DNA of 64,000 bases from the NCBI RefSeq assembly GCF_001424835.1, contig NZ_LMCQ01000020.1, forward strand, positions 249,384 to 313,383. Direction: 5' to 3'. Below are positions 1 through 64,000 of this stretch, piece by piece. Origin of the DNA: Variovorax sp. Root318D1. GTDB lineage: Bacteria; Pseudomonadota; Gammaproteobacteria; Burkholderiales; Burkholderiaceae_C. The number at the start of each line of letters is the position of its first letter. Within the stretch, counting starts at the first letter, position 1. A model generated the notes under the pieces. That model was given only the letters and a program-made list of their open reading frames with translations. It was not told where the DNA came from and ran no database searches. The position numbers were made by a program, and so were the translations under genes.

Positions 1-319
1 TGGTCACGAAGGCCAGCGGCGCACCGATGAGGAAAGCCAGCGCGGTGCCCGCCGTGGCCATGGCCAGTGTCTCCAGCGTGGCCTTGCCCAGCATCGCAAG
101 AAAGTCCGGCGCGGACTCGGGCGGCATGAAGCCGGCCAGGAAACCGCCGATCACCTGCAGGTTGCCGGGCGCGAACAGGGCCGAAGGCGCAAAGCCCGAC
201 AGCTGCAGCATCGGCCACGCAATGACGAGGGCGGCCAGGAGCCAGACCAGGCGCCGGCGCGCAAGTGGATCGCGCAGTGCAGGCAGCGTGCGTGGCGGCA
301 GCGGTTGCGCGGTGGTCAC
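1..319 (-). CDS. phnE: phosphonate-type ABC transporter permease (partial, 3' end outside window)
   Basis: This is the N-terminal ~106 residues of an inner-membrane permease of the PhnE family, which would form the channel for the importer encoded by the two genes upstream. The reading frame stays open to the window edge, so the conserved EAA loop is not visible. A hydrophobic segment at about residues 24-40 ([12 protein letters not shown]) is followed by a periplasmic stretch and a second hydrophobic run ([16 protein letters not shown]), as in PhnE N-termini. The GTG start overlaps the phnC stop codon (GTGA), which supports translational coupling. No stop codon or frameshift is seen in the visible part. 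The ligand (phosphonate, phosphite or another phosphorus compound) cannot be decided from sequence. Confidence 0.8.
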
Positions 320-1155
320 AGGCAATCCGGGCGCTCGACGGAATTCGCGGAAGCGGCGGTGAATTTTCGGGATGGAATGTCCAGCGGCAGTCCAGGTGCC
401 TGCATCGGCAACCCGCCCTCACTGGCATAGAGCGCCGCAAGCATCGGCTCCGTCACGTTGGCTACGGGCTCGTCGAACACCACCTGTCCGTTGCGCATGC
501 CCACGATGCGCGGAAACCAGCGCAACGCCAGGTCCACCGCGTGCAAGGAGGCCACGAAAGTGGCGCCCGTCGATTCGCTCTGCGCCACCAGCTGCTGCAG
601 CGTGGCGTCGGCCAGCGTCGGGTCGAGCGCGGACACCGGCTCGTCGGCGAGCAGCAGCGCGGGCTGCTGGTAGAGCACGCGCGCAATGCCCACGCGCTGA
701 AGCTGGCCGCCCGAGAGCCGGTCGCAGCGGTCGAACAGCCGGTCTTCGAGCGAGAGCCGCGACAGCACTTCGTGCGCGCCTTCGAGGTCCGACGGACGCA
801 GCAGCGAGCCGAGCGCGCGCATTGCGGTCCATTGCCCGAGCCGCCCCGAGAGCACGGCGGTGACCACGCGCAGGCGCGGCGCGATCGGCGGGCTCTGGTG
901 CACGGTGCCGATGCGCGATCGCAGCTTGCGCAAGGCCGGTGCGGCCAGTTGCCATGGCGCTTCGCCGAGCAGCTGAACCGTGCCTTCGCTGGGCCGCAGC
1001 GCGGCGCCGAGCACGCGCAGCAGCGTGGTCTTGCCGGCGCCCGAGGGGCCGATGACGGCCAGCCGCTCGCCGCCGCGCGCGGAGAGCGACACGCCCTGCA
1101 GCGCGCGATGGCCGTTCGGGTGCACCAGCCCGGCGTCGTCGAGCGAAAAGCTCAC
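316..1155 (-). CDS. phnC: phosphonate-type ABC transporter ATP-binding protein
   Basis: ATPase subunit of a phosphonate-family importer, about 279 residues, normal for PhnC. Walker A (GPSGAGKTT) lies at about residues 36-44, the ABC signature (LSGGQLQR) near 147-154 and Walker B (ALLLADEP) near 165-172, followed by a D-loop (SALDP). The frame is open upstream to 1254, but similarity begins at the GTG at 1155 (VSFSLDDAG), which I take as the start; the region before it is low-complexity and without family resemblance. It lies 31 bp downstream of phnD and overlaps phnE by 4 bp, so phnD-phnC-phnE read as one operon. The predicted role is ATP hydrolysis at the inner membrane to drive uptake. Confidence 0.88.
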
Positions 1156-1186
1156 GCGACGGCTCCGGCGGCGCGCCCCGACGGCA

Positions 1187-2044
1187 TCACTTGACCAGAC
1201 CGGCCGACTTGGCGGCGGCTTCGATGCCGTCGTAGTTCGACGACTTGGTGGCAATGAACTTGCTCGCGCGCTGCAGGCTCATGATCTCCTTAATGGCTGG
1301 GTCCGTCGGATCGAGCTTCAGGAAGGCCTCGGTGAGCTTCTTGGTCAGTGCCGGGTCGAGGCCGGGGCGCACCGTCCAGTTGTAGTCGTAGTAGGTGGGG
1401 GTGGTGGCCAGCACGCGCACCTTGGCGGCGTTCGGGTTCTTGCTTTCGACCAGCTTCTCCCACACCGACGCATTCAGCACGCCGGCTTCGGCCCGCGACG
1501 CGGCCACGAAGGCCACGGTCGCGTCATGCGCGCCCGAGAAAGCGACCGTCTTGAAGTCCTTCTCGGGATCGATGCCCGCCTGCATCAGGAAATAGCGCGG
1601 CATCAGGCTGCCCGAGGTGGAGGAGGGCGCGCCGAACGCGAAGGTCTTGCCCTTCAGGTCGGCCAGCGTCTTGGCGGTGCTATCGACCGGCACGATGAAC
1701 TTGCTGGTGAACACTTCGTCTTCCGCGCGCTGCACGATCGGCACTGCGCCGCCGTTGGTGCGGATGCGGGCCTGCACGAAGGTGAAGCCGCCGAGCCAGG
1801 CCAGGTCGATCTTGTTCGTGGCGAGGCCTTCGACCACGGCGGCGTAGTCGGTCACGGGCGTGAACTGCACGTCCATGCCGGTTTCCTTCTTCAGGTAGTC
1901 GCCCAGAGGCGTGAACTTGCGCTGCAGTTCGGTGGGCGCCTCGTCGGGGATGGCGGACACGCGCAGCACCTTGCCTTGTGCCGAGGCACCCAGGGCGAGG
2001 ACGGAGAGCGAAAGCGCAAGGGCAATGCGAAAGAGGGGTTTCAT
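1187..2044 (-). CDS. phnD: phosphonate-type ABC transporter periplasmic binding protein
   Basis: Periplasmic substrate-binding protein of the PhnD family, 285 residues including an N-terminal Sec signal ([24 protein letters not shown], cleavage likely after ASA). The body carries family landmarks: [11 protein letters not shown] near the N-terminus, [13 protein letters not shown], an [17 protein letters not shown] motif of the ligand-binding cleft, and [12 protein letters not shown]. The ATG at 2044 is chosen because it starts exactly at the signal peptide; longer frames upstream run into unrelated sequence. It is the first gene of the minus-strand phnD-C-E operon and is divergent from selD. 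I saw no convincing Pho box in the 118 bp between them. Phosphite- or phosphonate-specific versions cannot be separated by eye. Confidence 0.88.
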
Positions 2045-2162
2045 GGAGTGGCGCAGGGTGGCGCAAGGGAGGACGGACAACCCTCGATTGTAGAAACCCG
2101 CGCGCGGGCGCCGTTGGCGGCCCCCTTCGATAATGGGCGACCGCCCCGTTTCGAATTGCGCC

Positions 2163-3251
2163 ATGACCGACATATCGACAGTTTCCGCTCCCAACCCACT
2201 CAACCCGCTGGCGCCGCTGCGCCTCACCAGCTTCTCGCACGGCGGCGGATGCGGATGCAAGATCGCGCCCGGCGTGCTGTCGGAAATACTGAAGAACAGC
2301 GGCGGCGGGCTGATTCCGCCCGAACTGATGGTGGGCATCGAAACCGCCGACGACGCGGCCGTGTACCGCCTGAACGACAAGCAGGCGCTGATCGCGACGA
2401 CCGACTTCTTCATGCCCATCGTCGACGACCCCTATGAGTTCGGCCGCATTGCCGCCACCAACGCCATCAGCGACGTCTATGCAATGGGCGGCAAGCCGAT
2501 CATGGCGCTGGCATTGGTCGCCATGCCCGTCAGCCAGTTGCCGGTGGAAGTCATCGGCGACATCGTTCGCGGCGGGCAGGACGTATGCCGCGCGGCCGGC
2601 ATCCCCATTGCGGGCGGCCACACCATCGATTCGGTCGAGCCTATCTACGGGCTGGTGGTGATGGGCCTCGTCGATCCATTCCAGGTCAAGCGCAACGCCG
2701 AGGCGCGCGCAGGCGACGTGCTGGTGCTGGGCAAGCCGCTGGGCGTGGGCGTGCTCTCGGCCGCACTCAAGAAAGAGAAGCTGTCGCTTGCCGGCTACCG
2801 CCAGCTCATCGAGAACACCACGCGGCTCAACACGCCTGGCATGGCGCTGGCCGCGATGCCAGGCGTGCACGCCCTGACCGATGTGACGGGCTTCGGGCTG
2901 GCCGGCCATGCGCTGGAGCTTGCGCGCGGCGCTGGCCTCACCATCACCATCGATTGGCCGGGCGTGCCGCTTTTGGACGGCGTTGCCGAGATGGTGGCGG
3001 ACGGTTTCGTTACTGGCGCTTCGGGGCGCAACTGGGCCGGCTATGGCCAGGAGATCGAGCTGGCGGACGGCCTGCCCGCCACCGCGCAGGCGCTGCTGAG
3101 CGATCCGCAGACATCGGGCGGGCTGCTCGTGAGCTGCGCGGCCGAATCGGCCGATGCGGTGCTGCAGGTGTTCAGGAGCGAAGGCTTCGCGCAGGCCGCC
3201 GTCATCGGCCGGATGGAGCCGGGCCCTGCGCGTCTGCGCGTCTCGGCGTGA
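2163..3251 (+). CDS. selD: selenide, water dikinase (selenophosphate synthase)
   Basis: Makes selenophosphate from selenide and ATP, the selenium donor for selenocysteine and for 2-selenouridine in tRNA. The protein has 362 residues. The N-terminal active-site motif HGGGCGCK places the catalytic pair at Cys30 and Lys33 (E. coli Cys17/Lys20); it uses cysteine, not an in-frame TGA selenocysteine. Further landmarks are DDAAVY, TTDFFMPIVDDPYEFGRIAATNAISDVYAMGG (shown here as the family's nucleotide-binding core, residues about 80-110), GGHTIDS, DVTGFGLAGH and SDPQTSGGLL. The ATG at 2163 is preferred over an upstream in-frame codon at 2133. The usual Burkholderiales partner mnmH/selU is not adjacent, nor are selA/selB. 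Confidence 0.95.
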   Translation: MTDISTVSAPNPLNPLAPLRLTSFSHGGGCGCKIAPGVLSEILKNSGGGLIPPELMVGIETADDAAVYRLNDKQALIATTDFFMPIVDDPYEFGRIAATNAISDVYAMGGKPIMALALVAMPVSQLPVEVIGDIVRGGQDVCRAAGIPIAGGHTIDSVEPIYGLVVMGLVDPFQVKRNAEARAGDVLVLGKPLGVGVLSAALKKEKLSLAGYRQLIENTTRLNTPGMALAAMPGVHALTDVTGFGLAGHALELARGAGLTITIDWPGVPLLDGVAEMVADGFVTGASGRNWAGYGQEIELADGLPATAQALLSDPQTSGGLLVSCAAESADAVLQVFRSEGFAQAAVIGRMEPGPARLRVSA

Positions 3252-3357
3252 AGACCGCGACGGCCACGCGGGACGGCGCGAGGCGTGACTTCGAGCCAGA
3301 ATGCAATCCAGGGGAGACACAACGCCGTCTTCGGCAGTCCACAACGGAGGTCGCATG

Positions 3358-3858
3358 ATGCGCAAATCGGTTCTCTTCATTCCGGCCCTTGTCGCCACGG
3401 CCGCAGCAGCCGCAATCGCTGCTACGGGCGTGCAGGCTGCCGAGGTGGTGCGCTGCACCGATGCCGGCGGAGCCATCGTCTACACCGACGGCCCTTGCCC
3501 GCCGGGCAGCCGGCTCTCTCGCCAGGTGCCGCTCACCGAGCCCGTGACGGTGATCCCGTCGGCATCGTCCGGCGAAGCGCGGCGGCCGGCGTCCACGCCC
3601 CCACCGCGCGCGGCATTGCCGCCGCCGGCGGTCGGCAGCGCACCGCAGGGCCCGGCCATCATTCCGCGCAACGTCGACGAGCCGCGCCAAGCGCCTGAGG
3701 CGGCGCCGCCGGTCTACAGCTGGGGACCGGAGCCGTACTACGACGGCGGCCGACCCATCGTTCGTCCGCGCCACCCTCGGGTGCAGGAGGACCCGGGTCC
3801 GCCGCCGGGCCAGCGGCCCTGCCAGAACCTGGCGGGCATCAAGCGCAACAACTGCTGA
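3358..3858 (+). CDS. DUF4124-type secreted protein
   Basis: Small exported protein of unknown function, 166 residues. A signal peptide spans about residues 1-29 (hydrophobic alanine-rich core ending GVQAAE). It is followed by a short DUF4124-like module (VVRCTDAGGAIVYTDGPCPPGS) with two cysteines, then a proline-rich region of about 90 residues and a C-terminal CQNLAGIKRNNC segment. A Shine-Dalgarno GGAGG at 3346-3350 favours the ATG at 3358 (spacing 7) over the ATG at 3355. DUF4124 proteins are common in Betaproteobacteria, and the domain is thought to act in the periplasm or at the cell surface; no reaction is known. It lies 14 bp upstream of the RNase HI-like gene and may be co-transcribed with it. 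Confidence 0.75.
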   Translation: MRKSVLFIPALVATAAAAAIAATGVQAAEVVRCTDAGGAIVYTDGPCPPGSRLSRQVPLTEPVTVIPSASSGEARRPASTPPPRAALPPPAVGSAPQGPAIIPRNVDEPRQAPEAAPPVYSWGPEPYYDGGRPIVRPRHPRVQEDPGPPPGQRPCQNLAGIKRNNC

Positions 3859-3872
3859 GCCCGCGGGAGCCG

Positions 3873-4316
3873 ATGCCACTTCGCCACTGGACTGTGTACT
3901 GCGACGGCAGTGCCATGCCGAACCCCGGCCGCATGGGGGCTGGCGCGGTCATCACCGAGCCCGACGGCACCCGCCACACCTTGTCGCTCGCGAGCCATGC
4001 CACCGGCTGCAACAACGAAGCCGAGCTGAGGGCGCTGACGCTCGCGCTCGAAGAGCTGAAGGCAAGGGGCGCGACGGCCGTGCTGGCCTATACCGACAAC
4101 AGCATCCTCGTCGAGCAGCTCGGCGCGCCCGGGGCCAGACCGATCGCACGCATGGCCGGCCTGTTCGAGGATGCCCGCGCCTTGCTGGGTTCGTTCGAAG
4201 AGGCGAGCCTGCGATGGGTGCCGCGGCATCGCAATCAAGAGGCCGATGCGCTCGCTCGCGCCTCGCTGGGCTTTGCACCGAAGCCCGCGCCCAGATCGAC
4301 GAAGAAGAAGCGCTAG
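3873..4316 (+). CDS. RNase HI-like protein
   Basis: Ribonuclease H fold protein of 147 residues that probably cuts RNA in RNA-DNA hybrids. The acidic metal-binding set is visible: Asp11 in YCDGSAMPNPG, Glu49 in NNEAELRAL, Asp75 in AYTDNS and a C-terminal aspartate in HRNQEADALARA (about residue 127), the His being the usual catalytic-loop residue. The tail is short and very basic (RSTKKKR). It resembles the rnhA-paralogue group rather than canonical RnhA, which in this order normally sits beside dnaQ; that neighbour is absent here, so I give no symbol. Start ATG at 3873 follows GGAG at about 3863-3869. Confidence 0.8.
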   Translation: MPLRHWTVYCDGSAMPNPGRMGAGAVITEPDGTRHTLSLASHATGCNNEAELRALTLALEELKARGATAVLAYTDNSILVEQLGAPGARPIARMAGLFEDARALLGSFEEASLRWVPRHRNQEADALARASLGFAPKPAPRSTKKKR

Positions 4317-4371
4317 CTGCTGCCGCGGGGCACCGGCCGGTCCTTCGGAGAGACGCCATATCATCCGCGTC

Positions 4372-4620
4372 ATGACAGAAGCCACTCCTCTCCCGCCTCT
4401 TCCCGACCACCTCTCCTGCGACCCGCGCAGCCCGCATCACGTGGCGGCCGTTTTCGAGCACGACGTCGGCATCCGCTTCAACGACAAGGAACGCCTCGAC
4501 GTGGAGGAATACTGCATCAGCGAAGGCTGGATCAAGGTGCCCGCGGGCAAAACGGTGGACCGCAAGGGCAAGCCGCTCTTGATCAAGCTGAAGGGCAGGG
4601 TCGAAGCGTTCTACCGCTAG
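4372..4620 (+). CDS. DUF3297 family protein
   Basis: Small soluble protein of 82 residues that matches the DUF3297 family (LPDHLSCDPRSPHH, then a GIRFNDKER motif, EYCISEGWIKVPAGK and a basic KGKPLLIKLKG segment). The function is unknown. Members of this length are widespread in Proteobacteria as single-domain proteins. The ATG at 4372 starts right at the conserved region; the frame is open upstream but has no similarity there. No clear Shine-Dalgarno is visible directly before it. The gene is 55 bp after the RNase HI-like gene, in the same direction. Low-GC sequence begins directly after its stop. Confidence 0.8.
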   Translation: MTEATPLPPLPDHLSCDPRSPHHVAAVFEHDVGIRFNDKERLDVEEYCISEGWIKVPAGKTVDRKGKPLLIKLKGRVEAFYR

Positions 4621-4704
4621 GCCACTGGCCTGATCCTCCGGGCGCTCGCTCGGAGCCCTACAAAAAACATTTACATACAAAAAAGCCACCCATCTTGCAT
4701 CTTT

Positions 4705-4719
4705 AGTTGTCGTACAACT
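4705..4719. promoter_or_regulatory. GntR/FadR-type operator palindrome upstream of pectate lyase
   Basis: AGTTGT-CGT-ACAACT is a perfect 6-bp inverted repeat. Its core TTGTCGTACAA fits the TNGTNNNACNA consensus known for FadR-subfamily GntR repressors, many of which sense sugar acids. It lies in a low-GC 207-bp gap (4621-4827), 108 bp before the pectate lyase ATG, with a possible -10 (CATAAA, 4724-4729) just after it. Operator function is inferred; the regulator is not in this window. Confidence 0.5.
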
Positions 4720-4827
4720 GGCGCATAAAACTGCCGGAAATGGCAGAATTTCCAGTAACTCATCGGACATCGTATGAGTTAATAAGTACCAAAAGCGGGC
4801 AAACCGCTATTCAACTGGAGACAAAAG

Positions 4828-6648
4828 ATGAAACGCAGAAACTTCGTCATCTCGACACTTTCCCCGTTGGCGCTGAGCGCATGCGGGGGAGGTGGAGGAG
4901 ATGGCCCCACCTTTCCGCCGTTCCCCGTTCCCCCGCCGGCACCGGCTCCAGCCCCGGAGCAGCCGCCAAGCACCGAGGTGCTGGCGCGCAAGGCAATGCG
5001 GCGAGCCGCGGGCTTCATGGACGAGACGGTGTCGTACCGCGGTGGCTACGTCTGGGCCTACATGCCGGACTTCTCGACCCTCTGGGGCGAGATGGAAGCG
5101 CGCCGCACCATGTGCTGGATCCAGCCGCCCGGCACGCCGACCGCGGGGCACTGCATGCTCGACGCCTATCACGCGACGGGCGACGAACTCTTCTACAACG
5201 CCGCCGAACGCACGGGGCTCGCGCTCGTCGAGGCGCAGCACCCGTCGGGCGGCTGGAATTACATCCACGACTTTGCCGGCGAAACGTCGCTGCGCGAGTG
5301 GTACGCCACCGTGGGCGCCAACGGCTGGCGGCTGGAAGAGTTCCAGCACTACTACGGCAACGCCACTTTCGACGACGCGGGAACGGCGGTTTCGTCGCAG
5401 TTCATGCTGCGCATGTACCTCGAGAAGAAGGATCCGCGCTTCCTTGCGGCGCTGCAAAAGGCCATCGGCTTCGTCACGCAGGCACAGTTTGCGAGCGGAG
5501 TGGCCGAAGGCGGCTGGCCGCAGCGCTATCCGCCGTCACCCGACGCGATCTCTTCGATGCCCCTGCCCAATTCGCAGCAGCTGCCCGCGGGCGCCACTGC
5601 CGGCATGGAAGACGGCGACTACACGCGCCACGTCACCTTCAACGACGACGTGGCGGGCGAGAACATCAAGTTCATGCTGATGTGCGTGGTGGCGCTCGGC
5701 GACCAGAGCCTGGTGCCCTACATCACCCGCGCAATGGACTGCCTGCGCCGTATGCAGCAGCCCGGGCCGCAGGCCGGCTGGGGTTTGCAGCACCTGGCCA
5801 CGGACCAGAACGGCCGCCTGGCCGGGGAGCCGGCAGGCGCGCGAAGCTACGAGCCGAGGTCGCTGGCCACGCACACCACGCAGACCAACGTGCAGCAGCT
5901 GTTCAACTACTTTCGCCTCACCGGCGACCGCGGCTACCTTGCGCGCGTGCCCGAGGCGCTCGACTGGCTGGACAGCTGCAAGCTCACCGACACCATGATT
6001 GCGGAGAACCCACTGCTCAAGGGGCGTACGCATCCCACCTTCGTGGAGCTCGGCACCAACCAGCCGCGCTTCGTGCATCGCTACGGCTCGAACATCCACA
6101 ACGGCGCCTACTATTTCGACCACGACCACCGCAACACGCCGAGCCACTACTCGGCGGGCCGGAACATCGACATTGCGGGCATGCGCCAGACCTACGCCCA
6201 GCTCAACGGCATGACCGACACCGCCATCCAGCAGATGGTTGCGGCTTCGCCGCTGCGCCACGGGCAGCAAAAATCCCTCCCGAAGTATTTCTCGCTGCGC
6301 GAAGTGGACTTTGCCGACCTGTTCGCAGACCGCGTGATGACAAGCCCCACAGTGAGCGCCACCGATGCCGTGGCGGTGATGGACAAGCTCGACCCGAAGG
6401 GCTACTGGCTCGCACCTCTGTCAGCCGTGACCAACCCCTACAAGGGCGATGGCCCCACCACGCCGTACACGGGCGACGCCTACCGCAGCAAGCACGTGGG
6501 CGATGTGTTCGACACCTCGCCCTACGATCCGGCGGACCCGCCCCTCATCGAGCCCTACGTGAAGAAGGAGCAGCCGCAGGCGATCACGGTGGCGAGCTTC
6601 GTCAGCAACATGGGCAAGCTCATCGCGTTCACCGCCCCTGTGGTCTGA
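4828..6648 (+). CDS. pectate lyase-like lipoprotein (PL10/Pec_lyase family)
   Basis: Predicted to cleave polygalacturonate (plant pectin) by beta-elimination. The protein has 606 residues. The N-terminus combines a twin-arginine-like motif (KRRNFV) with a lipobox (LSAC, Cys19) and a glycine run, suggesting a Tat-exported lipoprotein. A proline-rich linker (about residues 28-50) precedes an alpha/alpha-barrel domain. Pec_lyase-like landmarks include [34 protein letters not shown] and [15 protein letters not shown]. It is a single gene between DUF3297 and the macrodomain gene, with its own AT-rich promoter region and a GntR-type palindrome upstream. Shine-Dalgarno-like GGAGAC stands 4 bp before the ATG. 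I could not map the catalytic arginine and aspartates with certainty. Confidence 0.72.
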
Positions 6649-6667
6649 TCGGTGCCGGAAGCCACTC

Positions 6668-7189
6668 ATGCAGAAAGCTCTTCGTGCCATTCGCGGCGAC
6701 ATCACCACTCTGCAGGTCGACGCGATCGTCAATGCGGCGAATTCATCGTTGCTGGGCGGCGGCGGTGTCGATGGCGCCATCCATCGCGCGGCCGGCCCCG
6801 AGCTCGTGCATGAGTGCCGCCTGCTGGCGGGCTGCAAGACCGGCGACGCCAAGCTGACCAAGGGCTATCGGTTGCCGGCCCGGTTCGTCATTCACACCGT
6901 CGGGCCGTTTTGGCGCGGCGGTTCGAATGGCGAGCCCGAACTGCTCGCATCGTGCTATCGAAAATCGATGGAAATCGCAGCGCAGTGCGGCGCACGGACG
7001 GTCGCGTTTCCATCGATCAGCACGGGCATCTACGGCTACCCGATCGAACTCGCGGCGCCCATCGCGGTGGCCACGGTTCAGTCGGCGCTGGCCTCAGGCA
7101 CCAGCGTGCAAGAGGTCACGTTCTGCTGTTTCTCGGAAGCGAACCTTGCCGTGTACCAAGGGGCGCTTGCGGTAGCGGGGGCTGCGTAG
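6668..7189 (+). CDS. macrodomain O-acetyl-ADP-ribose deacetylase-like protein
   Basis: Stand-alone macrodomain of 173 residues, expected to hydrolyse O-acetyl-ADP-ribose or remove ADP-ribose from proteins or nucleic acids. The whole domain is present: [20 protein letters not shown] with the ligand-binding asparagines (about residues 9-28), the [14 protein letters not shown] loop with the catalytic aspartate, [10 protein letters not shown], and the phosphate-binding loop [12 protein letters not shown]. It belongs with the YmdB / MacroD-type hydrolases. It starts 19 bp after the pectate lyase stop in the same direction but shows no functional link to it; it is convergent with the alpha-2-macroglobulin gene. 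No DarT-like toxin or other ADP-ribosyl transferase is adjacent. Confidence 0.88.
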
Positions 7190-7210
7190 AAAAGCACCCC
7201 CCGCCGAGCC

Positions 7211-10200
7211 TTACTTCGCCGCCTCCACCTTCACCCGCGCGTTCGGCGTCTCGCCGAACATCTCCGGCGCATACATCGCCTCGACGCGGCTCGGCGGCAG
7301 CGCGAAGTCGCCCACGTTGTTGAGGCGCACCGTGTATTCGACCTTCACCACGCCCTTGGGCAGGTACTCGTAGTAGCTGCGGAAGGCCTCGAAGCTGCGC
7401 TCTTCGAAGGCCAGCCAGCCGGCGCCCGACTTTCTCTCGCCCTGCGTGGCGATCTGAGAGTCGCGGCCCAGGCCACTGCCCAGGATGGTGGCGCCGCCCG
7501 GGATCGGGTCGCTCACCACGACCCAGGTCATGTCGGTGCTGGCGTTCACCTCCACGGTCACGCGCAGCACGTCGCCGCGGGTGTACTTGCCCGCCGTGGC
7601 CTGCTCGACCGGCGTGATGGTCTTCTTGATGGCATAGCCGGCGGCGAACGGCGCCTTCAGCTGCACCGCGGCAATCGACTGCATCGTGAGCCACGGCTTG
7701 CCGGTGCCCTGCTGCGTGACCAGCAGCGTGTCGCGCACCGGCGCGCCCGCCGGCGAAGCGGCCCAGGGCATGAACATGGTGTTGTTCTTCAGGTTGCCCG
7801 GCGATTCGGGCGCGCCGAAGAAAGTGCCCTGGTTGGGCGCTCCGGCCGCGTCGGTGGTCTTCACGCGTGTGACGTTGCGCCAGTCGACCTGGGCCTTCAC
7901 GGCGCCGAGGGTGGCGGCCGTGACGCCGGCCACCGGCGTGCTTTCGAACACCTTGGAGAACTTCTCGAGTGCGAGTCCGCCCCACAGGTTGGCGGTGGTG
8001 GTGTGCCAGGCGCCGTTCTGCTGGCGGCCGATGAAGCCGTTGGCCAGCTTGCCGATGTCGTCCTTCCAGGCCGGATCCTCCATCACGCTGAGCAACAGGC
8101 GCGCGGTGTTGACGTCGCCGTTGGTCATGAGCCACCACCAGTAGTCGTCCTGCTCGGTGCTGAAGACGAGCTTGGTGCCCTGGTACGACAGCCGGGCCTT
8201 GAGCACGTTGTTGGCCTCGTCCAGGCGCTGCTGGCGCTGCGGCACGTCCTGCACGCGCTTCAGGATGTTGAGCCAGTCGATCACGGCGCCGGTGGGCCAC
8301 TGGTTCGGCGCAATGGTGATGCTGCCGAGCATGCTGCCCTTGGCCGTGCCGTAGCGCGACAGGGCCTCGAGCGCGGCGAGCTTGCGCACGTCCAGGTCCT
8401 TGCGCGGGCTCCAGAACTCGCGCTGGATGCGGCCTTCGACGAAAGCGATGAGGCCCGATTCCATCGGCGCGCGCGCTTCGTCGGGCAGCGCAAAGGCGGG
8501 GTTCAGTGCCGCCGCCTCATGCGTTGCCGCCAGCAGGTACGAGGTGAGGATGTCGCTGCCGCGGTTGGACTCGCCATCGCGCGGCGGAAAGTAGCTGGCC
8601 AAGCCGTCGCTGTCGAGGTAGGTCGGCAGCTGGGCCAACACGCCCTGCCACATCTTCGGGTCGCGCAGGCCGACCGACTTGCTGGTCTTCTGTTCGAGGC
8701 AGCTGAAGGGGTAGTTCGCGAACCAGTCCCGCACGCCCGGCAGGCCTTCGGCGAGCTTGGGTTGCAGAGAAAGCTTCAGGCCGCCGCGGCCGGGCAGGGC
8801 GTCGGCGGGTGGTGCCACGTCAATGGTGAAAGGCCCATCGACCTGCACCAGCGTGGCTTGCTGCACCGTGAGAGGCACCGAAGGCACGATGCGCTGGCGC
8901 ACCTTGAGCGCATCGCGCGCGCCGCCGAGCGTGTCTTTCGCCTCGATCTCCCACAGGATGGCTTCGGCGCGGGTCTGCGCGAGCTGCGCGGGCGCGGTCA
9001 CGGTCCATGCCACTTCACGCGCCTCGCCGGCCGGAATGTCGACGGTTTGCGTCTCGAGCGTGAGCAGCGTGGCGCGCGGCGTAGCTTCCACCTTCATGGG
9101 TTTTTGCGTGGTGTTGCGCAGCGTGATCTGGGCGCGGAATTGGTCGTCCTCGCGCACCAACGGCGGCAGACCGCTGATGATCTGCAGGTCTTGCGTGGCC
9201 TGGATGCTGGCCTGGCCGGTGCCGAAGAGGCTTGTGCCCGAATCGGCCACCGCCACGATCTTGAAGGTGGTGAGCGCGTCGTTGAGCGGCACTGTCACCA
9301 CGGCCTGGCCGTTGGCGTCGAGCACCACCTTCGGGTTCCACAGCAGCAGCGTGTCGAGCAGCTCGCGCGTCTGCCCCTTGCCGCCGCCGCCGCCCGCGGG
9401 CACGGCCTTGCGCCCGTAGTGGCGCCGGCCGACGATTTCCATCTGCGCGGTAGACGTGCTCACGCCCCAGCTGCGCCGTTGCAGCATGGCGTTGAGCAGG
9501 TTCCAGCTGTCGTTGGGCATCAGCTCCAGGAGGGCCTGGTCAACCGCGGCCAGGGCCACTTCGGCGCCGGCTGCGGGCTTGCCGTCGGGCAGCTTGGCGG
9601 AGATGGTGATCTGCGCCTTGCTGCGCACCGGGTAGCTGGGCTTGTCGCTCGTGACGGTCACGTCGATCTGGTGCGCGCGCGTGCCGACGCGAATCTCGGC
9701 CATGCCGAGCCGGTAGGCGGGCTTGCTCAGGTCGACCATCGCAGTGGGGGCGACGTATTCCTTGCCTTCGTACCAGAAGGCGGTCCACCACTCGCGCGGT
9801 GCCTTGAAGCCCCAGGTGAAGAAGCTGTACCACGGCACTTCGCGCAGGCGGCCGCGCAGCGCGAGCACGCTCACATAGGCGTTCGGCCCCCACTCGGGCT
9901 TGACCTGCAGGCTCACGGTCGGGTCCTTGCCGTCGAGCTGGACGACGCGGGTTTCAATGATGCCTTCGCGTTCCACCGACACCAGCGCGGTGGCAAAGCG
10001 GAACGGGCTGCGCACCTGAAACTTGGCGGTTTCTCCGGGTTGGTAGCTCTTCTTCTCGGGCAGCACGTCGATGCGGTCGTTGTCCTCGCCGCCGAACCAG
10101 AGTTCGCCCTGCTTGGTCACATACACCGAGCTGGCGGCGCGGCTGTCGCGGCCTTCGCTGTCGGTGGCGCTGGCCACCAGCTCGACCTCACCGGGTTCCT

Positions 10201-13200
10201 TCAGCTCGGACTCGCACAGCAGCAGGCCGCGCGCATCGCTCTTGCCGCTGCAGACGGTGCCGATGTCCTTGGTCTCGGTCTTGTTGTCGTAGGTGTAGAA
10301 GCCGCCCACCATGCGCTTGCGGCTGGTCGTGGTGATGCGCGCCACGGCGCGCACGTTGAGCGTGACGCCGGCCTGGGGCTTGCCAGAAAGGTCGAGCGCG
10401 AGTGCCTGGTACTTGAGCTTCTGGCTCGTCGAGACCCAGCCCTCGGTCTTGATGCCCGCGATGACCGACGCGGGCCACAGCGTCTGCGTGCTGCGGATGG
10501 TCTGCACCTCGCCATTCGGGTCGGCATAGGTGGCCTCGAGCAGCAGCTCGCGCGCCGCCTTGACCTTGGGCACCTTGTCGATCGTGACCTTGCCGGCGCC
10601 GTCCTTGTTCAGCGTGAGCGGCAGCTTGTCGGCAATCACGCGGGTGTCGCTGGCGCTGTTGATGTCTTCTTCGCCGCCTGCTGTCTCAGCCGCGGCCGCC
10701 TGCGCGCCCTCGGCCTGCACGCGCGGCGGGTTGAAGCTGAAGGCGTCATGGTCGGCAAAACTCAGGCTCTTGCCGCGCACCATCGCCGAGACGCGCACCG
10801 GCAGGTTGGCGGCGCCGCCTCCGGCCACGTAGTTGATCTGCACGTCGGCCGGCACGGAGAGCGCGTTCACCAGCGGCTTCTTGTCGGTCGGGGCGATGCG
10901 GCCTTCGAGCACGGGCAGGCGGAATTCCTCGACGCGGAACTGGCCGGTGGAGAAGCTGCGGTTGCGACCGCTCTCGTCGCCGTCGCCTTCGGAGTCGCCG
11001 CTGTCGGCGTCCTTGCCCTTGCCGGTGCGCAGCATCACGTCGTACACGCCCAGCTTGGCAGCCGGCGGTATCGCAAAGGTGTTCTCAGCGCTCAGGCCTC
11101 CGGTCGGCGTCTTGCGCCAGGCGAGGGGCTGCGTAAAGCGCTGGCCGCTGCCGGTGTGTGTCACCACCAGCGTGTCGGGCCGGTTCTCGGGAAGGCCGAA
11201 GCCTTTGCTGGTCTGGGTGCGGATCAGGTGCTTCATCGACACCGTTTCGCCGGCGCGCAGCAAGGTGCGGTCGAAGATGGCGTGGGCCACGCGGTCGGGC
11301 TCGGGCTGCAGGTTGGTGGGCACGTTGAAGCGCCAGGGCTCGATGCCACGCTGCCAGTCGCTCCAGGTGAAGGCCAGGTCCTCGACGCCCTTGCTGTCCT
11401 TGGCGCGGGCGCTGACGAACCATGCACCGGAGTCGTATTCGTTCGGCCCGTTGCAGCTGGGCGCCTCGGGCGAGATGCCTGTGAGGTTGACGATGCCGTT
11501 GGCGTCGGTGGTGCCGGTGGCCACGGCCTTGCCGTCGCAGCCGGACACGCGCACCTCGGCGTTCGGCACCACCTTGCCCTTGTCGAGCGTGGTGACCCAG
11601 GCCATCGAATTTTCGCGGCCGAGCTTGAAGTGCACGGCCAGGTTGGTGGCCAGCGCGGTGGTGCGCACGTACATCGTGCGGCTCGCGCCGTAGCGCTCGT
11701 CGAGCAGCGCGTCGCCCAGCTTCTGCGAAGCGATCTCGAGCACGTGGAAACCGGGCGTGAGCGGAATGCCGATGACTTCGAACGGGCGCGGATCGCCGCT
11801 CTCGGCCTTGGGCATGTCGAGCGCCTTCACGCCCGGCTGGCCCGCGAGAAGGGACAGCATGCGGGTCTGCAGGCTGGTGCGGTCGTCCTTGTCGATGACC
11901 GGCGGCAGCGTGCCCTTGATGTCCTTGCGCGCCTGTTCGCGCGAGATGGTGTAGTTGTCGTAGCGGCGCACCTTGCGGAACCACGCGATGATTTCGGCGT
12001 CGGTCTTCGGGCTCATGTCGCTGACCTTGCCAGGCGTGAGCGCCTGCACCATGAGCGCGGGCTCCACGCGGCGCACGGTCACGGGCATCATCGCCGGCGT
12101 GCCGGGTTCGGCGAGCCGTTCGACCACGCCGAAAGGCGAGGCCGCGAACTTGGCCAGCGGCGGCATGGCGCCTGTCGCCACCTTCAGCGGAAAAGTGCCC
12201 GGCGAGGCCAGCGGCCGGCCCGAGGCGTCCTCGAACTTGGCCGGCAGCTCGATGGTGAACTTGGTGTCTTCCGCCAGCGGCGGGCTGAAGCTCGCGGAGC
12301 TGACCACGTCGTCTTCGCTGGCCGCGCCGCCGTCGTTCTCGAGCGTGGCGGCAATCGTCTTGCCGCCGCCCTTGAGCTGGATCTGCGAGGCCAGCTTGCG
12401 CGTGACCGGCGCATTGAACTGCAACTGCATCGGCCGCAGCGGCAGGCAGGCGGCCTGCGCGTTCTCGCGCTCGCAGGTGAAAGACACCGCGAACGGCTCG
12501 CGCACCTGAAAGCTCAGGCGGCGCTCCACGTTGTTGGCCACACCCGATGGCGTGGCCACGCCCTTGCCGTAGACGATCTGCACCTTGCTGCCCGGCGTGA
12601 GCGTGCGGTTGCATTGCAGCGCAATGAAGCGCAGCGGGTCCTTGGCGGCTTCCTTTTCGCGGCTGAAGGCCTTGAGAAGACCGGTGCGCTGCTCGCCGTC
12701 GAGCAGCTTGACCGGAATGCGCTCACCGATACCGTCGGCCGCGCACCAGACGTTCTGGCGCACGCTCTCCGCCGTGGCCGCGCCGTTGAGTTCGAGCACG
12801 AACATCTGCTGCTCGTCGATCCGGCCATAGCTGCCGGGCATGAAGTTGCGCACGAACGGGCCGCCGCTATTGAACTGATAGCGATCCGGTCCGGTGAACT
12901 CGCCGCCCGAGCTGGGCTTGAAGGTGGGGATGCGCGTGACGGTGCAGCGCACGCCGGGCGGCAGGTCGTTCTCGAAGTCGTAGACCCACTGCTTGGCGTC
13001 GGTCCAGCGGCCCGTGCCTTTACCGGCTTGCGCGTCGGTGCAGCTCACGGTGAGCGGCGCGGGCGCCTTCGGGTCGCCGAAATTGACTGCGGGCTGGTCG
13101 AACTTGGCGACGATCTGGCGCACGCGTGCCACTTCGCCTTGCGGCGTCAGGCTAGTGATCTGGAGGGCATGGCCCGGCGCGGCAAAAAAGGCACTGCCGG

Positions 13201-13231
13201 CCAGAAGCAATGCTGGAATGGTTCTTTTCAA
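7211..13231 (-). CDS. thioester-containing alpha-2-macroglobulin (bacterial, MG2 family)
   Basis: Periplasmic protease trap of about 2006 residues. The N-terminal signal (LKRTIPALLLAGSAFFAAPGHA, cleaved after GHA) has no lipobox cysteine, unlike E. coli YfhM. An extended N-terminal region precedes the MG2 and bait regions in the middle. The thioester motif CLEQ is intact (Cys1511-Gln1514, in NYPFSCLEQK), followed by the alpha-helical thioester domain and a C-terminal receptor-like domain ending near PPSRVEAMYAPEMFG. I choose TTG at 13231: it follows an AAGGTGGAG Shine-Dalgarno (13247-13239) by 7 bp and begins exactly at the signal peptide; no ATG is available. The usual partner pbpC (PBP1C) is not adjacent. 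The gene converges with the macrodomain gene and diverges from the opgC-like gene. Confidence 0.9.
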   Translation of the reverse strand: MKRTIPALLLAGSAFFAAPGHALQITSLTPQGEVARVRQIVAKFDQPAVNFGDPKAPAPLTVSCTDAQAGKGTGRWTDAKQWVYDFENDLPPGVRCTVTRIPTFKPSSGGEFTGPDRYQFNSGGPFVRNFMPGSYGRIDEQQMFVLELNGAATAESVRQNVWCAADGIGERIPVKLLDGEQRTGLLKAFSREKEAAKDPLRFIALQCNRTLTPGSKVQIVYGKGVATPSGVANNVERRLSFQVREPFAVSFTCERENAQAACLPLRPMQLQFNAPVTRKLASQIQLKGGGKTIAATLENDGGAASEDDVVSSASFSPPLAEDTKFTIELPAKFEDASGRPLASPGTFPLKVATGAMPPLAKFAASPFGVVERLAEPGTPAMMPVTVRRVEPALMVQALTPGKVSDMSPKTDAEIIAWFRKVRRYDNYTISREQARKDIKGTLPPVIDKDDRTSLQTRMLSLLAGQPGVKALDMPKAESGDPRPFEVIGIPLTPGFHVLEIASQKLGDALLDERYGASRTMYVRTTALATNLAVHFKLGRENSMAWVTTLDKGKVVPNAEVRVSGCDGKAVATGTTDANGIVNLTGISPEAPSCNGPNEYDSGAWFVSARAKDSKGVEDLAFTWSDWQRGIEPWRFNVPTNLQPEPDRVAHAIFDRTLLRAGETVSMKHLIRTQTSKGFGLPENRPDTLVVTHTGSGQRFTQPLAWRKTPTGGLSAENTFAIPPAAKLGVYDVMLRTGKGKDADSGDSEGDGDESGRNRSFSTGQFRVEEFRLPVLEGRIAPTDKKPLVNALSVPADVQINYVAGGGAANLPVRVSAMVRGKSLSFADHDAFSFNPPRVQAEGAQAAAAETAGGEEDINSASDTRVIADKLPLTLNKDGAGKVTIDKVPKVKAARELLLEATYADPNGEVQTIRSTQTLWPASVIAGIKTEGWVSTSQKLKYQALALDLSGKPQAGVTLNVRAVARITTTSRKRMVGGFYTYDNKTETKDIGTVCSGKSDARGLLLCESELKEPGEVELVASATDSEGRDSRAASSVYVTKQGELWFGGEDNDRIDVLPEKKSYQPGETAKFQVRSPFRFATALVSVEREGIIETRVVQLDGKDPTVSLQVKPEWGPNAYVSVLALRGRLREVPWYSFFTWGFKAPREWWTAFWYEGKEYVAPTAMVDLSKPAYRLGMAEIRVGTRAHQIDVTVTSDKPSYPVRSKAQITISAKLPDGKPAAGAEVALAAVDQALLELMPNDSWNLLNAMLQRRSWGVSTSTAQMEIVGRRHYGRKAVPAGGGGGKGQTRELLDTLLLWNPKVVLDANGQAVVTVPLNDALTTFKIVAVADSGTSLFGTGQASIQATQDLQIISGLPPLVREDDQFRAQITLRNTTQKPMKVEATPRATLLTLETQTVDIPAGEAREVAWTVTAPAQLAQTRAEAILWEIEAKDTLGGARDALKVRQRIVPSVPLTVQQATLVQVDGPFTIDVAPPADALPGRGGLKLSLQPKLAEGLPGVRDWFANYPFSCLEQKTSKSVGLRDPKMWQGVLAQLPTYLDSDGLASYFPPRDGESNRGSDILTSYLLAATHEAAALNPAFALPDEARAPMESGLIAFVEGRIQREFWSPRKDLDVRKLAALEALSRYGTAKGSMLGSITIAPNQWPTGAVIDWLNILKRVQDVPQRQQRLDEANNVLKARLSYQGTKLVFSTEQDDYWWWLMTNGDVNTARLLLSVMEDPAWKDDIGKLANGFIGRQQNGAWHTTTANLWGGLALEKFSKVFESTPVAGVTAATLGAVKAQVDWRNVTRVKTTDAAGAPNQGTFFGAPESPGNLKNNTMFMPWAASPAGAPVRDTLLVTQQGTGKPWLTMQSIAAVQLKAPFAAGYAIKKTITPVEQATAGKYTRGDVLRVTVEVNASTDMTWVVVSDPIPGGATILGSGLGRDSQIATQGERKSGAGWLAFEERSFEAFRSYYEYLPKGVVKVEYTVRLNNVGDFALPPSRVEAMYAPEMFGETPNARVKVEAAK

Positions 13232-13382
13232 TTTTTTTCTCCACCTTGAAGCACGCGCAGCGTAGCGTATTTGCAAGGCGGTTCGGCTGTGCCAGTCGCC
13301 ATATGCCTCGCCGCGACTTCATACAATCGGCACTGTCGTGCGTGCGCCGCGCGGACCGCCACCAAGACCTCGCCGCCGACCG

Positions 13383-14525
13383 ATGAAACGCTACTGGGAA
13401 ATAGACGCATTGCGCGGGCTCATGCTCGTGCTGATGACCGTCACCCATTTGCCCACACGCCTCACCGACCCGCTGGGCCAGCCCTTCGGCTTTGTTTCGG
13501 CGGCCGAAGGCTTCGTGCTGCTGTCGGCCTTCGTGGCCGGGCTGGTGTACAGCCGCATCGGCCACGTGCGCGGCGTCGACTCGATGCGCCAGGCCTTCTG
13601 GCGGCGCGTGGTCAAGGTGTATCTCTGCCAGGCGGCGATCCTGCTGTTTCTTTTCACTGTGATCGCGGCGCTGGGGCTGCACATCGACCAGCCGGCGGTG
13701 AAGAACCTGGTCTCCTACTACCTCGCGGAGCCACGCGACGGCTTTTTGTTCGGCCTGCTGCTCATCTACGAGCCCCCGCTGCTCGACATCTTGCCGATGT
13801 ATATCTTCTTCATGCTGATGAGCCCCTGGGTGCTGGCTTTTGCCATGCGCCATGGCTGGATGCTGGTGATGGGCGCCAGCGCGACGCTGTGGGCGCTGGC
13901 GCAATTCGGCCTGAGCGAATGGATCTACGAGCTGGCGCAGCGCCACCTGGGGCTGCCGGTTCCTTTCCATGAAATGGGCGCCTTCAACACCTATGCCTGG
14001 CAGTTCCTGTGGTTTTCGGGCTTGTGCCTGGGCGCCAGCCGCAACATGCCCGACGCGCGGCCGCTGCGCTTTCCGGCTTGGCTGTGGGTGCCGGCGCTGG
14101 CCATTGCGCTCTACGGGTTCTGGTGGCGCCACCACGGCATCAACGGCCAGGCGCCGTTCGGCGGCGACGTGGAGCTGAACCTGCTGTTCGACAAGTGGCA
14201 GCTGGGGCCGCTGCGCATCGTCAACCTGGTGGCGCTGGGCGTCCTGGCGGTCCGCTTCGGACCGTGGTTCATGCGCAAGATACCGCGCCTGCACTGGCTC
14301 GAGGCCATGGGCGCGGCCTCGCTGCCGGTGTTCTGCGCGCACCTGGTGGCTGTGCTGCTGGTGCTGGCCTTCTATGGCGACAACCAGATGGCGCGACCCT
14401 GGTGGGGAGACGGCCTGCTGCTGCTCACGGTCTTCGCGGGCATGTACGCGGTGGCGCGCTTCACACGTGGGGCCGACCTGCCGCCGCCGGCGGACGATAT
14501 GTCCACGGAGCCGGCGCGCGCTTAG
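13383..14525 (+). CDS. OpgC-like membrane acyltransferase
   Basis: Polytopic inner-membrane protein of 380 residues in the OpgC_C family, whose founding member adds succinyl groups to osmoregulated periplasmic glucans. The N-terminus has the family pattern (RYWEIDALRGLMLVLMTVTHLPT, residues about 3-25) with the conserved Asp-Leu/Ala-Arg-Gly and a membrane histidine. About ten hydrophobic helices follow, and loops contain SAAEGFVLLSAFVAGL and PMYIFFMLMSPWVL. The ATG at 13383 is used; an upstream in-frame codon at 13338 adds only arginine- and proline-rich residues. It is head-to-head with the alpha-2-macroglobulin gene and overlaps the convergent TPR lipoprotein gene by 4 bp. The link to glucans is supported indirectly by the cyclic glucan synthase at 29.8-38.0 kb. 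Confidence 0.8.
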   Translation: MKRYWEIDALRGLMLVLMTVTHLPTRLTDPLGQPFGFVSAAEGFVLLSAFVAGLVYSRIGHVRGVDSMRQAFWRRVVKVYLCQAAILLFLFTVIAALGLHIDQPAVKNLVSYYLAEPRDGFLFGLLLIYEPPLLDILPMYIFFMLMSPWVLAFAMRHGWMLVMGASATLWALAQFGLSEWIYELAQRHLGLPVPFHEMGAFNTYAWQFLWFSGLCLGASRNMPDARPLRFPAWLWVPALAIALYGFWWRHHGINGQAPFGGDVELNLLFDKWQLGPLRIVNLVALGVLAVRFGPWFMRKIPRLHWLEAMGAASLPVFCAHLVAVLLVLAFYGDNQMARPWWGDGLLLLTVFAGMYAVARFTRGADLPPPADDMSTEPARA

Positions 14526-15244
14526 GGGCGCTTCGCCAACTGGTCCTTGATGTACTGAAGTTCGTTCACGGACATTCGGTTCGCCGGATCGATTTGCAGC
14601 ACACGCTCGTGCAGCGCTTTGGCCGCATTCAGGTTCCCGAGTTCGACCTGTGCAAAGGCCATGCCTCGCAGGGCCCGGGTTTTCTCGCGTGTATTGAGCG
14701 CCGGCGGCGTGAGTTCCACCGCGCGCAGGGCTTCGTCGAAGGCCTGCAGTGATCCCAACCAGTCGCGCTCGAGCGCATGGATGTGCCCGCGTTCCGAAAG
14801 GTATTGCGAATTGCGCGGCGAGAGCTTGATGGCAGCCTCATATGCCGCTTTGGCCTCGGGAATGCGGCCGAGGTCGATCAGCGCAAACCCTTTCAGAAAA
14901 TAAGCGAGTCCCCATTCAACGCCATAGACCTGCGCGCGGATGTTCTGTTTGTGGCCCTCGAGCGCATAGAGGAGGGTTTCGGGGGCGGAGCGTGCAGAGT
15001 AGGCGAGAACACCGCTCTCGCGGTATGCACGTTCGTATTGGGCAATGGCCTGATCGAGCAGAGGCAAAGCTTCCGTGGGCTTTTTCGAACTCACCAATTC
15101 CGCGGCACGGCGTACGAGCGCGTCGGCCGAATTGGCGTTTTTGGCCGCTTCCATAGACGGCCGGGCGGACTCTGCTTCGGGCTTTGTGGCGCACGCGCAC
15201 AGGAGCAGCGATAGCAAGACCGCTGCGCAGGATTTCATTAACAT
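14522..15244 (-). CDS. TPR-repeat lipoprotein
   Basis: Predicted envelope lipoprotein of 240 residues. The signal ends in a lipobox (LLLCAC) near residue 17. The mature part has a short linker, then helices with TPR character: about residues 45-80 (ALPLLDQAIAQYERA), 115-140 (GFALIDLGRIPEAKAAYEAAIKLSP), 143-175 (LSERGHIHALERDWLGSLQAFDEAL) and a final repeat ending LNAAKALHERVLQIDP. Such proteins usually scaffold others; the partner is unknown. The ATG at 15244 follows GGGAG with a spacing of 7. The frame upstream is open but unrelated. It lies 176 bp downstream of the SGNH hydrolase gene on the same strand, so it may or may not belong to that operon. Confidence 0.75.
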   Translation of the reverse strand: MLMKSCAAVLLSLLLCACATKPEAESARPSMEAAKNANSADALVRRAAELVSSKKPTEALPLLDQAIAQYERAYRESGVLAYSARSAPETLLYALEGHKQNIRAQVYGVEWGLAYFLKGFALIDLGRIPEAKAAYEAAIKLSPRNSQYLSERGHIHALERDWLGSLQAFDEALRAVELTPPALNTREKTRALRGMAFAQVELGNLNAAKALHERVLQIDPANRMSVNELQYIKDQLAKRP

Positions 15245-15420
15245 TGAGACTCTCCCTTGCCGCTCGATGCGGTGTTTTTTCTTGAAGAAGAACGGTAGCG
15301 CGTTTGGCTGCGCGCGCAGAATGCGTCGCGAGTCTAGCCAGCGGGAGCGCGTCTCAGGTCGGGCATTCAGCGCTTCAGGCAGAACGGGCAGGTCTTCGTG
15401 AAATGAATCACACCTGGCCG

Positions 15421-16221
15421 TCAGGGCAGCGCGGCCGCCGGTGCCTGCGGCGGCGCGGGCGCCGGCACCGGGGCGGCCGCAACGGCCCCCGGCAGGCGTG
15501 CCGCGATGACCGACTGCCACAGCCGATATCCCTCGTCAGTCAGGTGCAGCCGGTCGCCGCGGAACAGTTCGGGCCGCGGCCGGCCGTCGGCGCCGAGCAT
15601 GGGCGTGAAGACGTCGATGTATTCGCTGTCGGGCAGAAGATTGAGATAGGCCGAGATCACGTTGTTGGTCTCGCGGACCAGCGGCATCAGGTGCTCGCGC
15701 GAGGGGCTCGGCTTGACCGAGATGAAGCTGATGCGTGTGTTGGGCAGCTCGGCGCGCACGGCGTTGGCAAATCGCGCAAAGCTTTCGAGCACCTGCAACG
15801 GCGTGCGGCCTTCGGCCAGGTCGTTGTCGCCGGCGTACACCAGCACGTGCCGCGGCTTGTAGCGCACCACCAGGTCGCGCGCGAACAGGCTGCAGTCGGC
15901 CATGGTCGAACCGCCGAAACCGCGGTTGACGATGCCGGGCACCTGGCGGAAATCCTGCGAGAGGTTCTTCCACATGCGCACGGTGGAGCTACCCACGAAC
16001 ACCACGCCGCCGGGTGGTGGGAACTGCTGCTGGTCGGCCCGGGCGAAGGCGGCGAGCTCGTTGTGCCAGCGCGCCTTTGCGGCGAGGTATTCGGAGGAAG
16101 CGTCCGCGGCGGTGGCGCCGTCCGCCTCGTAGGGGAAGGCGGCCGACGCGGTCTGGGCATGCGAGGCAAGCGCTGCCGTCAATAGTGCGGCGGCGAGCAG
16201 CGCGGATTTCATCGAAGACAT
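15421..16221 (-). CDS. SGNH/GDSL-family hydrolase, exported
   Basis: Exported esterase or lipase-like enzyme of the SGNH superfamily, 266 residues. A signal peptide covers about residues 1-22 (ALLAAALLTAALASHA). Catalytic blocks are visible: block I FVGSSTV with the nucleophilic serine, block II RGFGGS with the oxyanion glycine, block III AGDNDL with the asparagine, and block V DRLHLTDEGY with the Asp-x-x-His pair. The C-terminus is an alanine-proline-rich tail. Start choice between 16221 (MSSMKS) and 16212 is uncertain; no strong Shine-Dalgarno separates them. It is 19 bp behind the anti-sigma factor gene, so it is probably co-transcribed with the ECF sigma / RskA pair. The substrate (acyl or acetyl ester) is not determinable. 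Confidence 0.83.
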   Translation of the reverse strand: MSSMKSALLAAALLTAALASHAQTASAAFPYEADGATAADASSEYLAAKARWHNELAAFARADQQQFPPPGGVVFVGSSTVRMWKNLSQDFRQVPGIVNRGFGGSTMADCSLFARDLVVRYKPRHVLVYAGDNDLAEGRTPLQVLESFARFANAVRAELPNTRISFISVKPSPSREHLMPLVRETNNVISAYLNLLPDSEYIDVFTPMLGADGRPRPELFRGDRLHLTDEGYRLWQSVIAARLPGAVAAAPVPAPAPPQAPAAALP

Positions 16222-16240
16222 CGGGAAGACAGGAAGCAGA

Positions 16241-16993
16241 TCAGATGGTTTTCTCAATCAGGGCGCCCTTGAACACAACGGGGCCCTTCGGGCCGCTGCC
16301 GGGTGGCACGCCGCCCTTGGCTTCCAAGGTAACGGCCAGGGTCGGCACGGCGTGGACATCGGATTCTGACGCAGGCAGCCGCAGCGCTGGCGCGTGGTCG
16401 AGCACGCCGAGCGAGCGCGGCGAGCCGCCCGGCGGCAGGGCCCAGAGCTGCAGCGATTTGTCGGCGCCTTCGTCGTAGCTGCCTACGCGCTGCAGCACCA
16501 GTTGCCGCTTCCTGGGATCGAAGGTCACGAGCATCGAGGCGGCGGCCTTGTCGTCGGACAGCACCGCCACGTACTGGATCGCCGGCGCGTTCTGCAACTG
16601 GTCGCGCAGGTTCAACCCGACCACAACCGCCATGACGGTGGCCAGCGCGCCGGCCGCCGCAGCGCCGCGCCAGAGTGCGAGGCTGCGCAGCCAGCCGCCC
16701 TCTGCAGGCGAAGGTGCCGGGGACACGTTGCGCTGCCGCTCGATGGCGTGCTGTCCCTTTTCGGCATCGATCATGTTGCGGATGCGGGTCCACACCGCGG
16801 CGTCGGGGACGACCGGGCTTTGCAGTTCGGTCATGCTCGCGAGCCGGCCCTGCCAGACCAGCGCCGCGGCGCGCACGGACGCCTGTTCGCGCGCCAGGGT
16901 TTCAAAGCGCCGGCGGGCGCCGCCGCGCAACGTGCCGAGCGCATGGCTCGCGGCCAGCAGCTCGAGCAGTTCGGGATGGGCGAGAAGGTTCAT
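16241..16993 (-). CDS. RskA-type anti-sigma factor
   Basis: Single-pass inner-membrane anti-sigma factor, 250 residues, predicted to hold the ECF sigma factor encoded just upstream. The N-terminal cytoplasmic part (about 1-100, LLELLAASHALGTLRGGARRRFE) has the helical anti-sigma pattern but lacks the zinc-binding Cys residues. A membrane helix lies at about 109-128 (AAAAGALATVMAVVVGLNL). The periplasmic part carries the RskA domain (YVAVLSDDKAAASMLVTFDP, then LQLWALPPGGSPRSLGVL). It starts 25 bp after the sigma gene stop, and the SGNH hydrolase gene follows at 19 bp. Release probably requires regulated proteolysis, as for other RskA proteins; the signal is unknown. Confidence 0.85.
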   Translation of the reverse strand: MNLLAHPELLELLAASHALGTLRGGARRRFETLAREQASVRAAALVWQGRLASMTELQSPVVPDAAVWTRIRNMIDAEKGQHAIERQRNVSPAPSPAEGGWLRSLALWRGAAAAGALATVMAVVVGLNLRDQLQNAPAIQYVAVLSDDKAAASMLVTFDPRKRQLVLQRVGSYDEGADKSLQLWALPPGGSPRSLGVLDHAPALRLPASESDVHAVPTLAVTLEAKGGVPPGSGPKGPVVFKGALIEKTI

Positions 16994-17018
16994 TGAAAGC
17001 GTGCCTTTGACGTCGCGG

Positions 17019-17612
17019 CTAGGCGAAGCGCCCCATGCACAGGCGCAGTTTTTCGAGGCCGCGCCGGATCCAGGTCTTGACCGTGCCCAGCGGCAGCTTG
17101 AGCTGCTCGGCCAGTTCGCCGTGGCTCAGCTCGCGCAGGTAGGCCAGGCTCACGACCTCGCGCTGGCGGGCCTCGAGCTGGCTCAGGCACTGGTGCAGCG
17201 CCCAGGCCTGCTCGCTGGCATCGGCTGTGTCGGCGGGATTGGGCGCGTCGGACTCGAGGGTCTCGGCCATCAGCTCGTCGAACTCCTGGGTGAGCTGGGC
17301 GCGATCAGCGGTGCGGCGGCGCAGCAGGTCGAGCGAACGGCTGCGCACGATCAGGCCCAGCCAGGCGAGCGGCGGGCTGAGCGTGCCGCGGTAGTCGCCG
17401 GCCACGCGCCAGACCGTCATGAACGATTCCTGCAGCACATCCTCGGCCCATTCGCGCTGCCGCACGACCCGCATCGCCAGGCCCATGAGCCTGGGCGCCG
17501 TGCGGTCATAGAGCAGGCGCAGGGCAGCCTCATCGCGACGGCCGATGCGATCGATCAGCAAGATCAGTTCGGCGTCGGGGCTGGGTGCTGTCATGGGCGG
17601 ATTGTGGGGCAT
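17019..17612 (-). CDS. ECF-family sigma-70 factor (SigK-like)
   Basis: Extracytoplasmic-function sigma factor of about 197 residues. Region 2 is seen at about residues 27-95 (YDRTAPRLMGLAMRVV, EDVLQESFMTVWR and AWLGLIVRSRSLDLLRR) and region 4 at about 140-195 (LSQLEARQREVVSLAYLRELSHGELAEQL and PLGTVKTWIRRGLEKLR). It pairs with the RskA-type anti-sigma factor 25 bp downstream. The start could be 17612 (MPHNPP) or 17594 (MTAPSP); neither has a good Shine-Dalgarno. The 182-bp divergent gap to the DUF3455 lipoprotein contains a perfect dyad (17651-17676). Autoregulation is likely by family precedent but I could not recognise its promoter motif. Confidence 0.88.
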   Translation of the reverse strand: MPHNPPMTAPSPDAELILLIDRIGRRDEAALRLLYDRTAPRLMGLAMRVVRQREWAEDVLQESFMTVWRVAGDYRGTLSPPLAWLGLIVRSRSLDLLRRRTADRAQLTQEFDELMAETLESDAPNPADTADASEQAWALHQCLSQLEARQREVVSLAYLRELSHGELAEQLKLPLGTVKTWIRRGLEKLRLCMGRFA

Positions 17613-17650
17613 TGGCCTGCATGGAAAAGATACGGCGGCGCGGCCCCGAC

Positions 17651-17676
17651 GGATTCACTTCGGCGGCCGTGAATCC
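17651..17676. promoter_or_regulatory. perfect 8-bp dyad between ECF sigma and DUF3455 genes
   Basis: GGATTCAC (17651-17658) and GTGAATCC (17669-17676) are exact inverted copies around a 10-bp GC-rich centre. It sits in the divergent region 57 bp outside the sigma start at 17594 and 119 bp before the DUF3455 gene. It could be a repressor site or a transcript hairpin; nothing in the window names the binding protein. Confidence 0.35.
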
Positions 17677-17764
17677 ATTCGGCCGCGACTTCCGTACAGG
17701 CCTGCGAGGCCGTCGAAAACGCACGACACCAGGCACGGACTCGCGCTCCATTCACCGTCATCGA

Positions 17765-17780
17765 TCCGAAGAAATTCGGA
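17765..17780 (+). promoter_or_regulatory. GAAA-tetraloop hairpin in 5' leader of DUF3455 gene
   Basis: TCCGAA-GAAA-TTCGGA forms a perfect 6-bp stem capped by a GNRA-class tetraloop, ending a few bases before the Shine-Dalgarno (AAAGGA, about 17782-17787) of the downstream gene. Such hairpins can stabilise a message or limit ribosome access. The structure is seen; the role is inferred. Confidence 0.4.
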
Positions 17781-17794
17781 CAAAGGAACCGACC

Positions 17795-18340
17795 ATGACC
17801 ATCCGCATCCTGACTGCGCTCGCCACCGCCGCCGGCCTGGCCGCCTGTTCCGGCATGGGCGCCAAGCCCCCGATTTATTCGCAGGCCGCCCTGCCCGATG
17901 CCGTGAAAGTGCCGGCCGGACACGCGGTGGCCATGGAGACCGTGGGCGCCGGCGAGATCACCTACGAATGCCGGGCCAAGGCCAGCATGCCCGGCCAGCA
18001 CGAATGGGTCTTCGTTGGCCCCGACGCCAGGCTGTTGGACCGCAGCGGCAAGCAGGTGGGCAGGTACTACGGCCCGCCCGCCACCTGGGAGAGCACGGAC
18101 GGCTCCAAGGTCACGGCCACGCAGGTGGCGGTGGCGCCCAACGGCAGCGGCAACATTCCGCATCAGCTGGTGAAGGCGAATCCGGCGATGGGCACGGGCG
18201 CCATGCAGGGCGTGAGCTACATCCAGCGCGTGTCGACGCAAGGCGGCGTGGCCCCGACCGCAGCCTGCGACGCCTCGGCCATGGGCCGCAAGCAGGTCGT
18301 GAAGTACCAGGCCGACTACATCTTCTACCGCGCCATCTGA
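17795..18340 (+). CDS. DUF3455 family lipoprotein
   Basis: Predicted lipoprotein of 181 residues. The signal peptide ends in a lipobox (LAACSG, Cys near residue 18). The mature part matches DUF3455: VPAGHAVAMETVGAGEITYECRAK, then QHEWVFVGPDARLLD, a GRYYGPPATWESTDGSKV segment, and a C-terminal stretch ending KYQADYIFYRAI. Function of the family is unknown. The start is ATG 17795 with AAAGGA upstream. Divergent from the ECF sigma operon, it is a candidate member of that sigma factor's regulon by position, as such divergent exported proteins often are. Its leader carries a tetraloop hairpin. Confidence 0.78.
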   Translation: MTIRILTALATAAGLAACSGMGAKPPIYSQAALPDAVKVPAGHAVAMETVGAGEITYECRAKASMPGQHEWVFVGPDARLLDRSGKQVGRYYGPPATWESTDGSKVTATQVAVAPNGSGNIPHQLVKANPAMGTGAMQGVSYIQRVSTQGGVAPTAACDASAMGRKQVVKYQADYIFYRAI

Positions 18341-18437
18341 GCGTCCTCGGGCCCCGCTTTCCGCCGCCCGGAAAACATTTGGCAACGTATACTGCCTCGC
18401 AAAATCGGAGCGGGGCGCACCAAGGTGCGGGGCGGGA

Positions 18438-18974
18438 ATGAAGCAAATAGCGATCGTTGTCGCGCTCTGCGTGGGCGCGTGGTACTTTTTCATCGGCGGG
18501 CGCAAGCTCGACGAAGTCATGGTGCGCCAGTACTACGAGAAAGAGGCGCACGCCATCTATTCGCGCGACGCCGAGAAGCTGTGCGAGCAGCTCAGCAAGA
18601 AAGCCGTCATCCAGAGCAAGACGGTGATGATGGGCCGCACGCAGGAGACCACCAGCGACCGCGAACAGGCCTGCGAGTCCGTGCGCAAGACCTTCAAGAT
18701 GTTCGAGACGGTGGGCGAGGGCATGGGCGGCATTCTCACCATCGAGTACGAGTACCACATCGACAGCGTCCAGATTGCGAGCGACCGCAAGAGCGCCACC
18801 GTGGAAGGCACCAGCGTGCTGAAGATGGGCGAGGCCGCGATGCAGTTCAAGAGCAGCTTCACGCAGCGGCTGGAGCGCGAGCTGGGCAAGATGCGGCTCG
18901 TGCGCGGCGACGACGTCACGGTGGTGCGCCTGGGCGGGCGCGGCGCCATGAGCCAGAGCGACTTCTTCAAGTAA
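18438..18974 (+). CDS. membrane-anchored protein of unknown function
   Basis: I do not recognise the family. It has 178 residues: one N-terminal hydrophobic segment (IAIVVALCVGAWYFFIGG, residues about 4-21) that is either a membrane anchor or an uncleaved signal, then a soluble domain of alpha+beta look with two cysteines (LCEQLSKK and EQACESVRK). The second half has a regular strand pattern (GGILTIEYEYHIDSVQIASDRKSATVEGTSVL), reminiscent of small SnoaL/NTF2-like or DUF-type periplasmic domains. A TATACT -10-like hexamer lies at 18388-18393. It starts 13 bp from the next gene upstream in the same operon, so the pair at 18438-20289 is probably expressed together. Confidence 0.65.
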   Translation: MKQIAIVVALCVGAWYFFIGGRKLDEVMVRQYYEKEAHAIYSRDAEKLCEQLSKKAVIQSKTVMMGRTQETTSDREQACESVRKTFKMFETVGEGMGGILTIEYEYHIDSVQIASDRKSATVEGTSVLKMGEAAMQFKSSFTQRLERELGKMRLVRGDDVTVVRLGGRGAMSQSDFFK

Positions 18975-18987
18975 ACGGGCTCGCACC

Positions 18988-20289
18988 ATGCCCGCCAACG
19001 ATTCGCTCCCGCCCCCGCCGCCTTTCTGGCACCGCCTCAACAGCTTCTTCGCGTTTCCGTTCCAGCTGCGGCCGTTGATGTATGGCCTTGGGCTCGCGTT
19101 CTGCAGCCTGCTGTTCGAGGTGCTTCCCTTTGTCCACCCGGGGCTGTCGCTGCTGCTGATCGAGCTGGGCATCGTGCTCGCGGCCAGCCGCTATGGCTTC
19201 AAGGTGACCGCGCTCGGTTCGCGCGGCATCTGGCGCTCGGCCGATTTTCCGCGCGAGCTGAACGAGGACTGGGTCAACCTGCCGTGGAAGCTGTTCGCCA
19301 TTTCGGTGGTGCAGGGCGCGCTGATCGGCTGGCTGGCATGGTTCGAGCCGGTGCTCGGTACCGTGGCGCTGTTCGTGGTGTCGTTCACCTTTCCGGCCGC
19401 GGTGATCGTGCTGGTGCAGTCGGGCAGCTTCTTCCAGGCCATGAACCCCGGCCATGTGATGGATGCGATGCGCATCATCGGCTGGCCCTATGCGCTGCTG
19501 TGCTTCTTCCTGTTCCTGCTGAGCACGGGGGCGCAGATCGCCATCGGCGTGCTGCTGCCGATGATCAATGGGGTCATCGTGCTGCCGATCGCCAATTTCG
19601 CATTCATCTACTTCGGCTGGGTGATGGCGAGCCTGCTCGGCTACGTGATGTACCAGCACCACGACGCCTTCGGCATCGACCTCTTGCCCGGCGGCGGCGT
19701 GGACGACGGCGCGCCGGCGGACCGCCGTACGCCGGAGCAGATCGCCGCGCAGCGCACCGATGCCGAAGTGGCGCAGCTGGTCACCGAGGGCGACCTGGCC
19801 GGCGCGCTGGGCGTGGCCTACGAGGCGCAGCGCGTGGCACCGGCCGACGACCTGGCGGCGCAGCGCCGCTACCACCGCGTGCTGCTGGTCTCGCCCGACA
19901 AGGCGGCCACCTTGCTCGACCATGCGCGCCGCTACATTCCGCTGCTGCTGCGGCGCGACCTGGCGTCCGAGGCGCTGAAGGTCTTCAGGGCCTGCCGCGA
20001 GAAGGACAAGGCTTTTGCGATCGACGACGCACCCACGGTGATGTTGCTGGCCAAAGCCGAATGGCGCAACGGCGATGCCCATGCCGCGCTGGCGCTGTTG
20101 TCGGGTTTCGATCGGCGGTTTCGCGGGCATGCGGCCATTCCGCAAGCCTATGAGCTGGCAGCTCGGGTGCTGGTGCAGGGGCTGGGCCGCACCGACATGG
20201 CGCAGCCCATTCTGACGACGCTCGAATCGCGCTTTCCGGAGAGCGAGCAGACGCAGGAAGTGCGCTGGCTGCTGCGGCCGACCGCCTAG
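18988..20289 (+). CDS. polytopic membrane protein with C-terminal helical-repeat domain
   Basis: Unrecognised 433-residue protein. Residues about 1-230 form roughly five to six transmembrane helices (LMYGLGLAFCSLLFEVLPF, GLSLLLIELGIVLAAS, LFAISVVQGALIGWLAWF and later segments), with the arrangement of DUF4013-like integral proteins. The second half (about 245-433) is soluble and alanine/leucine-rich, with helix pairs resembling TPR repeats (AQLVTEGDLAGALGVAYEAQRVAP, MLLAKAEWRNGDAHAALALLSGF). It follows the unknown anchored protein gene by 13 bp and is convergent with the rhomboid gene (13 bp apart). A role in envelope assembly or scaffolding is possible but unproven. Confidence 0.65.
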   Translation: MPANDSLPPPPPFWHRLNSFFAFPFQLRPLMYGLGLAFCSLLFEVLPFVHPGLSLLLIELGIVLAASRYGFKVTALGSRGIWRSADFPRELNEDWVNLPWKLFAISVVQGALIGWLAWFEPVLGTVALFVVSFTFPAAVIVLVQSGSFFQAMNPGHVMDAMRIIGWPYALLCFFLFLLSTGAQIAIGVLLPMINGVIVLPIANFAFIYFGWVMASLLGYVMYQHHDAFGIDLLPGGGVDDGAPADRRTPEQIAAQRTDAEVAQLVTEGDLAGALGVAYEAQRVAPADDLAAQRRYHRVLLVSPDKAATLLDHARRYIPLLLRRDLASEALKVFRACREKDKAFAIDDAPTVMLLAKAEWRNGDAHAALALLSGFDRRFRGHAAIPQAYELAARVLVQGLGRTDMAQPILTTLESRFPESEQTQEVRWLLRPTA

Positions 20290-20302
20290 CTTGCCTGGCT
20301 GA

Positions 20303-21778
20303 TCAAGCGCGCTCGAGGGCGCGTGTCACCATATCGTTGGGCGCGATCCGCAGCAGGTGCGGCAGCCATCCGACGGCCATGTCGCGCTCGCCGGCATGCA
20401 GCAGGCCATTGGCGCAGACCGACAGGGTGTCGGCCAGCTCGGGATGGTCGGGCGCGGTCTTCAGCAGCACGCGGCACAGCTTGTCGGCATCCTGGAACTG
20501 GCGCACGCGCGTGAAACGGCGCGCGAGCCGCGCCATGTCGTCGGGTTTGAGCCGGGCGCCCGGCTTGGCTTGGTCGAGGTAGGTGGTGTAGCTGGCGTGC
20601 TGCAAGGCCAGCGTGTCTTGGTCGGTGGCCGGCAGGCGGAAGATGCGGCGCGCGGCGTGATGAAAGTCTTCGCCCGCGGGCTGGAGCCGCGCGGTGTTGA
20701 ACCAGGCGCGCAGTGTGTCGGTGTCGCCGGGCCGCAATGCGGCGGCAGCACGCCATTCGGCCGTGGCGGCCTCGAACTTCATGGCAGCGCCCAGCCGGCG
20801 TGCCGCGGCCACGTGGCCATTGAACTCCTCGTCGCCGTCTGATTGTTCCGAGGCCACGGTCTCGGGCGTCTTCACCCGTTTCAGCGCCATGGCGCAGGCC
20901 ATGAGTGCCGCGCCCGTCAAAAGGCCGCCCAGGTGGGCCATGTATGCGATGCCCTGGCCGCCCACCAGATGCTGGAGCAACTCGTTGGCAATCCAGGCCG
21001 GCAGCAGCAACAGGGCCGGCGCGGTGACGTAGTTGAAATAGAAGAAGAGCTGGTAGAAGAACCGGATGCGCCGCAGCCGGTACATCACGGCGTACATGCC
21101 CATCAGCGCCGACACCGCGCCCGAGGCGCCGAGGCCGTAGCTGCCCTTGCCCGCATAGGCCCAGTCGGCCAGCACCGACGCGCCCACCGCGCCCAGGATG
21201 TAGAAACTCAGGTAGGTGCCGCGGCCCAGCGCCAGCTCGACCGAGAACCCGAACAAGAAGAGGAACAGCATGTTGCCCAGCAGGTGCCCGGTGCTGCCGT
21301 GCAGGAAGGCCGCGGTGACCCAGGTCCAGGGCTTGAATTCGGCGTCCTTGGTGTAGTCCTGCGCCCAGCGTTCGGTAAACGGCGCGGGCTGCATCGATTC
21401 GTACTGCTGGCGATCGCGCTTCCACTCGGCGTATCGTGGATTGGCGGGCGTGACCACGCCATCTGCTCGGAGCTTTTGCAGGAACGTTTTTTCCTGCTGC
21501 ATGCCGTCGAGCAGCGGCCCTGTCTGCTTGCGGGCCAGCAGCCGCTGCGCGGCTTTGGCGCGCGGCGAACGCGTTTCCTCGAGCCAGGCCACGAAGGGCG
21601 GCAGCTCCAGTTCGGGCAGCACGCTCTGTGCGTAATAGTGGGCCGCGCGTTCGTCGGCCTTTTCTTCACTGCGCTGCGGCCCCCAGAACACGATCATGTT
21701 CACGAGGATCAGCAGCACCGTCATCCACGGCGGATTGCGCCAGCTCGGTTTGTTTTCGAGCGGGATGGCGTAGAACAA
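20303..21778 (-). CDS. rhomboid-family intramembrane serine protease with TPR-like tail
   Basis: Intramembrane protease of 491 residues. The catalytic serine is in GASGA (about residue 220) and the histidine in AYMAHLGG (about 280); HGSTGHLLGNMLFLF supplies the oxyanion-region asparagine. The first helix (PPWMTVLLILVNMIVFW) is separated from the core by an unusually long ~115-residue charged insertion. After the last helix, about 170 residues form helix pairs with TPR character (GAAMKFEAATAEWRAAAALRPGD and FTRVRQFQDADKLCRVLLKTAPDHPELADTL). Substrates are unknown. The gene is 13 bp downstream of argH on the same strand, so read-through is likely. It converges with the polytopic membrane protein gene. 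Confidence 0.87.
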   Translation of the reverse strand: MFYAIPLENKPSWRNPPWMTVLLILVNMIVFWGPQRSEEKADERAAHYYAQSVLPELELPPFVAWLEETRSPRAKAAQRLLARKQTGPLLDGMQQEKTFLQKLRADGVVTPANPRYAEWKRDRQQYESMQPAPFTERWAQDYTKDAEFKPWTWVTAAFLHGSTGHLLGNMLFLFLFGFSVELALGRGTYLSFYILGAVGASVLADWAYAGKGSYGLGASGAVSALMGMYAVMYRLRRIRFFYQLFFYFNYVTAPALLLLPAWIANELLQHLVGGQGIAYMAHLGGLLTGAALMACAMALKRVKTPETVASEQSDGDEEFNGHVAAARRLGAAMKFEAATAEWRAAAALRPGDTDTLRAWFNTARLQPAGEDFHHAARRIFRLPATDQDTLALQHASYTTYLDQAKPGARLKPDDMARLARRFTRVRQFQDADKLCRVLLKTAPDHPELADTLSVCANGLLHAGERDMAVGWLPHLLRIAPNDMVTRALERA

Positions 21779-21791
21779 GCGGCGCTTTCGA

Positions 21792-23189
<1,398 letters not shown>

Positions 23190-23211
23190 GGGAACCGTTG
23201 GAGAGGCAATA

Positions 23212-24312
23212 ATGGGTTGGTTACCCAATGTATCTGTGATGCGCAACCCGGCGATTTTATCGGCCAGCTCCACCCCCACGCCTTCGGCCCCGCCGGAAAG
23301 AGGGCGTTTGACCGCGCGCGGCAGCACGGGACTGTTCGACGCCTGCCAGATCGGCGTGGTGCTGCGCACGGTGCTCTTCGTGGAGGCCCTGGTGGCGACG
23401 GCCACGCTGTTCGTCTCGTCCACCCCGATGGGATGGCTGGTGCAGACCGCCACCGTCACGGGCGGCGCCTTGCCTGCCACCCTGTTGTGGCTGGTGGCCG
23501 CCTGCGGGCTGAAGAAGCCGCTCGGTCGTCTGCCCCGGCAGGCGCAGTACGCGGCGGGGGCCGCGCTCGGTGCCTTGTCCGCGCTCTACGGCTGCGGCCT
23601 GCTGCGGCTCACCGGCGTTCTTGGTACGGCGCCGTGGCTGGCCAGTGCCGTGGCGGGCGCCTTCATTGCGGGCCTCGTGATGGCGGCGATGGTGCTGCGC
23701 GCGCGCGGCCAGACGCCGGCCGCCATGACGGCCCGGCTGGAGGAGCTGCAGTCGCGTATCCAGCCGCACTTTCTGTTCAACACCCTCAACAGCGCCATTG
23801 CCCTGGTGCGCGAGGAGCCGGCCAAGGCCGAGACCATGCTGGAAGACCTGGCCGAGCTGTTTCGCCAGGCGCTGGCCGACCCGGGCGAATCTGGCACGCT
23901 GGCCGACGAGATCGCGCTGGCCGAGCGCTACCTGGCCATCGAGCAGGTGCGTTTCGGCGACCGCCTGCGCATCCGCTGGGACCTGGACGCCGCCGCCAGC
24001 AATGCCCGGCTGCCGCCACTTTTGCTGCAGCCACTGGTGGAAAACGCCATCAAGCACGGGGTGGAGCCCAGTCCCGATGGCGCCAAGCTGCGCATCCGCA
24101 CCGAGCGCCGTGGCAGCGTGGTGGTGATCGAAGTGGTCAACAGCCTGCCGCCCCTACGCTGGGCCGACGAGCCTTTGCCGCGCGGCCATGGCATTGCGCT
24201 GGCCAACGTGCGCGACCGGCTTCGGCTGCTGCACGACATGCAGATGCAGTTCAGCGCCGGCATGGACCAGAAGAACTACCGCGTACGGATTGCCATTCCC
24301 GCCGAACCATGA
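23212..24312 (+). CDS. LytS/AlgZ-type sensor histidine kinase
   Basis: Inner-membrane histidine kinase of the His_kinase family, about 366 residues. Four or so hydrophobic helices (about residues 45-165) form the sensor part, with no separate sensory domain. The phosphoacceptor His186 is in [15 protein letters not shown], followed by the N-box [15 protein letters not shown] and G-box [20 protein letters not shown] at 23200-23206 with 5-bp spacing supports ATG 23212; in-frame ATGs at 23188 and 23239 are alternatives. Its stop overlaps the response regulator start (ATGA). The AlgZ/AlgR-like pairing suggests control of envelope or surface functions, but the stimulus is unknown. Confidence 0.85.
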
Positions 24313-25055
24313 CCCTCAAGACCCTGATCGTCGACGACGAAGCCCTGGCCCGCTCGCGCCTGCGAACCCTGCTGCGCGACTGCCAATCGCCCGCTGCCGA
24401 GGTGGTGGCCGAGGCCGCGCAGGGCGCCGAGGCACTGCAACACCTGGAGAACATGGCGCTCGACCTGGTGCTGCTCGACGTGCACATGCCCGGCGTCGAT
24501 GGCATCGAGGTGGCGCGCGCCCTGCGCGACCGGCCCGATGCGCCAGCCGTGGTGTTCGTGACCGCCCATGCGGCCCATGCGGTGACCGCCTTCGACCTGG
24601 ACGCGGTCGACTACCTGACCAAGCCGGTGCGCGCCGAGCGCCTGCAGCAGGCGCTCCAGAAGGCCGAGCGCTTCTTGAAGGAGCGGCGCGCGCTGCAGGC
24701 GAATGCCCTGTCGGAAAGCGTGCTCATCCAGGACCGCGGCCGCGCCGAGCGGGTGCCGCTGTCCGAAGTGCTCTACCTGAAATCGGAGTACAAGTACCTC
24801 ACGGTGCGCACCGCCTCGCGCAGCCACATCCTGGATGGCTCGCTGAATGAATTCGAGGAGCGGTATCCGGGGCGCTTCCTGCGGGTGCACCGCAATGCGC
24901 TGGTGGCACGCTCGGCCATCCGCGCGCTGGAGAAATACGACGACGGGGAAGACGCCGAAGGCTGGGCCCTGCGGCTCGATGCGATTCCCGAACCCGTCGC
25001 GGTGTCGCGGCGGCAACTGGCTGCAGTGCGCGAAGTGCTGAAGGAACCGCGATGA
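24309..25055 (+). CDS. LytTR-family response regulator (AlgR-like)
   Basis: Two-component regulator of 248 residues. The receiver domain (about 1-120) has the acidic pair in LIVDDEA, the phosphorylation site Asp57 (LLDVHMPGVDG), the conserved threonine in VTAHAAHA and lysine in YLTKPV. The C-terminal LytTR DNA-binding domain (about 140-245) shows YLKSEYKYLTV, ILDGSLNEFEERYPGRFLRVHRNALV, and a final SRRQLAAVREVL. It overlaps the kinase gene by ATGA and the AI-2E-family transporter gene by another ATGA, so the three form one translationally coupled operon. LytTR regulators bind direct repeats; I did not find a convincing pair near this operon. Confidence 0.9.
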   Translation: MTLKTLIVDDEALARSRLRTLLRDCQSPAAEVVAEAAQGAEALQHLENMALDLVLLDVHMPGVDGIEVARALRDRPDAPAVVFVTAHAAHAVTAFDLDAVDYLTKPVRAERLQQALQKAERFLKERRALQANALSESVLIQDRGRAERVPLSEVLYLKSEYKYLTVRTASRSHILDGSLNEFEERYPGRFLRVHRNALVARSAIRALEKYDDGEDAEGWALRLDAIPEPVAVSRRQLAAVREVLKEPR

Positions 25056-26314
25056 GCGACGACAGGAATACCACCGGGCAGGGCGCGGCGGTGCAAGAGG
25101 CTCCCGAAGCCGTGGAGCCCCCGCCGGAACTGCCGCCCGAACCCGTGCCGGAGCCGCTGCGGGAAGCCACGGAATCGGAAACAAGGCCCGAACCGGAGCC
25201 CGAGCCCGACCGCGTGCTGCTGCACATGCCGGTCGACGTGCGCAGCGCATCGCTGGTGGTGCTCGCCGTGCTCGCCAGCGTCTTCGCCTTGCGCTGGGCG
25301 TCGGCGGTTTTCATTCCGCTGATGCTGAGCCTCCTGATGAGCTACGCGCTGTCGCCGCTGGTCGACATGCTCGAGCGCTGGAGGGTGCCGCGCTGGATCG
25401 GTGCGGCGGTGATCCTGCTGAGTTTGGGCGGCGGCCTGGGCTGGACCGGCTATTCGCTGTCGGGCAGCGCCTCGGAGCTTCTCGATGCCTTGCCGGTGGC
25501 CGCGCAGAAGCTGCGCCAGGCCGCGCGCAGCGACAAGAACGCCGCCGCCACGCCGCTGGACAGCGTGCAGCAGGCCGCTGCGCAGCTCGAACGCGCGGCC
25601 GAGGAGAACTCCGCCCGCGTCGCGGCTCGCAAGGGCGTGGCCCGCGTCATCATCGAGCGGCCGCCCTTCAACGTGCGGGAGTACTTGTGGAGCGGCACCG
25701 TCGGGTTGCTGGGCGCTATCGGGCAGCTCACGCTGGTCGCCTTTCTCACCTTCTTCGCGCTGTGCTCCGGCAACACGTTCCGGCGCAAGCTGATCAAGAT
25801 CACGGGCCCGAGCCTGCAGAAGAAAAAGATCACGGTGCATGTGCTGGACGACATCACGCAGAACATCGAGCGCTATCTGCTGGTGCAGATACTGACCAGC
25901 ATGCTGGTCGGGGTTGCCACGGGCGTGGCGTTCTGGTCCCTTGGCCTGGACAACGCCGCCGTCTGGGGCATCGTGGCGGCCGTGACCAATCTCATGCCGT
26001 ACATCGGCTCGGTGATCATCATGGCCGCGGCGGGGCTGGTGGCCTTCGTGCAGTTCAACACCATCGAAATGGGCCTGCTGGTGGCCGGCACGTCGCTGAT
26101 CATCCACACCCTCGTCGGCAACCTGCTGGTGCCCTGGCTCACCAGCCGCACCAGCCGCATGAACCCCGTGGCGGTGTTCGTCGGCGTGATCTTCTGGGGC
26201 TGGCTGTGGGGCGTCTGGGGGCTGCTGCTCGGCATTCCCATCACCATGGTGATCAAGTCGATCTGCGACCGGGTCGAAGACCTGCAGCCGATCGGCGAGT
26301 TGTTGGGGGAATAG
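25052..26314 (+). CDS. AI-2E family (PerM-type) transporter
   Basis: Polytopic inner-membrane protein of 420 residues in the AI-2E/UPF0118 (PerM) family, which exports small molecules or ions; AI-2 itself has been shown for only one member. The N-terminus is a disordered Pro/Glu-rich cytoplasmic stretch (about 1-55). Eight predicted helices follow, with the family motifs ADLFPLMLSLLMSYALSPLVD (first helices), QNIERYLLVQILTSMLVG, and GLDNAAVWGIVAAVTNLMPYIGSVI in the C-terminal half. It is the last gene of the kinase-regulator operon and ends 22 bp from the convergent acetyltransferase. Membrane-stress control by the two-component pair is a reasonable inference. Confidence 0.85.
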   Translation: MSDDRNTTGQGAAVQEAPEAVEPPPELPPEPVPEPLREATESETRPEPEPEPDRVLLHMPVDVRSASLVVLAVLASVFALRWASAVFIPLMLSLLMSYALSPLVDMLERWRVPRWIGAAVILLSLGGGLGWTGYSLSGSASELLDALPVAAQKLRQAARSDKNAAATPLDSVQQAAAQLERAAEENSARVAARKGVARVIIERPPFNVREYLWSGTVGLLGAIGQLTLVAFLTFFALCSGNTFRRKLIKITGPSLQKKKITVHVLDDITQNIERYLLVQILTSMLVGVATGVAFWSLGLDNAAVWGIVAAVTNLMPYIGSVIIMAAAGLVAFVQFNTIEMGLLVAGTSLIIHTLVGNLLVPWLTSRTSRMNPVAVFVGVIFWGWLWGVWGLLLGIPITMVIKSICDRVEDLQPIGELLGE

Positions 26315-26336
26315 GCCGGGCTGGTGCGTCGGCGGC

Positions 26337-26861
26337 TCAGCGCAGCGCACGCTGCATGAGCACGGTGTCGACCCACTGCCCGAACTTGAAGCCGACGTTG
26401 CGCAGCACGCCCACCGTCTCGAAGCCGAGGCTCTCGTGCACGCGCTGCGAACCCGCGTTGGCGCTGTTGCCGACCACCGCCACCATCTGCGTGAAGCCGC
26501 TCTCTGTGCAGCGCCGGATTACCTCCTGGAGCAGCGCCTTGCCGATGCCGTGGCCTTGCATGCCCGGCGCGACGTAGATCGAATCTTCCACCGTGTGGCG
26601 GTACGCCGAGCGGCTGCGGTAGGGACTCGCATAGGCATAGCCGGCCACCTCGCCATCCTTCATGGCCACGAGGTAGGGAAGGCCGCGCGCAACCACGTCG
26701 GCGCGGCGCAATTGCATCTGCGGGGCCGTGGGCACTTCTTCCTCGAAGGAGCACAAATCGTGCAGCACGTAGTGGCCGTAGATCGCCTGCACGGCCGGCA
26801 CGTGGTTCGGCCCGGCATCGAGGATCTCGACGGCGGGGGATGCAAGGGTGGATGAGGGCAT
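26337..26861 (-). CDS. GNAT N-acetyltransferase (phosphinothricin acetyltransferase-like)
   Basis: Acetyl-CoA-dependent N-acetyltransferase of 174 residues. It follows the Pat/Bar/MddA pattern: AIYGHYVLHDLCSFEEEVPT near the N-terminus, YRSRSAYRHTVEDSIYVAP, the acetyl-CoA loop GMQGHGIGKALLQEVIRR, MVAVVGNSANAGSQRVHESLGF and the end motif GFKFGQWVDTVLMQRAL. Family members acetylate methionine sulfoximine, phosphinothricin or related amino-acid analogues; the exact substrate is not fixed by sequence. The ATG at 26861 is chosen since similarity starts right after it. It is divergent from a LysR gene, the classic arrangement for a LysR target. Confidence 0.88.
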   Translation of the reverse strand: MPSSTLASPAVEILDAGPNHVPAVQAIYGHYVLHDLCSFEEEVPTAPQMQLRRADVVARGLPYLVAMKDGEVAGYAYASPYRSRSAYRHTVEDSIYVAPGMQGHGIGKALLQEVIRRCTESGFTQMVAVVGNSANAGSQRVHESLGFETVGVLRNVGFKFGQWVDTVLMQRALR

Positions 26862-26893
26862 GCGCCGATCTTGACCCGACGGCATCGATAAGT

Positions 26894-26901
26894 GAAGCTT
26901 C
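26894..26901. promoter_or_regulatory. palindrome in the divergent acetyltransferase/LysR region
   Basis: GAAGCTTC is the core of a longer imperfect dyad (about 26884-26911) that lies in the 48 bp between the two start codons. Position and symmetry suggest a LysR autoregulatory site; sequence alone does not prove it. Confidence 0.3.
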
Positions 26902-26909
26902 GTTGATCT

Positions 26910-27860
26910 ATGCAAGGCATAAGAAATACTTTGGACAAGACACTGAACCTCGACCAGCTGAAATCGTTCGGGCTGGTGATCGAAACCGGCAGCTTCTCGG
27001 CCGCGGCCGACCGGCTCGGCCTCACGCAGCCGGCGGTGAGCCTGCAGATCCGCCAGCTGGAGCGCAGGCTGGCGGTGCGCCTGATCGAACGGGTAGGCAA
27101 GCGCGCCAAGGCCACGCCGGCGGGCGTCGAACTGCTTCGGCACATTCAGCACATCGAAACCGCGGTGGAGAACGCCATCGACGCATTGGCGGACCATGCC
27201 AGCGGCGTCACGGGCCGCGTCCGCCTGGGCACTGGCGCAACGGCCTGCCTGTATTTTTTACCGGCGCTGCTGCGCGGCCTGCGCGAGCAGTTTCCGGCGC
27301 TCGGCATCGTGGTGAGCACAGGCAACACCGACGACCATGTGCGCAGGGTGGAAGAAAACAGCATCGACCTCGCGCTGGTCACGCTGCCGGCCGCGGGGCG
27401 CTCGCTGAGCGTGGTGCCGGTGCTCGACGACGAGTTCGTCGCTATTGGCCGCAGCGATCTCGCGCCGCTGAAGGCGCGCGTGGCGCCCGCCGAACTGGCC
27501 GCCTTGCCGCTGGTGCTGTTCGAGCCCGCGGCCAACACCCGCAAGCTGGTCGATCGCTGGTTCGCGGCCGATGGCCTGCAGCCGCAGCCCGTGATGGAGC
27601 TGGGCAGCGTCGAGGCAATGAAGGAGATGGTGGCCGCGGGGCTGGGCTACGGCATCGTGCCGCGCATGGCCATGGCGGGCCGCGGCGCCCACCCCGGCCT
27701 GAAGGTGAGCCAGCTGAGCCCGCGCATGCACCGCACGCTGGCTGTCGTGATCCGGCGCGACAAGCCGGTCAACAAGGCGCTGCGCGTGGTGCTCGACGCG
27801 ATCGTCGCGGCCGGCAAGAAGGGCAAGGCCGCGCCGCTTGCTACTCGGCCGAAAAAGTAG
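26910..27860 (+). CDS. LysR-family transcriptional regulator
   Basis: LysR regulator of about 316 residues. The winged HTH lies at about residues 15-75 (DQLKSFGLVIETGSFSAAADRLGLTQPAVS and LQIRQLERRLAVRLIERVG). The co-inducer domain follows from about 100, with GRVRLGTGATACLYFLPALL and SVEAMKEMVAAGLGYGIVP. The start is uncertain: ATG 26910 has no Shine-Dalgarno, and TTG 26931 (LDKTLNLDQ) is an alternative closer to the usual N-terminus. It overlaps the convergent MFS gene by 20 bp at its 3' end. It probably regulates the divergent acetyltransferase; whether the MFS gene belongs to the same circuit is unclear. Confidence 0.88.
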   Translation: MQGIRNTLDKTLNLDQLKSFGLVIETGSFSAAADRLGLTQPAVSLQIRQLERRLAVRLIERVGKRAKATPAGVELLRHIQHIETAVENAIDALADHASGVTGRVRLGTGATACLYFLPALLRGLREQFPALGIVVSTGNTDDHVRRVEENSIDLALVTLPAAGRSLSVVPVLDDEFVAIGRSDLAPLKARVAPAELAALPLVLFEPAANTRKLVDRWFAADGLQPQPVMELGSVEAMKEMVAAGLGYGIVPRMAMAGRGAHPGLKVSQLSPRMHRTLAVVIRRDKPVNKALRVVLDAIVAAGKKGKAAPLATRPKK

Positions 27861-29088
27861 CGAGGGTAGAGCCACCGCGCGCGCGGCCCAGCGTGCCGAC
27901 GATGAGCGCGGCAATCAGCACCAGCACGCCGCTGAGCACCATCGCGCTCGAGATGCCGTAGTTGTCGACCGTGACGCCGCCGATCAGCGCGCCGGAAGCA
28001 ATCGCCACCTGGAAGCCGCTCACGAGCAGTGCCTGGCCGGCTTCGGGTGCATCGGGCACGGCATCCATCATCCAGCCCGTGAGCGCCACCGGGATCAGAC
28101 CGAAGGCCACGCCCCAGATGAAGACCACGACCGCGCCGGCCACGAAGCCGCTGCCGATCACCGTGGACAGCAGCAACGCCGTCGCAAGCATCAGCGCCGC
28201 GAGCAGGGTGGTGCCGCGCACGCTGCGCGCCACCAGGCTGCCGCCGATGAAGGTGCCGATGAATCCGACCGCGCCGTAGACCAGCAGCAGCGTGGAGACC
28301 GAGTTCGGCACCAGCCCGAACACCTGCTGCAGCAGCGGCTTCAGGTAGGTGTAGGCCGCGAAGTGGCCGGCAATGAAGAACAGCACCGCGAGCAGGCCGA
28401 CCTGGGCCATGCGCCGCGTCAATGGCGTGAGCAGGTCGCGCGCACCGATGGCGCGCACCGGCGGTATCGCGGGCAGCAGCCACAGCTGCACCACCAGCAC
28501 CAGCGCCGCGAGCGCGCCGGTCACGGCGAAGGAAGCGCGCCAACCAAACAGCGTGCCGAGGAACGAGCCCGCGGGTACGCCGAGCACGGTGGCGGCGGAC
28601 ACGCCCGCCAGCACCAGTGACATGGCCCGGGCCTTCGAGGCATCGGGCACCAGCTGCGTGGCCGCGGCCGGCGCAAAGGTCCAGAAGCCGCCGACGCTCA
28701 GGCCCAGCATGAGCCGCGCGACCAGCATGGTGGCAAAGTTGGGCGCAAGGGCGGCCAGCAGATTCGAGGCGATCAGAAGCGCGGTGAGTGCAATCAGCAC
28801 GGTGCGCCGGTCGAGGCGGCCCGAGGCGACGATCAGCGCCGGCCCGGCGAAGGCGGCCAGCACGCCGGGCATGGTGATCATCAGGCCGGCCGTGCCGTCG
28901 GACACGTTCAGGCCGCGCGCGATGTCGGTCAGAAGGCCGATGGGCATGAACTCGGTCGACACCATCGCGAAGGTGCCCACGGCAATCGAGCCGACGGCCA
29001 ACCAGGCGGAACGGGTGGAGCGGTCGGCCTTGGCCGGCTCGGGCACCAGATCGTCGGCGCAGGGGTTGCTGCTGGGTGAATTCATCAT
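27841..29088 (-). CDS. MFS efflux transporter (AraJ/SotB-like, DHA1 type)
   Basis: Twelve-helix major facilitator of about 415 residues. The first helix (AWLAVGSIAVGTFAMVSTEFMPIGLL) is typical of the AraJ/SotB/NepI group of sugar, arabinose or nucleoside exporters. The loop 2-3 motif is ASGRLDRRTVLI, and the antiporter-type motif C GVPAGSFLGTLFGWRASF is present. The last helices are GALIGGVTVDNYGISSAMVLSGVLVLIAALIVGTL. The ATG at 29088 is used; alternatives at 29085, 29112 (ATG) and 29133 (GTG) exist and none has a good Shine-Dalgarno. Upstream is an unusual 160-bp leader with mutually exclusive hairpins. The gene overlaps the convergent LysR gene by 20 bp. Confidence 0.86.
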   Translation of the reverse strand: MMNSPSSNPCADDLVPEPAKADRSTRSAWLAVGSIAVGTFAMVSTEFMPIGLLTDIARGLNVSDGTAGLMITMPGVLAAFAGPALIVASGRLDRRTVLIALTALLIASNLLAALAPNFATMLVARLMLGLSVGGFWTFAPAAATQLVPDASKARAMSLVLAGVSAATVLGVPAGSFLGTLFGWRASFAVTGALAALVLVVQLWLLPAIPPVRAIGARDLLTPLTRRMAQVGLLAVLFFIAGHFAAYTYLKPLLQQVFGLVPNSVSTLLLVYGAVGFIGTFIGGSLVARSVRGTTLLAALMLATALLLSTVIGSGFVAGAVVVFIWGVAFGLIPVALTGWMMDAVPDAPEAGQALLVSGFQVAIASGALIGGVTVDNYGISSAMVLSGVLVLIAALIVGTLGRARGGSTLATFSAE

Positions 29089-29139
29089 GGGAAGAAGGTC
29101 CTGGGATCGCATCGGCGAAGCGTGAGCCGACACGTTGTT

Positions 29140-29244
29140 GCGAAAGGCCGTTCAGTGTCGAAGCGGATGGGCCTTTCACAAAGGGGCTCTCCAGCAGTAG
29201 TCAGTTTCCCAGGGACGAACAATCGCCCCTTTTGCGTTGTTCCC
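29140..29244 (-). ncRNA. candidate structured leader RNA of MFS transporter gene
   Basis: Three inverted repeats stack in the 5' region of the MFS gene. Going 5' to 3' on the minus strand these are: bases 29244-29237 with 29222-29213; 29232-29225 (AAAGGGGC) with 29187-29180; and 29179-29170 with 29149-29140 (10 bp). The first two compete, since the second helix uses bases in the loop of the first. The third includes a U-G wobble that would be a C-A mismatch on the other strand, which points to the MFS-strand transcript. It matches no riboswitch class I could recognise. Confidence 0.35.
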
Positions 29245-29259
29245 TCTTTCTCGATGGCG

Positions 29260-29790
29260 TCAGATGCGTGGTTGCAGCACCCGCCCGTCGCCGATGAACG
29301 AGTCGCCCACCAGTACACGAAAGCTCTCGCCTTCGCGGAACTTCACTGCTGCGATGTCCGGCGCCAGCAGTTCGACGTCGAGCGCATGCGGCGTGCCCCG
29401 CTCGAGCACTTCGCCCTGCGGCACGAACCAACGCGCCGAGAAGCCCTCGTTGCCGACCACCAGCGCGCAGCGGTATTCGCCCGCCGAAAGCGGCACGTTG
29501 TGCGAAAGCAGCGCCGTCGGTCGCAGCGTGAGTTCGACACGAAGGTGCGGCGTGAACGTGCCCGCCGCATCGAAGCCCACGGGCTCGGCCGGAGGCGCGC
29601 GCCGAGGAATCTTGCCAATGAGCCAGCCGATGACGTTGCCGATGACGGGCACCCAAAGCACCATCAGCAGCGTGCCGATGTCGCGCGTGGTCGACCCGCG
29701 CTCCGCGTAGTGGCGCACGAGCCCGCCCGCAATCGCCACGCACAGCAGGATGATGACGATGAGTTTGCGGCGGGACTGGATGGTGGTCAT
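29260..29790 (-). CDS. small membrane protein of unknown function
   Basis: I do not recognise the family. It has 176 residues and two N-terminal hydrophobic helices (LIVIILLCVAIAGGLV, about 10-25, and IGTLLMVLWVPVIGNVIGWLIG, about 38-59) with a short positively charged loop, then a soluble domain of about 115 residues rich in beta-strand pattern (FTPHLRVELTLRPTALL, YRCALVVGNEGFSARWFVPQGEVLERG, ESFRVLVGDSFIGDGRVL). The ATG is at 29790. It is on the same strand as the cyclic glucan synthase upstream (30 bp from that gene's stop) and so may be co-expressed, which would suggest an envelope role; that is inference only. Confidence 0.65.
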   Translation of the reverse strand: MTTIQSRRKLIVIILLCVAIAGGLVRHYAERGSTTRDIGTLLMVLWVPVIGNVIGWLIGKIPRRAPPAEPVGFDAAGTFTPHLRVELTLRPTALLSHNVPLSAGEYRCALVVGNEGFSARWFVPQGEVLERGTPHALDVELLAPDIAAVKFREGESFRVLVGDSFIGDGRVLQPRI

Positions 29791-29820
29791 GGAAGTGCGG
29801 GTGGAATCGGCACGCGGACC

Positions 29821-32800
29821 TTAACCCACCCGCAGCACGGCATCCGCCGGCAGCGCCTGCCAGTCGATCCATTCACCGATGGCGGCATGGTGCGTCGGCG
29901 TCGCCGCTGCATCCGGCGTTCCCCATTGCAGCGTCAAACGCCGTGGCCCGAGCCGCAGCGCCATCTCGAACCCCGGCCAGTGCGCCGGCACGCGCGGCGT
30001 CAGCGAGAGCTCGCGGCCCTTCACGCACAGGCCCAGCAGTGTTTCGACCGCGGCGCGGTGCAGCCATGCGGCCGAGCCGGTGTACCAGCTCCAGCCGCCG
30101 CGGCCGACATACGGCGCGGCACTGTAGATGTCGCCGGCCATCACGTAGGGCTCCAGTTCGTAGGCGGGCCCGCGCTCCGGATGCGCGGCGCGGTGGGCGG
30201 GGCTCAGGCCTTCGAAGCTTTGCCATGCCGCTTCGTGGTCGCCCTGGAGCGCCTGCGCCATCAGCGCCCACACGGCGCCATGCGAATACTGACCGCCGTT
30301 CTCGCGCACGCCGGGCGGGTAGGCCTGGATGTAGCCGGGGTTGTTGGCCGAATGGGCGAAAGGCGGTGCCAGCAGGCGGAGCAGCCCTGCCGGCTCGTCG
30401 CGCAGGTGCTTCTCGATGGCAGCCATCGCCGGGGCGGTGTGCGCATCGTTCGACGCGCCGGAGAGCACCGACCAAGCCTGCGCGATCAGGTCGATGCGGC
30501 ACTCGTCGTTGGCCGACGAACCGAGCGGCGCGCCGTTGTCGAAGAAGGCGCGGCGGAACCAGGCACCGTCCCAGCCGGCGTCGTGCAGCGCTGTGATCCA
30601 GCCGCGCCGCGCCTCGTTCCAGCGCGCAGCCCGACCGTGCTCGCCGCGGGCTTGCGCAATCGGCGCGAACTGCTCGACCACGCGGCACAGGAACCAGGCT
30701 AGCCAGACTGACTCGCCGCGGCCTTCGTGGCCGACCCGGTTCATGCCGTCGTTCCAGTCGCCGGTGCCCATCAGCGGCAGGCCGTGCACACCGGTTTCAA
30801 GGCTGCGATCGATGGCCAGTGCGCCGTGCTCGAACACACTCGCCATGCGGCCGCTGTGCTGCGGCACGTAGTAGGCGTCTTCGGCGCCCTCGGGAATCGC
30901 GGGGCCTTCGATGAACCCGACCGCGTGGTCGAGCAGCGCTGCATCGCCGGTCACCTCGACGTAATGCGCGGTCGCAAAGGGAAGCCACAGCAGGTCGTCC
31001 GAAAAATGCGTGCGCACGCCCGCGCCGCCAGGCATGTGCCACCAGTGCTGCACGTCGCCTTCGGGAAACTGGCGCGCCGCATTGACCAGGATCTGCTCGC
31101 GCAGCCGCGATGGGTCGGTGAGCGCAAAGGCCATCGCGTCCTGCAACTGGTCGCGAAAGCCGAAAGCGCCCCCGGCCTGGTAGAAGCCGGCTTTCGACCA
31201 AAGCCGGCAGGCCAGCGTCTGGTAGATGAGCCAGCGGTTGACCATGGCGTCGAACAGCGGATCGGGCGTGCGCACTTGCAGGCGGCCCAGCAGCTCGTCC
31301 CAGAAACCACGCGCCGCTGCCAAGGCCTCGTGCACATCGCGCTGGCTCCAGCGGCGAGCGAGCGCCAGCGCCGCGTCGGCATTGCCTGCGTGGCCGAGCA
31401 CGAAGCTGAACTCCGCCGTCTCGCCGGCACCGATGACGAATTCGCCGCCGATGGCGGCGCAGGCGTCCAGCCCGCCGCCTGCGCGCCGCGCCAGCGTGTC
31501 GGGCACTTCGACGATCCCGCGCCCGGCAAAGAACTCGTTGCGATCGCAAGTCCATTGCGTGGCACCCGGCGATCCGGCCAGCAGCAGGAAGGCTGTGCTG
31601 CCGCCGAAGCCCGCGCTCGATTCACGCTGCTGGCCGAACACCGCGGGCAGGTCTTCGGGCTTCCAGCAATGCGCGGTCCGCCGCTCGCCGCGCGCGGCGC
31701 CGAGTTGCCACTCGACCATGCCGAGGGCGCGCAGGCGTCGTTGGCTGGTGCCTTCGTTGCGCACGCGCACGTGCACCAGCTTGACGGCGTCGTCCCGGTC
31801 CGCGAAGAAGGTGGTTTCGAGTGCCAGGTTCTGTTGAAGGCATTCGAAGACCGTGTAGCCCTGGCCATGCCGCACGCGGTGGCGCACCTCACTCTCGTGC
31901 TCCGCACCCTGGCCGGCCGGCGTGAGCGGCAGCATGGCGCGGGAGGCGACGTCTTGCAGCAGGTAGTGCTCGAAGGCTGGGTCCTGCACCGGATCGTTCG
32001 ACCACGGCGTGACCTGGTGCATGCGGCTGTTGCCAGCCCAGGTGAAGCCGGTGCCCCATTCGGACACCTGGAAGCCGAAATTGGCATTGGCGATCACGTT
32101 GATCCAGGGGCGCGGTGTGCGGTGGCCGGCGTCGATGTCGAAGCGGAATTCGCCGCTATCGGCATCGAAGCTTCCCGTGGGCGCTTCCGCTGAAGGGCCA
32201 CCCGCGAGCCGTGCCAGCAGCGCGACGCGTGACGATGCCGCCGGAATCTCGGGGTCCGTTCCCGTGTCGACACGTGCCTCGTGCAGCGCTGCCACCTGCA
32301 TTTCGAGCGAGCGCCCATCGGCGGTGAACACCACGCGCGCCAGCTTCGACAGCGCGGCTTTCTCGGAAGGCGCCACCTCGTGGTCGCGCAGCAGGTAGAA
32401 GCCCGCCGTGTCGTTGCGCGGAAAACTGTTCTGGGTCTGGTGCGCGACGCGCAGGCGCAGGGCTTCGATCTCGCGCTGCAACGGCATCAGGTAGGAGTTC
32501 GGCTCGCTGTTGAGCACCACCAGGTCGCAGGCCACGCCGCCAAAGCCCCACCACGGCTGCGCGCGCAGCAGCGCGTTGACGAGTCCCATGCCGTTCATCG
32601 AATGGATGGCGACCAGCACGATCGGCTTGTCGCCCGAAATGCCGAAGCGCCAGATCTGGCGCAGGTCGATCAATCCGCGGTCTTTCATCGCGCGCGGCGT
32701 GGTGTAGGTGAGGATGGTCGTCAGGTCTTGCAGCGCGAAGGTTTGCGCGGGCGCAATGCTCAGGTCGCGCAAGCGCACCTGCGCCAGCGTGGCGGCCATG

Positions 32801-35800
32801 CGCATCGCGCGCTCCACGTGCATCGGCTCCAGGTAGCGGTCGATGCTGGGCATCAGCGCCTCGACGCTTTCGTCCGCGGCAGTCGCGAAGCTCAGGTGCG
32901 CGGTGGCCCCCGGTGCGATCGACAGGCGTACGCGCAGGCATGCGATGGGATCGAGGCCGTTCACCGGTGTGCTGTCTGGCGCCATGGGCTGCGGATCGAG
33001 CGCGGGGCTCGCGAGCGAACGGTTGCGGCCGATGAAGGCGCGCCGGTCGGTCATGCAGTCGATCGAAAGCACATGGGCATCGACCGAGGCGAGGAAGTGC
33101 GCGGCGGCCACCACCGGGTCGCCATGCAGGCGCGGTTTGCGCGTCATCAGCAGTGCGCGCCACGCGGGTTCCCAGCGCGATTCGACGAACAGGTTGGCGA
33201 AGGCCGGATGCGCCTCGTCGGCCTTGGGATTCGACAGCACCGGCTCGAAGTAGGAGACGAGCTCCAGCGTGCGGGTTTTTTCGCCGGTGTTGTGCAGCGT
33301 GATGTTGCGCAGCTCGGTGTCGTCTTCGGGGCTGATCAGCACCGTGGTGCGCACTTGCAAGCCGTCGCCGGTTGCATCGAACTGCACCTGCTCCGCAAGA
33401 AATCGTGTGCGGTAGCTCCAGCCGGCGCCGGGCGCGGGCAGGGCGGTGAGCGAGACGAGTTCCTGCTGCCCTTCGTCGCGCAGGAAGAAGAAGGTGCCAT
33501 GGCTGTCGCGCAGGGGATCGTCGCGCCAGCGGGTCACGTTGAACGCGTGCCAGCGGCTCACACCTGCGCCGTTGGCGCGCAGGGCCACCGTGTAGCGCCC
33601 GTTCGACAGCAGGTGCGTGGGCTGGAAGCCGGAGGCCGTCGGGTCCACCGCGCGGGGCTGGAACAGCGGCGCCAGTTCGCCCAGGCTGGGTTCGGGCGGC
33701 GTGCGCGGGTCCGCGCTGCCGATGATCTGCCGTGGCGTGCGTTCGTGCAGCAGCGACTCGTGCGCCTGCACCAGTGCGGCACTGCCGAACCAGCGCCGCG
33801 GCGCCTCGGCGCGCAGCACGTGGCACAGCGCCACGAGCGACATGCCCTGGTGGTGCGCCATGAAGTTGCGCACAACGGTGAAGTCCTGACCTTCGGCCTG
33901 GCGCGAGGTGGTGAAGTCGACCGCGTCGTGAAAGCCGAACTCGCCGCGCGCGCCAAGCGATTCGAGCAGTTCCAGGTTGACCACCGCCGCGGCCGGTGCA
34001 AGCACCGCGGCCATGGCGCTGGCATAGGGCGCCACCACGCGGTCGGTGGGGGGCGTGCGGCGAAGCGCGAGGCGCGGCACGCCGAAGGGCGAGTACTGGA
34101 AGGCCAGTGAATGGTCCTGCGCGAAGTAGGCCGACTCCGAGACGCCCCAAGGCAGGTTCAGCGATCGGCCGAAAGCCTGCTGCTCGGCAATGGCCGCGGT
34201 GTTGGCCACCTGCAGCAGGCCGTCGGCGGGCTCGGACATCACGAGCGCGGGCATCAGGTACTCGAACATCGAGCCGGACCACGACTTGAGGCCGGGCTGG
34301 TAACCCACCAGCAGGAACGGCCGGCCCAGCGCCATCCAGTGGCGCCGGGGCACGTCGCCCTTGGCAATGGCCAGGAAGCTCAGCAACCGCGCTTCGGAGG
34401 CCAGCAGGTCGTAGTAGCTCGCGTCGAGCTCGTTCTCCTCGACGCGCAGGCCGATGTGGAACAGGTGTCGCTTGGGGTCATACAGGCCGCTGAAATCCAT
34501 GCCGGCGTGCAGCGCGTCGCAGCGCCGTGCCAGCGCCTCCAGCGCGGGTTCCTCGTGGCTCTGGCAGCCTTCCGCGGCGAAGGTGCGGCAGGCCTGGGCG
34601 ACGGCCACCAGATGGCCCGCAAGGTTGCCGCTGTCCACGCTGGACACATAGGCCGGCGGCAGCAGGCGCAGGGTCTGCGTGTCGTACCAGTTGAAGAGAT
34701 GGCCCTCGTGCTTCTGCATGCGGTCGATGGTGTCGAGCGTGGCCGTGATGCGCACGATCAGCGCCGCGGTGTCGAGCCAGCCGAACTCGCGCGCGCAGCA
34801 CGTCGCCAGCAGGTACATGCCGATGTTGGTGGGCGAGGTGCGGTGGGCGACGGTCGGCTGCGGCTCGAGCTGCAGGTTGTCGGGCGGCAGGTGGTTGTCG
34901 TCCGGACCGACCACGTGCTCGAAGAACCGCCAGGTGTCTTGCGCCAGTTTTTCGAGGTACGCGCGCTGCTCAGCGCTCAGCGGATCGGGCACGTCCGGAT
35001 CGACGCGGCTGCTCCACCAGGCCGCGAACGGCGCCAGCGCCCAGGCCAGGAACAGCAGAGGCCCGGCCACAGGGTAGGCGCTCCAGCGCGCCGCCACCAC
35101 CGCCAGTGCCAGGCAGAACCCGGTACTGAGTGCCGCGTTGCGCAGGAAGGGCGGCAGCCGTTGGCTCGACTGGGCCTGTGCCTGCGCGGTCGTGGTCCAT
35201 TGGAGCAGATGCCTGCGGCTGACGGTCAGCCGCCATGTCGCCAGGAACATTGCATCGAGCAGCAGGCGCGACTGCGCCGCCAGTTGGACGAACTGCCAGG
35301 CCGCGCCAGCCATGGCGCGGAGCAGCTCGACCGCGCCGACCTCGAAGAAGTGGCGCAGCTCGATGGCGCGGCGTGTCGGCACCAGTCCTGCCAATGCGCC
35401 GAGCAGCGGCCCCAGTGTGAGCGCTGAAGCGACCGCGGCAAGCGCCCATCCGAGCGGCATGGCCTGCGTGAAGATCACCAGCACCAGCAGCGCGAAAGAG
35501 GCGGGCACCACCAGCGAGCGGCGCAGGTTGTCGCCCATCTTCCAGAGCCCGAGCGCGTCGATGCCGAATCGCCTGGCGCGCCATATCAGCGGCAGCAGCT
35601 GCCAGTCGCCGCGCACCCAGCGGTGCACGCGCGATGCGGCCACGCCCGCGTGGTGAGGGTGGTCCTCGATCAGCACCACGTCGCTCACCATTGCGCAGCG
35701 CGCGACCGTGCCTTCGAGCAGGTCGTGGCTCAGCACCGCGCCTTCGGGCAGGCGGCGATCCAGCGTGGCGTGTACGGCGCGCACGTTCAGCAGGCCCTTG

Positions 35801-37998
35801 CCGGTGAAGGAGCCGCTGCCGAACACGTCCTGGTAGATGTCGGACGCGCCGCTGCCGTACGGGTCGAGCCCACACTGCCCGGCAAACATCCAGTGGAAGA
35901 GCGAGCGCTCGTTGCGCAATGGGAAGGGCGTCACGATGCGCGGCTGGAGGATGCCGAAGCCCGCGACCACGCGCCGGCTTTGCGCGTCGATCTCGGGTGC
36001 ATTGAGCGGGTGGGCGGCAATCGACACCAGATCTCGCAGCGCGCCCGGCGGCAGGCCGGTGTCGCTGTCGAGCGTCAGCACGTAGGGCGTTCGTCCCGAT
36101 GCCAGCCGCTGGCCCGATGCGAGCGGCAGAAAGCCGCTGGCGTCGCCCGTTGCCAGGAGGCGCATCAGCATTTCGATCTTGCCGCGCTTGCGCTCCCAGC
36201 CCATCCAGCGTTCTTCGGTGCCGCTCCAGCTGCGCGGGCGGTGCAGCAGCAGGAAGCGCGAGGCCGCGCCTGTGGTCGCTGGATATTTCGCATTGAGGGC
36301 TGCGATGCGCGCAATGGCATCGTCGAGCAGCGGTGCGTCGTCCGGCAGCGAGGCTTGCGCAGCGTCGGCCCAGTCGGTCAGCAATGCGAACTGGGCGTGC
36401 TCTTCGCGATTGGCGAGCCAGTGCAGTTCGAGCCGATGGGCGAGCTGCGCGGTGTTCGCAGGCGAGCTCAGCAGCGTGGGAATGACGACGAGCACTCGGT
36501 GCCGCTCGGGAATGCCGGCCGGGAAGTCGAGGCGCGGCAAGGCCTGGACCCGCACCGACTCGGCCATGATGCGCTGCGCCAGGGCGATCAACGCCTCCGA
36601 GAGCGGCCATGCGAGCAGTGCCATCGCCGCAACGGTGTTCCAGCCACGAGGAGACGGCAGTCCGTTCGCCACCGCCGTCAGCAGCCACGCGGTGCCCAGC
36701 ACGATGGAGAGCACATACGCGGGCAGGCGCCAGCCGCGGCGGCTGCGCAGCGGCCAGACCCTTGCAGGCCGGCGGACGTGGCCCGCCGCGGCATCGGATT
36801 GCAGCGCGCCTATCAGCTCGGCGCGTCCTTGGCCGAACAGGTAGTAGCCGGCGGTGCCATCGGCTCGGTCGGTATCGGCCTGCACATCGTCAGCCGGCGC
36901 GGCTGCCGCGAGCCGCACCACGGCCTGCGCCACCTCGCGCTCGGAGCGGCCGCTGTCGCGCGCAATCCGCTCCATCGCGTGGGTGATCTGTTGGCGCGTG
37001 AGCTCGCTCTCGTCCACGAAGCTCGGCAGCTCGCGCAGCACGCGCAGCGACCGACTGACGGGTTCGATCAGGTCGCTCCACTCGACCTGGCCGATCATGC
37101 GCAGCGTGGTGATGATGTTGCCGACGGTGAGGTTGGCCGCGGCTTGTGCGTTCTGAGCCTCGCCGATCAGTGCCGGCCCGTTGGGGCAGTGCTGTTCGGT
37201 CCAGCGCACCAGCGCAGGAACGTTCTCGCCATGCTCAACCGGCAAGCGCTGCCAGAGCTGCGTGATGTAGGCATCCTGCAGGTTGTGGCTTTGCAATGCG
37301 CGATACAGCGCGTCGAGGTCTGGTGTCGAGAGATGCGGCGCCGCATCCCAGACTGCGTGCGCTATTTCGCGCGCGACCTTGTTCTCGGCGATGCTCTCGG
37401 CCACGCGGCGCAGGTTTTCGAGCAGCACCACGCGCAGGGTAGTGGGCAACGCCCAGAGCTCGCCGAGCGTGAGCTCGTCGATATCCTGGTAGGCATTGAG
37501 AAAAGCAGTGAACAGCGTCTTGTTGAGCACGCTGTCGGTGTGGGCCACGTAGGCCCACGCAATACCGTAGACGCGCGGCAGCCCCGCGAGCGGAGGCGTG
37601 GCGAGCTTCGGCAGTCGCGCGTAGTAGCTGCGCGGCACGCCGTCATGGATCTGCTGCAGCTGGGCTTCCACCAGGTGGAAGTTGTCGAGCAGCCATTCGG
37701 CCGCGGGCGACACATAGCGACCGCTCTGCGAAATGAGCGCGATGTAGTCGAAAGCATTCCGCAGCGATTCGAGGTTCTCGTCGACGCGCGGAAAAAAGGG
37801 CGCACCTTCGCGCGCGCGGCGGGGGTCGACTTCGACGACCTGAGCGCGGGACAGACTGTGGCCGTGCTGTTCGAAGCGCTGGGCGCCGAAGAGTTCGGCG
37901 CGGATCGGTGGCGCCACCGGATCATGTGGCGCAAGGAGCAGCGCGCGCGCGTACGGGCTGAGGTCTGCGAGCCGATCAACGACAAAGGCGGCGCTCAT
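29821..37998 (-). CDS. cyclic beta-1,2-glucan synthase (NdvB/Cgs-like)
   Basis: Very large inner-membrane enzyme, 2725 residues, that starts, elongates and cyclises beta-1,2-glucan exported to the periplasm. Order: cytoplasmic N-terminal region (1-430); two helices (about 435-490); a glycosyltransferase core (about 500-810) with a DxD-type motif in TLDSDTGLPPG (about residue 640), a DLLEGTVAR motif and an HRWVRGDWQ acceptor motif (about 795); further helices (about 820-990); a glycoamylase-like domain (about 1020-1390, HHQGMSLVALCHVL near its end); and a C-terminal GH94-type glycoside phosphorylase region with TGDWNDGMN near 2412, normally setting chain length. The ATG 37998 is inside a hairpin loop, and a short leader ORF ends on it. 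Known to aid osmoadaptation and host interaction in Rhizobiales and Brucella. Confidence 0.9.
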   Translation of the reverse strand: MSAAFVVDRLADLSPYARALLLAPHDPVAPPIRAELFGAQRFEQHGHSLSRAQVVEVDPRRAREGAPFFPRVDENLESLRNAFDYIALISQSGRYVSPAAEWLLDNFHLVEAQLQQIHDGVPRSYYARLPKLATPPLAGLPRVYGIAWAYVAHTDSVLNKTLFTAFLNAYQDIDELTLGELWALPTTLRVVLLENLRRVAESIAENKVAREIAHAVWDAAPHLSTPDLDALYRALQSHNLQDAYITQLWQRLPVEHGENVPALVRWTEQHCPNGPALIGEAQNAQAAANLTVGNIITTLRMIGQVEWSDLIEPVSRSLRVLRELPSFVDESELTRQQITHAMERIARDSGRSEREVAQAVVRLAAAAPADDVQADTDRADGTAGYYLFGQGRAELIGALQSDAAAGHVRRPARVWPLRSRRGWRLPAYVLSIVLGTAWLLTAVANGLPSPRGWNTVAAMALLAWPLSEALIALAQRIMAESVRVQALPRLDFPAGIPERHRVLVVIPTLLSSPANTAQLAHRLELHWLANREEHAQFALLTDWADAAQASLPDDAPLLDDAIARIAALNAKYPATTGAASRFLLLHRPRSWSGTEERWMGWERKRGKIEMLMRLLATGDASGFLPLASGQRLASGRTPYVLTLDSDTGLPPGALRDLVSIAAHPLNAPEIDAQSRRVVAGFGILQPRIVTPFPLRNERSLFHWMFAGQCGLDPYGSGASDIYQDVFGSGSFTGKGLLNVRAVHATLDRRLPEGAVLSHDLLEGTVARCAMVSDVVLIEDHPHHAGVAASRVHRWVRGDWQLLPLIWRARRFGIDALGLWKMGDNLRRSLVVPASFALLVLVIFTQAMPLGWALAAVASALTLGPLLGALAGLVPTRRAIELRHFFEVGAVELLRAMAGAAWQFVQLAAQSRLLLDAMFLATWRLTVSRRHLLQWTTTAQAQAQSSQRLPPFLRNAALSTGFCLALAVVAARWSAYPVAGPLLFLAWALAPFAAWWSSRVDPDVPDPLSAEQRAYLEKLAQDTWRFFEHVVGPDDNHLPPDNLQLEPQPTVAHRTSPTNIGMYLLATCCAREFGWLDTAALIVRITATLDTIDRMQKHEGHLFNWYDTQTLRLLPPAYVSSVDSGNLAGHLVAVAQACRTFAAEGCQSHEEPALEALARRCDALHAGMDFSGLYDPKRHLFHIGLRVEENELDASYYDLLASEARLLSFLAIAKGDVPRRHWMALGRPFLLVGYQPGLKSWSGSMFEYLMPALVMSEPADGLLQVANTAAIAEQQAFGRSLNLPWGVSESAYFAQDHSLAFQYSPFGVPRLALRRTPPTDRVVAPYASAMAAVLAPAAAVVNLELLESLGARGEFGFHDAVDFTTSRQAEGQDFTVVRNFMAHHQGMSLVALCHVLRAEAPRRWFGSAALVQAHESLLHERTPRQIIGSADPRTPPEPSLGELAPLFQPRAVDPTASGFQPTHLLSNGRYTVALRANGAGVSRWHAFNVTRWRDDPLRDSHGTFFFLRDEGQQELVSLTALPAPGAGWSYRTRFLAEQVQFDATGDGLQVRTTVLISPEDDTELRNITLHNTGEKTRTLELVSYFEPVLSNPKADEAHPAFANLFVESRWEPAWRALLMTRKPRLHGDPVVAAAHFLASVDAHVLSIDCMTDRRAFIGRNRSLASPALDPQPMAPDSTPVNGLDPIACLRVRLSIAPGATAHLSFATAADESVEALMPSIDRYLEPMHVERAMRMAATLAQVRLRDLSIAPAQTFALQDLTTILTYTTPRAMKDRGLIDLRQIWRFGISGDKPIVLVAIHSMNGMGLVNALLRAQPWWGFGGVACDLVVLNSEPNSYLMPLQREIEALRLRVAHQTQNSFPRNDTAGFYLLRDHEVAPSEKAALSKLARVVFTADGRSLEMQVAALHEARVDTGTDPEIPAASSRVALLARLAGGPSAEAPTGSFDADSGEFRFDIDAGHRTPRPWINVIANANFGFQVSEWGTGFTWAGNSRMHQVTPWSNDPVQDPAFEHYLLQDVASRAMLPLTPAGQGAEHESEVRHRVRHGQGYTVFECLQQNLALETTFFADRDDAVKLVHVRVRNEGTSQRRLRALGMVEWQLGAARGERRTAHCWKPEDLPAVFGQQRESSAGFGGSTAFLLLAGSPGATQWTCDRNEFFAGRGIVEVPDTLARRAGGGLDACAAIGGEFVIGAGETAEFSFVLGHAGNADAALALARRWSQRDVHEALAAARGFWDELLGRLQVRTPDPLFDAMVNRWLIYQTLACRLWSKAGFYQAGGAFGFRDQLQDAMAFALTDPSRLREQILVNAARQFPEGDVQHWWHMPGGAGVRTHFSDDLLWLPFATAHYVEVTGDAALLDHAVGFIEGPAIPEGAEDAYYVPQHSGRMASVFEHGALAIDRSLETGVHGLPLMGTGDWNDGMNRVGHEGRGESVWLAWFLCRVVEQFAPIAQARGEHGRAARWNEARRGWITALHDAGWDGAWFRRAFFDNGAPLGSSANDECRIDLIAQAWSVLSGASNDAHTAPAMAAIEKHLRDEPAGLLRLLAPPFAHSANNPGYIQAYPPGVRENGGQYSHGAVWALMAQALQGDHEAAWQSFEGLSPAHRAAHPERGPAYELEPYVMAGDIYSAAPYVGRGGWSWYTGSAAWLHRAAVETLLGLCVKGRELSLTPRVPAHWPGFEMALRLGPRRLTLQWGTPDAAATPTHHAAIGEWIDWQALPADAVLRVG

Positions 37999-38010
37999 TG
38001 CGCCGCCTTT
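37984..38010 (-). promoter_or_regulatory. translation-initiation hairpin of the cyclic glucan synthase gene
   Basis: On the minus strand AAAGGCGGCGC, a 5-base loop AATGA, and GCGCCGCCTTT make a perfect 11-bp stem. The loop contains the ATG of the glucan synthase, and the 5' arm contains its only Shine-Dalgarno (AAAGG, 7 bp before the ATG), so both are sequestered. No T-run follows on either strand, so it is not an ordinary terminator. Confidence 0.6.
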
Positions 38011-38030
38011 GCGTGGGTTTCGGATGGCAT
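37995..38030 (-). other. candidate 11-residue leader ORF ending on the glucan synthase start
   Basis: ATG at 38030 opens a frame of 11 codons (MPSETHAKAAQ) whose TGA stop overlaps the glucan synthase ATG as ATGA. Ribosomes reading it would pass through the initiation hairpin. Only a weak Shine-Dalgarno-like CAGG precedes it, so translation is unproven. Confidence 0.35.
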
Positions 38031-38092
38031 GCTGCCTGCCGGTTCCCTCTCGGGGAGAGTTGCAGCCCGTATCGGGTCAAAGGCGGCCACCC

Positions 38093-38311
38093 TCAAGCGA
38101 TGGCGAACAGCCCGATGCCGAAAGCTGCCGCAACGCAGGCCATCGTGACGATCCGGCCCGCAGCGAGTGCCCGCACCCGCTGCATGTGGCTTCGCATCGA
38201 GAACCATCGCCCGTGGGCACGTGCGCAGTGACGCATGTGGGAGGCCAGCGCCTCGAAATCGTCGGTGACGAAATCGACTTGTGAATGGGTGAGGGACTGC
38301 GGGGTGGACAT
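38093..38311 (-). CDS. 72-residue protein with C-terminal membrane helix
   Basis: Unrecognised small protein. Residues about 1-48 are soluble, charged and histidine-rich (HMRHCARAHGRWFSMRSHMQRVRAL); residues about 52-71 form one hydrophobic helix (IVTMACVAAAFGIGLFAIA), so it looks tail-anchored or a small inner-membrane protein. The ATG at 38311 is preceded by AGGAG (spacing about 10), which supports expression. It lies 94 bp upstream of the cyclic glucan synthase on the same strand, with the glucan synthase leader hairpin between them. It may be the first gene of that operon. No function is assigned. Confidence 0.6.
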   Translation of the reverse strand: MSTPQSLTHSQVDFVTDDFEALASHMRHCARAHGRWFSMRSHMQRVRALAAGRIVTMACVAAAFGIGLFAIA

Positions 38312-38413
38312 TGCAACGGGCTCCTGAAAAACGACTCGAGCTGCCGCGCGATTGCGAGAGATAGCGAGAAAACTTTGAATGCCTCCGACCCTACCCTTTT
38401 AATTGACCTTACA

Positions 38414-38431
38414 AATTGCTGTTCGGCAATT
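38414..38431. promoter_or_regulatory. AT-rich dyad in the ppc / small-gene intergenic region
   Basis: AATTGC-TGTTCG-GCAATT is a perfect 6-bp inverted repeat in the lowest-GC stretch of the 183-bp gap between ppc and the 72-residue gene. It could be an operator for the small gene and glucan synthase, or part of the ppc transcript end. Confidence 0.3.
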
Positions 38432-38440
38432 GTTTATGTA

Positions 38441-38460
38441 GGAAAAGGCGTACAGACGCC
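38441..38460 (-). terminator. probable weak rho-independent terminator of ppc
   Basis: On the minus strand GGCGT-CTGT-ACGCC forms a short stem followed directly by TTTTCC. It sits 35 bp past the ppc stop codon at 38495. The stem is only 5 bp, so termination may be partial. Confidence 0.45.
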
Positions 38461-38494
38461 CTTTCCTGCTCTATTCCTCATCGATCCGGACGTG

Positions 38495-41341
38495 TCAGCC
38501 CGTGTTGCGCAAGCCGGCCGCGACGCCATTGATGGAGATGTGGATGCCGCGCTGCAGCCGCTCGCCGCCTTCGCCCGCCCGATAGCGCCGCATCAGTTCG
38601 ACCTGCAGGTGATGCAGCGGATCGATGTACGGAAAGCGGTGGCGCACCGAACGCTGCATCTCCGCATTTCCCTCGAGCCTTTGCTTGGCACCGGTGATGA
38701 GGGTGAGCGCGTCGGAGGTGCGATGCCATTCGGTGTCGATCATCGAGAACACCTTCTGACGCAGCTTGCGGTCGGTCACGAGTTCGGCGTAGCGAGACGC
38801 CAGCGCCAGATCGCTCTTGGCAAGCACCATGTCCATGTTGGACAGCAGGGTGCGAAAGAACGGCCACTGCGCATACATGCGGCGCAGCAGCGCGACGCGT
38901 TCCTTGCGTGCGGCCGGCGTTTCGGCCAACGCCAGGAACTGCTCCACGCCTGAGCCGAAGCCGAACCAGCCCGGAATGGTGAGCCGGCATTGGCCCCAGC
39001 TGAAGCTCCATGGCACCGCGCGCAGGTCGTCGATCTTGTGGCTCGGGTTCCGCGAGGCAGGACGCGAGCCGATGTTGAGTTCGGCAATCTCGCGGATCGG
39101 CGTGGAGCCGAAGAAGTAATCGCCGAAACCCGGGGTTTCGTAGACCAGCTTGCGGTAGGCCGCCATGCTCGCAGTCGATAGCTCCGCGGCTGCCGAGAGG
39201 AATGTTGCGGGCGCCGACTTGGCCTGCGGCAGCAGCGTGGCTTCGAGGGTGGCGGCCACCAGTGTCTCGAGGTTGCGCCGGCCGATCTCGCGATTCGCGT
39301 ACTTCGAGCCGATGACTTCGCCCTGTTCGGTGAGGCGGATCTGGCCGCGCACCGTGCCGGGCGGCTGAGCAAGGATCGCCTGGTAGCTCGGACCGCCGCC
39401 ACGGCCCACCGTGCCGCCTCGGCCATGGAACATGCGCAGGCGGATCGGATTGGTTTTCTTCTTCTTGTTGAGCTCGTCGAACAGCGACACCAGCGCAATG
39501 CCGGCGCGGTAGAGCTCCCAGTTGCTCGTGAAGATGCCGCCGTCCTTGTTGCTGTCGCTGTAGCCCAGCATCACGTCCTGTTCGGCTCCCGATCGTTCGA
39601 TGAGTGCCTGGATGTTCGGCAACGCGTAGAAAGCGCGAACGATGGGTGCGGCGTTGCGCAGGTCTTCGATGGTTTCGAACAGCGGCACCACGATCAGGTC
39701 GCAGGTGGCGTTGCTGTCCATCTTGCCGCGCAGCAGGCCCACTTCTTTCTGCAGCAGCAGCGCTTCGAGCAGGTCGCTCACCGTTTCGGTGTGGCTGATG
39801 ATGTAGTGCCGGATGGCCGCTGCGCCGTAGCGCGCACGCGCGGTGCGCGCGGCCGCGAAGATCGCGAGCTCGCTGTGTGCCAGCGGCGAGTAGTCGGCAT
39901 CGGGCACGCGCAGCGGGCGCGCATCGTCGAGCAGCTTGAGCAGCAGCGCCTGCTTGTCTTCTTCGGTGAGCGAGGCGTAGGCGGGCTCGATGCGCGCAGT
40001 GGCCAGCAGCTCCGCGATCACTGCCTCATGCTTGTCCGAACTCTGGCGCAGGTCGACGGTGGCCAGGTGAAAGCCGAACACCTCGACCGCGCGGATCAGC
40101 GGCCGCAGGCGCGGCGCGGCCAGCACGCTGCCGTGCTTTTCGGCGAGCGACTGCTCCACGGTGTGGAGATCGGCCAGGAACTCTTCGGCCCGGGTATAGG
40201 GGTTTTGCGGCGGTACCGCATGGCGCGCGGCTTCGCCGCCCGTGAGGTCGCGCAGCGTGGCCGCGAGGCGCGCATACACGCCGGTGAGTGCACGCCGGTA
40301 GGGCTCGTCCTTGCGGTGTTCGCTGGTGTCGGGCGAGCGCTCGGCCAGTGCCTGCATCTCGACCGAGACGTCGACCAGTGCGGCGGAGAGCGAGAGCTCG
40401 CCGCCCAGGTAATGCACTTCGGTCAGGTAATGGCGCAGTGCCAGCTCAGCTTGGCGGCGCAGCGCGTATTCGAGCGTTTCGGCCGTGACGTTGGGGTTGC
40501 CGTCGCGGTCGCCGCCAATCCACTGGCCCATGCGCAGGAAGGGCGCGACCGAAGGTACGGTACCGCCTTGGCCCAGCGCCTTTTCAAGGTCGGCGTAGAC
40601 GCGCGGAATTTCGCGCAGGAAGGTGGCTTCGTAGTAGCTCAGCGCGTTCTCGATCTCGTCGGCCACGGTGAGCTTGGAGAAGCGCAGCAGGCGCGTCTGC
40701 CAGATCTGCGTGACGCGGATGCGCATCTGCGTTTCGTTCTCGGCAAACTCGAGCGGCGTGAGTGCGTCCTTGGCTGCAGCGTAGGCGCTCTGTCGCAGCT
40801 TGATTTCATCGCGCGTGGTGAGCAGTTGCGCAATCGCGCGCTCGGCGTCGAGGATGCTCTTGCGCTGCACTTCGGTGGGGTGTGCGGTCAGCACCGGCGA
40901 CACGTAGCTGCGCGCGAGAGAAGCCACCACCTCGTCGGGCTTGACGCCGGCTTTGCGGATGCGCGCAAGGGCGGTCTGCAGGTCGCCGTCGGCGCTTTCG
41001 CCGGCGCGCTCGGCTTCGGTGCGGCGGCGGATCACGTGCCGGTCTTCCGCCAGGTTGGCCAGGTGGCTGAAATAGGTGAAGGCGCGAATCACGCGCACCG
41101 TCTCGGCCGCGCTGAGCCCCTTGAGCAGGTTCTTGAGTGCGCGGTCGGCCGCATGGTCGGCATCGCGGCGGAAAGCCACCGACAGCGTGCGGATCTTCTC
41201 GACCAGCGCATAGCTCTCCTCACCCTCCTGTTCGCGGATCACGTCGCCGAGGATCCGGCCCAGAAGCCGAATGTCGTCGATCAGCGGCTGGTCTTCGGCC
41301 TGGCGGCGCTTGGGTGGGGCAGGGGTCTTGCTGGCTTTCAT
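38495..41341 (-). CDS. ppc: phosphoenolpyruvate carboxylase
   Basis: Anaplerotic enzyme that carboxylates phosphoenolpyruvate with bicarbonate to give oxaloacetate. 948 residues, the normal bacterial length. The catalytic histidine motif [13 protein letters not shown] is at about residues 148-160, the YSDSNKDGG motif near 598, the glycine-rich loop [13 protein letters not shown] at about 641 and the C-terminal NTG end required for activity is intact. The ATG at 41341 begins a basic N-terminus ([13 protein letters not shown]). The gene diverges from hemC across 104 bp. In many Burkholderiales ppc and hemC are neighbours in this same orientation, so the arrangement is ancestral, not special. 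Confidence 0.97.
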
Positions 41342-41445
41342 TCGGTGTTATTCCTGGGGACTTGAATGGTGGCGCCGCCTGCGTTGCTGCGGCGCAACAT
41401 GCTAGCATTCCGAAGGTCTGAAACTTGTACTTTTTGGGGACGGTC

Positions 41446-42351
41446 TTGAGCAATATCGTGATCGCCACGCGCGAAAGCCGGCTGGCCTTGTGGCAGGCCG
41501 AGCACGTGCAGGCGCTGCTGCAAGAAAAAGGCCACTCGGTCAGCCTGCTGGGCATGACCACGCGCGGCGACCAGATCCTGGACAAGTCGCTCAGCAAGGT
41601 GGGCGGCAAGGGCCTCTTCGTGAAGGAGCTGGAGCTTGCACTTGAGGAAGGCCGCGCCGACATCGCGGTGCATTCGCTCAAGGACGTGCCGATGGATCTG
41701 CCCGAGGGCTTTGTGCTGGCCTGCGTGCTGGAGCGCGAAGACCCGCGCGATGCGCTGGTTTCGCCGCAATATGCCTCGCTCGACGAGCTACCCCAGGGGG
41801 CCGTCGTCGGCACTTCCAGCCTGCGGCGCGTGGTGCTGCTGCGCGCCCTGCGGCCCGACCTTCGCATCGAACCGCTGCGTGGCAATCTCGATACCCGCCT
41901 GCGCAAGCTCGACGAAGGCCAGTACGACGCCATCGTGCTCGCGGCGGCCGGGCTCAAGCGGCTGGGCCTCGAAGAGCGCATCAGGGTTGCATTCGAGCCC
42001 GACACCATGCTGCCCGCCGCGGGGCAGGGCGCACTCGGCATCGAGGTGCGGGCCGACCGCGCCGACCTGATCGCGCTGCTTGCTTCTCTTTCGAACCGAG
42101 GCGATTGGCTGGCCACCGCCGCCGAGCGCGCGGTCAGCCGGTCGATGGGCGGAAGCTGCTCCATGCCGCTGGCGGCCCATGCGCGCTGGCAGGCCGACGG
42201 CGCATTGCGCATCGATGCCGCGTGGGGCGATCCCGAGGGCAACGCGCCGCTGGTGCGGATTCATGCAGAGGCTGAAGCGGCCGATTTTGCGCAGGCCGGC
42301 GTGCTGGGCGAGCAGGCCGCCGCGCTGCTGCGCGCCGCCGGCGCTCATTGA
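41446..42351 (+). CDS. hemC: porphobilinogen deaminase (hydroxymethylbilane synthase)
   Basis: Polymerises four porphobilinogen units to hydroxymethylbilane, a step of haem synthesis. 301 residues. Motifs: [19 protein letters not shown] at the N-terminus, [21 protein letters not shown], and the dipyrromethane cofactor cysteine Cys238 in [11 protein letters not shown] take the start as TTG 41446, giving [16 protein letters not shown] stands 7 bp upstream and no ATG is available nearby. The alternative TTG 41425 would add MYFLGTV without family support. It is the first gene of hemC-hemD-hemX-hemY; hemD follows after 22 bp. It is divergent from ppc. Confidence 0.95.
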
Positions 42352-42373
42352 ATCACCAGGCGACCCGAGAGAC

Positions 42374-43162
42374 ATGGCTGCCGCCAAGCCCGTGATCGTG
42401 ACGCGGCCGGCCCGCGAGGCCGCGCAGTGGGTGGACGAATTTCGCGCCGCGGGGCTCGAGGCGGCCGCGCTGCCGTTGATTGCCATCGAGCCCGCCATCG
42501 ACGTCGAGCCGCTGAACGCAGCCTGGAAGCGCCTGTCGGACTACGCGGCCCTGATGTTCGTAAGCGCCACGGCCGTCGAGCATTTCTTTCTCCACGCGCA
42601 ACAGGCTGAAGCAAAAGATGCCATTGCGGCGGGCCTCCGTTTCTGGGCCACCGGTCCCGGTACCGCGCGTTCGCTGCTGCGCGCGGGTGTGCCTGCGGAC
42701 GCCATCGATGCGCCGCTGCCCGATGCCGCGCGCTTCGACTCCGAGGCACTCTGGGAGCGGGTGCAAACCCAGGTCTCGGCCGGCGTGCGCGTGCTGATCG
42801 TTCGTGGCGGCGACGCGGCCGGCCACCCGAGCGGGCGCGACTGGCTCGCCAATGAAATCGAAACCGCGCAGGGGCGCCGAGACACCGTGGTCGCCTATCG
42901 GCGCCTGCCGCCGTCCTTCGACGAAGCGGCGCGCGCGCTGGCGCTCGAAGGCGCCGCGGGCCGTGCGATCTGGCTGTTCAGCAGCTCCGAAGCGATCGCG
43001 AATCTGCGCGATGCGATGCCCGGCACCGAATGGCATGCGGCCAGCGCCGTGGCAACCCATGCACGCATCGGCGAAGCCGCGCGGGCCGTGGGTTTCGGCG
43101 CGGTGCGGGTGTGCAAGCCACTGCGTGAGGCACTGATCGCGTCGATAGAATCCTTCCCATGA
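42374..43162 (+). CDS. hemD: uroporphyrinogen-III synthase
   Basis: Cyclises hydroxymethylbilane with inversion of ring D to make uroporphyrinogen III. 262 residues. The HEM4 fold is recognisable though the family is weakly conserved: VIVTRPAREAAQWVDEFRAAG at the N-terminus, ALMFVSATAVEHFF, WATGPGTARSLLRAGV, VLIVRGGDAAGHPSGRDWLANE and IWLFSSSEAIANL. ATG 42374 is chosen; longer in-frame extensions overlap hemC. The stop overlaps the hemX start by 4 bp (ATGA), so coupling is likely. Confidence 0.93.
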   Translation: MAAAKPVIVTRPAREAAQWVDEFRAAGLEAAALPLIAIEPAIDVEPLNAAWKRLSDYAALMFVSATAVEHFFLHAQQAEAKDAIAAGLRFWATGPGTARSLLRAGVPADAIDAPLPDAARFDSEALWERVQTQVSAGVRVLIVRGGDAAGHPSGRDWLANEIETAQGRRDTVVAYRRLPPSFDEAARALALEGAAGRAIWLFSSSEAIANLRDAMPGTEWHAASAVATHARIGEAARAVGFGAVRVCKPLREALIASIESFP

Positions 43163-44250
43163 GTGCCGCGTCCCCGTCCGACGACTTCTCCCCCCCATCC
43201 GCCACCGCACCGGTGCCCGCCCCACTGGCGGCATCGCAGTCGCCGGAGTCGCTGGCGGCCGCCGCGACCATGCTCTCCCGCATCGGGCTCGGCTTGCTGG
43301 CCCTCGTGTCGATCGCCGCGCTGGTAATTGCCATTTCTCTCTGGCAGAAGGTCAGCGGCATGCAGGAGCAGCTGGCGCGCCAGAGCGCGGATGCACAAGC
43401 CCAGTCGCTCGAAGCGCGAACGCTCGCACGGCAGGCCATCGAGACCGTGCGCGACACCGCGGCGCGTGCCGCCCTCACCGAGACCCGAGTCGCCGAGGTC
43501 GCACTCCAGCGATCGCAGCTCGAAGAACTGATGCAGAGCCTCTCGCGTTCGCGCGACGAGAACCTGGTGGTCGACATCGAGTCGGCCGTGCGCCTTGCCC
43601 TGCAGCAGGCCCAGGCCACGGGCAGCGTGGAGCCATTGCTTGCGGCTCTCAAGGCTGGCGATCAGCGCATTGCGCGCGCCGCACAGCCCCGGCTTGCGCC
43701 GTTGCAGCGCGCCATGCAGCGCGATGCCGATCGCTTGCGCAGCAGCGCCAGCCTCGACAGCGGCGAAGCCCTGCAGAAGATCGACGAGCTGACGCGCAGC
43801 GTGGACGATCTGCCGCCGCTCAATGCGGTTGCCATGCGCGGCAACGGACTCAATGCCTGGCAGGCCGAACCCATTCCGGCCGACGCGCCCTGGTGGCAAC
43901 GGGCGCTTCTCACGGTGCGCGCCGAAGCGCGGTCGCTGGTTCGGGTCGGCCGCATCGACCGTCCCGAGGCCGTGCTTCTGGCGCCCGACCAGACCTTCTT
44001 TCTGCGTGAGAACCTCAAGCTGAAGCTGCTCAATGCGCGCCTTTCGCTGCTGTCGCGGCAGGTGGATGTCGCGCGCAGCGAACTCGCCACCGTTTCCGCA
44101 ACGCTGAACCGCTATTTCGATCCGGCGTCGCGGCGCACCCAGGCGGCCGCAACGCTGCTGCAGCAACTCCAGGCCCAGGTGAAGACCTCCGAAGCTCCGC
44201 GCATCGACGACACGCTGGCCGCGCTGGCAACCGCAGCCGCCGGGCGTTGA
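43159..44250 (+). CDS. hemX: HemX-family membrane protein
   Basis: Single-pass inner-membrane protein of 363 residues from the HemX (DUF513) family, found beside hemD in most Proteobacteria; role unclear, possibly organising haem-pathway enzymes. A short cytoplasmic tail with Ser/Pro/Ala is followed by one helix (LGLLALVSIAALVIAISLW, about residues 45-63). A long periplasmic coiled coil (about 65-125, QEQLARQSADAQAQSLEART...) leads to a helical domain of about 230 residues. It overlaps hemD by 4 bp (ATGA) and hemY starts 1 bp after its stop, so the four hem genes are tightly coupled. Confidence 0.85.
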   Translation: MSAASPSDDFSPPSATAPVPAPLAASQSPESLAAAATMLSRIGLGLLALVSIAALVIAISLWQKVSGMQEQLARQSADAQAQSLEARTLARQAIETVRDTAARAALTETRVAEVALQRSQLEELMQSLSRSRDENLVVDIESAVRLALQQAQATGSVEPLLAALKAGDQRIARAAQPRLAPLQRAMQRDADRLRSSASLDSGEALQKIDELTRSVDDLPPLNAVAMRGNGLNAWQAEPIPADAPWWQRALLTVRAEARSLVRVGRIDRPEAVLLAPDQTFFLRENLKLKLLNARLSLLSRQVDVARSELATVSATLNRYFDPASRRTQAAATLLQQLQAQVKTSEAPRIDDTLAALATAAAGR

Positions 44251-44251
44251 T

Positions 44252-45535
44252 ATGAGGGCAGCACTCTGGCTCCTGGCACTGTTCGCCATTGCGGCGGCGG
44301 TGGCCCTGTTCGCCGGCAACAACCAGGGCACGATCACGGTGTTCTGGCCGCCGTGGCGGGTCGATCTTTCGCTGAACCTGGTTCTGGTGATTCTGCTCGG
44401 CGCCTTCGTGTTGCTGCACCTGGCGCTGCGCGGCTTGGCGGCGTTGTTCTCGCTGCCGACGCAGGCTCGCCAATGGCGGCTGCAGCAGAAGGAACGCGCG
44501 CTGCATTCGGCCTTGCTCGATTCGATGGTGCAACTGCTGTCGGGACGCTTCTCGCGCGCACGCAAGGCCGCGCAAGCTGCGCTGGTCCAGGAAAGGACGC
44601 TGGCGGCCCTCGATGCCAGCCTGCCGCAGGCCCATCAGGTTCGCGTGCTGTCGCACCTGCTGGCCGCCGAGAGCGCACAGGCGCTGCAAGACCGGCCGGC
44701 GCGCGATGCGCATCTGCAGCAAGCCCTCAATGAAAGCGCCGACCGCACCATGCTGGCGAGCCCGGAGACGCGCGAAGGCGTGCAGTTGCGCGCTGCGCGC
44801 TGGGCGCTCGAAGACCGCGATCCCGCAGCGGCGCTGGCCCGGCTCGAAGAGCTTCCGCAAGGCGTGCAACGGCGAACCCTCGCCCTCCGCATTCGCTTGA
44901 AGGCGGCACGCCAGGATCGACGCACGCTCGAGGCGCTGGAAACCGCGCGCCTGCTTGCCAAGCACGGCGCGTTCTCGGACGCCGCGGCGCAAAGCATCGT
45001 GCGCGGTCTCGCGACCGAGTTGTTGTCCGGCGCACACGATCCGGCGCAACTGCTTCGTGCCTGGACCGAGCTCGATATGGCCGAACGCGAAATGCCCGAG
45101 GTGGCGATTCATGCCGCCCAGCGCATGGTGGCCCTGCGCGGCGACCTGGCATTGGCGCGCGAATGGCTGCTGCCTGCCTGGGAGCGCATGGTGTCGCAGC
45201 CCCGCGCACTGGGCGATATGCTGCGCGTCAAACTGGCGCGGGCGCTCGAAGCGGGGCTCGATTCAGTGGACGCCGAGTGGCTCGCCCGCATCGAATCGGC
45301 CCAGCGAAACAATCCGCGCGATCCCAACCTGCAGTACCTCGCGGGCATGGCGTGCATGAAGCGACAGCTCTGGGGCAAAGCCCAGCAGTTGCTCACCCAG
45401 GCCGGCCTGGGCCTGCAGGACGCGGACCTCTATCGCCGTGCGTGGCTGGCGCTCGCCGAACTGGCCGAAGCGCGCGGCGATGGCGAACACGCGGCCGAGG
45501 CCTGGAAGCGCGCGGCGCAAACAGAGAAGGCCTGA
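44252..45535 (+). CDS. hemY: HemY-family TPR membrane protein
   Basis: Inner-membrane protein of 427 residues with two N-terminal helices (ALWLLALFAIAAAVALFAG, about 3-21, and LVLVILLGAFVLLHLALRGL, about 42-61) and a large TPR-type helical domain (about 100-420). This is the Proteobacterial HemY that lies next to HemX, not the coproporphyrinogen oxidase of Bacillus. Visible TPR-like parts include LQYLAGMACMKRQLWGKAQQLLTQAGLG and ADLYRRAWLALAELAEARGDGEHAAEAW. It is the last gene of the hem operon, ending 60 bp before the hairpin terminator shared with rne. Confidence 0.88.
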   Translation: MRAALWLLALFAIAAAVALFAGNNQGTITVFWPPWRVDLSLNLVLVILLGAFVLLHLALRGLAALFSLPTQARQWRLQQKERALHSALLDSMVQLLSGRFSRARKAAQAALVQERTLAALDASLPQAHQVRVLSHLLAAESAQALQDRPARDAHLQQALNESADRTMLASPETREGVQLRAARWALEDRDPAAALARLEELPQGVQRRTLALRIRLKAARQDRRTLEALETARLLAKHGAFSDAAAQSIVRGLATELLSGAHDPAQLLRAWTELDMAEREMPEVAIHAAQRMVALRGDLALAREWLLPAWERMVSQPRALGDMLRVKLARALEAGLDSVDAEWLARIESAQRNNPRDPNLQYLAGMACMKRQLWGKAQQLLTQAGLGLQDADLYRRAWLALAELAEARGDGEHAAEAWKRAAQTEKA

Positions 45536-45598
45536 AGGGCGCAGTTGGCTCGCCAGGCATTGGCGGCTTCCGCGATGCCGCAGTTTCACTCTCCATAA

Positions 45599-45627
45599 AA
45601 AAACGGCGCCAGGATGGCGCCGTTTTT
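45599..45627. terminator. bidirectional rho-independent terminator between hemY and rne
   Basis: AAAAACGGCGCC (45599-45610), a 5-base loop AGGAT, and GGCGCCGTTTTT (45616-45627) make a perfect 12-bp stem. It has a T-run on the + strand for hemCDXY and an A-run that reads as T on the minus strand for rne. Confidence 0.9.
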
Positions 45628-45658
45628 CATGGACTCGGGCCGTCGGCCCGAAGCTTCT

Positions 45659-48600
45659 TCAGTTCACGCTTTGCGCGTCGGACGGTGCCTTTTCGAAAGG
45701 CAGCGTCATCGAACCGAGTTCGCGGCGGGTTTCAACAAGCACCAGCGGACCGGCATCGAGCACGATGGCCGGCGGGCGTTCGCGCGGCACATGCACCGCC
45801 TTCGGCTCGGCGGCCATGGCCGCACGGGCTTGCGCAATGCGCTCGGCGTCGGAGTTGACCCACTGCAGGCCCGAGCTCTCGGCGATCTGCGCCAGTTCGT
45901 TCAGCGGCAGTTCGAAAGGCTGGACCTTCGGCAGCGCGCGGCCGTTGGCGGCTGGCTTGCTGCTGCTTGCGACCACGATGGGCGCCGCGACGGGAACCGC
46001 GACAGGCGTTGCGGCCACCGCAGCGACGGGTGCGGGTGCCGGCGCAGGTGCAATTGCCGGTGCCGGTGCCGGTGCCGGTGCCGTTGCAGGACGGTCGAAG
46101 TAGCTGCGCGGTGCTGGTGCTTCTTCGAACGCTGCGGCGCGAGCTTCGGCATGTTCCGGCTGCTGCCGCACGGGCGCTTCATTCGCGTCGATCGGCGCGC
46201 CAGCCGCGTTGGCTTCGCTCTCGTCGCGCGGACCGCGTTCGCGGCGGTCGCGGCCGTAGCGGTCGCGCGAACGACCGCGGCGCTCTTCGCCTTCACGGCG
46301 CGGCGCCTGCTGCTCGTTGCCACCGGTCTCGCCTTCGTTGTTGCCAGGTGTGACGTCGGCCGGCTCGACGGCGCGGAGACCCGCTTCGTCGGCAGATGCC
46401 GGTGCTTCGCCGTTGGCGAAACGCGGCTGGCCTTCACCGCGGCGATCGCGGCGGCCTTCGCCGCGCTCACCACGCGGGCCGCGCTCGTCACGGCCACCGC
46501 GCGGGGCGCGTTCGGCTTGCGTACCGTCCTCGGCGGCGGCGTTGTCGCCACCGGCCGCTTCGCGCGGTGCTTCGGAAGCATTGCGCTGGTCGCCGCGTTC
46601 ACCGCGTTCACCGCGCTCGCCACGTTCCCGGCGTTCGCCGCGTGCGCGGGGCGCGCGTTCTGCCGGTGCATTGCCTTCGTCGCCGACCGGCGCGTTGGGC
46701 GCCAGTTGCTGTGCTTCGAGGTTGCCGTCGAGTTCGGCAGTCACCGGCCGTGCCTCGCGGCCTTCGCCTTCGCGGCGTTCGCCACGTCCGCCGCGGCGTT
46801 GTTCACCTTCGCGCGGGCCGCGTGCTTCACGGGGTTCGCGCTGCTCGCGGGGCTCGCGTTGTTCGCGAGGCTCACGCTGCTCGCGCGGTTGGGTTGCTTC
46901 GCTGCGCAGTTCGCTGCTGCGGCCTTCGCCACGGCCTTCACCACGGCGCTCGCCACCACGTCCGCCACGGCGTTCGCCGTCGCGGCCACCGGAGCGGCCA
47001 CCGTTTTCGCTGCGGCCTTCGCCACCGCGGCCACCGCGGCGCTGTTCGCCATCGCGTGCACCGCGTGCTTCGCCGTCGCGGCCGGAACGGCCGCCATCGC
47101 GGCGTGCGGGCTTTGGAGCCTCGACGGGAATGACCGCTGGTGCGGGCGCCGGTGCCGGCGTGCCGCCGAACCAGCTCTTGAGGCGGGCGAAGAAGCCCAT
47201 CTCAGCCGGTGCCGGTGCACTCGCCACGGGCGGTGCGACCGGTGCCGGAGCCGTGGCCGCAGTGGCGCGGACGGCTTCAGGCTTGGGCGGCACCACGGGT
47301 GCCGGTGCGTCGGGCAGCACACCCTTGATGACCGGCGTCTGCTTGTTGGTGGGTTCCTGCGAACGGCGCGTGACGGCGGTCGGGTCTTCGATCTCGTCGG
47401 CCATCTTGTAGCTGGCTTCGATGTGGTCGAGGCGCGGATCGTCGTGCTTCAGGCGCTCGAGCTTGTAGTTGGGCGTTTCGAGCGTCTTGTTGGGCACCAT
47501 CAGCACGGTGACGCGCTGCTTGAGCTCGATCTTGGCGATTTCGGGGCGCTTTTCGTTCAGCAGGAACGACGCCACTTCGACCGGCACCTGGACGTGCACG
47601 GCGGCCGTGTTGTCCTTCAGGCACTCTTCCTGAATGATGCGCAGGATCTGCAGCGCGCTCGATTCTGTGTCGCGGATGTGGCCGGAGCCGCCGCAGCGGG
47701 GGCAAGGGATCGACGAGCCTTCCGAGAGCGCCGGCTTCAGGCGCTGGCGGCTCATTTCCATCAGGCCGAACTTGCTGATCGAGCCGAACTGCACGCGGGC
47801 GCGGTCTTGGCGCAGCGCGTCGCGCAGGCGGCTTTCGACTTCGCGGCGGTTCTTCGACTCGTCCATGTCGATGAAGTCGATGACGATCAGGCCGCCCAGA
47901 TCGCGCAGGCGCATCTGGCGGGCCACTTCGTCGGCGGCTTCGAGGTTGGTGCGGGTGGCGGTTTCTTCGATGTCGCCGCCCTTGATGGCGCGGGCCGAGT
48001 TCACGTCGACGGACACCAGTGCTTCGGTGTGGTCGATCACGATGGCGCCGCCCGAAGGCAGCTGCACGGTGCGTGCATAGGCCGACTCGATCTGGTGCTC
48101 GATCTGGAAGCGGCTGAACAGCGCGGCATCGTCGCGGTAGCGCTTCACGCGGGCGGCATGCTCGGGCATGACGTGCGCCATGAACTGCTGCGCCTGGTCG
48201 TAGATGTCGTCGGTGTCGATCAGGATGTCGCCGATGTCGTGATTGAAATAGTCACGGATGGCGCGAATGACGAGCGACGATTCCTGATAGATCAGGAAGG
48301 CGCCCTTGCCGCCCTTGGCCGCGCCGTCGATGGCGCCCCAGAGCTTGAGCAGGTAGTTCAGGTCCCACTGGAGTTCGGGCGCCGAGCGGCCGATGCCGGC
48401 GGTGCGCGCGATGATGCTCATGCCCTTCGGGTACTCGAGCTGGTCCATCGCCTCCTTGAGCTCGGCGCGGTCGTCGCCCTCGATGCGCCGGCTCACGCCG
48501 CCACCGCGCGGGTTGTTGGGCATCAGCACGACGTAGCGGCCGGCCAGCGAGATGAAGGTGGTGAGGGCCGCGCCCTTGTTGCCGCGTTCTTCCTTCTCGA

Positions 48601-48907
48601 CCTGGACGACGAGTTCCTGGCCTTCCCGGATGACGTCCTGGATGCGCGCCTGGTTGGCGGAAACGCCTTCGGCGAAGTATTGCTTGGAGATTTCCTTGAA
48701 CGGCAGGAAGCCGTGGCGGTCTTCACCGTAGTCGACGAAACAGGCTTCGAGCGAGGGCTCGACGCGCGTCACGACGGCCTTGTAGATGTTGCCCTTGCGC
48801 TGTTCGCGCCCTTCGATCTCGATTTCGTAGTCGAGGAGCTTTTGCCCGTCGACGATGGCCAGGCGGCGTTCTTCGGCCTGCGTGGCATTGATCAGCATCC
48901 GCTTCAT
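45659..48907 (-). CDS. rne: ribonuclease E
   Basis: Essential endoribonuclease for mRNA decay and rRNA/tRNA processing; 1082 residues. The N-terminal half is the catalytic core: S1 domain (about 37-120), catalytic aspartates in SVDVNSARA (about Asp303) and DFIDMDE (about Asp346), matching E. coli numbering, and the zinc-link CPRCGGSGH (about 404-412). From about 530 the protein is low-complexity: Arg/Gly/Glu-rich with three 18-bp tandem units, then an Ala/Pro-rich stretch near 950, then a short conserved C-terminal end ([16 protein letters not shown]). That tail probably scaffolds a degradosome and binds RNA. ATG 48907 is chosen; the leader upstream is long and structured. It converges with hemY. 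Confidence 0.95.
46056..46079. repeat. GCCGGT hexamer run (x4) in the rne C-terminal coding region
   Basis: Four perfect GCCGGT hexamers in tandem, encoding an Ala-Pro run on the rne strand. The unit is a multiple of three, so slippage would change length but not frame. Confidence 0.7.
46833..46886. repeat. three 18-bp tandem units in the rne Arg/Glu-rich region
   Basis: Units at 46833-46850, 46851-46868 and 46869-46886 each encode a six-residue block of the type Arg-Glu-Pro-Arg-Glu-Gln. They differ by a few bases each, so they are diverged copies of the disordered RNA-binding tail. Confidence 0.75.
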
Positions 48908-49466
48908 GATGCGTTGTCCTTATATGTATCGTTCTACCGGCCCATGACGGGCCAACGATGCACGGACGACGCCCGCGAAACGAGGGGAATTGCCGCTTGG
49001 CCCCGGTTGCTGTCACTGCCGCGGCAAGCGCGAACAGGCCTCTTGAGCGTCAGCTCAAGAAGACAGCCGGGGTGGGGGCGCGTGGATGGGCGCGAGCCAG
49101 ATTCGGTGTTGAGCAGCTATCTTATTGATAGCTGGTTGCGCAATGGTGGCGCGCGGTGCGGATGACTCGATGCCTGAGGCCGCTGGCAGAAGCCAGGTGG
49201 GCCAGCGCAGGCACATTTGAATCAGCAGCATCAACACAAGGGACTCGCTTCGATCCGCCAGCAGCTTGGAAGCTGCAGGCTGGGTATTCCGTATCGGTGT
49301 TTCGTGGGTGTCGGCTTGACTTGGGTGCAGGGTCTGCCACTTTGCGCCATTGCGCGGGGTTTGCAGTCTCGGCGCCAAAGCGGCATCGACCTCGCAGCGT
49401 TGTCCTGGGCGTTTGACTGCAGTGATCTAAACTTCTGTCTAATCAAGCACTTACACGACCGCGCTG
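48908..49466. promoter_or_regulatory. 559-bp rne-rluC divergent region with structured rne leader
   Basis: No gene is supported here. The part next to rne holds two strong hairpins: TCTTGAGC-GTCA-GCTCAAGA (49041-49060) and CAGCTATC-TTATT-GATAGCTG (49114-49134, an A/T-rich 5-base loop), 134 and 207 bp from the rne start. The rluC side is lower in GC and holds a TTGACT (49413-49418) that could be a -35 box, without a clean -10. E. coli rne also has a long autoregulatory leader with a hairpin. Apparent ORFs here look like chance frames. Confidence 0.6.
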
Positions 49467-50564
49467 GTGAAAAACATTATAGGTGCGAAGCAAAGCCCTG
49501 CGGCCGCTCCAAATCCCGCAGATCAAAAAGCCGCGGCCGATGCCGGGGCGCCGCACGTGTCCATCAAATTCATTACCGTGGACGCGGAATCCGCTGGGCA
49601 GCGGCTGGACAACTTCCTGTTCCGCCATCTGAAGGGCGTGCCCAAGACGCATGTCTACCGGATCATCCGGTCGGGCGAGGTGCGCATCAACAAGGGTCGG
49701 GCGCAGGCCGATTCCCGCATCGAGACCGGGGACGTGGTGCGGCTGCCGCCGGTGCGGATTTCGCCGCGTGCCGAAGAGGGCGCCACGGCACCCGCGCCCG
49801 CGCGCGAATTTCCGGTGCTGCTGGAAGACGACGCGCTGATGGCCATCGACAAGCCCGCCGGCGTGGCGGTGCATGGCGGAAGCGGCGTGAGCTTTGGCGT
49901 GATCGAGCAGCTGCGAACGGCGCGGCCGGGCGCCAAGTTCCTGGAACTCGTCCACCGGCTCGACCGCGAGACATCGGGCATCCTGCTGGTGGCCAAGAAA
50001 CGCAGCGCGCTGGTGGCGCTGCAAGACCAGTTCCGCGAGCGCGAGACGGGCAAGACCTACCTCGCGCTGGTCGAAGGTGGCTGGCCCGCCAACAAGAAGG
50101 TGCTCGACGCGCCACTCGCCAAGTACCTGCTGCCGGGCGACGGGGCCGGCGCCGGCGAGCGCCGCGTGCGCGTGGTCGCCAAGGACCATCCCGACGCCAT
50201 GCGTGCGGTGACGCTGGTGCGCGTGCTGGCGCGGTTCACGCTGCCGGGCGATGCCGCGCCGCTGTCTCTGCTGGCGGTCACCATCAAGACCGGCCGCACC
50301 CACCAGATCCGCGTGCACCTTGCATCGGCAGGCCATGCGATTGCCGGCGACGACAAGTACGGCGACTTCGAACGCCAGCGCGTGCTCCATAAACTCGGCC
50401 TCCGGCGCATGTTCCTGCATGCCTGGCGGTTGCAGTTCAACCATCCCGCAACCGGCGAGCGCGTGGCGCTGCAGGCCGGCCTGCCGCCCGAACTGCACGC
50501 ATTGATGCCGCCCCAGGCGCTTGAGGCGCTTGCCCAACATCCCACTCCCACGGCCAATGACTGA
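49467..50564 (+). CDS. rluC: 23S rRNA pseudouridine synthase
   Basis: Isomerises uridines to pseudouridine in 23S rRNA (E. coli RluC modifies positions 955, 2504 and 2580). 365 residues: a leader of about 30 residues, an S4-type RNA-binding domain (about 43-105, AGQRLDNFLFRHLKGVPKTHVYRIIRSGEVRIN) and the RluA-type catalytic domain (about 120-330) with HRLDRETSG and catalytic Asp166. The motif TIKTGRTHQIRVHLA follows. The start is GTG 49467 (MKNIIGAK after initiation); no ATG is nearby. It is divergent from rne, the standard Proteobacterial pairing, and overlaps the HAD phosphatase gene by 8 bp. Confidence 0.93.
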   Translation: MKNIIGAKQSPAAAPNPADQKAAADAGAPHVSIKFITVDAESAGQRLDNFLFRHLKGVPKTHVYRIIRSGEVRINKGRAQADSRIETGDVVRLPPVRISPRAEEGATAPAPAREFPVLLEDDALMAIDKPAGVAVHGGSGVSFGVIEQLRTARPGAKFLELVHRLDRETSGILLVAKKRSALVALQDQFRERETGKTYLALVEGGWPANKKVLDAPLAKYLLPGDGAGAGERRVRVVAKDHPDAMRAVTLVRVLARFTLPGDAAPLSLLAVTIKTGRTHQIRVHLASAGHAIAGDDKYGDFERQRVLHKLGLRRMFLHAWRLQFNHPATGERVALQAGLPPELHALMPPQALEALAQHPTPTAND

Positions 50565-51228
50565 TTCCCCCAGACCCCTTCGTTTCGACCTGATCGCCTT
50601 CGATTGGGACGGCACCCTCTACGACTCCACGCGGCTCATCGTGCGCTGCATCCAGGCCGCCGTGATCGACGTGGGCGGTGCCAAGCCCAGCGAGAACGAT
50701 GCCGCATGGGTCATCGGCCTTGGCCTGGCCGAGGCCCTGGCGCGCGCGGCTCCCGACGTGCCGAAGGAAAAATATGCGGAGCTCGGCGCACGCTACCGCT
50801 ATCACTACTTGCAGCACCAGGACGACCTCGTCCTGTTCGACGGCGTGCTGCAGATGCTCGATGCCTTGCGCGCGCGCGGCCACAAGCTGGCGGTGGCCAC
50901 GGGCAAATCGCGCCGCGGCCTCAACGAGGCGCTGAAGTCGATGGCGCTGCGCGACCGCTTCGATGCATCGCGTACCGCCGACGAGACTTTCGGCAAGCCC
51001 CATCCGCGCATGCTTCTGGAGCTGATGGAAGAGCTCGACATTCCGGCCGAGCGCACGCTGATGATCGGCGACACCACGCACGACCTGCAGCTGGCGCTCA
51101 ATGCCGGCTGCGCCAGCGTGGGCGTGAGCTACGGAGCGCACGAGCCCGAGAGTTTTGACGAGCTGAAGCCGCTGTTCGTCGCGCACTCGGTGGCCAGCCT
51201 CGAGGCATGGCTTCTGGACAACGTCTGA
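50557..51228 (+). CDS. HAD-superfamily hydrolase (phosphoglycolate phosphatase-like)
   Basis: Haloacid dehalogenase-like phosphatase of 223 residues. Motif I DWDGTLYDS holds the nucleophile Asp16 and acid/base Asp18; motif II is in VATGKS; motif III is the lysine near GKPHPRML; motif IV is MIGDTTHDL. A helical cap sits between motifs I and II. It belongs to the Gph/YfhB-like group next to rluC; a substrate cannot be fixed. It overlaps rluC by 8 bp and lies 10 bp before the Rieske gene, all in one operon with the S49 peptidase. Confidence 0.87.
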   Translation: MTDSPRPLRFDLIAFDWDGTLYDSTRLIVRCIQAAVIDVGGAKPSENDAAWVIGLGLAEALARAAPDVPKEKYAELGARYRYHYLQHQDDLVLFDGVLQMLDALRARGHKLAVATGKSRRGLNEALKSMALRDRFDASRTADETFGKPHPRMLLELMEELDIPAERTLMIGDTTHDLQLALNAGCASVGVSYGAHEPESFDELKPLFVAHSVASLEAWLLDNV

Positions 51229-51238
51229 AAATCTCGCG

Positions 51239-51610
51239 ATGAGCGAAGAAGAGCCAATTCCCCTTTGCAACGCCTCGGACCTGGTTGAAGGCGGCCGGGC
51301 CGTGCCTTTCGATGTGGTCTACGGTGGTGAAACCTGCCGCGCCTTTGCAGTGCGCTTCGATGGTCAGCCGCATGCCTACCTGAACCGATGCAGCCACGTG
51401 GCGATGGAACTCGATTTCCAGCCCGACCGCTTCTTCGACGACAGCGGCCAGTGGCTGCTCTGCGCCACGCATGGCGCGGTCTACAAGCCGGACACCGGCG
51501 AGTGTGCCGGCGGCCCATGCCGCGGTGGGCTCGTGAAGATCGCCCTCAGCGAACGTGGCGGGGTGGTGCACTGGCATACTGCCTGGAACCTCCACCCCCT
51601 GACTTTTTGA
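51239..51610 (+). CDS. Rieske [2Fe-2S] protein
   Basis: Small electron-transfer or ligand-binding protein of 123 residues. The Rieske cluster ligands are intact: Cys51-x-His53 in NRCSHV and Cys75-x-x-His78 in LLCATHG. The spacing and the ECAGGPC loop after the second pair fit the soluble Rieske-ferredoxin class. No signal peptide, so it is cytoplasmic. It lies 10 bp after the HAD gene and 2 bp before the S49 peptidase gene. Its electron partner is unknown. Confidence 0.9.
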   Translation: MSEEEPIPLCNASDLVEGGRAVPFDVVYGGETCRAFAVRFDGQPHAYLNRCSHVAMELDFQPDRFFDDSGQWLLCATHGAVYKPDTGECAGGPCRGGLVKIALSERGGVVHWHTAWNLHPLTF

Positions 51611-51612
51611 CA

Positions 51613-52656
51613 ATGACCGACCCGAACCGCACGGAACCTGAGGGTTTTGATCCTTTTGAGCCGGCCACTCCCATTGCGTCCTCGCAGGGCGCGCCACGAA
51701 ACATGGCCAAAGATCCCACGCAACGCCCAGGGTGGGAGCGCGCAACGCTCGAGAAGCTTGCCTTCGCCTCGCTGAACGAGCAGAGGGCCGCGCGCCGTTG
51801 GAAGACTTTCACGCGTCTTTCGTGGCTCGCCTTCTTCATCTTCCTGGTCTGGCTCGCGATGTCGCGCAACGCGCCGAGCGCCGCCAAGACCACGGCCCAC
51901 ACCGCGGTGGTCGAAATCAAGGGCGAGATCGCCAACGGCGGAGACGCGAGCGCGGAATTCGTCGTGGCCGCAATGAAGACTGCGTTCGAGGACGAGGGTG
52001 CCAAGGGCATCGTGCTGCTGATCAACTCGCCCGGCGGCAGCCCCGTGCAGGCCGGCATCATCAGCGACGAAATCAAGCGCCTGAAGGCCAAGCACAAAAA
52101 GCCGGTCTACGCGGTGGTCGAAGAAACCTGCGCTTCGGCCGCGTACTACATTGCCGCGGCCACGGACAAGATCTTCGTCGACAAGGCCAGCATCGTCGGC
52201 AGCATCGGCGTGCTGATGGACGGCTTCGGCTTCACTGGCGTCATGGACAAGGTCGGTGTCGAACGCCGTTTGATCACCGCCGGCGAGAACAAAGGCTTCC
52301 TCGATCCGTTCAGCCCGATGAGCGATGCGCAGCGCGTCCATGCCCAGGCCATGCTGAACCAGATTCACACGCAGTTCATCAACGTCGTGAAGGCAGGGCG
52401 CGGCGACCGGCTCAAGCTGGACACCCCGGGGCTTTTCAGCGGCCTGTTCTGGAGCGGCGAACAAGCCGTGGCGTTCGGCCTCGCCGACCAGCTCGGCAAC
52501 GTGGACTACGTTGCGCGTGAAGTGATCAAGGCCGAAGAGGTGACCGACTACACGCGGCGCGACAACGTGGCCGAAAAGCTTGCCAAGAAATTCGGCGCCG
52601 CGATGGGCGACGCCACGGTGCGTTCGCTGCAGTTCGCCACGCCGGCGCTGCGCTGA
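51613..52656 (+). CDS. sppA: S49 family signal peptide peptidase
   Basis: Inner-membrane serine peptidase of 347 residues that degrades leftover signal peptides. The N-terminal ~75 residues are a charged cytoplasmic tail, followed by one helix (WLAFFIFLVWLAMS, about 74-87). The S49 domain includes LLINSPGGSPVQAG, the nucleophile motif ETCASAAYYIA, and VDKASIVGSIGVLMDGFGF with the catalytic lysine region. It is the short, single-domain form (SppA1-like), half the length of E. coli SppA, and would work as an oligomer. It starts 2 bp after the Rieske stop and ends 7 bp from the convergent MFS gene. Confidence 0.88.
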   Translation: MTDPNRTEPEGFDPFEPATPIASSQGAPRNMAKDPTQRPGWERATLEKLAFASLNEQRAARRWKTFTRLSWLAFFIFLVWLAMSRNAPSAAKTTAHTAVVEIKGEIANGGDASAEFVVAAMKTAFEDEGAKGIVLLINSPGGSPVQAGIISDEIKRLKAKHKKPVYAVVEETCASAAYYIAAATDKIFVDKASIVGSIGVLMDGFGFTGVMDKVGVERRLITAGENKGFLDPFSPMSDAQRVHAQAMLNQIHTQFINVVKAGRGDRLKLDTPGLFSGLFWSGEQAVAFGLADQLGNVDYVAREVIKAEEVTDYTRRDNVAEKLAKKFGAAMGDATVRSLQFATPALR

Positions 52657-52663
52657 GGCTGGC

Positions 52664-53815
52664 TCAGTTTGGGCTGCCGCTGTCCGTGAAACGGGCCGAG
52701 GCGGCCAGCGCCACCGCGAAAACCACGACCACGTAGAGCGCGGCTGTCAGCGAACTGGCCCGCGCCAGCAGGCCGATCACGGCCGGTCCGGCCATGAAGC
52801 CCAGGTAGGCGATGGCCGAGACGGCCGCGATGCCCGTTGCGGCTTCGACGCCGGGCACGCGGGCCGATGCGCCGAACAAAATCGGCACCACGTTCGCGAA
52901 GCCCACTCCCACTCCCGCAAAGCCGATCAGCGCGAGCCAGGGCAGGTCGGTCAGCAGGACCAGCGTCATGGCCGCCGCCGCCAGCACGCCGCTGCCAAAC
53001 AGCAGCGCAGCCGGAGAGAAGCGCGCACGCATCGCATCGCCGCAGAAACGCGCGGCTGCCATGGCGGCCGAGAAGCTGGCATAGGCCAGCGCGGCCTGCT
53101 CCTGCGGGCTGCCGAGTTCCTGATGCATGTACAGCACGCTCCAGTCGTAGATTGCGCCCTCGGCAATCAGGCCCAGCGCGGCGAGCAAGCCCAGCACCGC
53201 GAGCACGCCGCGAGGGAGCCGGAATGCGTGGTCGGCCGGGGAAGCGTCGCCGGCAGCGGGTGGTTTGGGAAGCATGTGCCACGAAGACACCGCCACCACC
53301 AGCACCATGGCTGCCGCAACCCACAACAGATGCGCCTGTGCGCCGATCCCCGCGGCCAATGCCGCGCTGCCGCTTGCGGCGCCGGCCATGCCGCCCAGGC
53401 TGAACATGCCGTGCATGCCGCTCATCAAAGGCTTGCCGCCCTGCAATTCGAGTTGCGCCGCTTCGGCGTTGATGGCCACGTCGAACACGCTGGTGACAAG
53501 GCCGAAGGCCGCCAGCAGCGCCAAGAGGAAGAGATAGCCCGGCATCGCGATCAGCCCCGCCAGCAGCAGCGCATAGACGCAGCCGCAGAGGGCGGCCATG
53601 TGCCGCGGGCCGTGGCGGCCGATCCATCGGCCGGCGCTGGTCAGGCCGAACATCGCGCCGGCACCGGCTGCGAGCAAGGCCAGCCCCAACTCGGCCTCGT
53701 CAATGCCGTAGTGCGCCTTGACCGTGGGAACGTGCACGCCCCAGGTCGCGAAGATGAAACCGGAAGAAAAGAACTGCGCACGCGAGGCCCAGCGGGTGCC
53801 GGCGGTAACCACCAT
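52664..53815 (-). CDS. MFS transporter (YbjJ-like)
   Basis: Twelve-helix major facilitator of 383 residues. The N-terminus (FFSSGFIFATWGVHVPTVKAHYGIDEAELGLALLAAGAGAMFGL) fits the YbjJ-type group; a loop motif GRWIGRHGPRHM follows, with helices VFDVAINAEAAQLELQGGKPLMSGMHGMFSLGG in the middle. The substrate is unknown. It starts 4 bp after the methyltransferase stop on the minus strand, so maf, methyltransferase and MFS form one operon. The 3' end converges with sppA. Confidence 0.82.
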   Translation of the reverse strand: MVVTAGTRWASRAQFFSSGFIFATWGVHVPTVKAHYGIDEAELGLALLAAGAGAMFGLTSAGRWIGRHGPRHMAALCGCVYALLLAGLIAMPGYLFLLALLAAFGLVTSVFDVAINAEAAQLELQGGKPLMSGMHGMFSLGGMAGAASGSAALAAGIGAQAHLLWVAAAMVLVVAVSSWHMLPKPPAAGDASPADHAFRLPRGVLAVLGLLAALGLIAEGAIYDWSVLYMHQELGSPQEQAALAYASFSAAMAAARFCGDAMRARFSPAALLFGSGVLAAAAMTLVLLTDLPWLALIGFAGVGVGFANVVPILFGASARVPGVEAATGIAAVSAIAYLGFMAGPAVIGLLARASSLTAALYVVVVFAVALAASARFTDSGSPN

Positions 53816-53819
53816 CGCG

Positions 53820-54581
53820 TCAGCGTCCGATCGCGAAGACCGCGGGCAGGCGCTCGTCCGTCGGACTTTGCGCCTTGGCGCGCCAGGCCTTTACCGTTTC
53901 GCTGCGCACCTGGGCCGTTGCGAGCGTCAGCCCGCGCGCCACGGCGAGCCGGGTGTTGTGCTGCAACGTTTGCACCAGCGCCTGGAGCAGCGCGGCGTTA
54001 CGGTAGGGCGTTTCGATGAACAACTGCGTTTGGCCGGTCTTGAGGGCCAGCGCCTCCAGTTCCCGGATGCGAACCTGGCGTTCGCCCGAATCCTGCGGCA
54101 GATAGCCGACGAAGGCAAAGTTCTGGCCGTTGAGGCCGCTGGCCGCCAGTGCGAGCAGCAGCGACACGGGGCCGGTGAGCGGGACTACCGTGATGCCAAG
54201 CTCGTGAGCAGCACGCGCCACCGAGGAGCCCGGGTCGGCCACTGCCGGCATGCCGGCTTCGCTGAGCAGCCCGATATCGTGGCCTTCGAGTGCGGCGGCC
54301 AGCAACGGCTTCGCATCGAATTGGCCGGCGTGGTCGCCTTTCTTGTGCACCTCGCGCGGCAATTCGCGAATGTCTTGTGCCTGCAGGGGCGCAGCCAGTG
54401 GAACGACGGCATCGATGCGCTTCAGATAGGCGCGTGCCGACTTGGCGTTCTCGCAGATCCAATGGGTGATGCCGGCAGCAGCCTGCAGCGTACCGAGGGG
54501 CAGGGCGTCCTGCAGCGGCGCCTGTGTTTCGCAGCCGAAATCGAGCGGCGCGGGCACCAGGTAGAGCTTGCCCCGGGTCAC
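53820..54581 (-). CDS. tetrapyrrole-methylase-fold SAM methyltransferase (RsmI-like)
   Basis: AdoMet-dependent methyltransferase of 253 residues. It has the family loops KLYLVPAPLDF at the N-terminus, the nucleotide-binding motif LLSEAGMPAVADPGS, VPLTGPVSLLLALAASG and FVGYLPQD. It resembles RsmI (16S rRNA C1402 2'-O-methyltransferase), but an extra-loop region differs and the usual neighbours of rsmI are not here, so it may be a paralogue. The ATG overlaps the maf stop by 4 bp (ATGA), and the MFS gene follows after 4 bp. The target (rRNA or other) is uncertain. Confidence 0.8.
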   Translation of the reverse strand: MTRGKLYLVPAPLDFGCETQAPLQDALPLGTLQAAAGITHWICENAKSARAYLKRIDAVVPLAAPLQAQDIRELPREVHKKGDHAGQFDAKPLLAAALEGHDIGLLSEAGMPAVADPGSSVARAAHELGITVVPLTGPVSLLLALAASGLNGQNFAFVGYLPQDSGERQVRIRELEALALKTGQTQLFIETPYRNAALLQALVQTLQHNTRLAVARGLTLATAQVRSETVKAWRAKAQSPTDERLPAVFAIGR

Positions 54582-55159
54582 AGCAGATCGACTCCGGCGG
54601 AACGCAGCATCCGGCAGGTGCGGATCAGCGGCAGGCCGATGAGGGCGGTCGGGTCGTCGCTGTCGATTGCGCTCAGCAAGGCGATCCCCAGGCCTTCGCT
54701 CTTGGCGCTGCCTGCGCAGTCGTAGGGTTGTTCGGCCTGCAGGTAGTGCTCGATGGCCGCATCGCTGAGTTCGCGGAACACCACCCGAACCGGCGCCAGG
54801 TCGCGCTGGACGAAGCCCGTGGCTTGGCAGACGACCGCCACTGCGGTCTGGAACACCAGGGTCTGGCCGCGCATCCGGCGCAGCTGGGCTGTGGCGCGCG
54901 CGTGGTCACCCGGCTTGCCGAGCGCCTCGCCGGCGAGGTCGGCCACCTGGTCTGAGCCGATCACCACGGCCTCGGGGAATCGCGCGGCGACTGCCTGGGC
55001 CTTTTCCAATGCCAGGCGCTCGGCCAACTCGCGCGGGGTCTCTCCGCTCTGGGCGGTCTCGTCGACTTCGGGGGGCTGCACGTCGAAGGGCAGGTGGAGG
55101 CGGGCCAGCAGTTCACGCCGATAGCGCGAGGTCGAGGCAAGGATCAAGGGGCGTTGCAT
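54578..55159 (-). CDS. Maf-family nucleoside triphosphate pyrophosphatase (YceF type)
   Basis: House-cleaning enzyme of 193 residues that hydrolyses modified or canonical NTPs to NMP. Motifs: LILASTSRYRRELL at the N-terminus, PPEVDETAQSGETP, VIGSDQVADL with the catalytic aspartate, and PYDCAGSAKSEGLGIALL. The DET and Gly-Ser-Asp residues put it in the Maf family; the position next to yceD-rpmF matches the YceF (m7GTP) subgroup. The ATG 55159 is chosen, with longer frames unsupported. Divergent from yceD by 82 bp and overlaps the methyltransferase gene. Confidence 0.9.
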   Translation of the reverse strand: MQRPLILASTSRYRRELLARLHLPFDVQPPEVDETAQSGETPRELAERLALEKAQAVAARFPEAVVIGSDQVADLAGEALGKPGDHARATAQLRRMRGQTLVFQTAVAVVCQATGFVQRDLAPVRVVFRELSDAAIEHYLQAEQPYDCAGSAKSEGLGIALLSAIDSDDPTALIGLPLIRTCRMLRSAGVDLL

Positions 55160-55241
55160 GGCGACGATTGTGCGTGAGCTGCCAAAAAGCCTTTGGCGGT
55201 GCTCCGCCAATTCCCGCGGCCGGCGCGCTAGACTGGAGCGG

Positions 55242-55799
55242 ATGAAGAGAGAATTTGTTCCCGAACGGCTCGACGTGGCCGCCTTTGCCGCCGAAGCCGC
55301 GGCGCTTTCAGCCGACGATCCGGTCCCCAACTATCCCCGGCTGGCGCAAGAATTGGCCTCGCCGGCGCCCGAATCTCTGGTTCGGTGGGAGGCCGTGGGC
55401 GAGCAGCGCACCGGCGCTTTGGGCAAGGCCGAGCCCTGGCTGCATCTGACGGCTGAAACGACCGTGCCGCTGGTGTGCCAGCGCTGCCTGGCACCAGTGG
55501 ATACGCTTGTTGCGTCCGACCGCTGGTTCCGTTTCGTGGCCGATGAAGCCACCGCAGATGCCGAGGACGATGAATCGGAAGAAGATCTCCTCGTCGTGAG
55601 CCGAGACTTCGACCTTCACGCCTTGATCGAGGACGAGCTCCTGATGGAAATTCCCGTCATGCCGGTTCACGAGGTCTGCCCGACGCCAATCCAGCTCTCG
55701 TCCAGCGATGAAGACTTCCAGGCGGCTGAAGAGGCCAAGCCCAACCCGTTCGCGGTGCTCGGCGCGTTGCGTTCGCGCAAGCCGGAAGAGGGCAAGTAG
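55242..55799 (+). CDS. yceD: YceD family (DUF177) protein
   Basis: Conserved protein of 185 residues, DUF177/YceD, found immediately upstream of rpmF in most Proteobacteria and linked to 23S rRNA accumulation. The zinc-binding-like cysteine pair VCQRCLAPV is at about residues 77-85; a central acidic stretch ([17 protein letters not shown]) is followed by [21 protein letters not shown]. The ATG 55242 has GGAG about 4 bp upstream. It is the first gene of the yceD-rpmF-fatty-acid cluster; 146 bp separate it from rpmF. Confidence 0.88.
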
Positions 55800-55819
55800 C
55801 CCTTTTCCTCAGGCTAGGC

Positions 55820-55825
55820 TATAAT
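55820..55825 (+). promoter_or_regulatory. TATAAT -10 box upstream of rpmF
   Basis: An exact TATAAT hexamer 20 bp after the yceD stop and 120 bp before rpmF. A good -35 is not visible at 16-18 bp, so this is a moderate prediction for a promoter driving rpmF and the genes after it. Confidence 0.4.
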
Positions 55826-55945
55826 CATGGGCTTCGCGCGCGCCGCCGTGAGCAGCAAGACAGACCAAGGCATTCCATACATGCCCCTGTATTGCCACCG
55901 CCAGAGAGCGCATCCAATCACTCACCTAACAGTCCAGGAGCCATC

Positions 55946-56128
55946 ATGGCCGTCCAGCAAAACAAGAAGTCGCCTTCCAAGCGCGGCATGCACCGTTCCC
56001 ACAATGCGCTGGTCGTGCCCGGCATCGCCGTGGAACCGACCACCGGCGAAACGCACCTGCGCCACCACATCAGCCCCAACGGTTTCTACCGTGGCCGCCA
56101 GGTGCTCAAGAACAAGTCCGAAGCCTGA
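55946..56128 (+). CDS. rpmF: 50S ribosomal protein L32
   Basis: Ribosomal protein of 60 residues with the bL32 sequence ([19 protein letters not shown] at the start, [15 protein letters not shown] at the end). No zinc-binding cysteines, the usual form in Betaproteobacteria. AGGAG at 55936-55940 with 5-bp spacing supports the ATG at 55946. It is followed by a hairpin (56146-56183) and then plsX. Confidence 0.96.
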
Positions 56129-56145
56129 TCTCGCATCCCAAGGCC

Positions 56146-56183
56146 AAGGCCCGAAGCTACTTTTGCCGTAGCGTCGGGCCTTT
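56146..56183 (+). terminator. hairpin between rpmF and plsX (possible attenuator)
   Basis: AAGGCCCGAAGCTAC (56146-56160), a 7-base loop, and GTAGCGTCGGGCCTT make a long, nearly perfect stem followed by TTGTTTT. It looks like a rho-independent terminator, but lies 7 bp before the plsX ATG with no separate Shine-Dalgarno for plsX, so it may attenuate rather than stop expression. Confidence 0.65.
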
Positions 56184-56189
56184 GTTTTG

Positions 56190-57287
56190 ATGGCTACGCC
56201 TTCTTCCCCCGAAATCACTGCTGCGCCTTCCGCAATCACGCTCGCCGTCGATTGCATGGGAGGCGACCATGGGCCGCGCGTCACGCTCGCGGCCTGCCGC
56301 GCGTTCCTTGAGCGGCACAGCGAAGCTTCGTTGCTGCTGGTTGGTGCGCCTGCCGCATTGGCCGGGTTCGCTGCACATCCGCGTGCGCGCATCGTTGCCG
56401 CCAGCGAAGTGGTGGGCATGGACGATCCTATTGAAATCGCCCTGCGCAAGAAGAAAGACTCTTCGATGCGCGTTGCGATCCAGCAGGTCAAGGACGGTGC
56501 CGCTCAAGCAGCCATCTCGGCCGGCAATACCGGCGCCCTGATGGCCATTGCGCGCTATCTCCTGAAGACGCTCGACGGCATCGACCGCCCCGCCATTGCG
56601 CCCCAGCTCCCGAACGCCAAAGGCGGCGCCACCACGGTGCTGGACCTAGGTGCCAACGTCGATTGCGACGCCGAAGACCTGCTTCAGTTCGCCGTGCTCG
56701 GGTCGGCCCTGGTCTCCGCACTCACCGGCAACGAGGCTCCATCGGTCGGCTTGCTCAATATTGGCGAGGAAGCCATAAAGGGCAGCGAAACGATCAAAAA
56801 AGCAAGCCAACTGCTGCGTACGGCCGCCAACTCGAAGGATTTGAACTTCTATGGCAACGTGGAAGGCAACGATATCTTCAAGGGCACAACGGACATCGTG
56901 GTGTGCGACGGGTTCGTGGGCAACGTGGCGCTGAAGGCCAGTGAAGGCGTTGCTTCAATGATCGGCGACTTCATTCGCATCGAGTTTTCGCGCAGCATTT
57001 TGACCAAGGCGGCTGCAATTGTTGCCTATCCGGTTCTAAAAGCTTTTAAAAATCGGTTGGACCACCGACGGTACAACGGCGCCGCGCTGCTTGGCCTGCG
57101 CGGCCTGGTTTTCAAGAGCCATGGCTCGGCTGACGAAGTGGCTTTCGGTCATGCGCTGGATCGCGCTTATGATGCCGCTCGCAACAACCTGCTCGATCGC
57201 GTGCGGGCCCGCATTGCTCACGCCGCGCCATTGCTCGCGCGGCAGGAGCCGGCGGTGCCTGCCGACGCGGCGGCCCTTCACGTTTGA
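56190..57287 (+). CDS. plsX: phosphate acyltransferase
   Basis: Converts acyl-ACP to acyl-phosphate, the first step of the PlsX-PlsY route to phosphatidic acid. 365 residues. Landmarks: [16 protein letters not shown] at the N-terminus, [52 protein letters not shown], and [30 protein letters not shown]. The ATG at 56190 follows a TTG at 56187; no Shine-Dalgarno is seen because a hairpin takes up that region. Its stop shares one base with the fabH start (TGATG). Confidence 0.95.
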
Positions 57288-58264
57288 TGAGCTCTTATTC
57301 ACGCATCACCGGCACAGGCAGCTATCTGCCTCCGCGCCGGGTGACCAACGACGACCTTGCCAAGGAATTGGCAACACGCGGCATCGAGACTTCGAATCAA
57401 TGGATCGTCGAACGCACCGGCATCCACGCGCGGCACTTTGCGGCGCCTGAAGTCACGAGCAGCGATCTCGGCCTCGAGGCCGCCCGCCACGCGCTGGAAG
57501 CCGCTGGGCGCAAGGCGGAAGATGTCGACCTGATCATCGTCGCCACATCGACGCCGGACATGGTGTTTCCGTCGTCGGCCGCCATTCTTCAGAACAAGCT
57601 CGGCATTGCCGGCTGCCCGGCCTTCGATGTACAGGCGGTCTGCAGCGGCTTTGTCTATGCGCTGACCGTGGCCGACGCGATGATCCGCACCGGCAGCGCG
57701 CGCTGCGCGCTGGTGATTGGCGCCGAAGTGTTCTCGCGCATTCTCGATTTCAACGATCGCACCACCTGCGTGCTGTTTGGCGACGGTGCCGGCGCCGTGG
57801 TGCTCGAGGCCAGCGACGAGCCCGGCATCCTCGCGAGCGACCTGCATGCGGACGGCAAGCACGTCGGCATTCTTTGCGTACCCGGCCATGTTTCGGGCGG
57901 CAATGTGCTGGGCACGCCGCTGCTGCATATGGACGGCCAGGCCGTCTTCAAGCTGGCGGTGCGCGTGCTCGAAGATGCGGCCCGCGCCACGCTGGCAAAG
58001 GCAGGCAAGACCGAAGCCGACATCGACTGGCTGATTCCGCACCAGGCCAACATCCGCATCATGGAAGGCACGGCCAAGAAGCTGAAGCTTCCGCGCGAGA
58101 AACTCATCGTGACGGTCAATGAGCATGGCAACACCTCGGCCGCCTCGATTCCGCTGGCGCTCGACGAGGCCGTGCGGTCCGGCAAAGTGAAGAAGGGCGA
58201 AACCGTCATGCTCGAAGGCGTGGGCGGCGGGTTCACCTGGGGCGCGGTGCTATTGAACCTGTAG
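57287..58264 (+). CDS. fabH: beta-ketoacyl-ACP synthase III
   Basis: Starts fatty-acid synthesis by condensing acetyl-CoA with malonyl-ACP. 325 residues. The catalytic triad is intact: Cys119 ([11 protein letters not shown]), His252 (PHQANIRI) and Asn282 (EHGNTSAAS). The N-terminus ([18 protein letters not shown]) is complete. ATG 57287 overlaps the plsX stop by one base, giving translational coupling. fabD follows after 53 bp. Confidence 0.96.
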
Positions 58265-58317
58265 CCATTGCAATGCCCCTCGCGGTGGGGCTGCAGTGCG
58301 ACATGACGCTTGAAACA

Positions 58318-59271
58318 ATGAAATCCTTTGCTTTTGTCTTTCCGGGCCAGGGCTCGCAGGCGGTCGGCATGCTCGACGCCTGGGGCGACCACCCGGCCGT
58401 GGCCGAAACTCTGCGCGAAGCCTCCGAGGCACTGAGCGAAGACGTTGCCGCGCTGATCAAGAACGGCCCCAAGGAAGAGCTGGCCCTCACGACCAACACT
58501 CAGCCGGTGATGCTGGTGGCTGGTGTCGCCGCCTGGCGCGCATGGTTGGCGGAAGGTGGCGCGGCCCCTTCCGTCGTCGCAGGACATTCGCTCGGCGAAT
58601 ACTCCGCGCTGGTGGCGTCCGGTGTTCTCACGTTGGCGCAAGCGGCGCCGCTGGTGCGGTTCAGGGCGCGGGCCATGCAGCAGGCCGTGCCTGTGGGGGT
58701 GGGCGCCATGGCGGCCGTCCTCGGCATGGACTCCTCCAAGGTGGTTGCAGGCTGCGCCGAAGCGACCGCGTCCTTTGGCACCGGCAGCCCCGAGATCGTC
58801 GAGGCAGTGAATTTCAACGACCCGATGCAGACCGTGATCGCGGGCAGCAAGGCGGCCGTTGACAAAGCCTGCGAGCTGCTCAAGGCCAATGGTGCCAAGC
58901 GCGCACTGCTGCTCCCCGTGTCGGCACCCTTCCATTCGAGCCTGATGAAGCCCGCGGCCGAGGCGCTGCGCGAAAAGCTGACCACGATCACTTTCGCTGC
59001 GCCGCAGATCCCTGTGCTGAACAACATCGACGTGGCCGTTGAAACCGACCCGGATCGCATCCGCGACGCCCTGGTGCGCCAGGCGGCCGGCCCGGTTCGC
59101 TGGGTCGAAAGCGTGCAGGCCTTGAAACTGCGCGGTGTAGCCGCCATCATCGAGTGCGGGCCGGGCAAGGTGCTGGCCGGCATGGTCAAGCGCATCACCC
59201 CCGAACTCGAAGCCGCGTCGGTGTACGACCCGGCAACGCTCGCGGACACCCGACAACTGCTCGCCGGCTGA
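58318..59271 (+). CDS. fabD: malonyl-CoA-ACP transacylase
   Basis: Moves malonyl from CoA to acyl carrier protein. 317 residues. N-terminal motif FAFVFPGQGSQAVGM, active-site Ser91 in GHSLGEYSAL, and the histidine in SAPFHSSLM. ATG 58318 gives the usual FabD start (MKSFAFVFPGQGSQ); ATGs at 58303 and 58273 are in frame but would add unusual residues, and none has a good Shine-Dalgarno. It lies 53 bp after fabH and 24 bp before fabG. Confidence 0.94.
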   Translation: MKSFAFVFPGQGSQAVGMLDAWGDHPAVAETLREASEALSEDVAALIKNGPKEELALTTNTQPVMLVAGVAAWRAWLAEGGAAPSVVAGHSLGEYSALVASGVLTLAQAAPLVRFRARAMQQAVPVGVGAMAAVLGMDSSKVVAGCAEATASFGTGSPEIVEAVNFNDPMQTVIAGSKAAVDKACELLKANGAKRALLLPVSAPFHSSLMKPAAEALREKLTTITFAAPQIPVLNNIDVAVETDPDRIRDALVRQAAGPVRWVESVQALKLRGVAAIIECGPGKVLAGMVKRITPELEAASVYDPATLADTRQLLAG

Positions 59272-59295
59272 ACGGCCAGGGCCCCCGATACTTTT

Positions 59296-60039
59296 ATGAG
59301 CATTCCCAAATTCGAAGGGCAAGTTGCCCTGGTTACCGGCGCGTCGCGCGGCATCGGCGCCGCCATTGCGCTCGAACTCGCGCAGCGCGGCCTCAAGGTG
59401 GTCGGCACCGGCACCACCGATGACAGCGCGGCAAAGATCACCTCGGCCCTGAGCGCGTTTGACGGCCGTGGCCGTGCGCTCAACGTGAACGACGCGGCGG
59501 CCGTCGACGCGCTGATCGACGAAATCGTTCAGGCCTACGGCGCCATCCATGTGCTGGTCAACAACGCCGGCATCACGCGCGACACGCTCGCCATGCGCAT
59601 GAAGGACGACGACTGGGACGCGGTGCTCGACACCAATCTCAAGGCCGTGTTCCGCCTGTCGCGCGCGGTCATTCGCCCGATGATGAAGCAGCGCTACGGC
59701 CGCATCATCAGCATCACGAGCGTGGTCGGCGCCTCCGGCAATGCCGGGCAGGCCAATTACGCGGCGGCCAAGGCCGGTGTGGCGGGCATGACCCGCGCGC
59801 TGGCCCGCGAACTCGGCAGCCGCAACATCACGGTCAACTGCGTTGCGCCGGGCTTCATTGAAACCGACATGACGGCCAGCCTGCCGGAGGCCCAGCAGCA
59901 GGCCCTGCTCCAGCAGATTCCGCTCGGCCACCTTGGCAAGCCAGCTGACATCGCACATGCCGTGTCCTACCTTGCATCGCCCCAGGCGTCGTACGTGACA
60001 GGGCAGGAACTGCACGTCAACGGCGGCATGCACATGTAA
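59296..60039 (+). CDS. fabG: 3-oxoacyl-ACP reductase
   Basis: NADPH-dependent short-chain dehydrogenase that reduces beta-ketoacyl-ACP. 247 residues. The Rossmann motif VTGASRGIGAAIA is at about 14-26, the NNAG motif at LVNNAGITRD, and the catalytic set is Ser142, Tyr155 and Lys159 (in GQANYAAAKAG). The end motif GQELHVNGGMHM is typical. It sits 24 bp after fabD; acpP follows after 102 bp. Confidence 0.96.
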   Translation: MSIPKFEGQVALVTGASRGIGAAIALELAQRGLKVVGTGTTDDSAAKITSALSAFDGRGRALNVNDAAAVDALIDEIVQAYGAIHVLVNNAGITRDTLAMRMKDDDWDAVLDTNLKAVFRLSRAVIRPMMKQRYGRIISITSVVGASGNAGQANYAAAKAGVAGMTRALARELGSRNITVNCVAPGFIETDMTASLPEAQQQALLQQIPLGHLGKPADIAHAVSYLASPQASYVTGQELHVNGGMHM

Positions 60040-60381
<342 letters not shown>

Positions 60382-60477
60382 TCGGGCCAGCTGGAACTGC
60401 CACGGCCGGCGGCGCTTTTCATCGAGCCCGTACGCGCCGCCCGCAGTTGTTCAGCGCTTTCAGAAAGGTTTGCCGGC

Positions 60478-61722
60478 ATGACCAAACGCCGCGTCGTCGT
60501 GACCGGACTCGGTTGCATCGCTCCTGTCGGAAACACCGCAACCGAATCCTGGGCCAACCTGTTGGCCGGGAAGTCGGGCATTGCGAACATCACCGCGTTC
60601 GATGCAAGCGCCTTTGCCTGCAAGTTCGCCGGTGAGGTGAAGGGTTTCGACATCACCCAATACATCTCGGAGAAGGAAGCGCGCCACATGGACCGCTTCA
60701 TTCATCTGGGGCTTGCCGCCGCCATGCAGGCGGTGCAGGACAGCGGACTGCCGACCGGCGAAGCGCTGCCCTATGAAGAAGCCGTGCGCATCGGCTGCAA
60801 CATCGGCTCCGGCATCGGCGGCCTGCCGATGATCGAAGAAACGCACGGCGAATACGCGAGTCGCGGCCCGCGCCGCATTTCGCCGTTCTTCGTACCGGCT
60901 TCGATCATCAACATGATCTCGGGCCACGTCTCGATCAAGTACGGCTTCAAGGGCCCGAACATCGCGGTGGTGACCGCCTGTACCACGGGCCTGCATGCCA
61001 TTGGCACGTCGGCACGCATGATCGAATACGGCGATGCCGACGTCATGATCGCGGGCGGCGCCGAGTCGACCATTTCTCCGCTCGGCATCGGCGGCTTCAC
61101 CGCGCCGCGTGCACTCAGCACGCGCAACGACGATCCCGCCACGGCCTCGCGTCCGTGGGACAAGGACCGCGACGGCTTCGTGCTGGGCGAGGGCGCCGGC
61201 GTGCTGGTGCTCGAAGAATACGAGCATGCCAAAGCGCGCGGTGCCAAGATCTACGCGGAAGTGGCGGGCTTCGGCCTGACCGGCGACGCGTACCACATGA
61301 CCGCACCCGACGTCGACGGCCCCCGCCGCTCGATGACCATGGCGCTGGCCAATGCGGGCGTCAACGCCGACGAAGTGCAGTACCTCAATGCACACGGCAC
61401 CTCGACGCAGATCGGCGACGTCAACGAGACCAATGCGGTCAAGAAGGCCTTCGGCGACCATGCGAAGAAGCTGGTTGTGAATTCGACCAAGTCGATGACC
61501 GGCCACTTGCTGGGCGGCGCCGGCGGCATCGAGTCGGTGTTCACGGTGCTCGCACTGCATCACCAGAAGAGCCCGCCGACCATCAACATCTTCAACCAGG
61601 ATCCGGAGTGCGACCTCGACTACTGCGCCAACGTGGCGCGCGATCTCAAGATCGATGTCGCGGTCAAGAACAACTTCGGCTTCGGCGGCACCAACGGCAC
61701 GCTGGTGTTCAAGCGCGCTTGA
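60478..61722 (+). CDS. fabF: beta-ketoacyl-ACP synthase II
   Basis: Elongating condensing enzyme of fatty-acid synthesis, 414 residues. Catalytic residues are Cys168 (VTACTTGLHA), His306 (NAHGTSTQIGD) and His343 (KSMTGHLLGGAGG). The N-terminus RRVVVTGLGCIAPVGN is typical. AGAAAGG about 12 bp before the ATG may act as the Shine-Dalgarno. It ends 13 bp before a small membrane protein gene. Confidence 0.97.
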   Translation: MTKRRVVVTGLGCIAPVGNTATESWANLLAGKSGIANITAFDASAFACKFAGEVKGFDITQYISEKEARHMDRFIHLGLAAAMQAVQDSGLPTGEALPYEEAVRIGCNIGSGIGGLPMIEETHGEYASRGPRRISPFFVPASIINMISGHVSIKYGFKGPNIAVVTACTTGLHAIGTSARMIEYGDADVMIAGGAESTISPLGIGGFTAPRALSTRNDDPATASRPWDKDRDGFVLGEGAGVLVLEEYEHAKARGAKIYAEVAGFGLTGDAYHMTAPDVDGPRRSMTMALANAGVNADEVQYLNAHGTSTQIGDVNETNAVKKAFGDHAKKLVVNSTKSMTGHLLGGAGGIESVFTVLALHHQKSPPTINIFNQDPECDLDYCANVARDLKIDVAVKNNFGFGGTNGTLVFKRA

Positions 61723-61735
61723 GCATTGCTCTTTC

Positions 61736-62218
61736 ATGCACAGCGCACCGTCGGTGACATACCCGGTGGGGCGCTCGCGCGGTGCCACCCGGATTCTGAT
61801 CGCCACATGGGCCTTGGGCGCAGCGTGCGCGGGACTGTCGTGCTATCTGTTCGATAGTGCCGGTTGGCGCCAGCTGCTGCTGGTCCTGAGTGTGCTGTTG
61901 TCGGGCCTCGCGGCCGGGCTCGGGCTGCGAAGCGACGGTGCGGGGGTGCTGCACTTCGACGGACTGGGCTGGACGCTCACGGGCGCCCATCCGGGCCGTG
62001 CCGTCCATGCGGCCCGCGCCGCCGTCGCACTCGATATCCAGTCGCTGCTGCTGGTCCGGCTGACCCAGCCGGGCCGTGCGAGCCGATGGATCTGGGTCGA
62101 GCAGCGCGCCATGCCGGAACGCTGGCGCGACCTGCGCCGTGCGGTATATTCGCGCGCCCCGACCGCGTCGCCTGCCGGCGAGCCTTGGCGTGCGACCGCG
62201 CCTGTCGATGCGCCCTGA
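61736..62218 (+). CDS. small membrane protein of unknown function
   Basis: Protein of 160 residues between fabF and rpoE, a spot where Burkholderiales usually have a short hypothetical gene. Two hydrophobic helices (ILIATWALGAACAGLSCYLF, about 23-42, and LLLVLSVLLSGLAAGLGL, about 48-65) are followed by a soluble domain with LHFDGLGWTLTGA and SLLLVRLTQPGRASRWIWVEQRAMPERWRDLRRAVYS, resembling a YcfL/toxin-like or 'DUF' membrane-anchored fold I cannot name. It is 13 bp after fabF and 9 bp before rpoE, so it is probably part of the envelope-stress operon transcript. Confidence 0.7.
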   Translation: MHSAPSVTYPVGRSRGATRILIATWALGAACAGLSCYLFDSAGWRQLLLVLSVLLSGLAAGLGLRSDGAGVLHFDGLGWTLTGAHPGRAVHAARAAVALDIQSLLLVRLTQPGRASRWIWVEQRAMPERWRDLRRAVYSRAPTASPAGEPWRATAPVDAP

Positions 62219-62227
62219 ACCTCCCCG

Positions 62228-62902
62228 ATGACCACTTCTCCGCCGCCAGTGCCACCGGACTCCGGCTTGCCCGATGTGTCCGCCGAGGCGCCGCGCCCGG
62301 GCGAGGTCGACCTGCTGCTGGTCCAGCGCACGGTCGCGGGTGACCAAAAGGCATTCGAACTGCTGGTCATCAAGTACCAGCGCCGGATCGAGCGCCTGAT
62401 CGGGCGCATGGTGCGCGATGTCGATCTGGTCGAAGACATTGCGCAGGAAACCTTCATTCGCGCCTACCGCGCGCTCCATCAGTTCCGCGGCGACGCGCAG
62501 TTCTACACCTGGCTTTACCGGATCGCGGTGAATACCGCCAAGAAGGCATTGGTAGACATGAAGCGCGACCCGACCATTTCCGAAAGCGCCATGCGGCCGT
62601 CTTCTGATGAGGACGATGAAACTTACCGGCCCGGAAACGAACCAATCAGCGACGAAACCCCCGAATCGGTCCTGGCGGCAAACGAAATCGCCCGCGTGGT
62701 CGAGGCGGCCATGGAGGCGTTGCCGTCCGAGCTGCGCCAGGCTGTCACCCTGCGCGAGATCGAGGGCATGAGTTACGAAGAGATTGCCGAGGTCATGGAT
62801 TGCCCGATCGGCACCGTGCGCTCGCGTATTTTCCGGGCGCGCGAGGCCATTTCGGCCAGGGTCAAACCGCTGCTGGACAACCAGTCCGGCAAGCGTTGGT
62901 AG
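62228..62902 (+). CDS. rpoE: RNA polymerase sigma factor RpoE (sigma-E)
   Basis: Envelope-stress sigma factor, 224 residues. An N-terminal Pro-rich extension (about 1-28) precedes region 2 (LVIKYQRRIERLIGRMV, DVDLVEDIAQETFIRAYRALHQFRGDAQFYTWLYRIAVNTAKK) and region 4 (MEALPSELRQAVTLREIEGMSYEEIAEVMDCPIGTVRSRIFRAREAI). The close match in these stretches puts it in the RpoE/AlgU group, separate from the ECF factor at 17 kb. rseA follows 17 bp later and rseB after that. I did not find a clear sigma-E-type promoter upstream. Confidence 0.95.
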   Translation: MTTSPPPVPPDSGLPDVSAEAPRPGEVDLLLVQRTVAGDQKAFELLVIKYQRRIERLIGRMVRDVDLVEDIAQETFIRAYRALHQFRGDAQFYTWLYRIAVNTAKKALVDMKRDPTISESAMRPSSDEDDETYRPGNEPISDETPESVLAANEIARVVEAAMEALPSELRQAVTLREIEGMSYEEIAEVMDCPIGTVRSRIFRAREAISARVKPLLDNQSGKRW

Positions 62903-62919
62903 GTAAGCAGGTGAATGAA

Positions 62920-63588
62920 ATGAATCAGACGATGACGGTTCGTGAGCAGGTATCCGCATTGGCGGATGGTCATTTGCAGGGCGAGGAGTTTGCGCGGGCC
63001 ATCGAGGCCGTCTGCGCGGACGACGAGGCCCATCGGGTCTGGCGCGCCTATCACCTCGTGGGCGACGTGCTGCGCGCGGGCGCGCACTCGCCATGCAGCG
63101 ATAGCAGCGCGTTCCTGGCCCGCTTTCAGCAGCGCCTGGCGGCGGAGCCTGTGGCCTCGGTCGCGCCTGTGCCGCCGGCCCAGGCCTCAACGATGCATGC
63201 GGTGCGGCACAAAACCGATGCAGCCAACGAGCCGGTCTTCCGTTGGAAGCTCGTGGCCGGCGCCGCTTCGCTGGTGGCCGTGGCCGCGATCAGCTGGACG
63301 CTGGTCGGAAACGGCGCCCCCTTTCCATCGCAGGGTGCCCAGATAGCAGCCCAGCAGCAGCAACCAGCGTCCAACGCGGTGCTGGCCGCCGCTGCCCCCA
63401 GCAGCCCGCTGCCCGCCGCTGCGCCGCTGGCGTCAACCCGCGTGGTGGTCGGCAGTGGAAGCCCGCAGGTCATGCTGCGAGACCCGCGGCTCGACCAGTT
63501 GCTCGAAGCGCACCAGCAAGCCGGCGGCGCTTCGCAAATGCCCTCAGGGTTCCTGCGCAACGCGACCTTCGAAGGCCCGACGCGCTGA
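62920..63588 (+). CDS. rseA: anti-sigma-E factor
   Basis: Inner-membrane anti-sigma factor of 222 residues that holds RpoE. N-terminal RseA domain (about 1-70, REQVSALADGHLQGEEFARAIEAVCADD and RVWRAYHLVGDVLRAG), one helix near 105-125 (LVAGAASLVAVAAISWTLVG) and a periplasmic Ala/Pro/Gln-rich region ending in a conserved stretch (DPRLDQLLEAHQQAGGASQMPSGFLRNATF). The ATG 62920 follows AGGTG by 6 bp; GTG 62911 is an alternative. Stress release would need DegS and RseP cuts, encoded elsewhere. Confidence 0.88.
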   Translation: MNQTMTVREQVSALADGHLQGEEFARAIEAVCADDEAHRVWRAYHLVGDVLRAGAHSPCSDSSAFLARFQQRLAAEPVASVAPVPPAQASTMHAVRHKTDAANEPVFRWKLVAGAASLVAVAAISWTLVGNGAPFPSQGAQIAAQQQQPASNAVLAAAAPSSPLPAAAPLASTRVVVGSGSPQVMLRDPRLDQLLEAHQQAGGASQMPSGFLRNATFEGPTR

Positions 63589-63609
63589 CGCGCGCCTGCC
63601 GTCGCTCCA

Positions 63610-64000
63610 ATGACCGTTCAGATGCCGATCTCTGCACGCGCGTTCGCGCTGGTGCTCGCTGCTTTTTGTCTGGTGCAGATTGCGGCGGCACAGAGCCGGC
63701 CGGGTCCAGCCAACGCCAGGAGTGCGGCCTCGGTGCAGGCCGGCGACGCACCGCCCGCAATGGGCGTCGTCGAATGGCTGCAGCGCATGCACGCCGGGGC
63801 CCGGCAGCGCAATTACGTCGGCACCTTCGTGGTTTCGGCGGCGGGCGGCGATCTGTCGAGTGCGCGCATCTGGCATGTGCGCGACGGCGATATGCAGATC
63901 GAGCGCATCGAGGCCCTGTCCGGCCCGCCGCGCTCCACCTTCAGGCGCAACCACCATGTGATGACCTTCCTGCCAGAGGCAAAGGTCGTGAAGGTCGAGA
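63610..64000 (+). CDS. rseB: RseB-like sigma-E regulatory protein (partial, 3' end outside window)
   Basis: N-terminal ~130 residues of a periplasmic protein that shields RseA from proteolysis. The signal peptide covers about residues 1-26 (FALVLAAFCLVQIAAAQS). The mature N-terminus shows the RseB/MucB pattern: EWLQRMHAGARQRNYVGTFVVSAAGGDLSSARIWHVRDGDMQIERIEALSGPPR. The frame is open to the last base. It is 21 bp behind rseA, completing rpoE-rseA-rseB; degP and lepA would be expected just outside the window. Confidence 0.88.
   Translation, partial: MTVQMPISARAFALVLAAFCLVQIAAAQSRPGPANARSAASVQAGDAPPAMGVVEWLQRMHAGARQRNYVGTFVVSAAGGDLSSARIWHVRDGDMQIERIEALSGPPRSTFRRNHHVMTFLPEAKVVKVE

Follow-up and report, generated by a model that had tools for sequence, protein, structure and literature searches.

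The closest precedent for the locus described here is the ORF27-iraD pair of E. coli, which has been studied experimentally and for which the authors propose both unfolding and reinitiation (PMC5574718). As at the Variovorax locus, the stop codon of a short ORF overlaps the start codon of the gene that follows, whose Shine–Dalgarno (SD) sequence is sequestered by an RNA structure (PMC5574718). ORF27 is described as a 27 aa ORF with its own SD, located in a leader and repressed by CsrA (PMC5574718), whereas the Variovorax leader frame lies inside an operon, 2 nt after the stop codon of another gene, and by eye lacks an SD of its own. The 3′ arm of the Variovorax hairpin moreover falls in codons 2–6 of its target gene, and the likeness to ORF27-iraD is one of layout, not of compared sequences.

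Two further groups of systems share part of this arrangement. In the f1 VII-IX and MS2 coat-lysis junctions covered by a review, the downstream ribosome-binding site likewise lies at a hairpin, which upstream translation is thought to open; their upstream frame is a functional gene (PMC12548453), whereas the Variovorax leader appears to be free of peptide-level constraint. Synthetic nfORF boosters also place ahead of the target gene a short frame that encodes a nonsense peptide and contains a ribosome-binding site (RBS) beside its stop codon, but they were engineered to raise expression (PMC13255528), whereas the Variovorax leader is natural and is accompanied by a stable start-codon hairpin. 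According to the review on coupling, the most efficient spacings are −4 to +3 nt; several studies found coupling to be weak beyond 30–40 nt, one still observed it at distances of up to +350 nt, and in another a structure just after the stop codon lowered coupling (PMC12548453).

In the window, i.e. the whole 64 kb stretch of DNA analysed, the gene order on the minus strand is a gene that from its sequence we take to be ppc-like (41341–38495), a 72 aa small ORF (38311–38093) and a 2725 aa cyclic glucan synthase-like gene (37998–29821). The last resembled the solved NdvB/Cgs structures 8rf0 and 8rf9 in two stretches (best 1148–2686) and contained the domains PF10091, PF06165 and PF17167 (Glycoamylase and GH94) above cut-off, and on this similarity and these domains it was assigned to the cyclic β-1,2-glucan synthase (NdvB/Cgs) type, its product being predicted. 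Nothing on Variovorax together with cyclic glucan was found in the open-licence PMC literature. The small ORF has an SD-like AGGAG ahead of its ATG. Just after the ppc-like gene, at 38441–38466 on the minus strand, a hairpin GGAAAGGGCG/CGCCTTTTCC (one G–U pair) looks by eye like a terminator, and the small gene and the synthase may therefore form a separate transcription unit. In Variovorax paradoxus DS1452 (L034) the small gene still stands together with leader, hairpin and synthase, while no ppc end was located above it.

The region was gathered from 95 distinct relatives, identical sequences being merged, which left 11 rows with and 84 rows without an insertion of 94 nt between the TGA of the small gene and the ATG of the synthase (37999–38092, minus strand). 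One of the relative sets comprised the best 80 of 556 matches, the nearest of these with a name being Variovorax; the source of all 11 insertion rows was a search of 101 Variovorax genomes, 53 of which gave any match. The small gene was found upstream of the synthase in all 95 relatives. The insertion had the same length in its 11 rows, which formed a single Variovorax clade (support 99/91), and it required one change on the tree. Among the 84 other rows, the distance from the small gene's stop codon to the first in-frame synthase start was −8 to +16 nt in the 82 in which the spacing was determined, the commonest junction being the overlap TTGA (34 rows). The junction in most of the relatives examined thus has a layout typical of coupling, in keeping with the optimum of −4 to +3 nt, and such coupling should be weaker with 94 nt between the genes. 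The hairpin is accordingly not a general feature of the gene pair; it is part of a clade-specific insertion that parts two genes adjacent in relatives. Relatives without stem and leader, which the sequence-only reading had regarded as grounds for refutation, do occur outside the clade; they limit the range of the element and do not refute it, since the whole insertion is absent there and 82 of these 84 rows keep the genes within −8 to +16 nt.

Sources of the insertion were sought in two directions. A mobile or repeated element was rejected: a search of the genome itself with a 136 nt query gave, besides the locus, best matches with E values of 0.36 or worse, and there was no plasmid match. A copy of nearby DNA was also rejected, as linkers compared with their own upstream or downstream DNA or with 12 non-insertion starts did not score consistently above mononucleotide shuffles in 92 comparisons. 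The lowest values were 3 of 300 (L006 with L089) and 5 of 300 (L007, reverse complement, downstream), followed by 10 (L009 with L089), 11 (L037, reverse complement, upstream) and 12 (L001 with L015); these low values among 92 comparisons were taken as chance.

The synthase start at the hairpin ATG looks right from database N-termini, themselves predictions: of 33 printed, 18 have MSAAF as their first residues, which places their start at this ATG, and the remaining 15 start from the homologous codon. The homologous codon was ATG, spanned by the hairpin, in all 11 insertion rows and TTG in the sister clade (nearest sister row L008). Residue 5 was phenylalanine in all 11 and A, S or V across 16 sister rows chosen by hand as a control. 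In nine of the 11 rows the synthase frame upstream of the ATG was closed by a stop codon inside the insertion.

The hairpin has the form CAAAGGCGGCGC-AATGA-GCGCCGCCTTTG and occupies 38011–37983 on the minus strand, with the synthase ATG inside the loop. Its 5′ arm (38000–38011) contains the SD-like AAGGCGG (38003–38009), invariant in all 11 rows, its loop (37995–37999) combines the synthase start with the leader stop, and its 3′ arm (37983–37994) covers synthase codons 2–6. A perfect stem, the AUG in a five-base loop, the SD in the stem and a leader stop on the ATG had all been read from the sequence beforehand and were confirmed; the stem, given as 11 bp, is indeed perfect and measures 12 bp (38011–38000 with 37994–37983). 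Folded alone, the 29-mer gave −23.4 kcal/mol; the 121 nt around it gave −60 kcal/mol, compared with −41.19 (sd 3.92) for 200 dinucleotide shuffles, none of which was as low (z −4.80). The SD was predicted to be sequestered by structure in 11/11 insertion rows. Stems with 11 or more uninterrupted pairs and a loop of 3–9 were rare in the 464 kb scanned: the window had two, counting that at the synthase start, 400 kb taken from this genome had four (two within predicted ORFs), and three first-order Markov copies of the window contained one, none and none. The exact 11+5+11 pattern occurred at a single place in the 5.75 Mb assembly, and the whole 64 kb window gave no match to Rfam 15 at the gathering score.

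Conservation of the arms was near-complete. The columns of the 5′ arm (86–97) showed one change where the linker rate predicts 18.3, and the five arm columns outside the SD showed one where it predicts 7.6; the 12 columns of the 3′ arm also showed one change, compensated in the 5′ arm. The loop was NATGA, its first base being A, G or C (three changes) and ATGA being invariant, and the outermost possible pairs were looser, column 85 having changed four times yet remained paired and column 84 being broken in three of the 11 rows. Third positions of the synthase were invariant in five of six codons over codons 2–7, compared with 21 of 50 over codons 2–66, which is modestly unusual. The search for compensatory changes among orthologues, proposed as a check, gave one pair: the single change in columns 86–97, in L034, was matched on the opposite arm (A–U to G–C), a weak case of covariation that was seen in one genome and equalled by 50 of 500 shuffles. 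This symmetrical change would also be accounted for if the perfect 12+5+12 dyad were the DNA operator of a dimeric regulator, which covariation fits as well as it fits an RNA stem. That reading is nevertheless very improbable: the genome contains one exact copy, the site follows the small gene and is remote from the promoter that presumably precedes this gene, and the fixed length of the linker would be left unexplained. The suggestion that the hairpin melts with temperature fared worse. Location of the SD in a stem is what an RNA thermometer or ionic switch would share with this hairpin, but in the folding model pairing of the SD stayed above 98 % at temperatures between 15 and 70 °C for the two sequences tried (L001 and L034). 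A switch of this kind is considered highly improbable, and no finding pointed to ionic or osmotic control.

An 11-codon leader had been proposed to run through the stem. The frame exists (38030–37995), but its ATG is present in only two of the 11 rows, and the unit shared by all of them is a 31-codon frame (37995–38090, minus strand) that begins with GTG at +2 after the stop codon of the small gene and ends with a TGA overlapping the synthase ATG (ATGA). It was open in 11/11 rows with its GTG and its end conserved; it had 31 codons, with spacings of +2 and −4 at its two ends, in each row, and the ATGA overlap was present in all 11. No SD was seen by eye at normal spacing from the GTG. That the frame stays open does not in itself count as evidence, as 1070 of 5000 simulations also kept all 11 rows free of stop codons.

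Fixed length amid rapid substitution sets the linker apart. Parsimony gave 113 changes over its 74 columns (about 1.5 per column) with no length differences among the 11 rows, and no gaps were opened under lower gap penalties. In the same genomes, with one alignment and a fixed tree for the indel counts, a promoter-proximal non-coding stretch of 93 columns (11 rows) had accumulated 42 changes and 12 indels, and the gap between ppc and the small gene, with 201 columns (10 rows), 131 changes and 30 indels; L034 is missing from the latter, as no ppc end was located within approximately 600 nt above the end of its small gene. Scaled from these controls, 26–33 linker indels would be expected by substitutions and 6.5–11 by columns, compared with none seen. 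Changes at the three codon positions numbered 31/45/37 in the linker and 19/18/117 in the synthase; judged by its substitutions, the leader thus shows no sign of peptide-level constraint. The fixed length could reflect a need for spacing instead of a need for frame. Indels the size of a codon are too few for these to be told apart: the small gene shows 2 per 139 changes, which gives an expectation of 1.6 for the linker. Within the linker, a GGGCTG block (38063–38068, minus strand) was nearly invariant (one change in six columns) despite the fast turnover around it. A −1 frameshift joining leader and synthase was rejected, no conserved slippery heptamer and no spacer ahead of the stem being seen by eye.

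On another account, the insertion just upgraded the RBS, replacing a TTG start by ATG and supplying the SD-like AAGGCGG, with leader and hairpin as by-products and no coupling involved. This is improbable, given that the stem hides the very SD supplied and yet has been kept, even outside the SD, and that the linker has taken about 1.5 changes per column without indels. We consider it probable, though well short of certain, that the leader frame acts as a relay that keeps the synthase translationally coupled to the small gene while the hairpin blocks direct initiation. Ribosomes finishing the small gene would restart 2 nt later at the leader GTG, traverse the 31 codons, open the hairpin and, on leaving the leader, restart at the overlapping ATGA (−4) on the synthase. 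With its SD held and its AUG enclosed by the hairpin, the synthase start would not easily be reached by free ribosomal subunits, so that direct entry would be hard and synthase output would be tied to the small gene. We infer the translation of the leader, to which the fixed length lends indirect support, the opening of the stem by it and the dependence of the synthase on it. The translational switch suggested by the sequence-only reading stands in part: the paired SD, the enclosed AUG and the leader running through the stem to the ATG support a coupling layout, but the leader has 31 codons and the element is a clade-specific insertion.

Ribosomes on the leader would also matter if the hairpin were a transcription attenuator, i.e. 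a weak intrinsic terminator at the synthase start whose formation they prevent. The GC stem flanked by AAA and TTT does resemble terminators of this genome, such as that at the ppc end and one at 45599–45627, but just three T residues follow the GC core (TTTGTCGTT), the terminator scan, which listed 10 candidate sites, did not include this one, and L034 keeps the stem pair while TTT has become TTC. A possible antiterminator, GCCGCCTTTG at 38086–38077 on the minus strand, is a repeat of the 3′ arm and thus a potential partner for the 5′ arm; it was rejected, being found in one of the 11 rows only, that of the window itself. Attenuation is therefore considered unlikely. The hairpin at 45599–45627 is a 13 bp stem, AAAAACGGCGCC-AGG..., with a T-run and is a terminator by eye; the ATG of a 1183 aa plus-strand ORF at 45614 lies within it and is probably no real gene start. 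An outer helix around the relay hairpin (columns 28–38 with 117–129) was rejected as well: 95.9 % of its cells were paired, but 103 of 300 permuted linkers folded equally, and single-row duplex energies were not better than shuffles (at best 21 of 300, in L003).

The element is real, conserved and clade-specific, and it most probably represents a naturally occurring form of translational coupling as already known. What is unusual about it is a frame kept in its length and ends and apparently not in its peptide. The chances are about even that selection has acted on the ends, length and frame of the leader and not on its peptide, an insertion between coupled genes having been domesticated as a ribosome relay through which the hairpin makes passage obligatory. 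If this is true, the insertion clade and its sister represent a natural experiment on coupling that survives an insertion, and bacteria can conserve a small ORF for carrying ribosomes even when its peptide does no work. ORFs of this type would escape tests based on amino acid conservation, and constant length amid free substitution would offer another route to their detection.

The 72 aa small protein, the upstream partner of this synthase, has a hydrophobic C-terminal stretch and no Pfam or NCBIfam match; its 116 database proteins are mostly named ‘hypothetical protein’. Distant versions in L111 and L112 contain H-x3-C-x2-C ahead of the hydrophobic stretch, and that of L111 gave a sub-threshold match to the zinc-finger family PF13453 (17.6 bits compared with 22).
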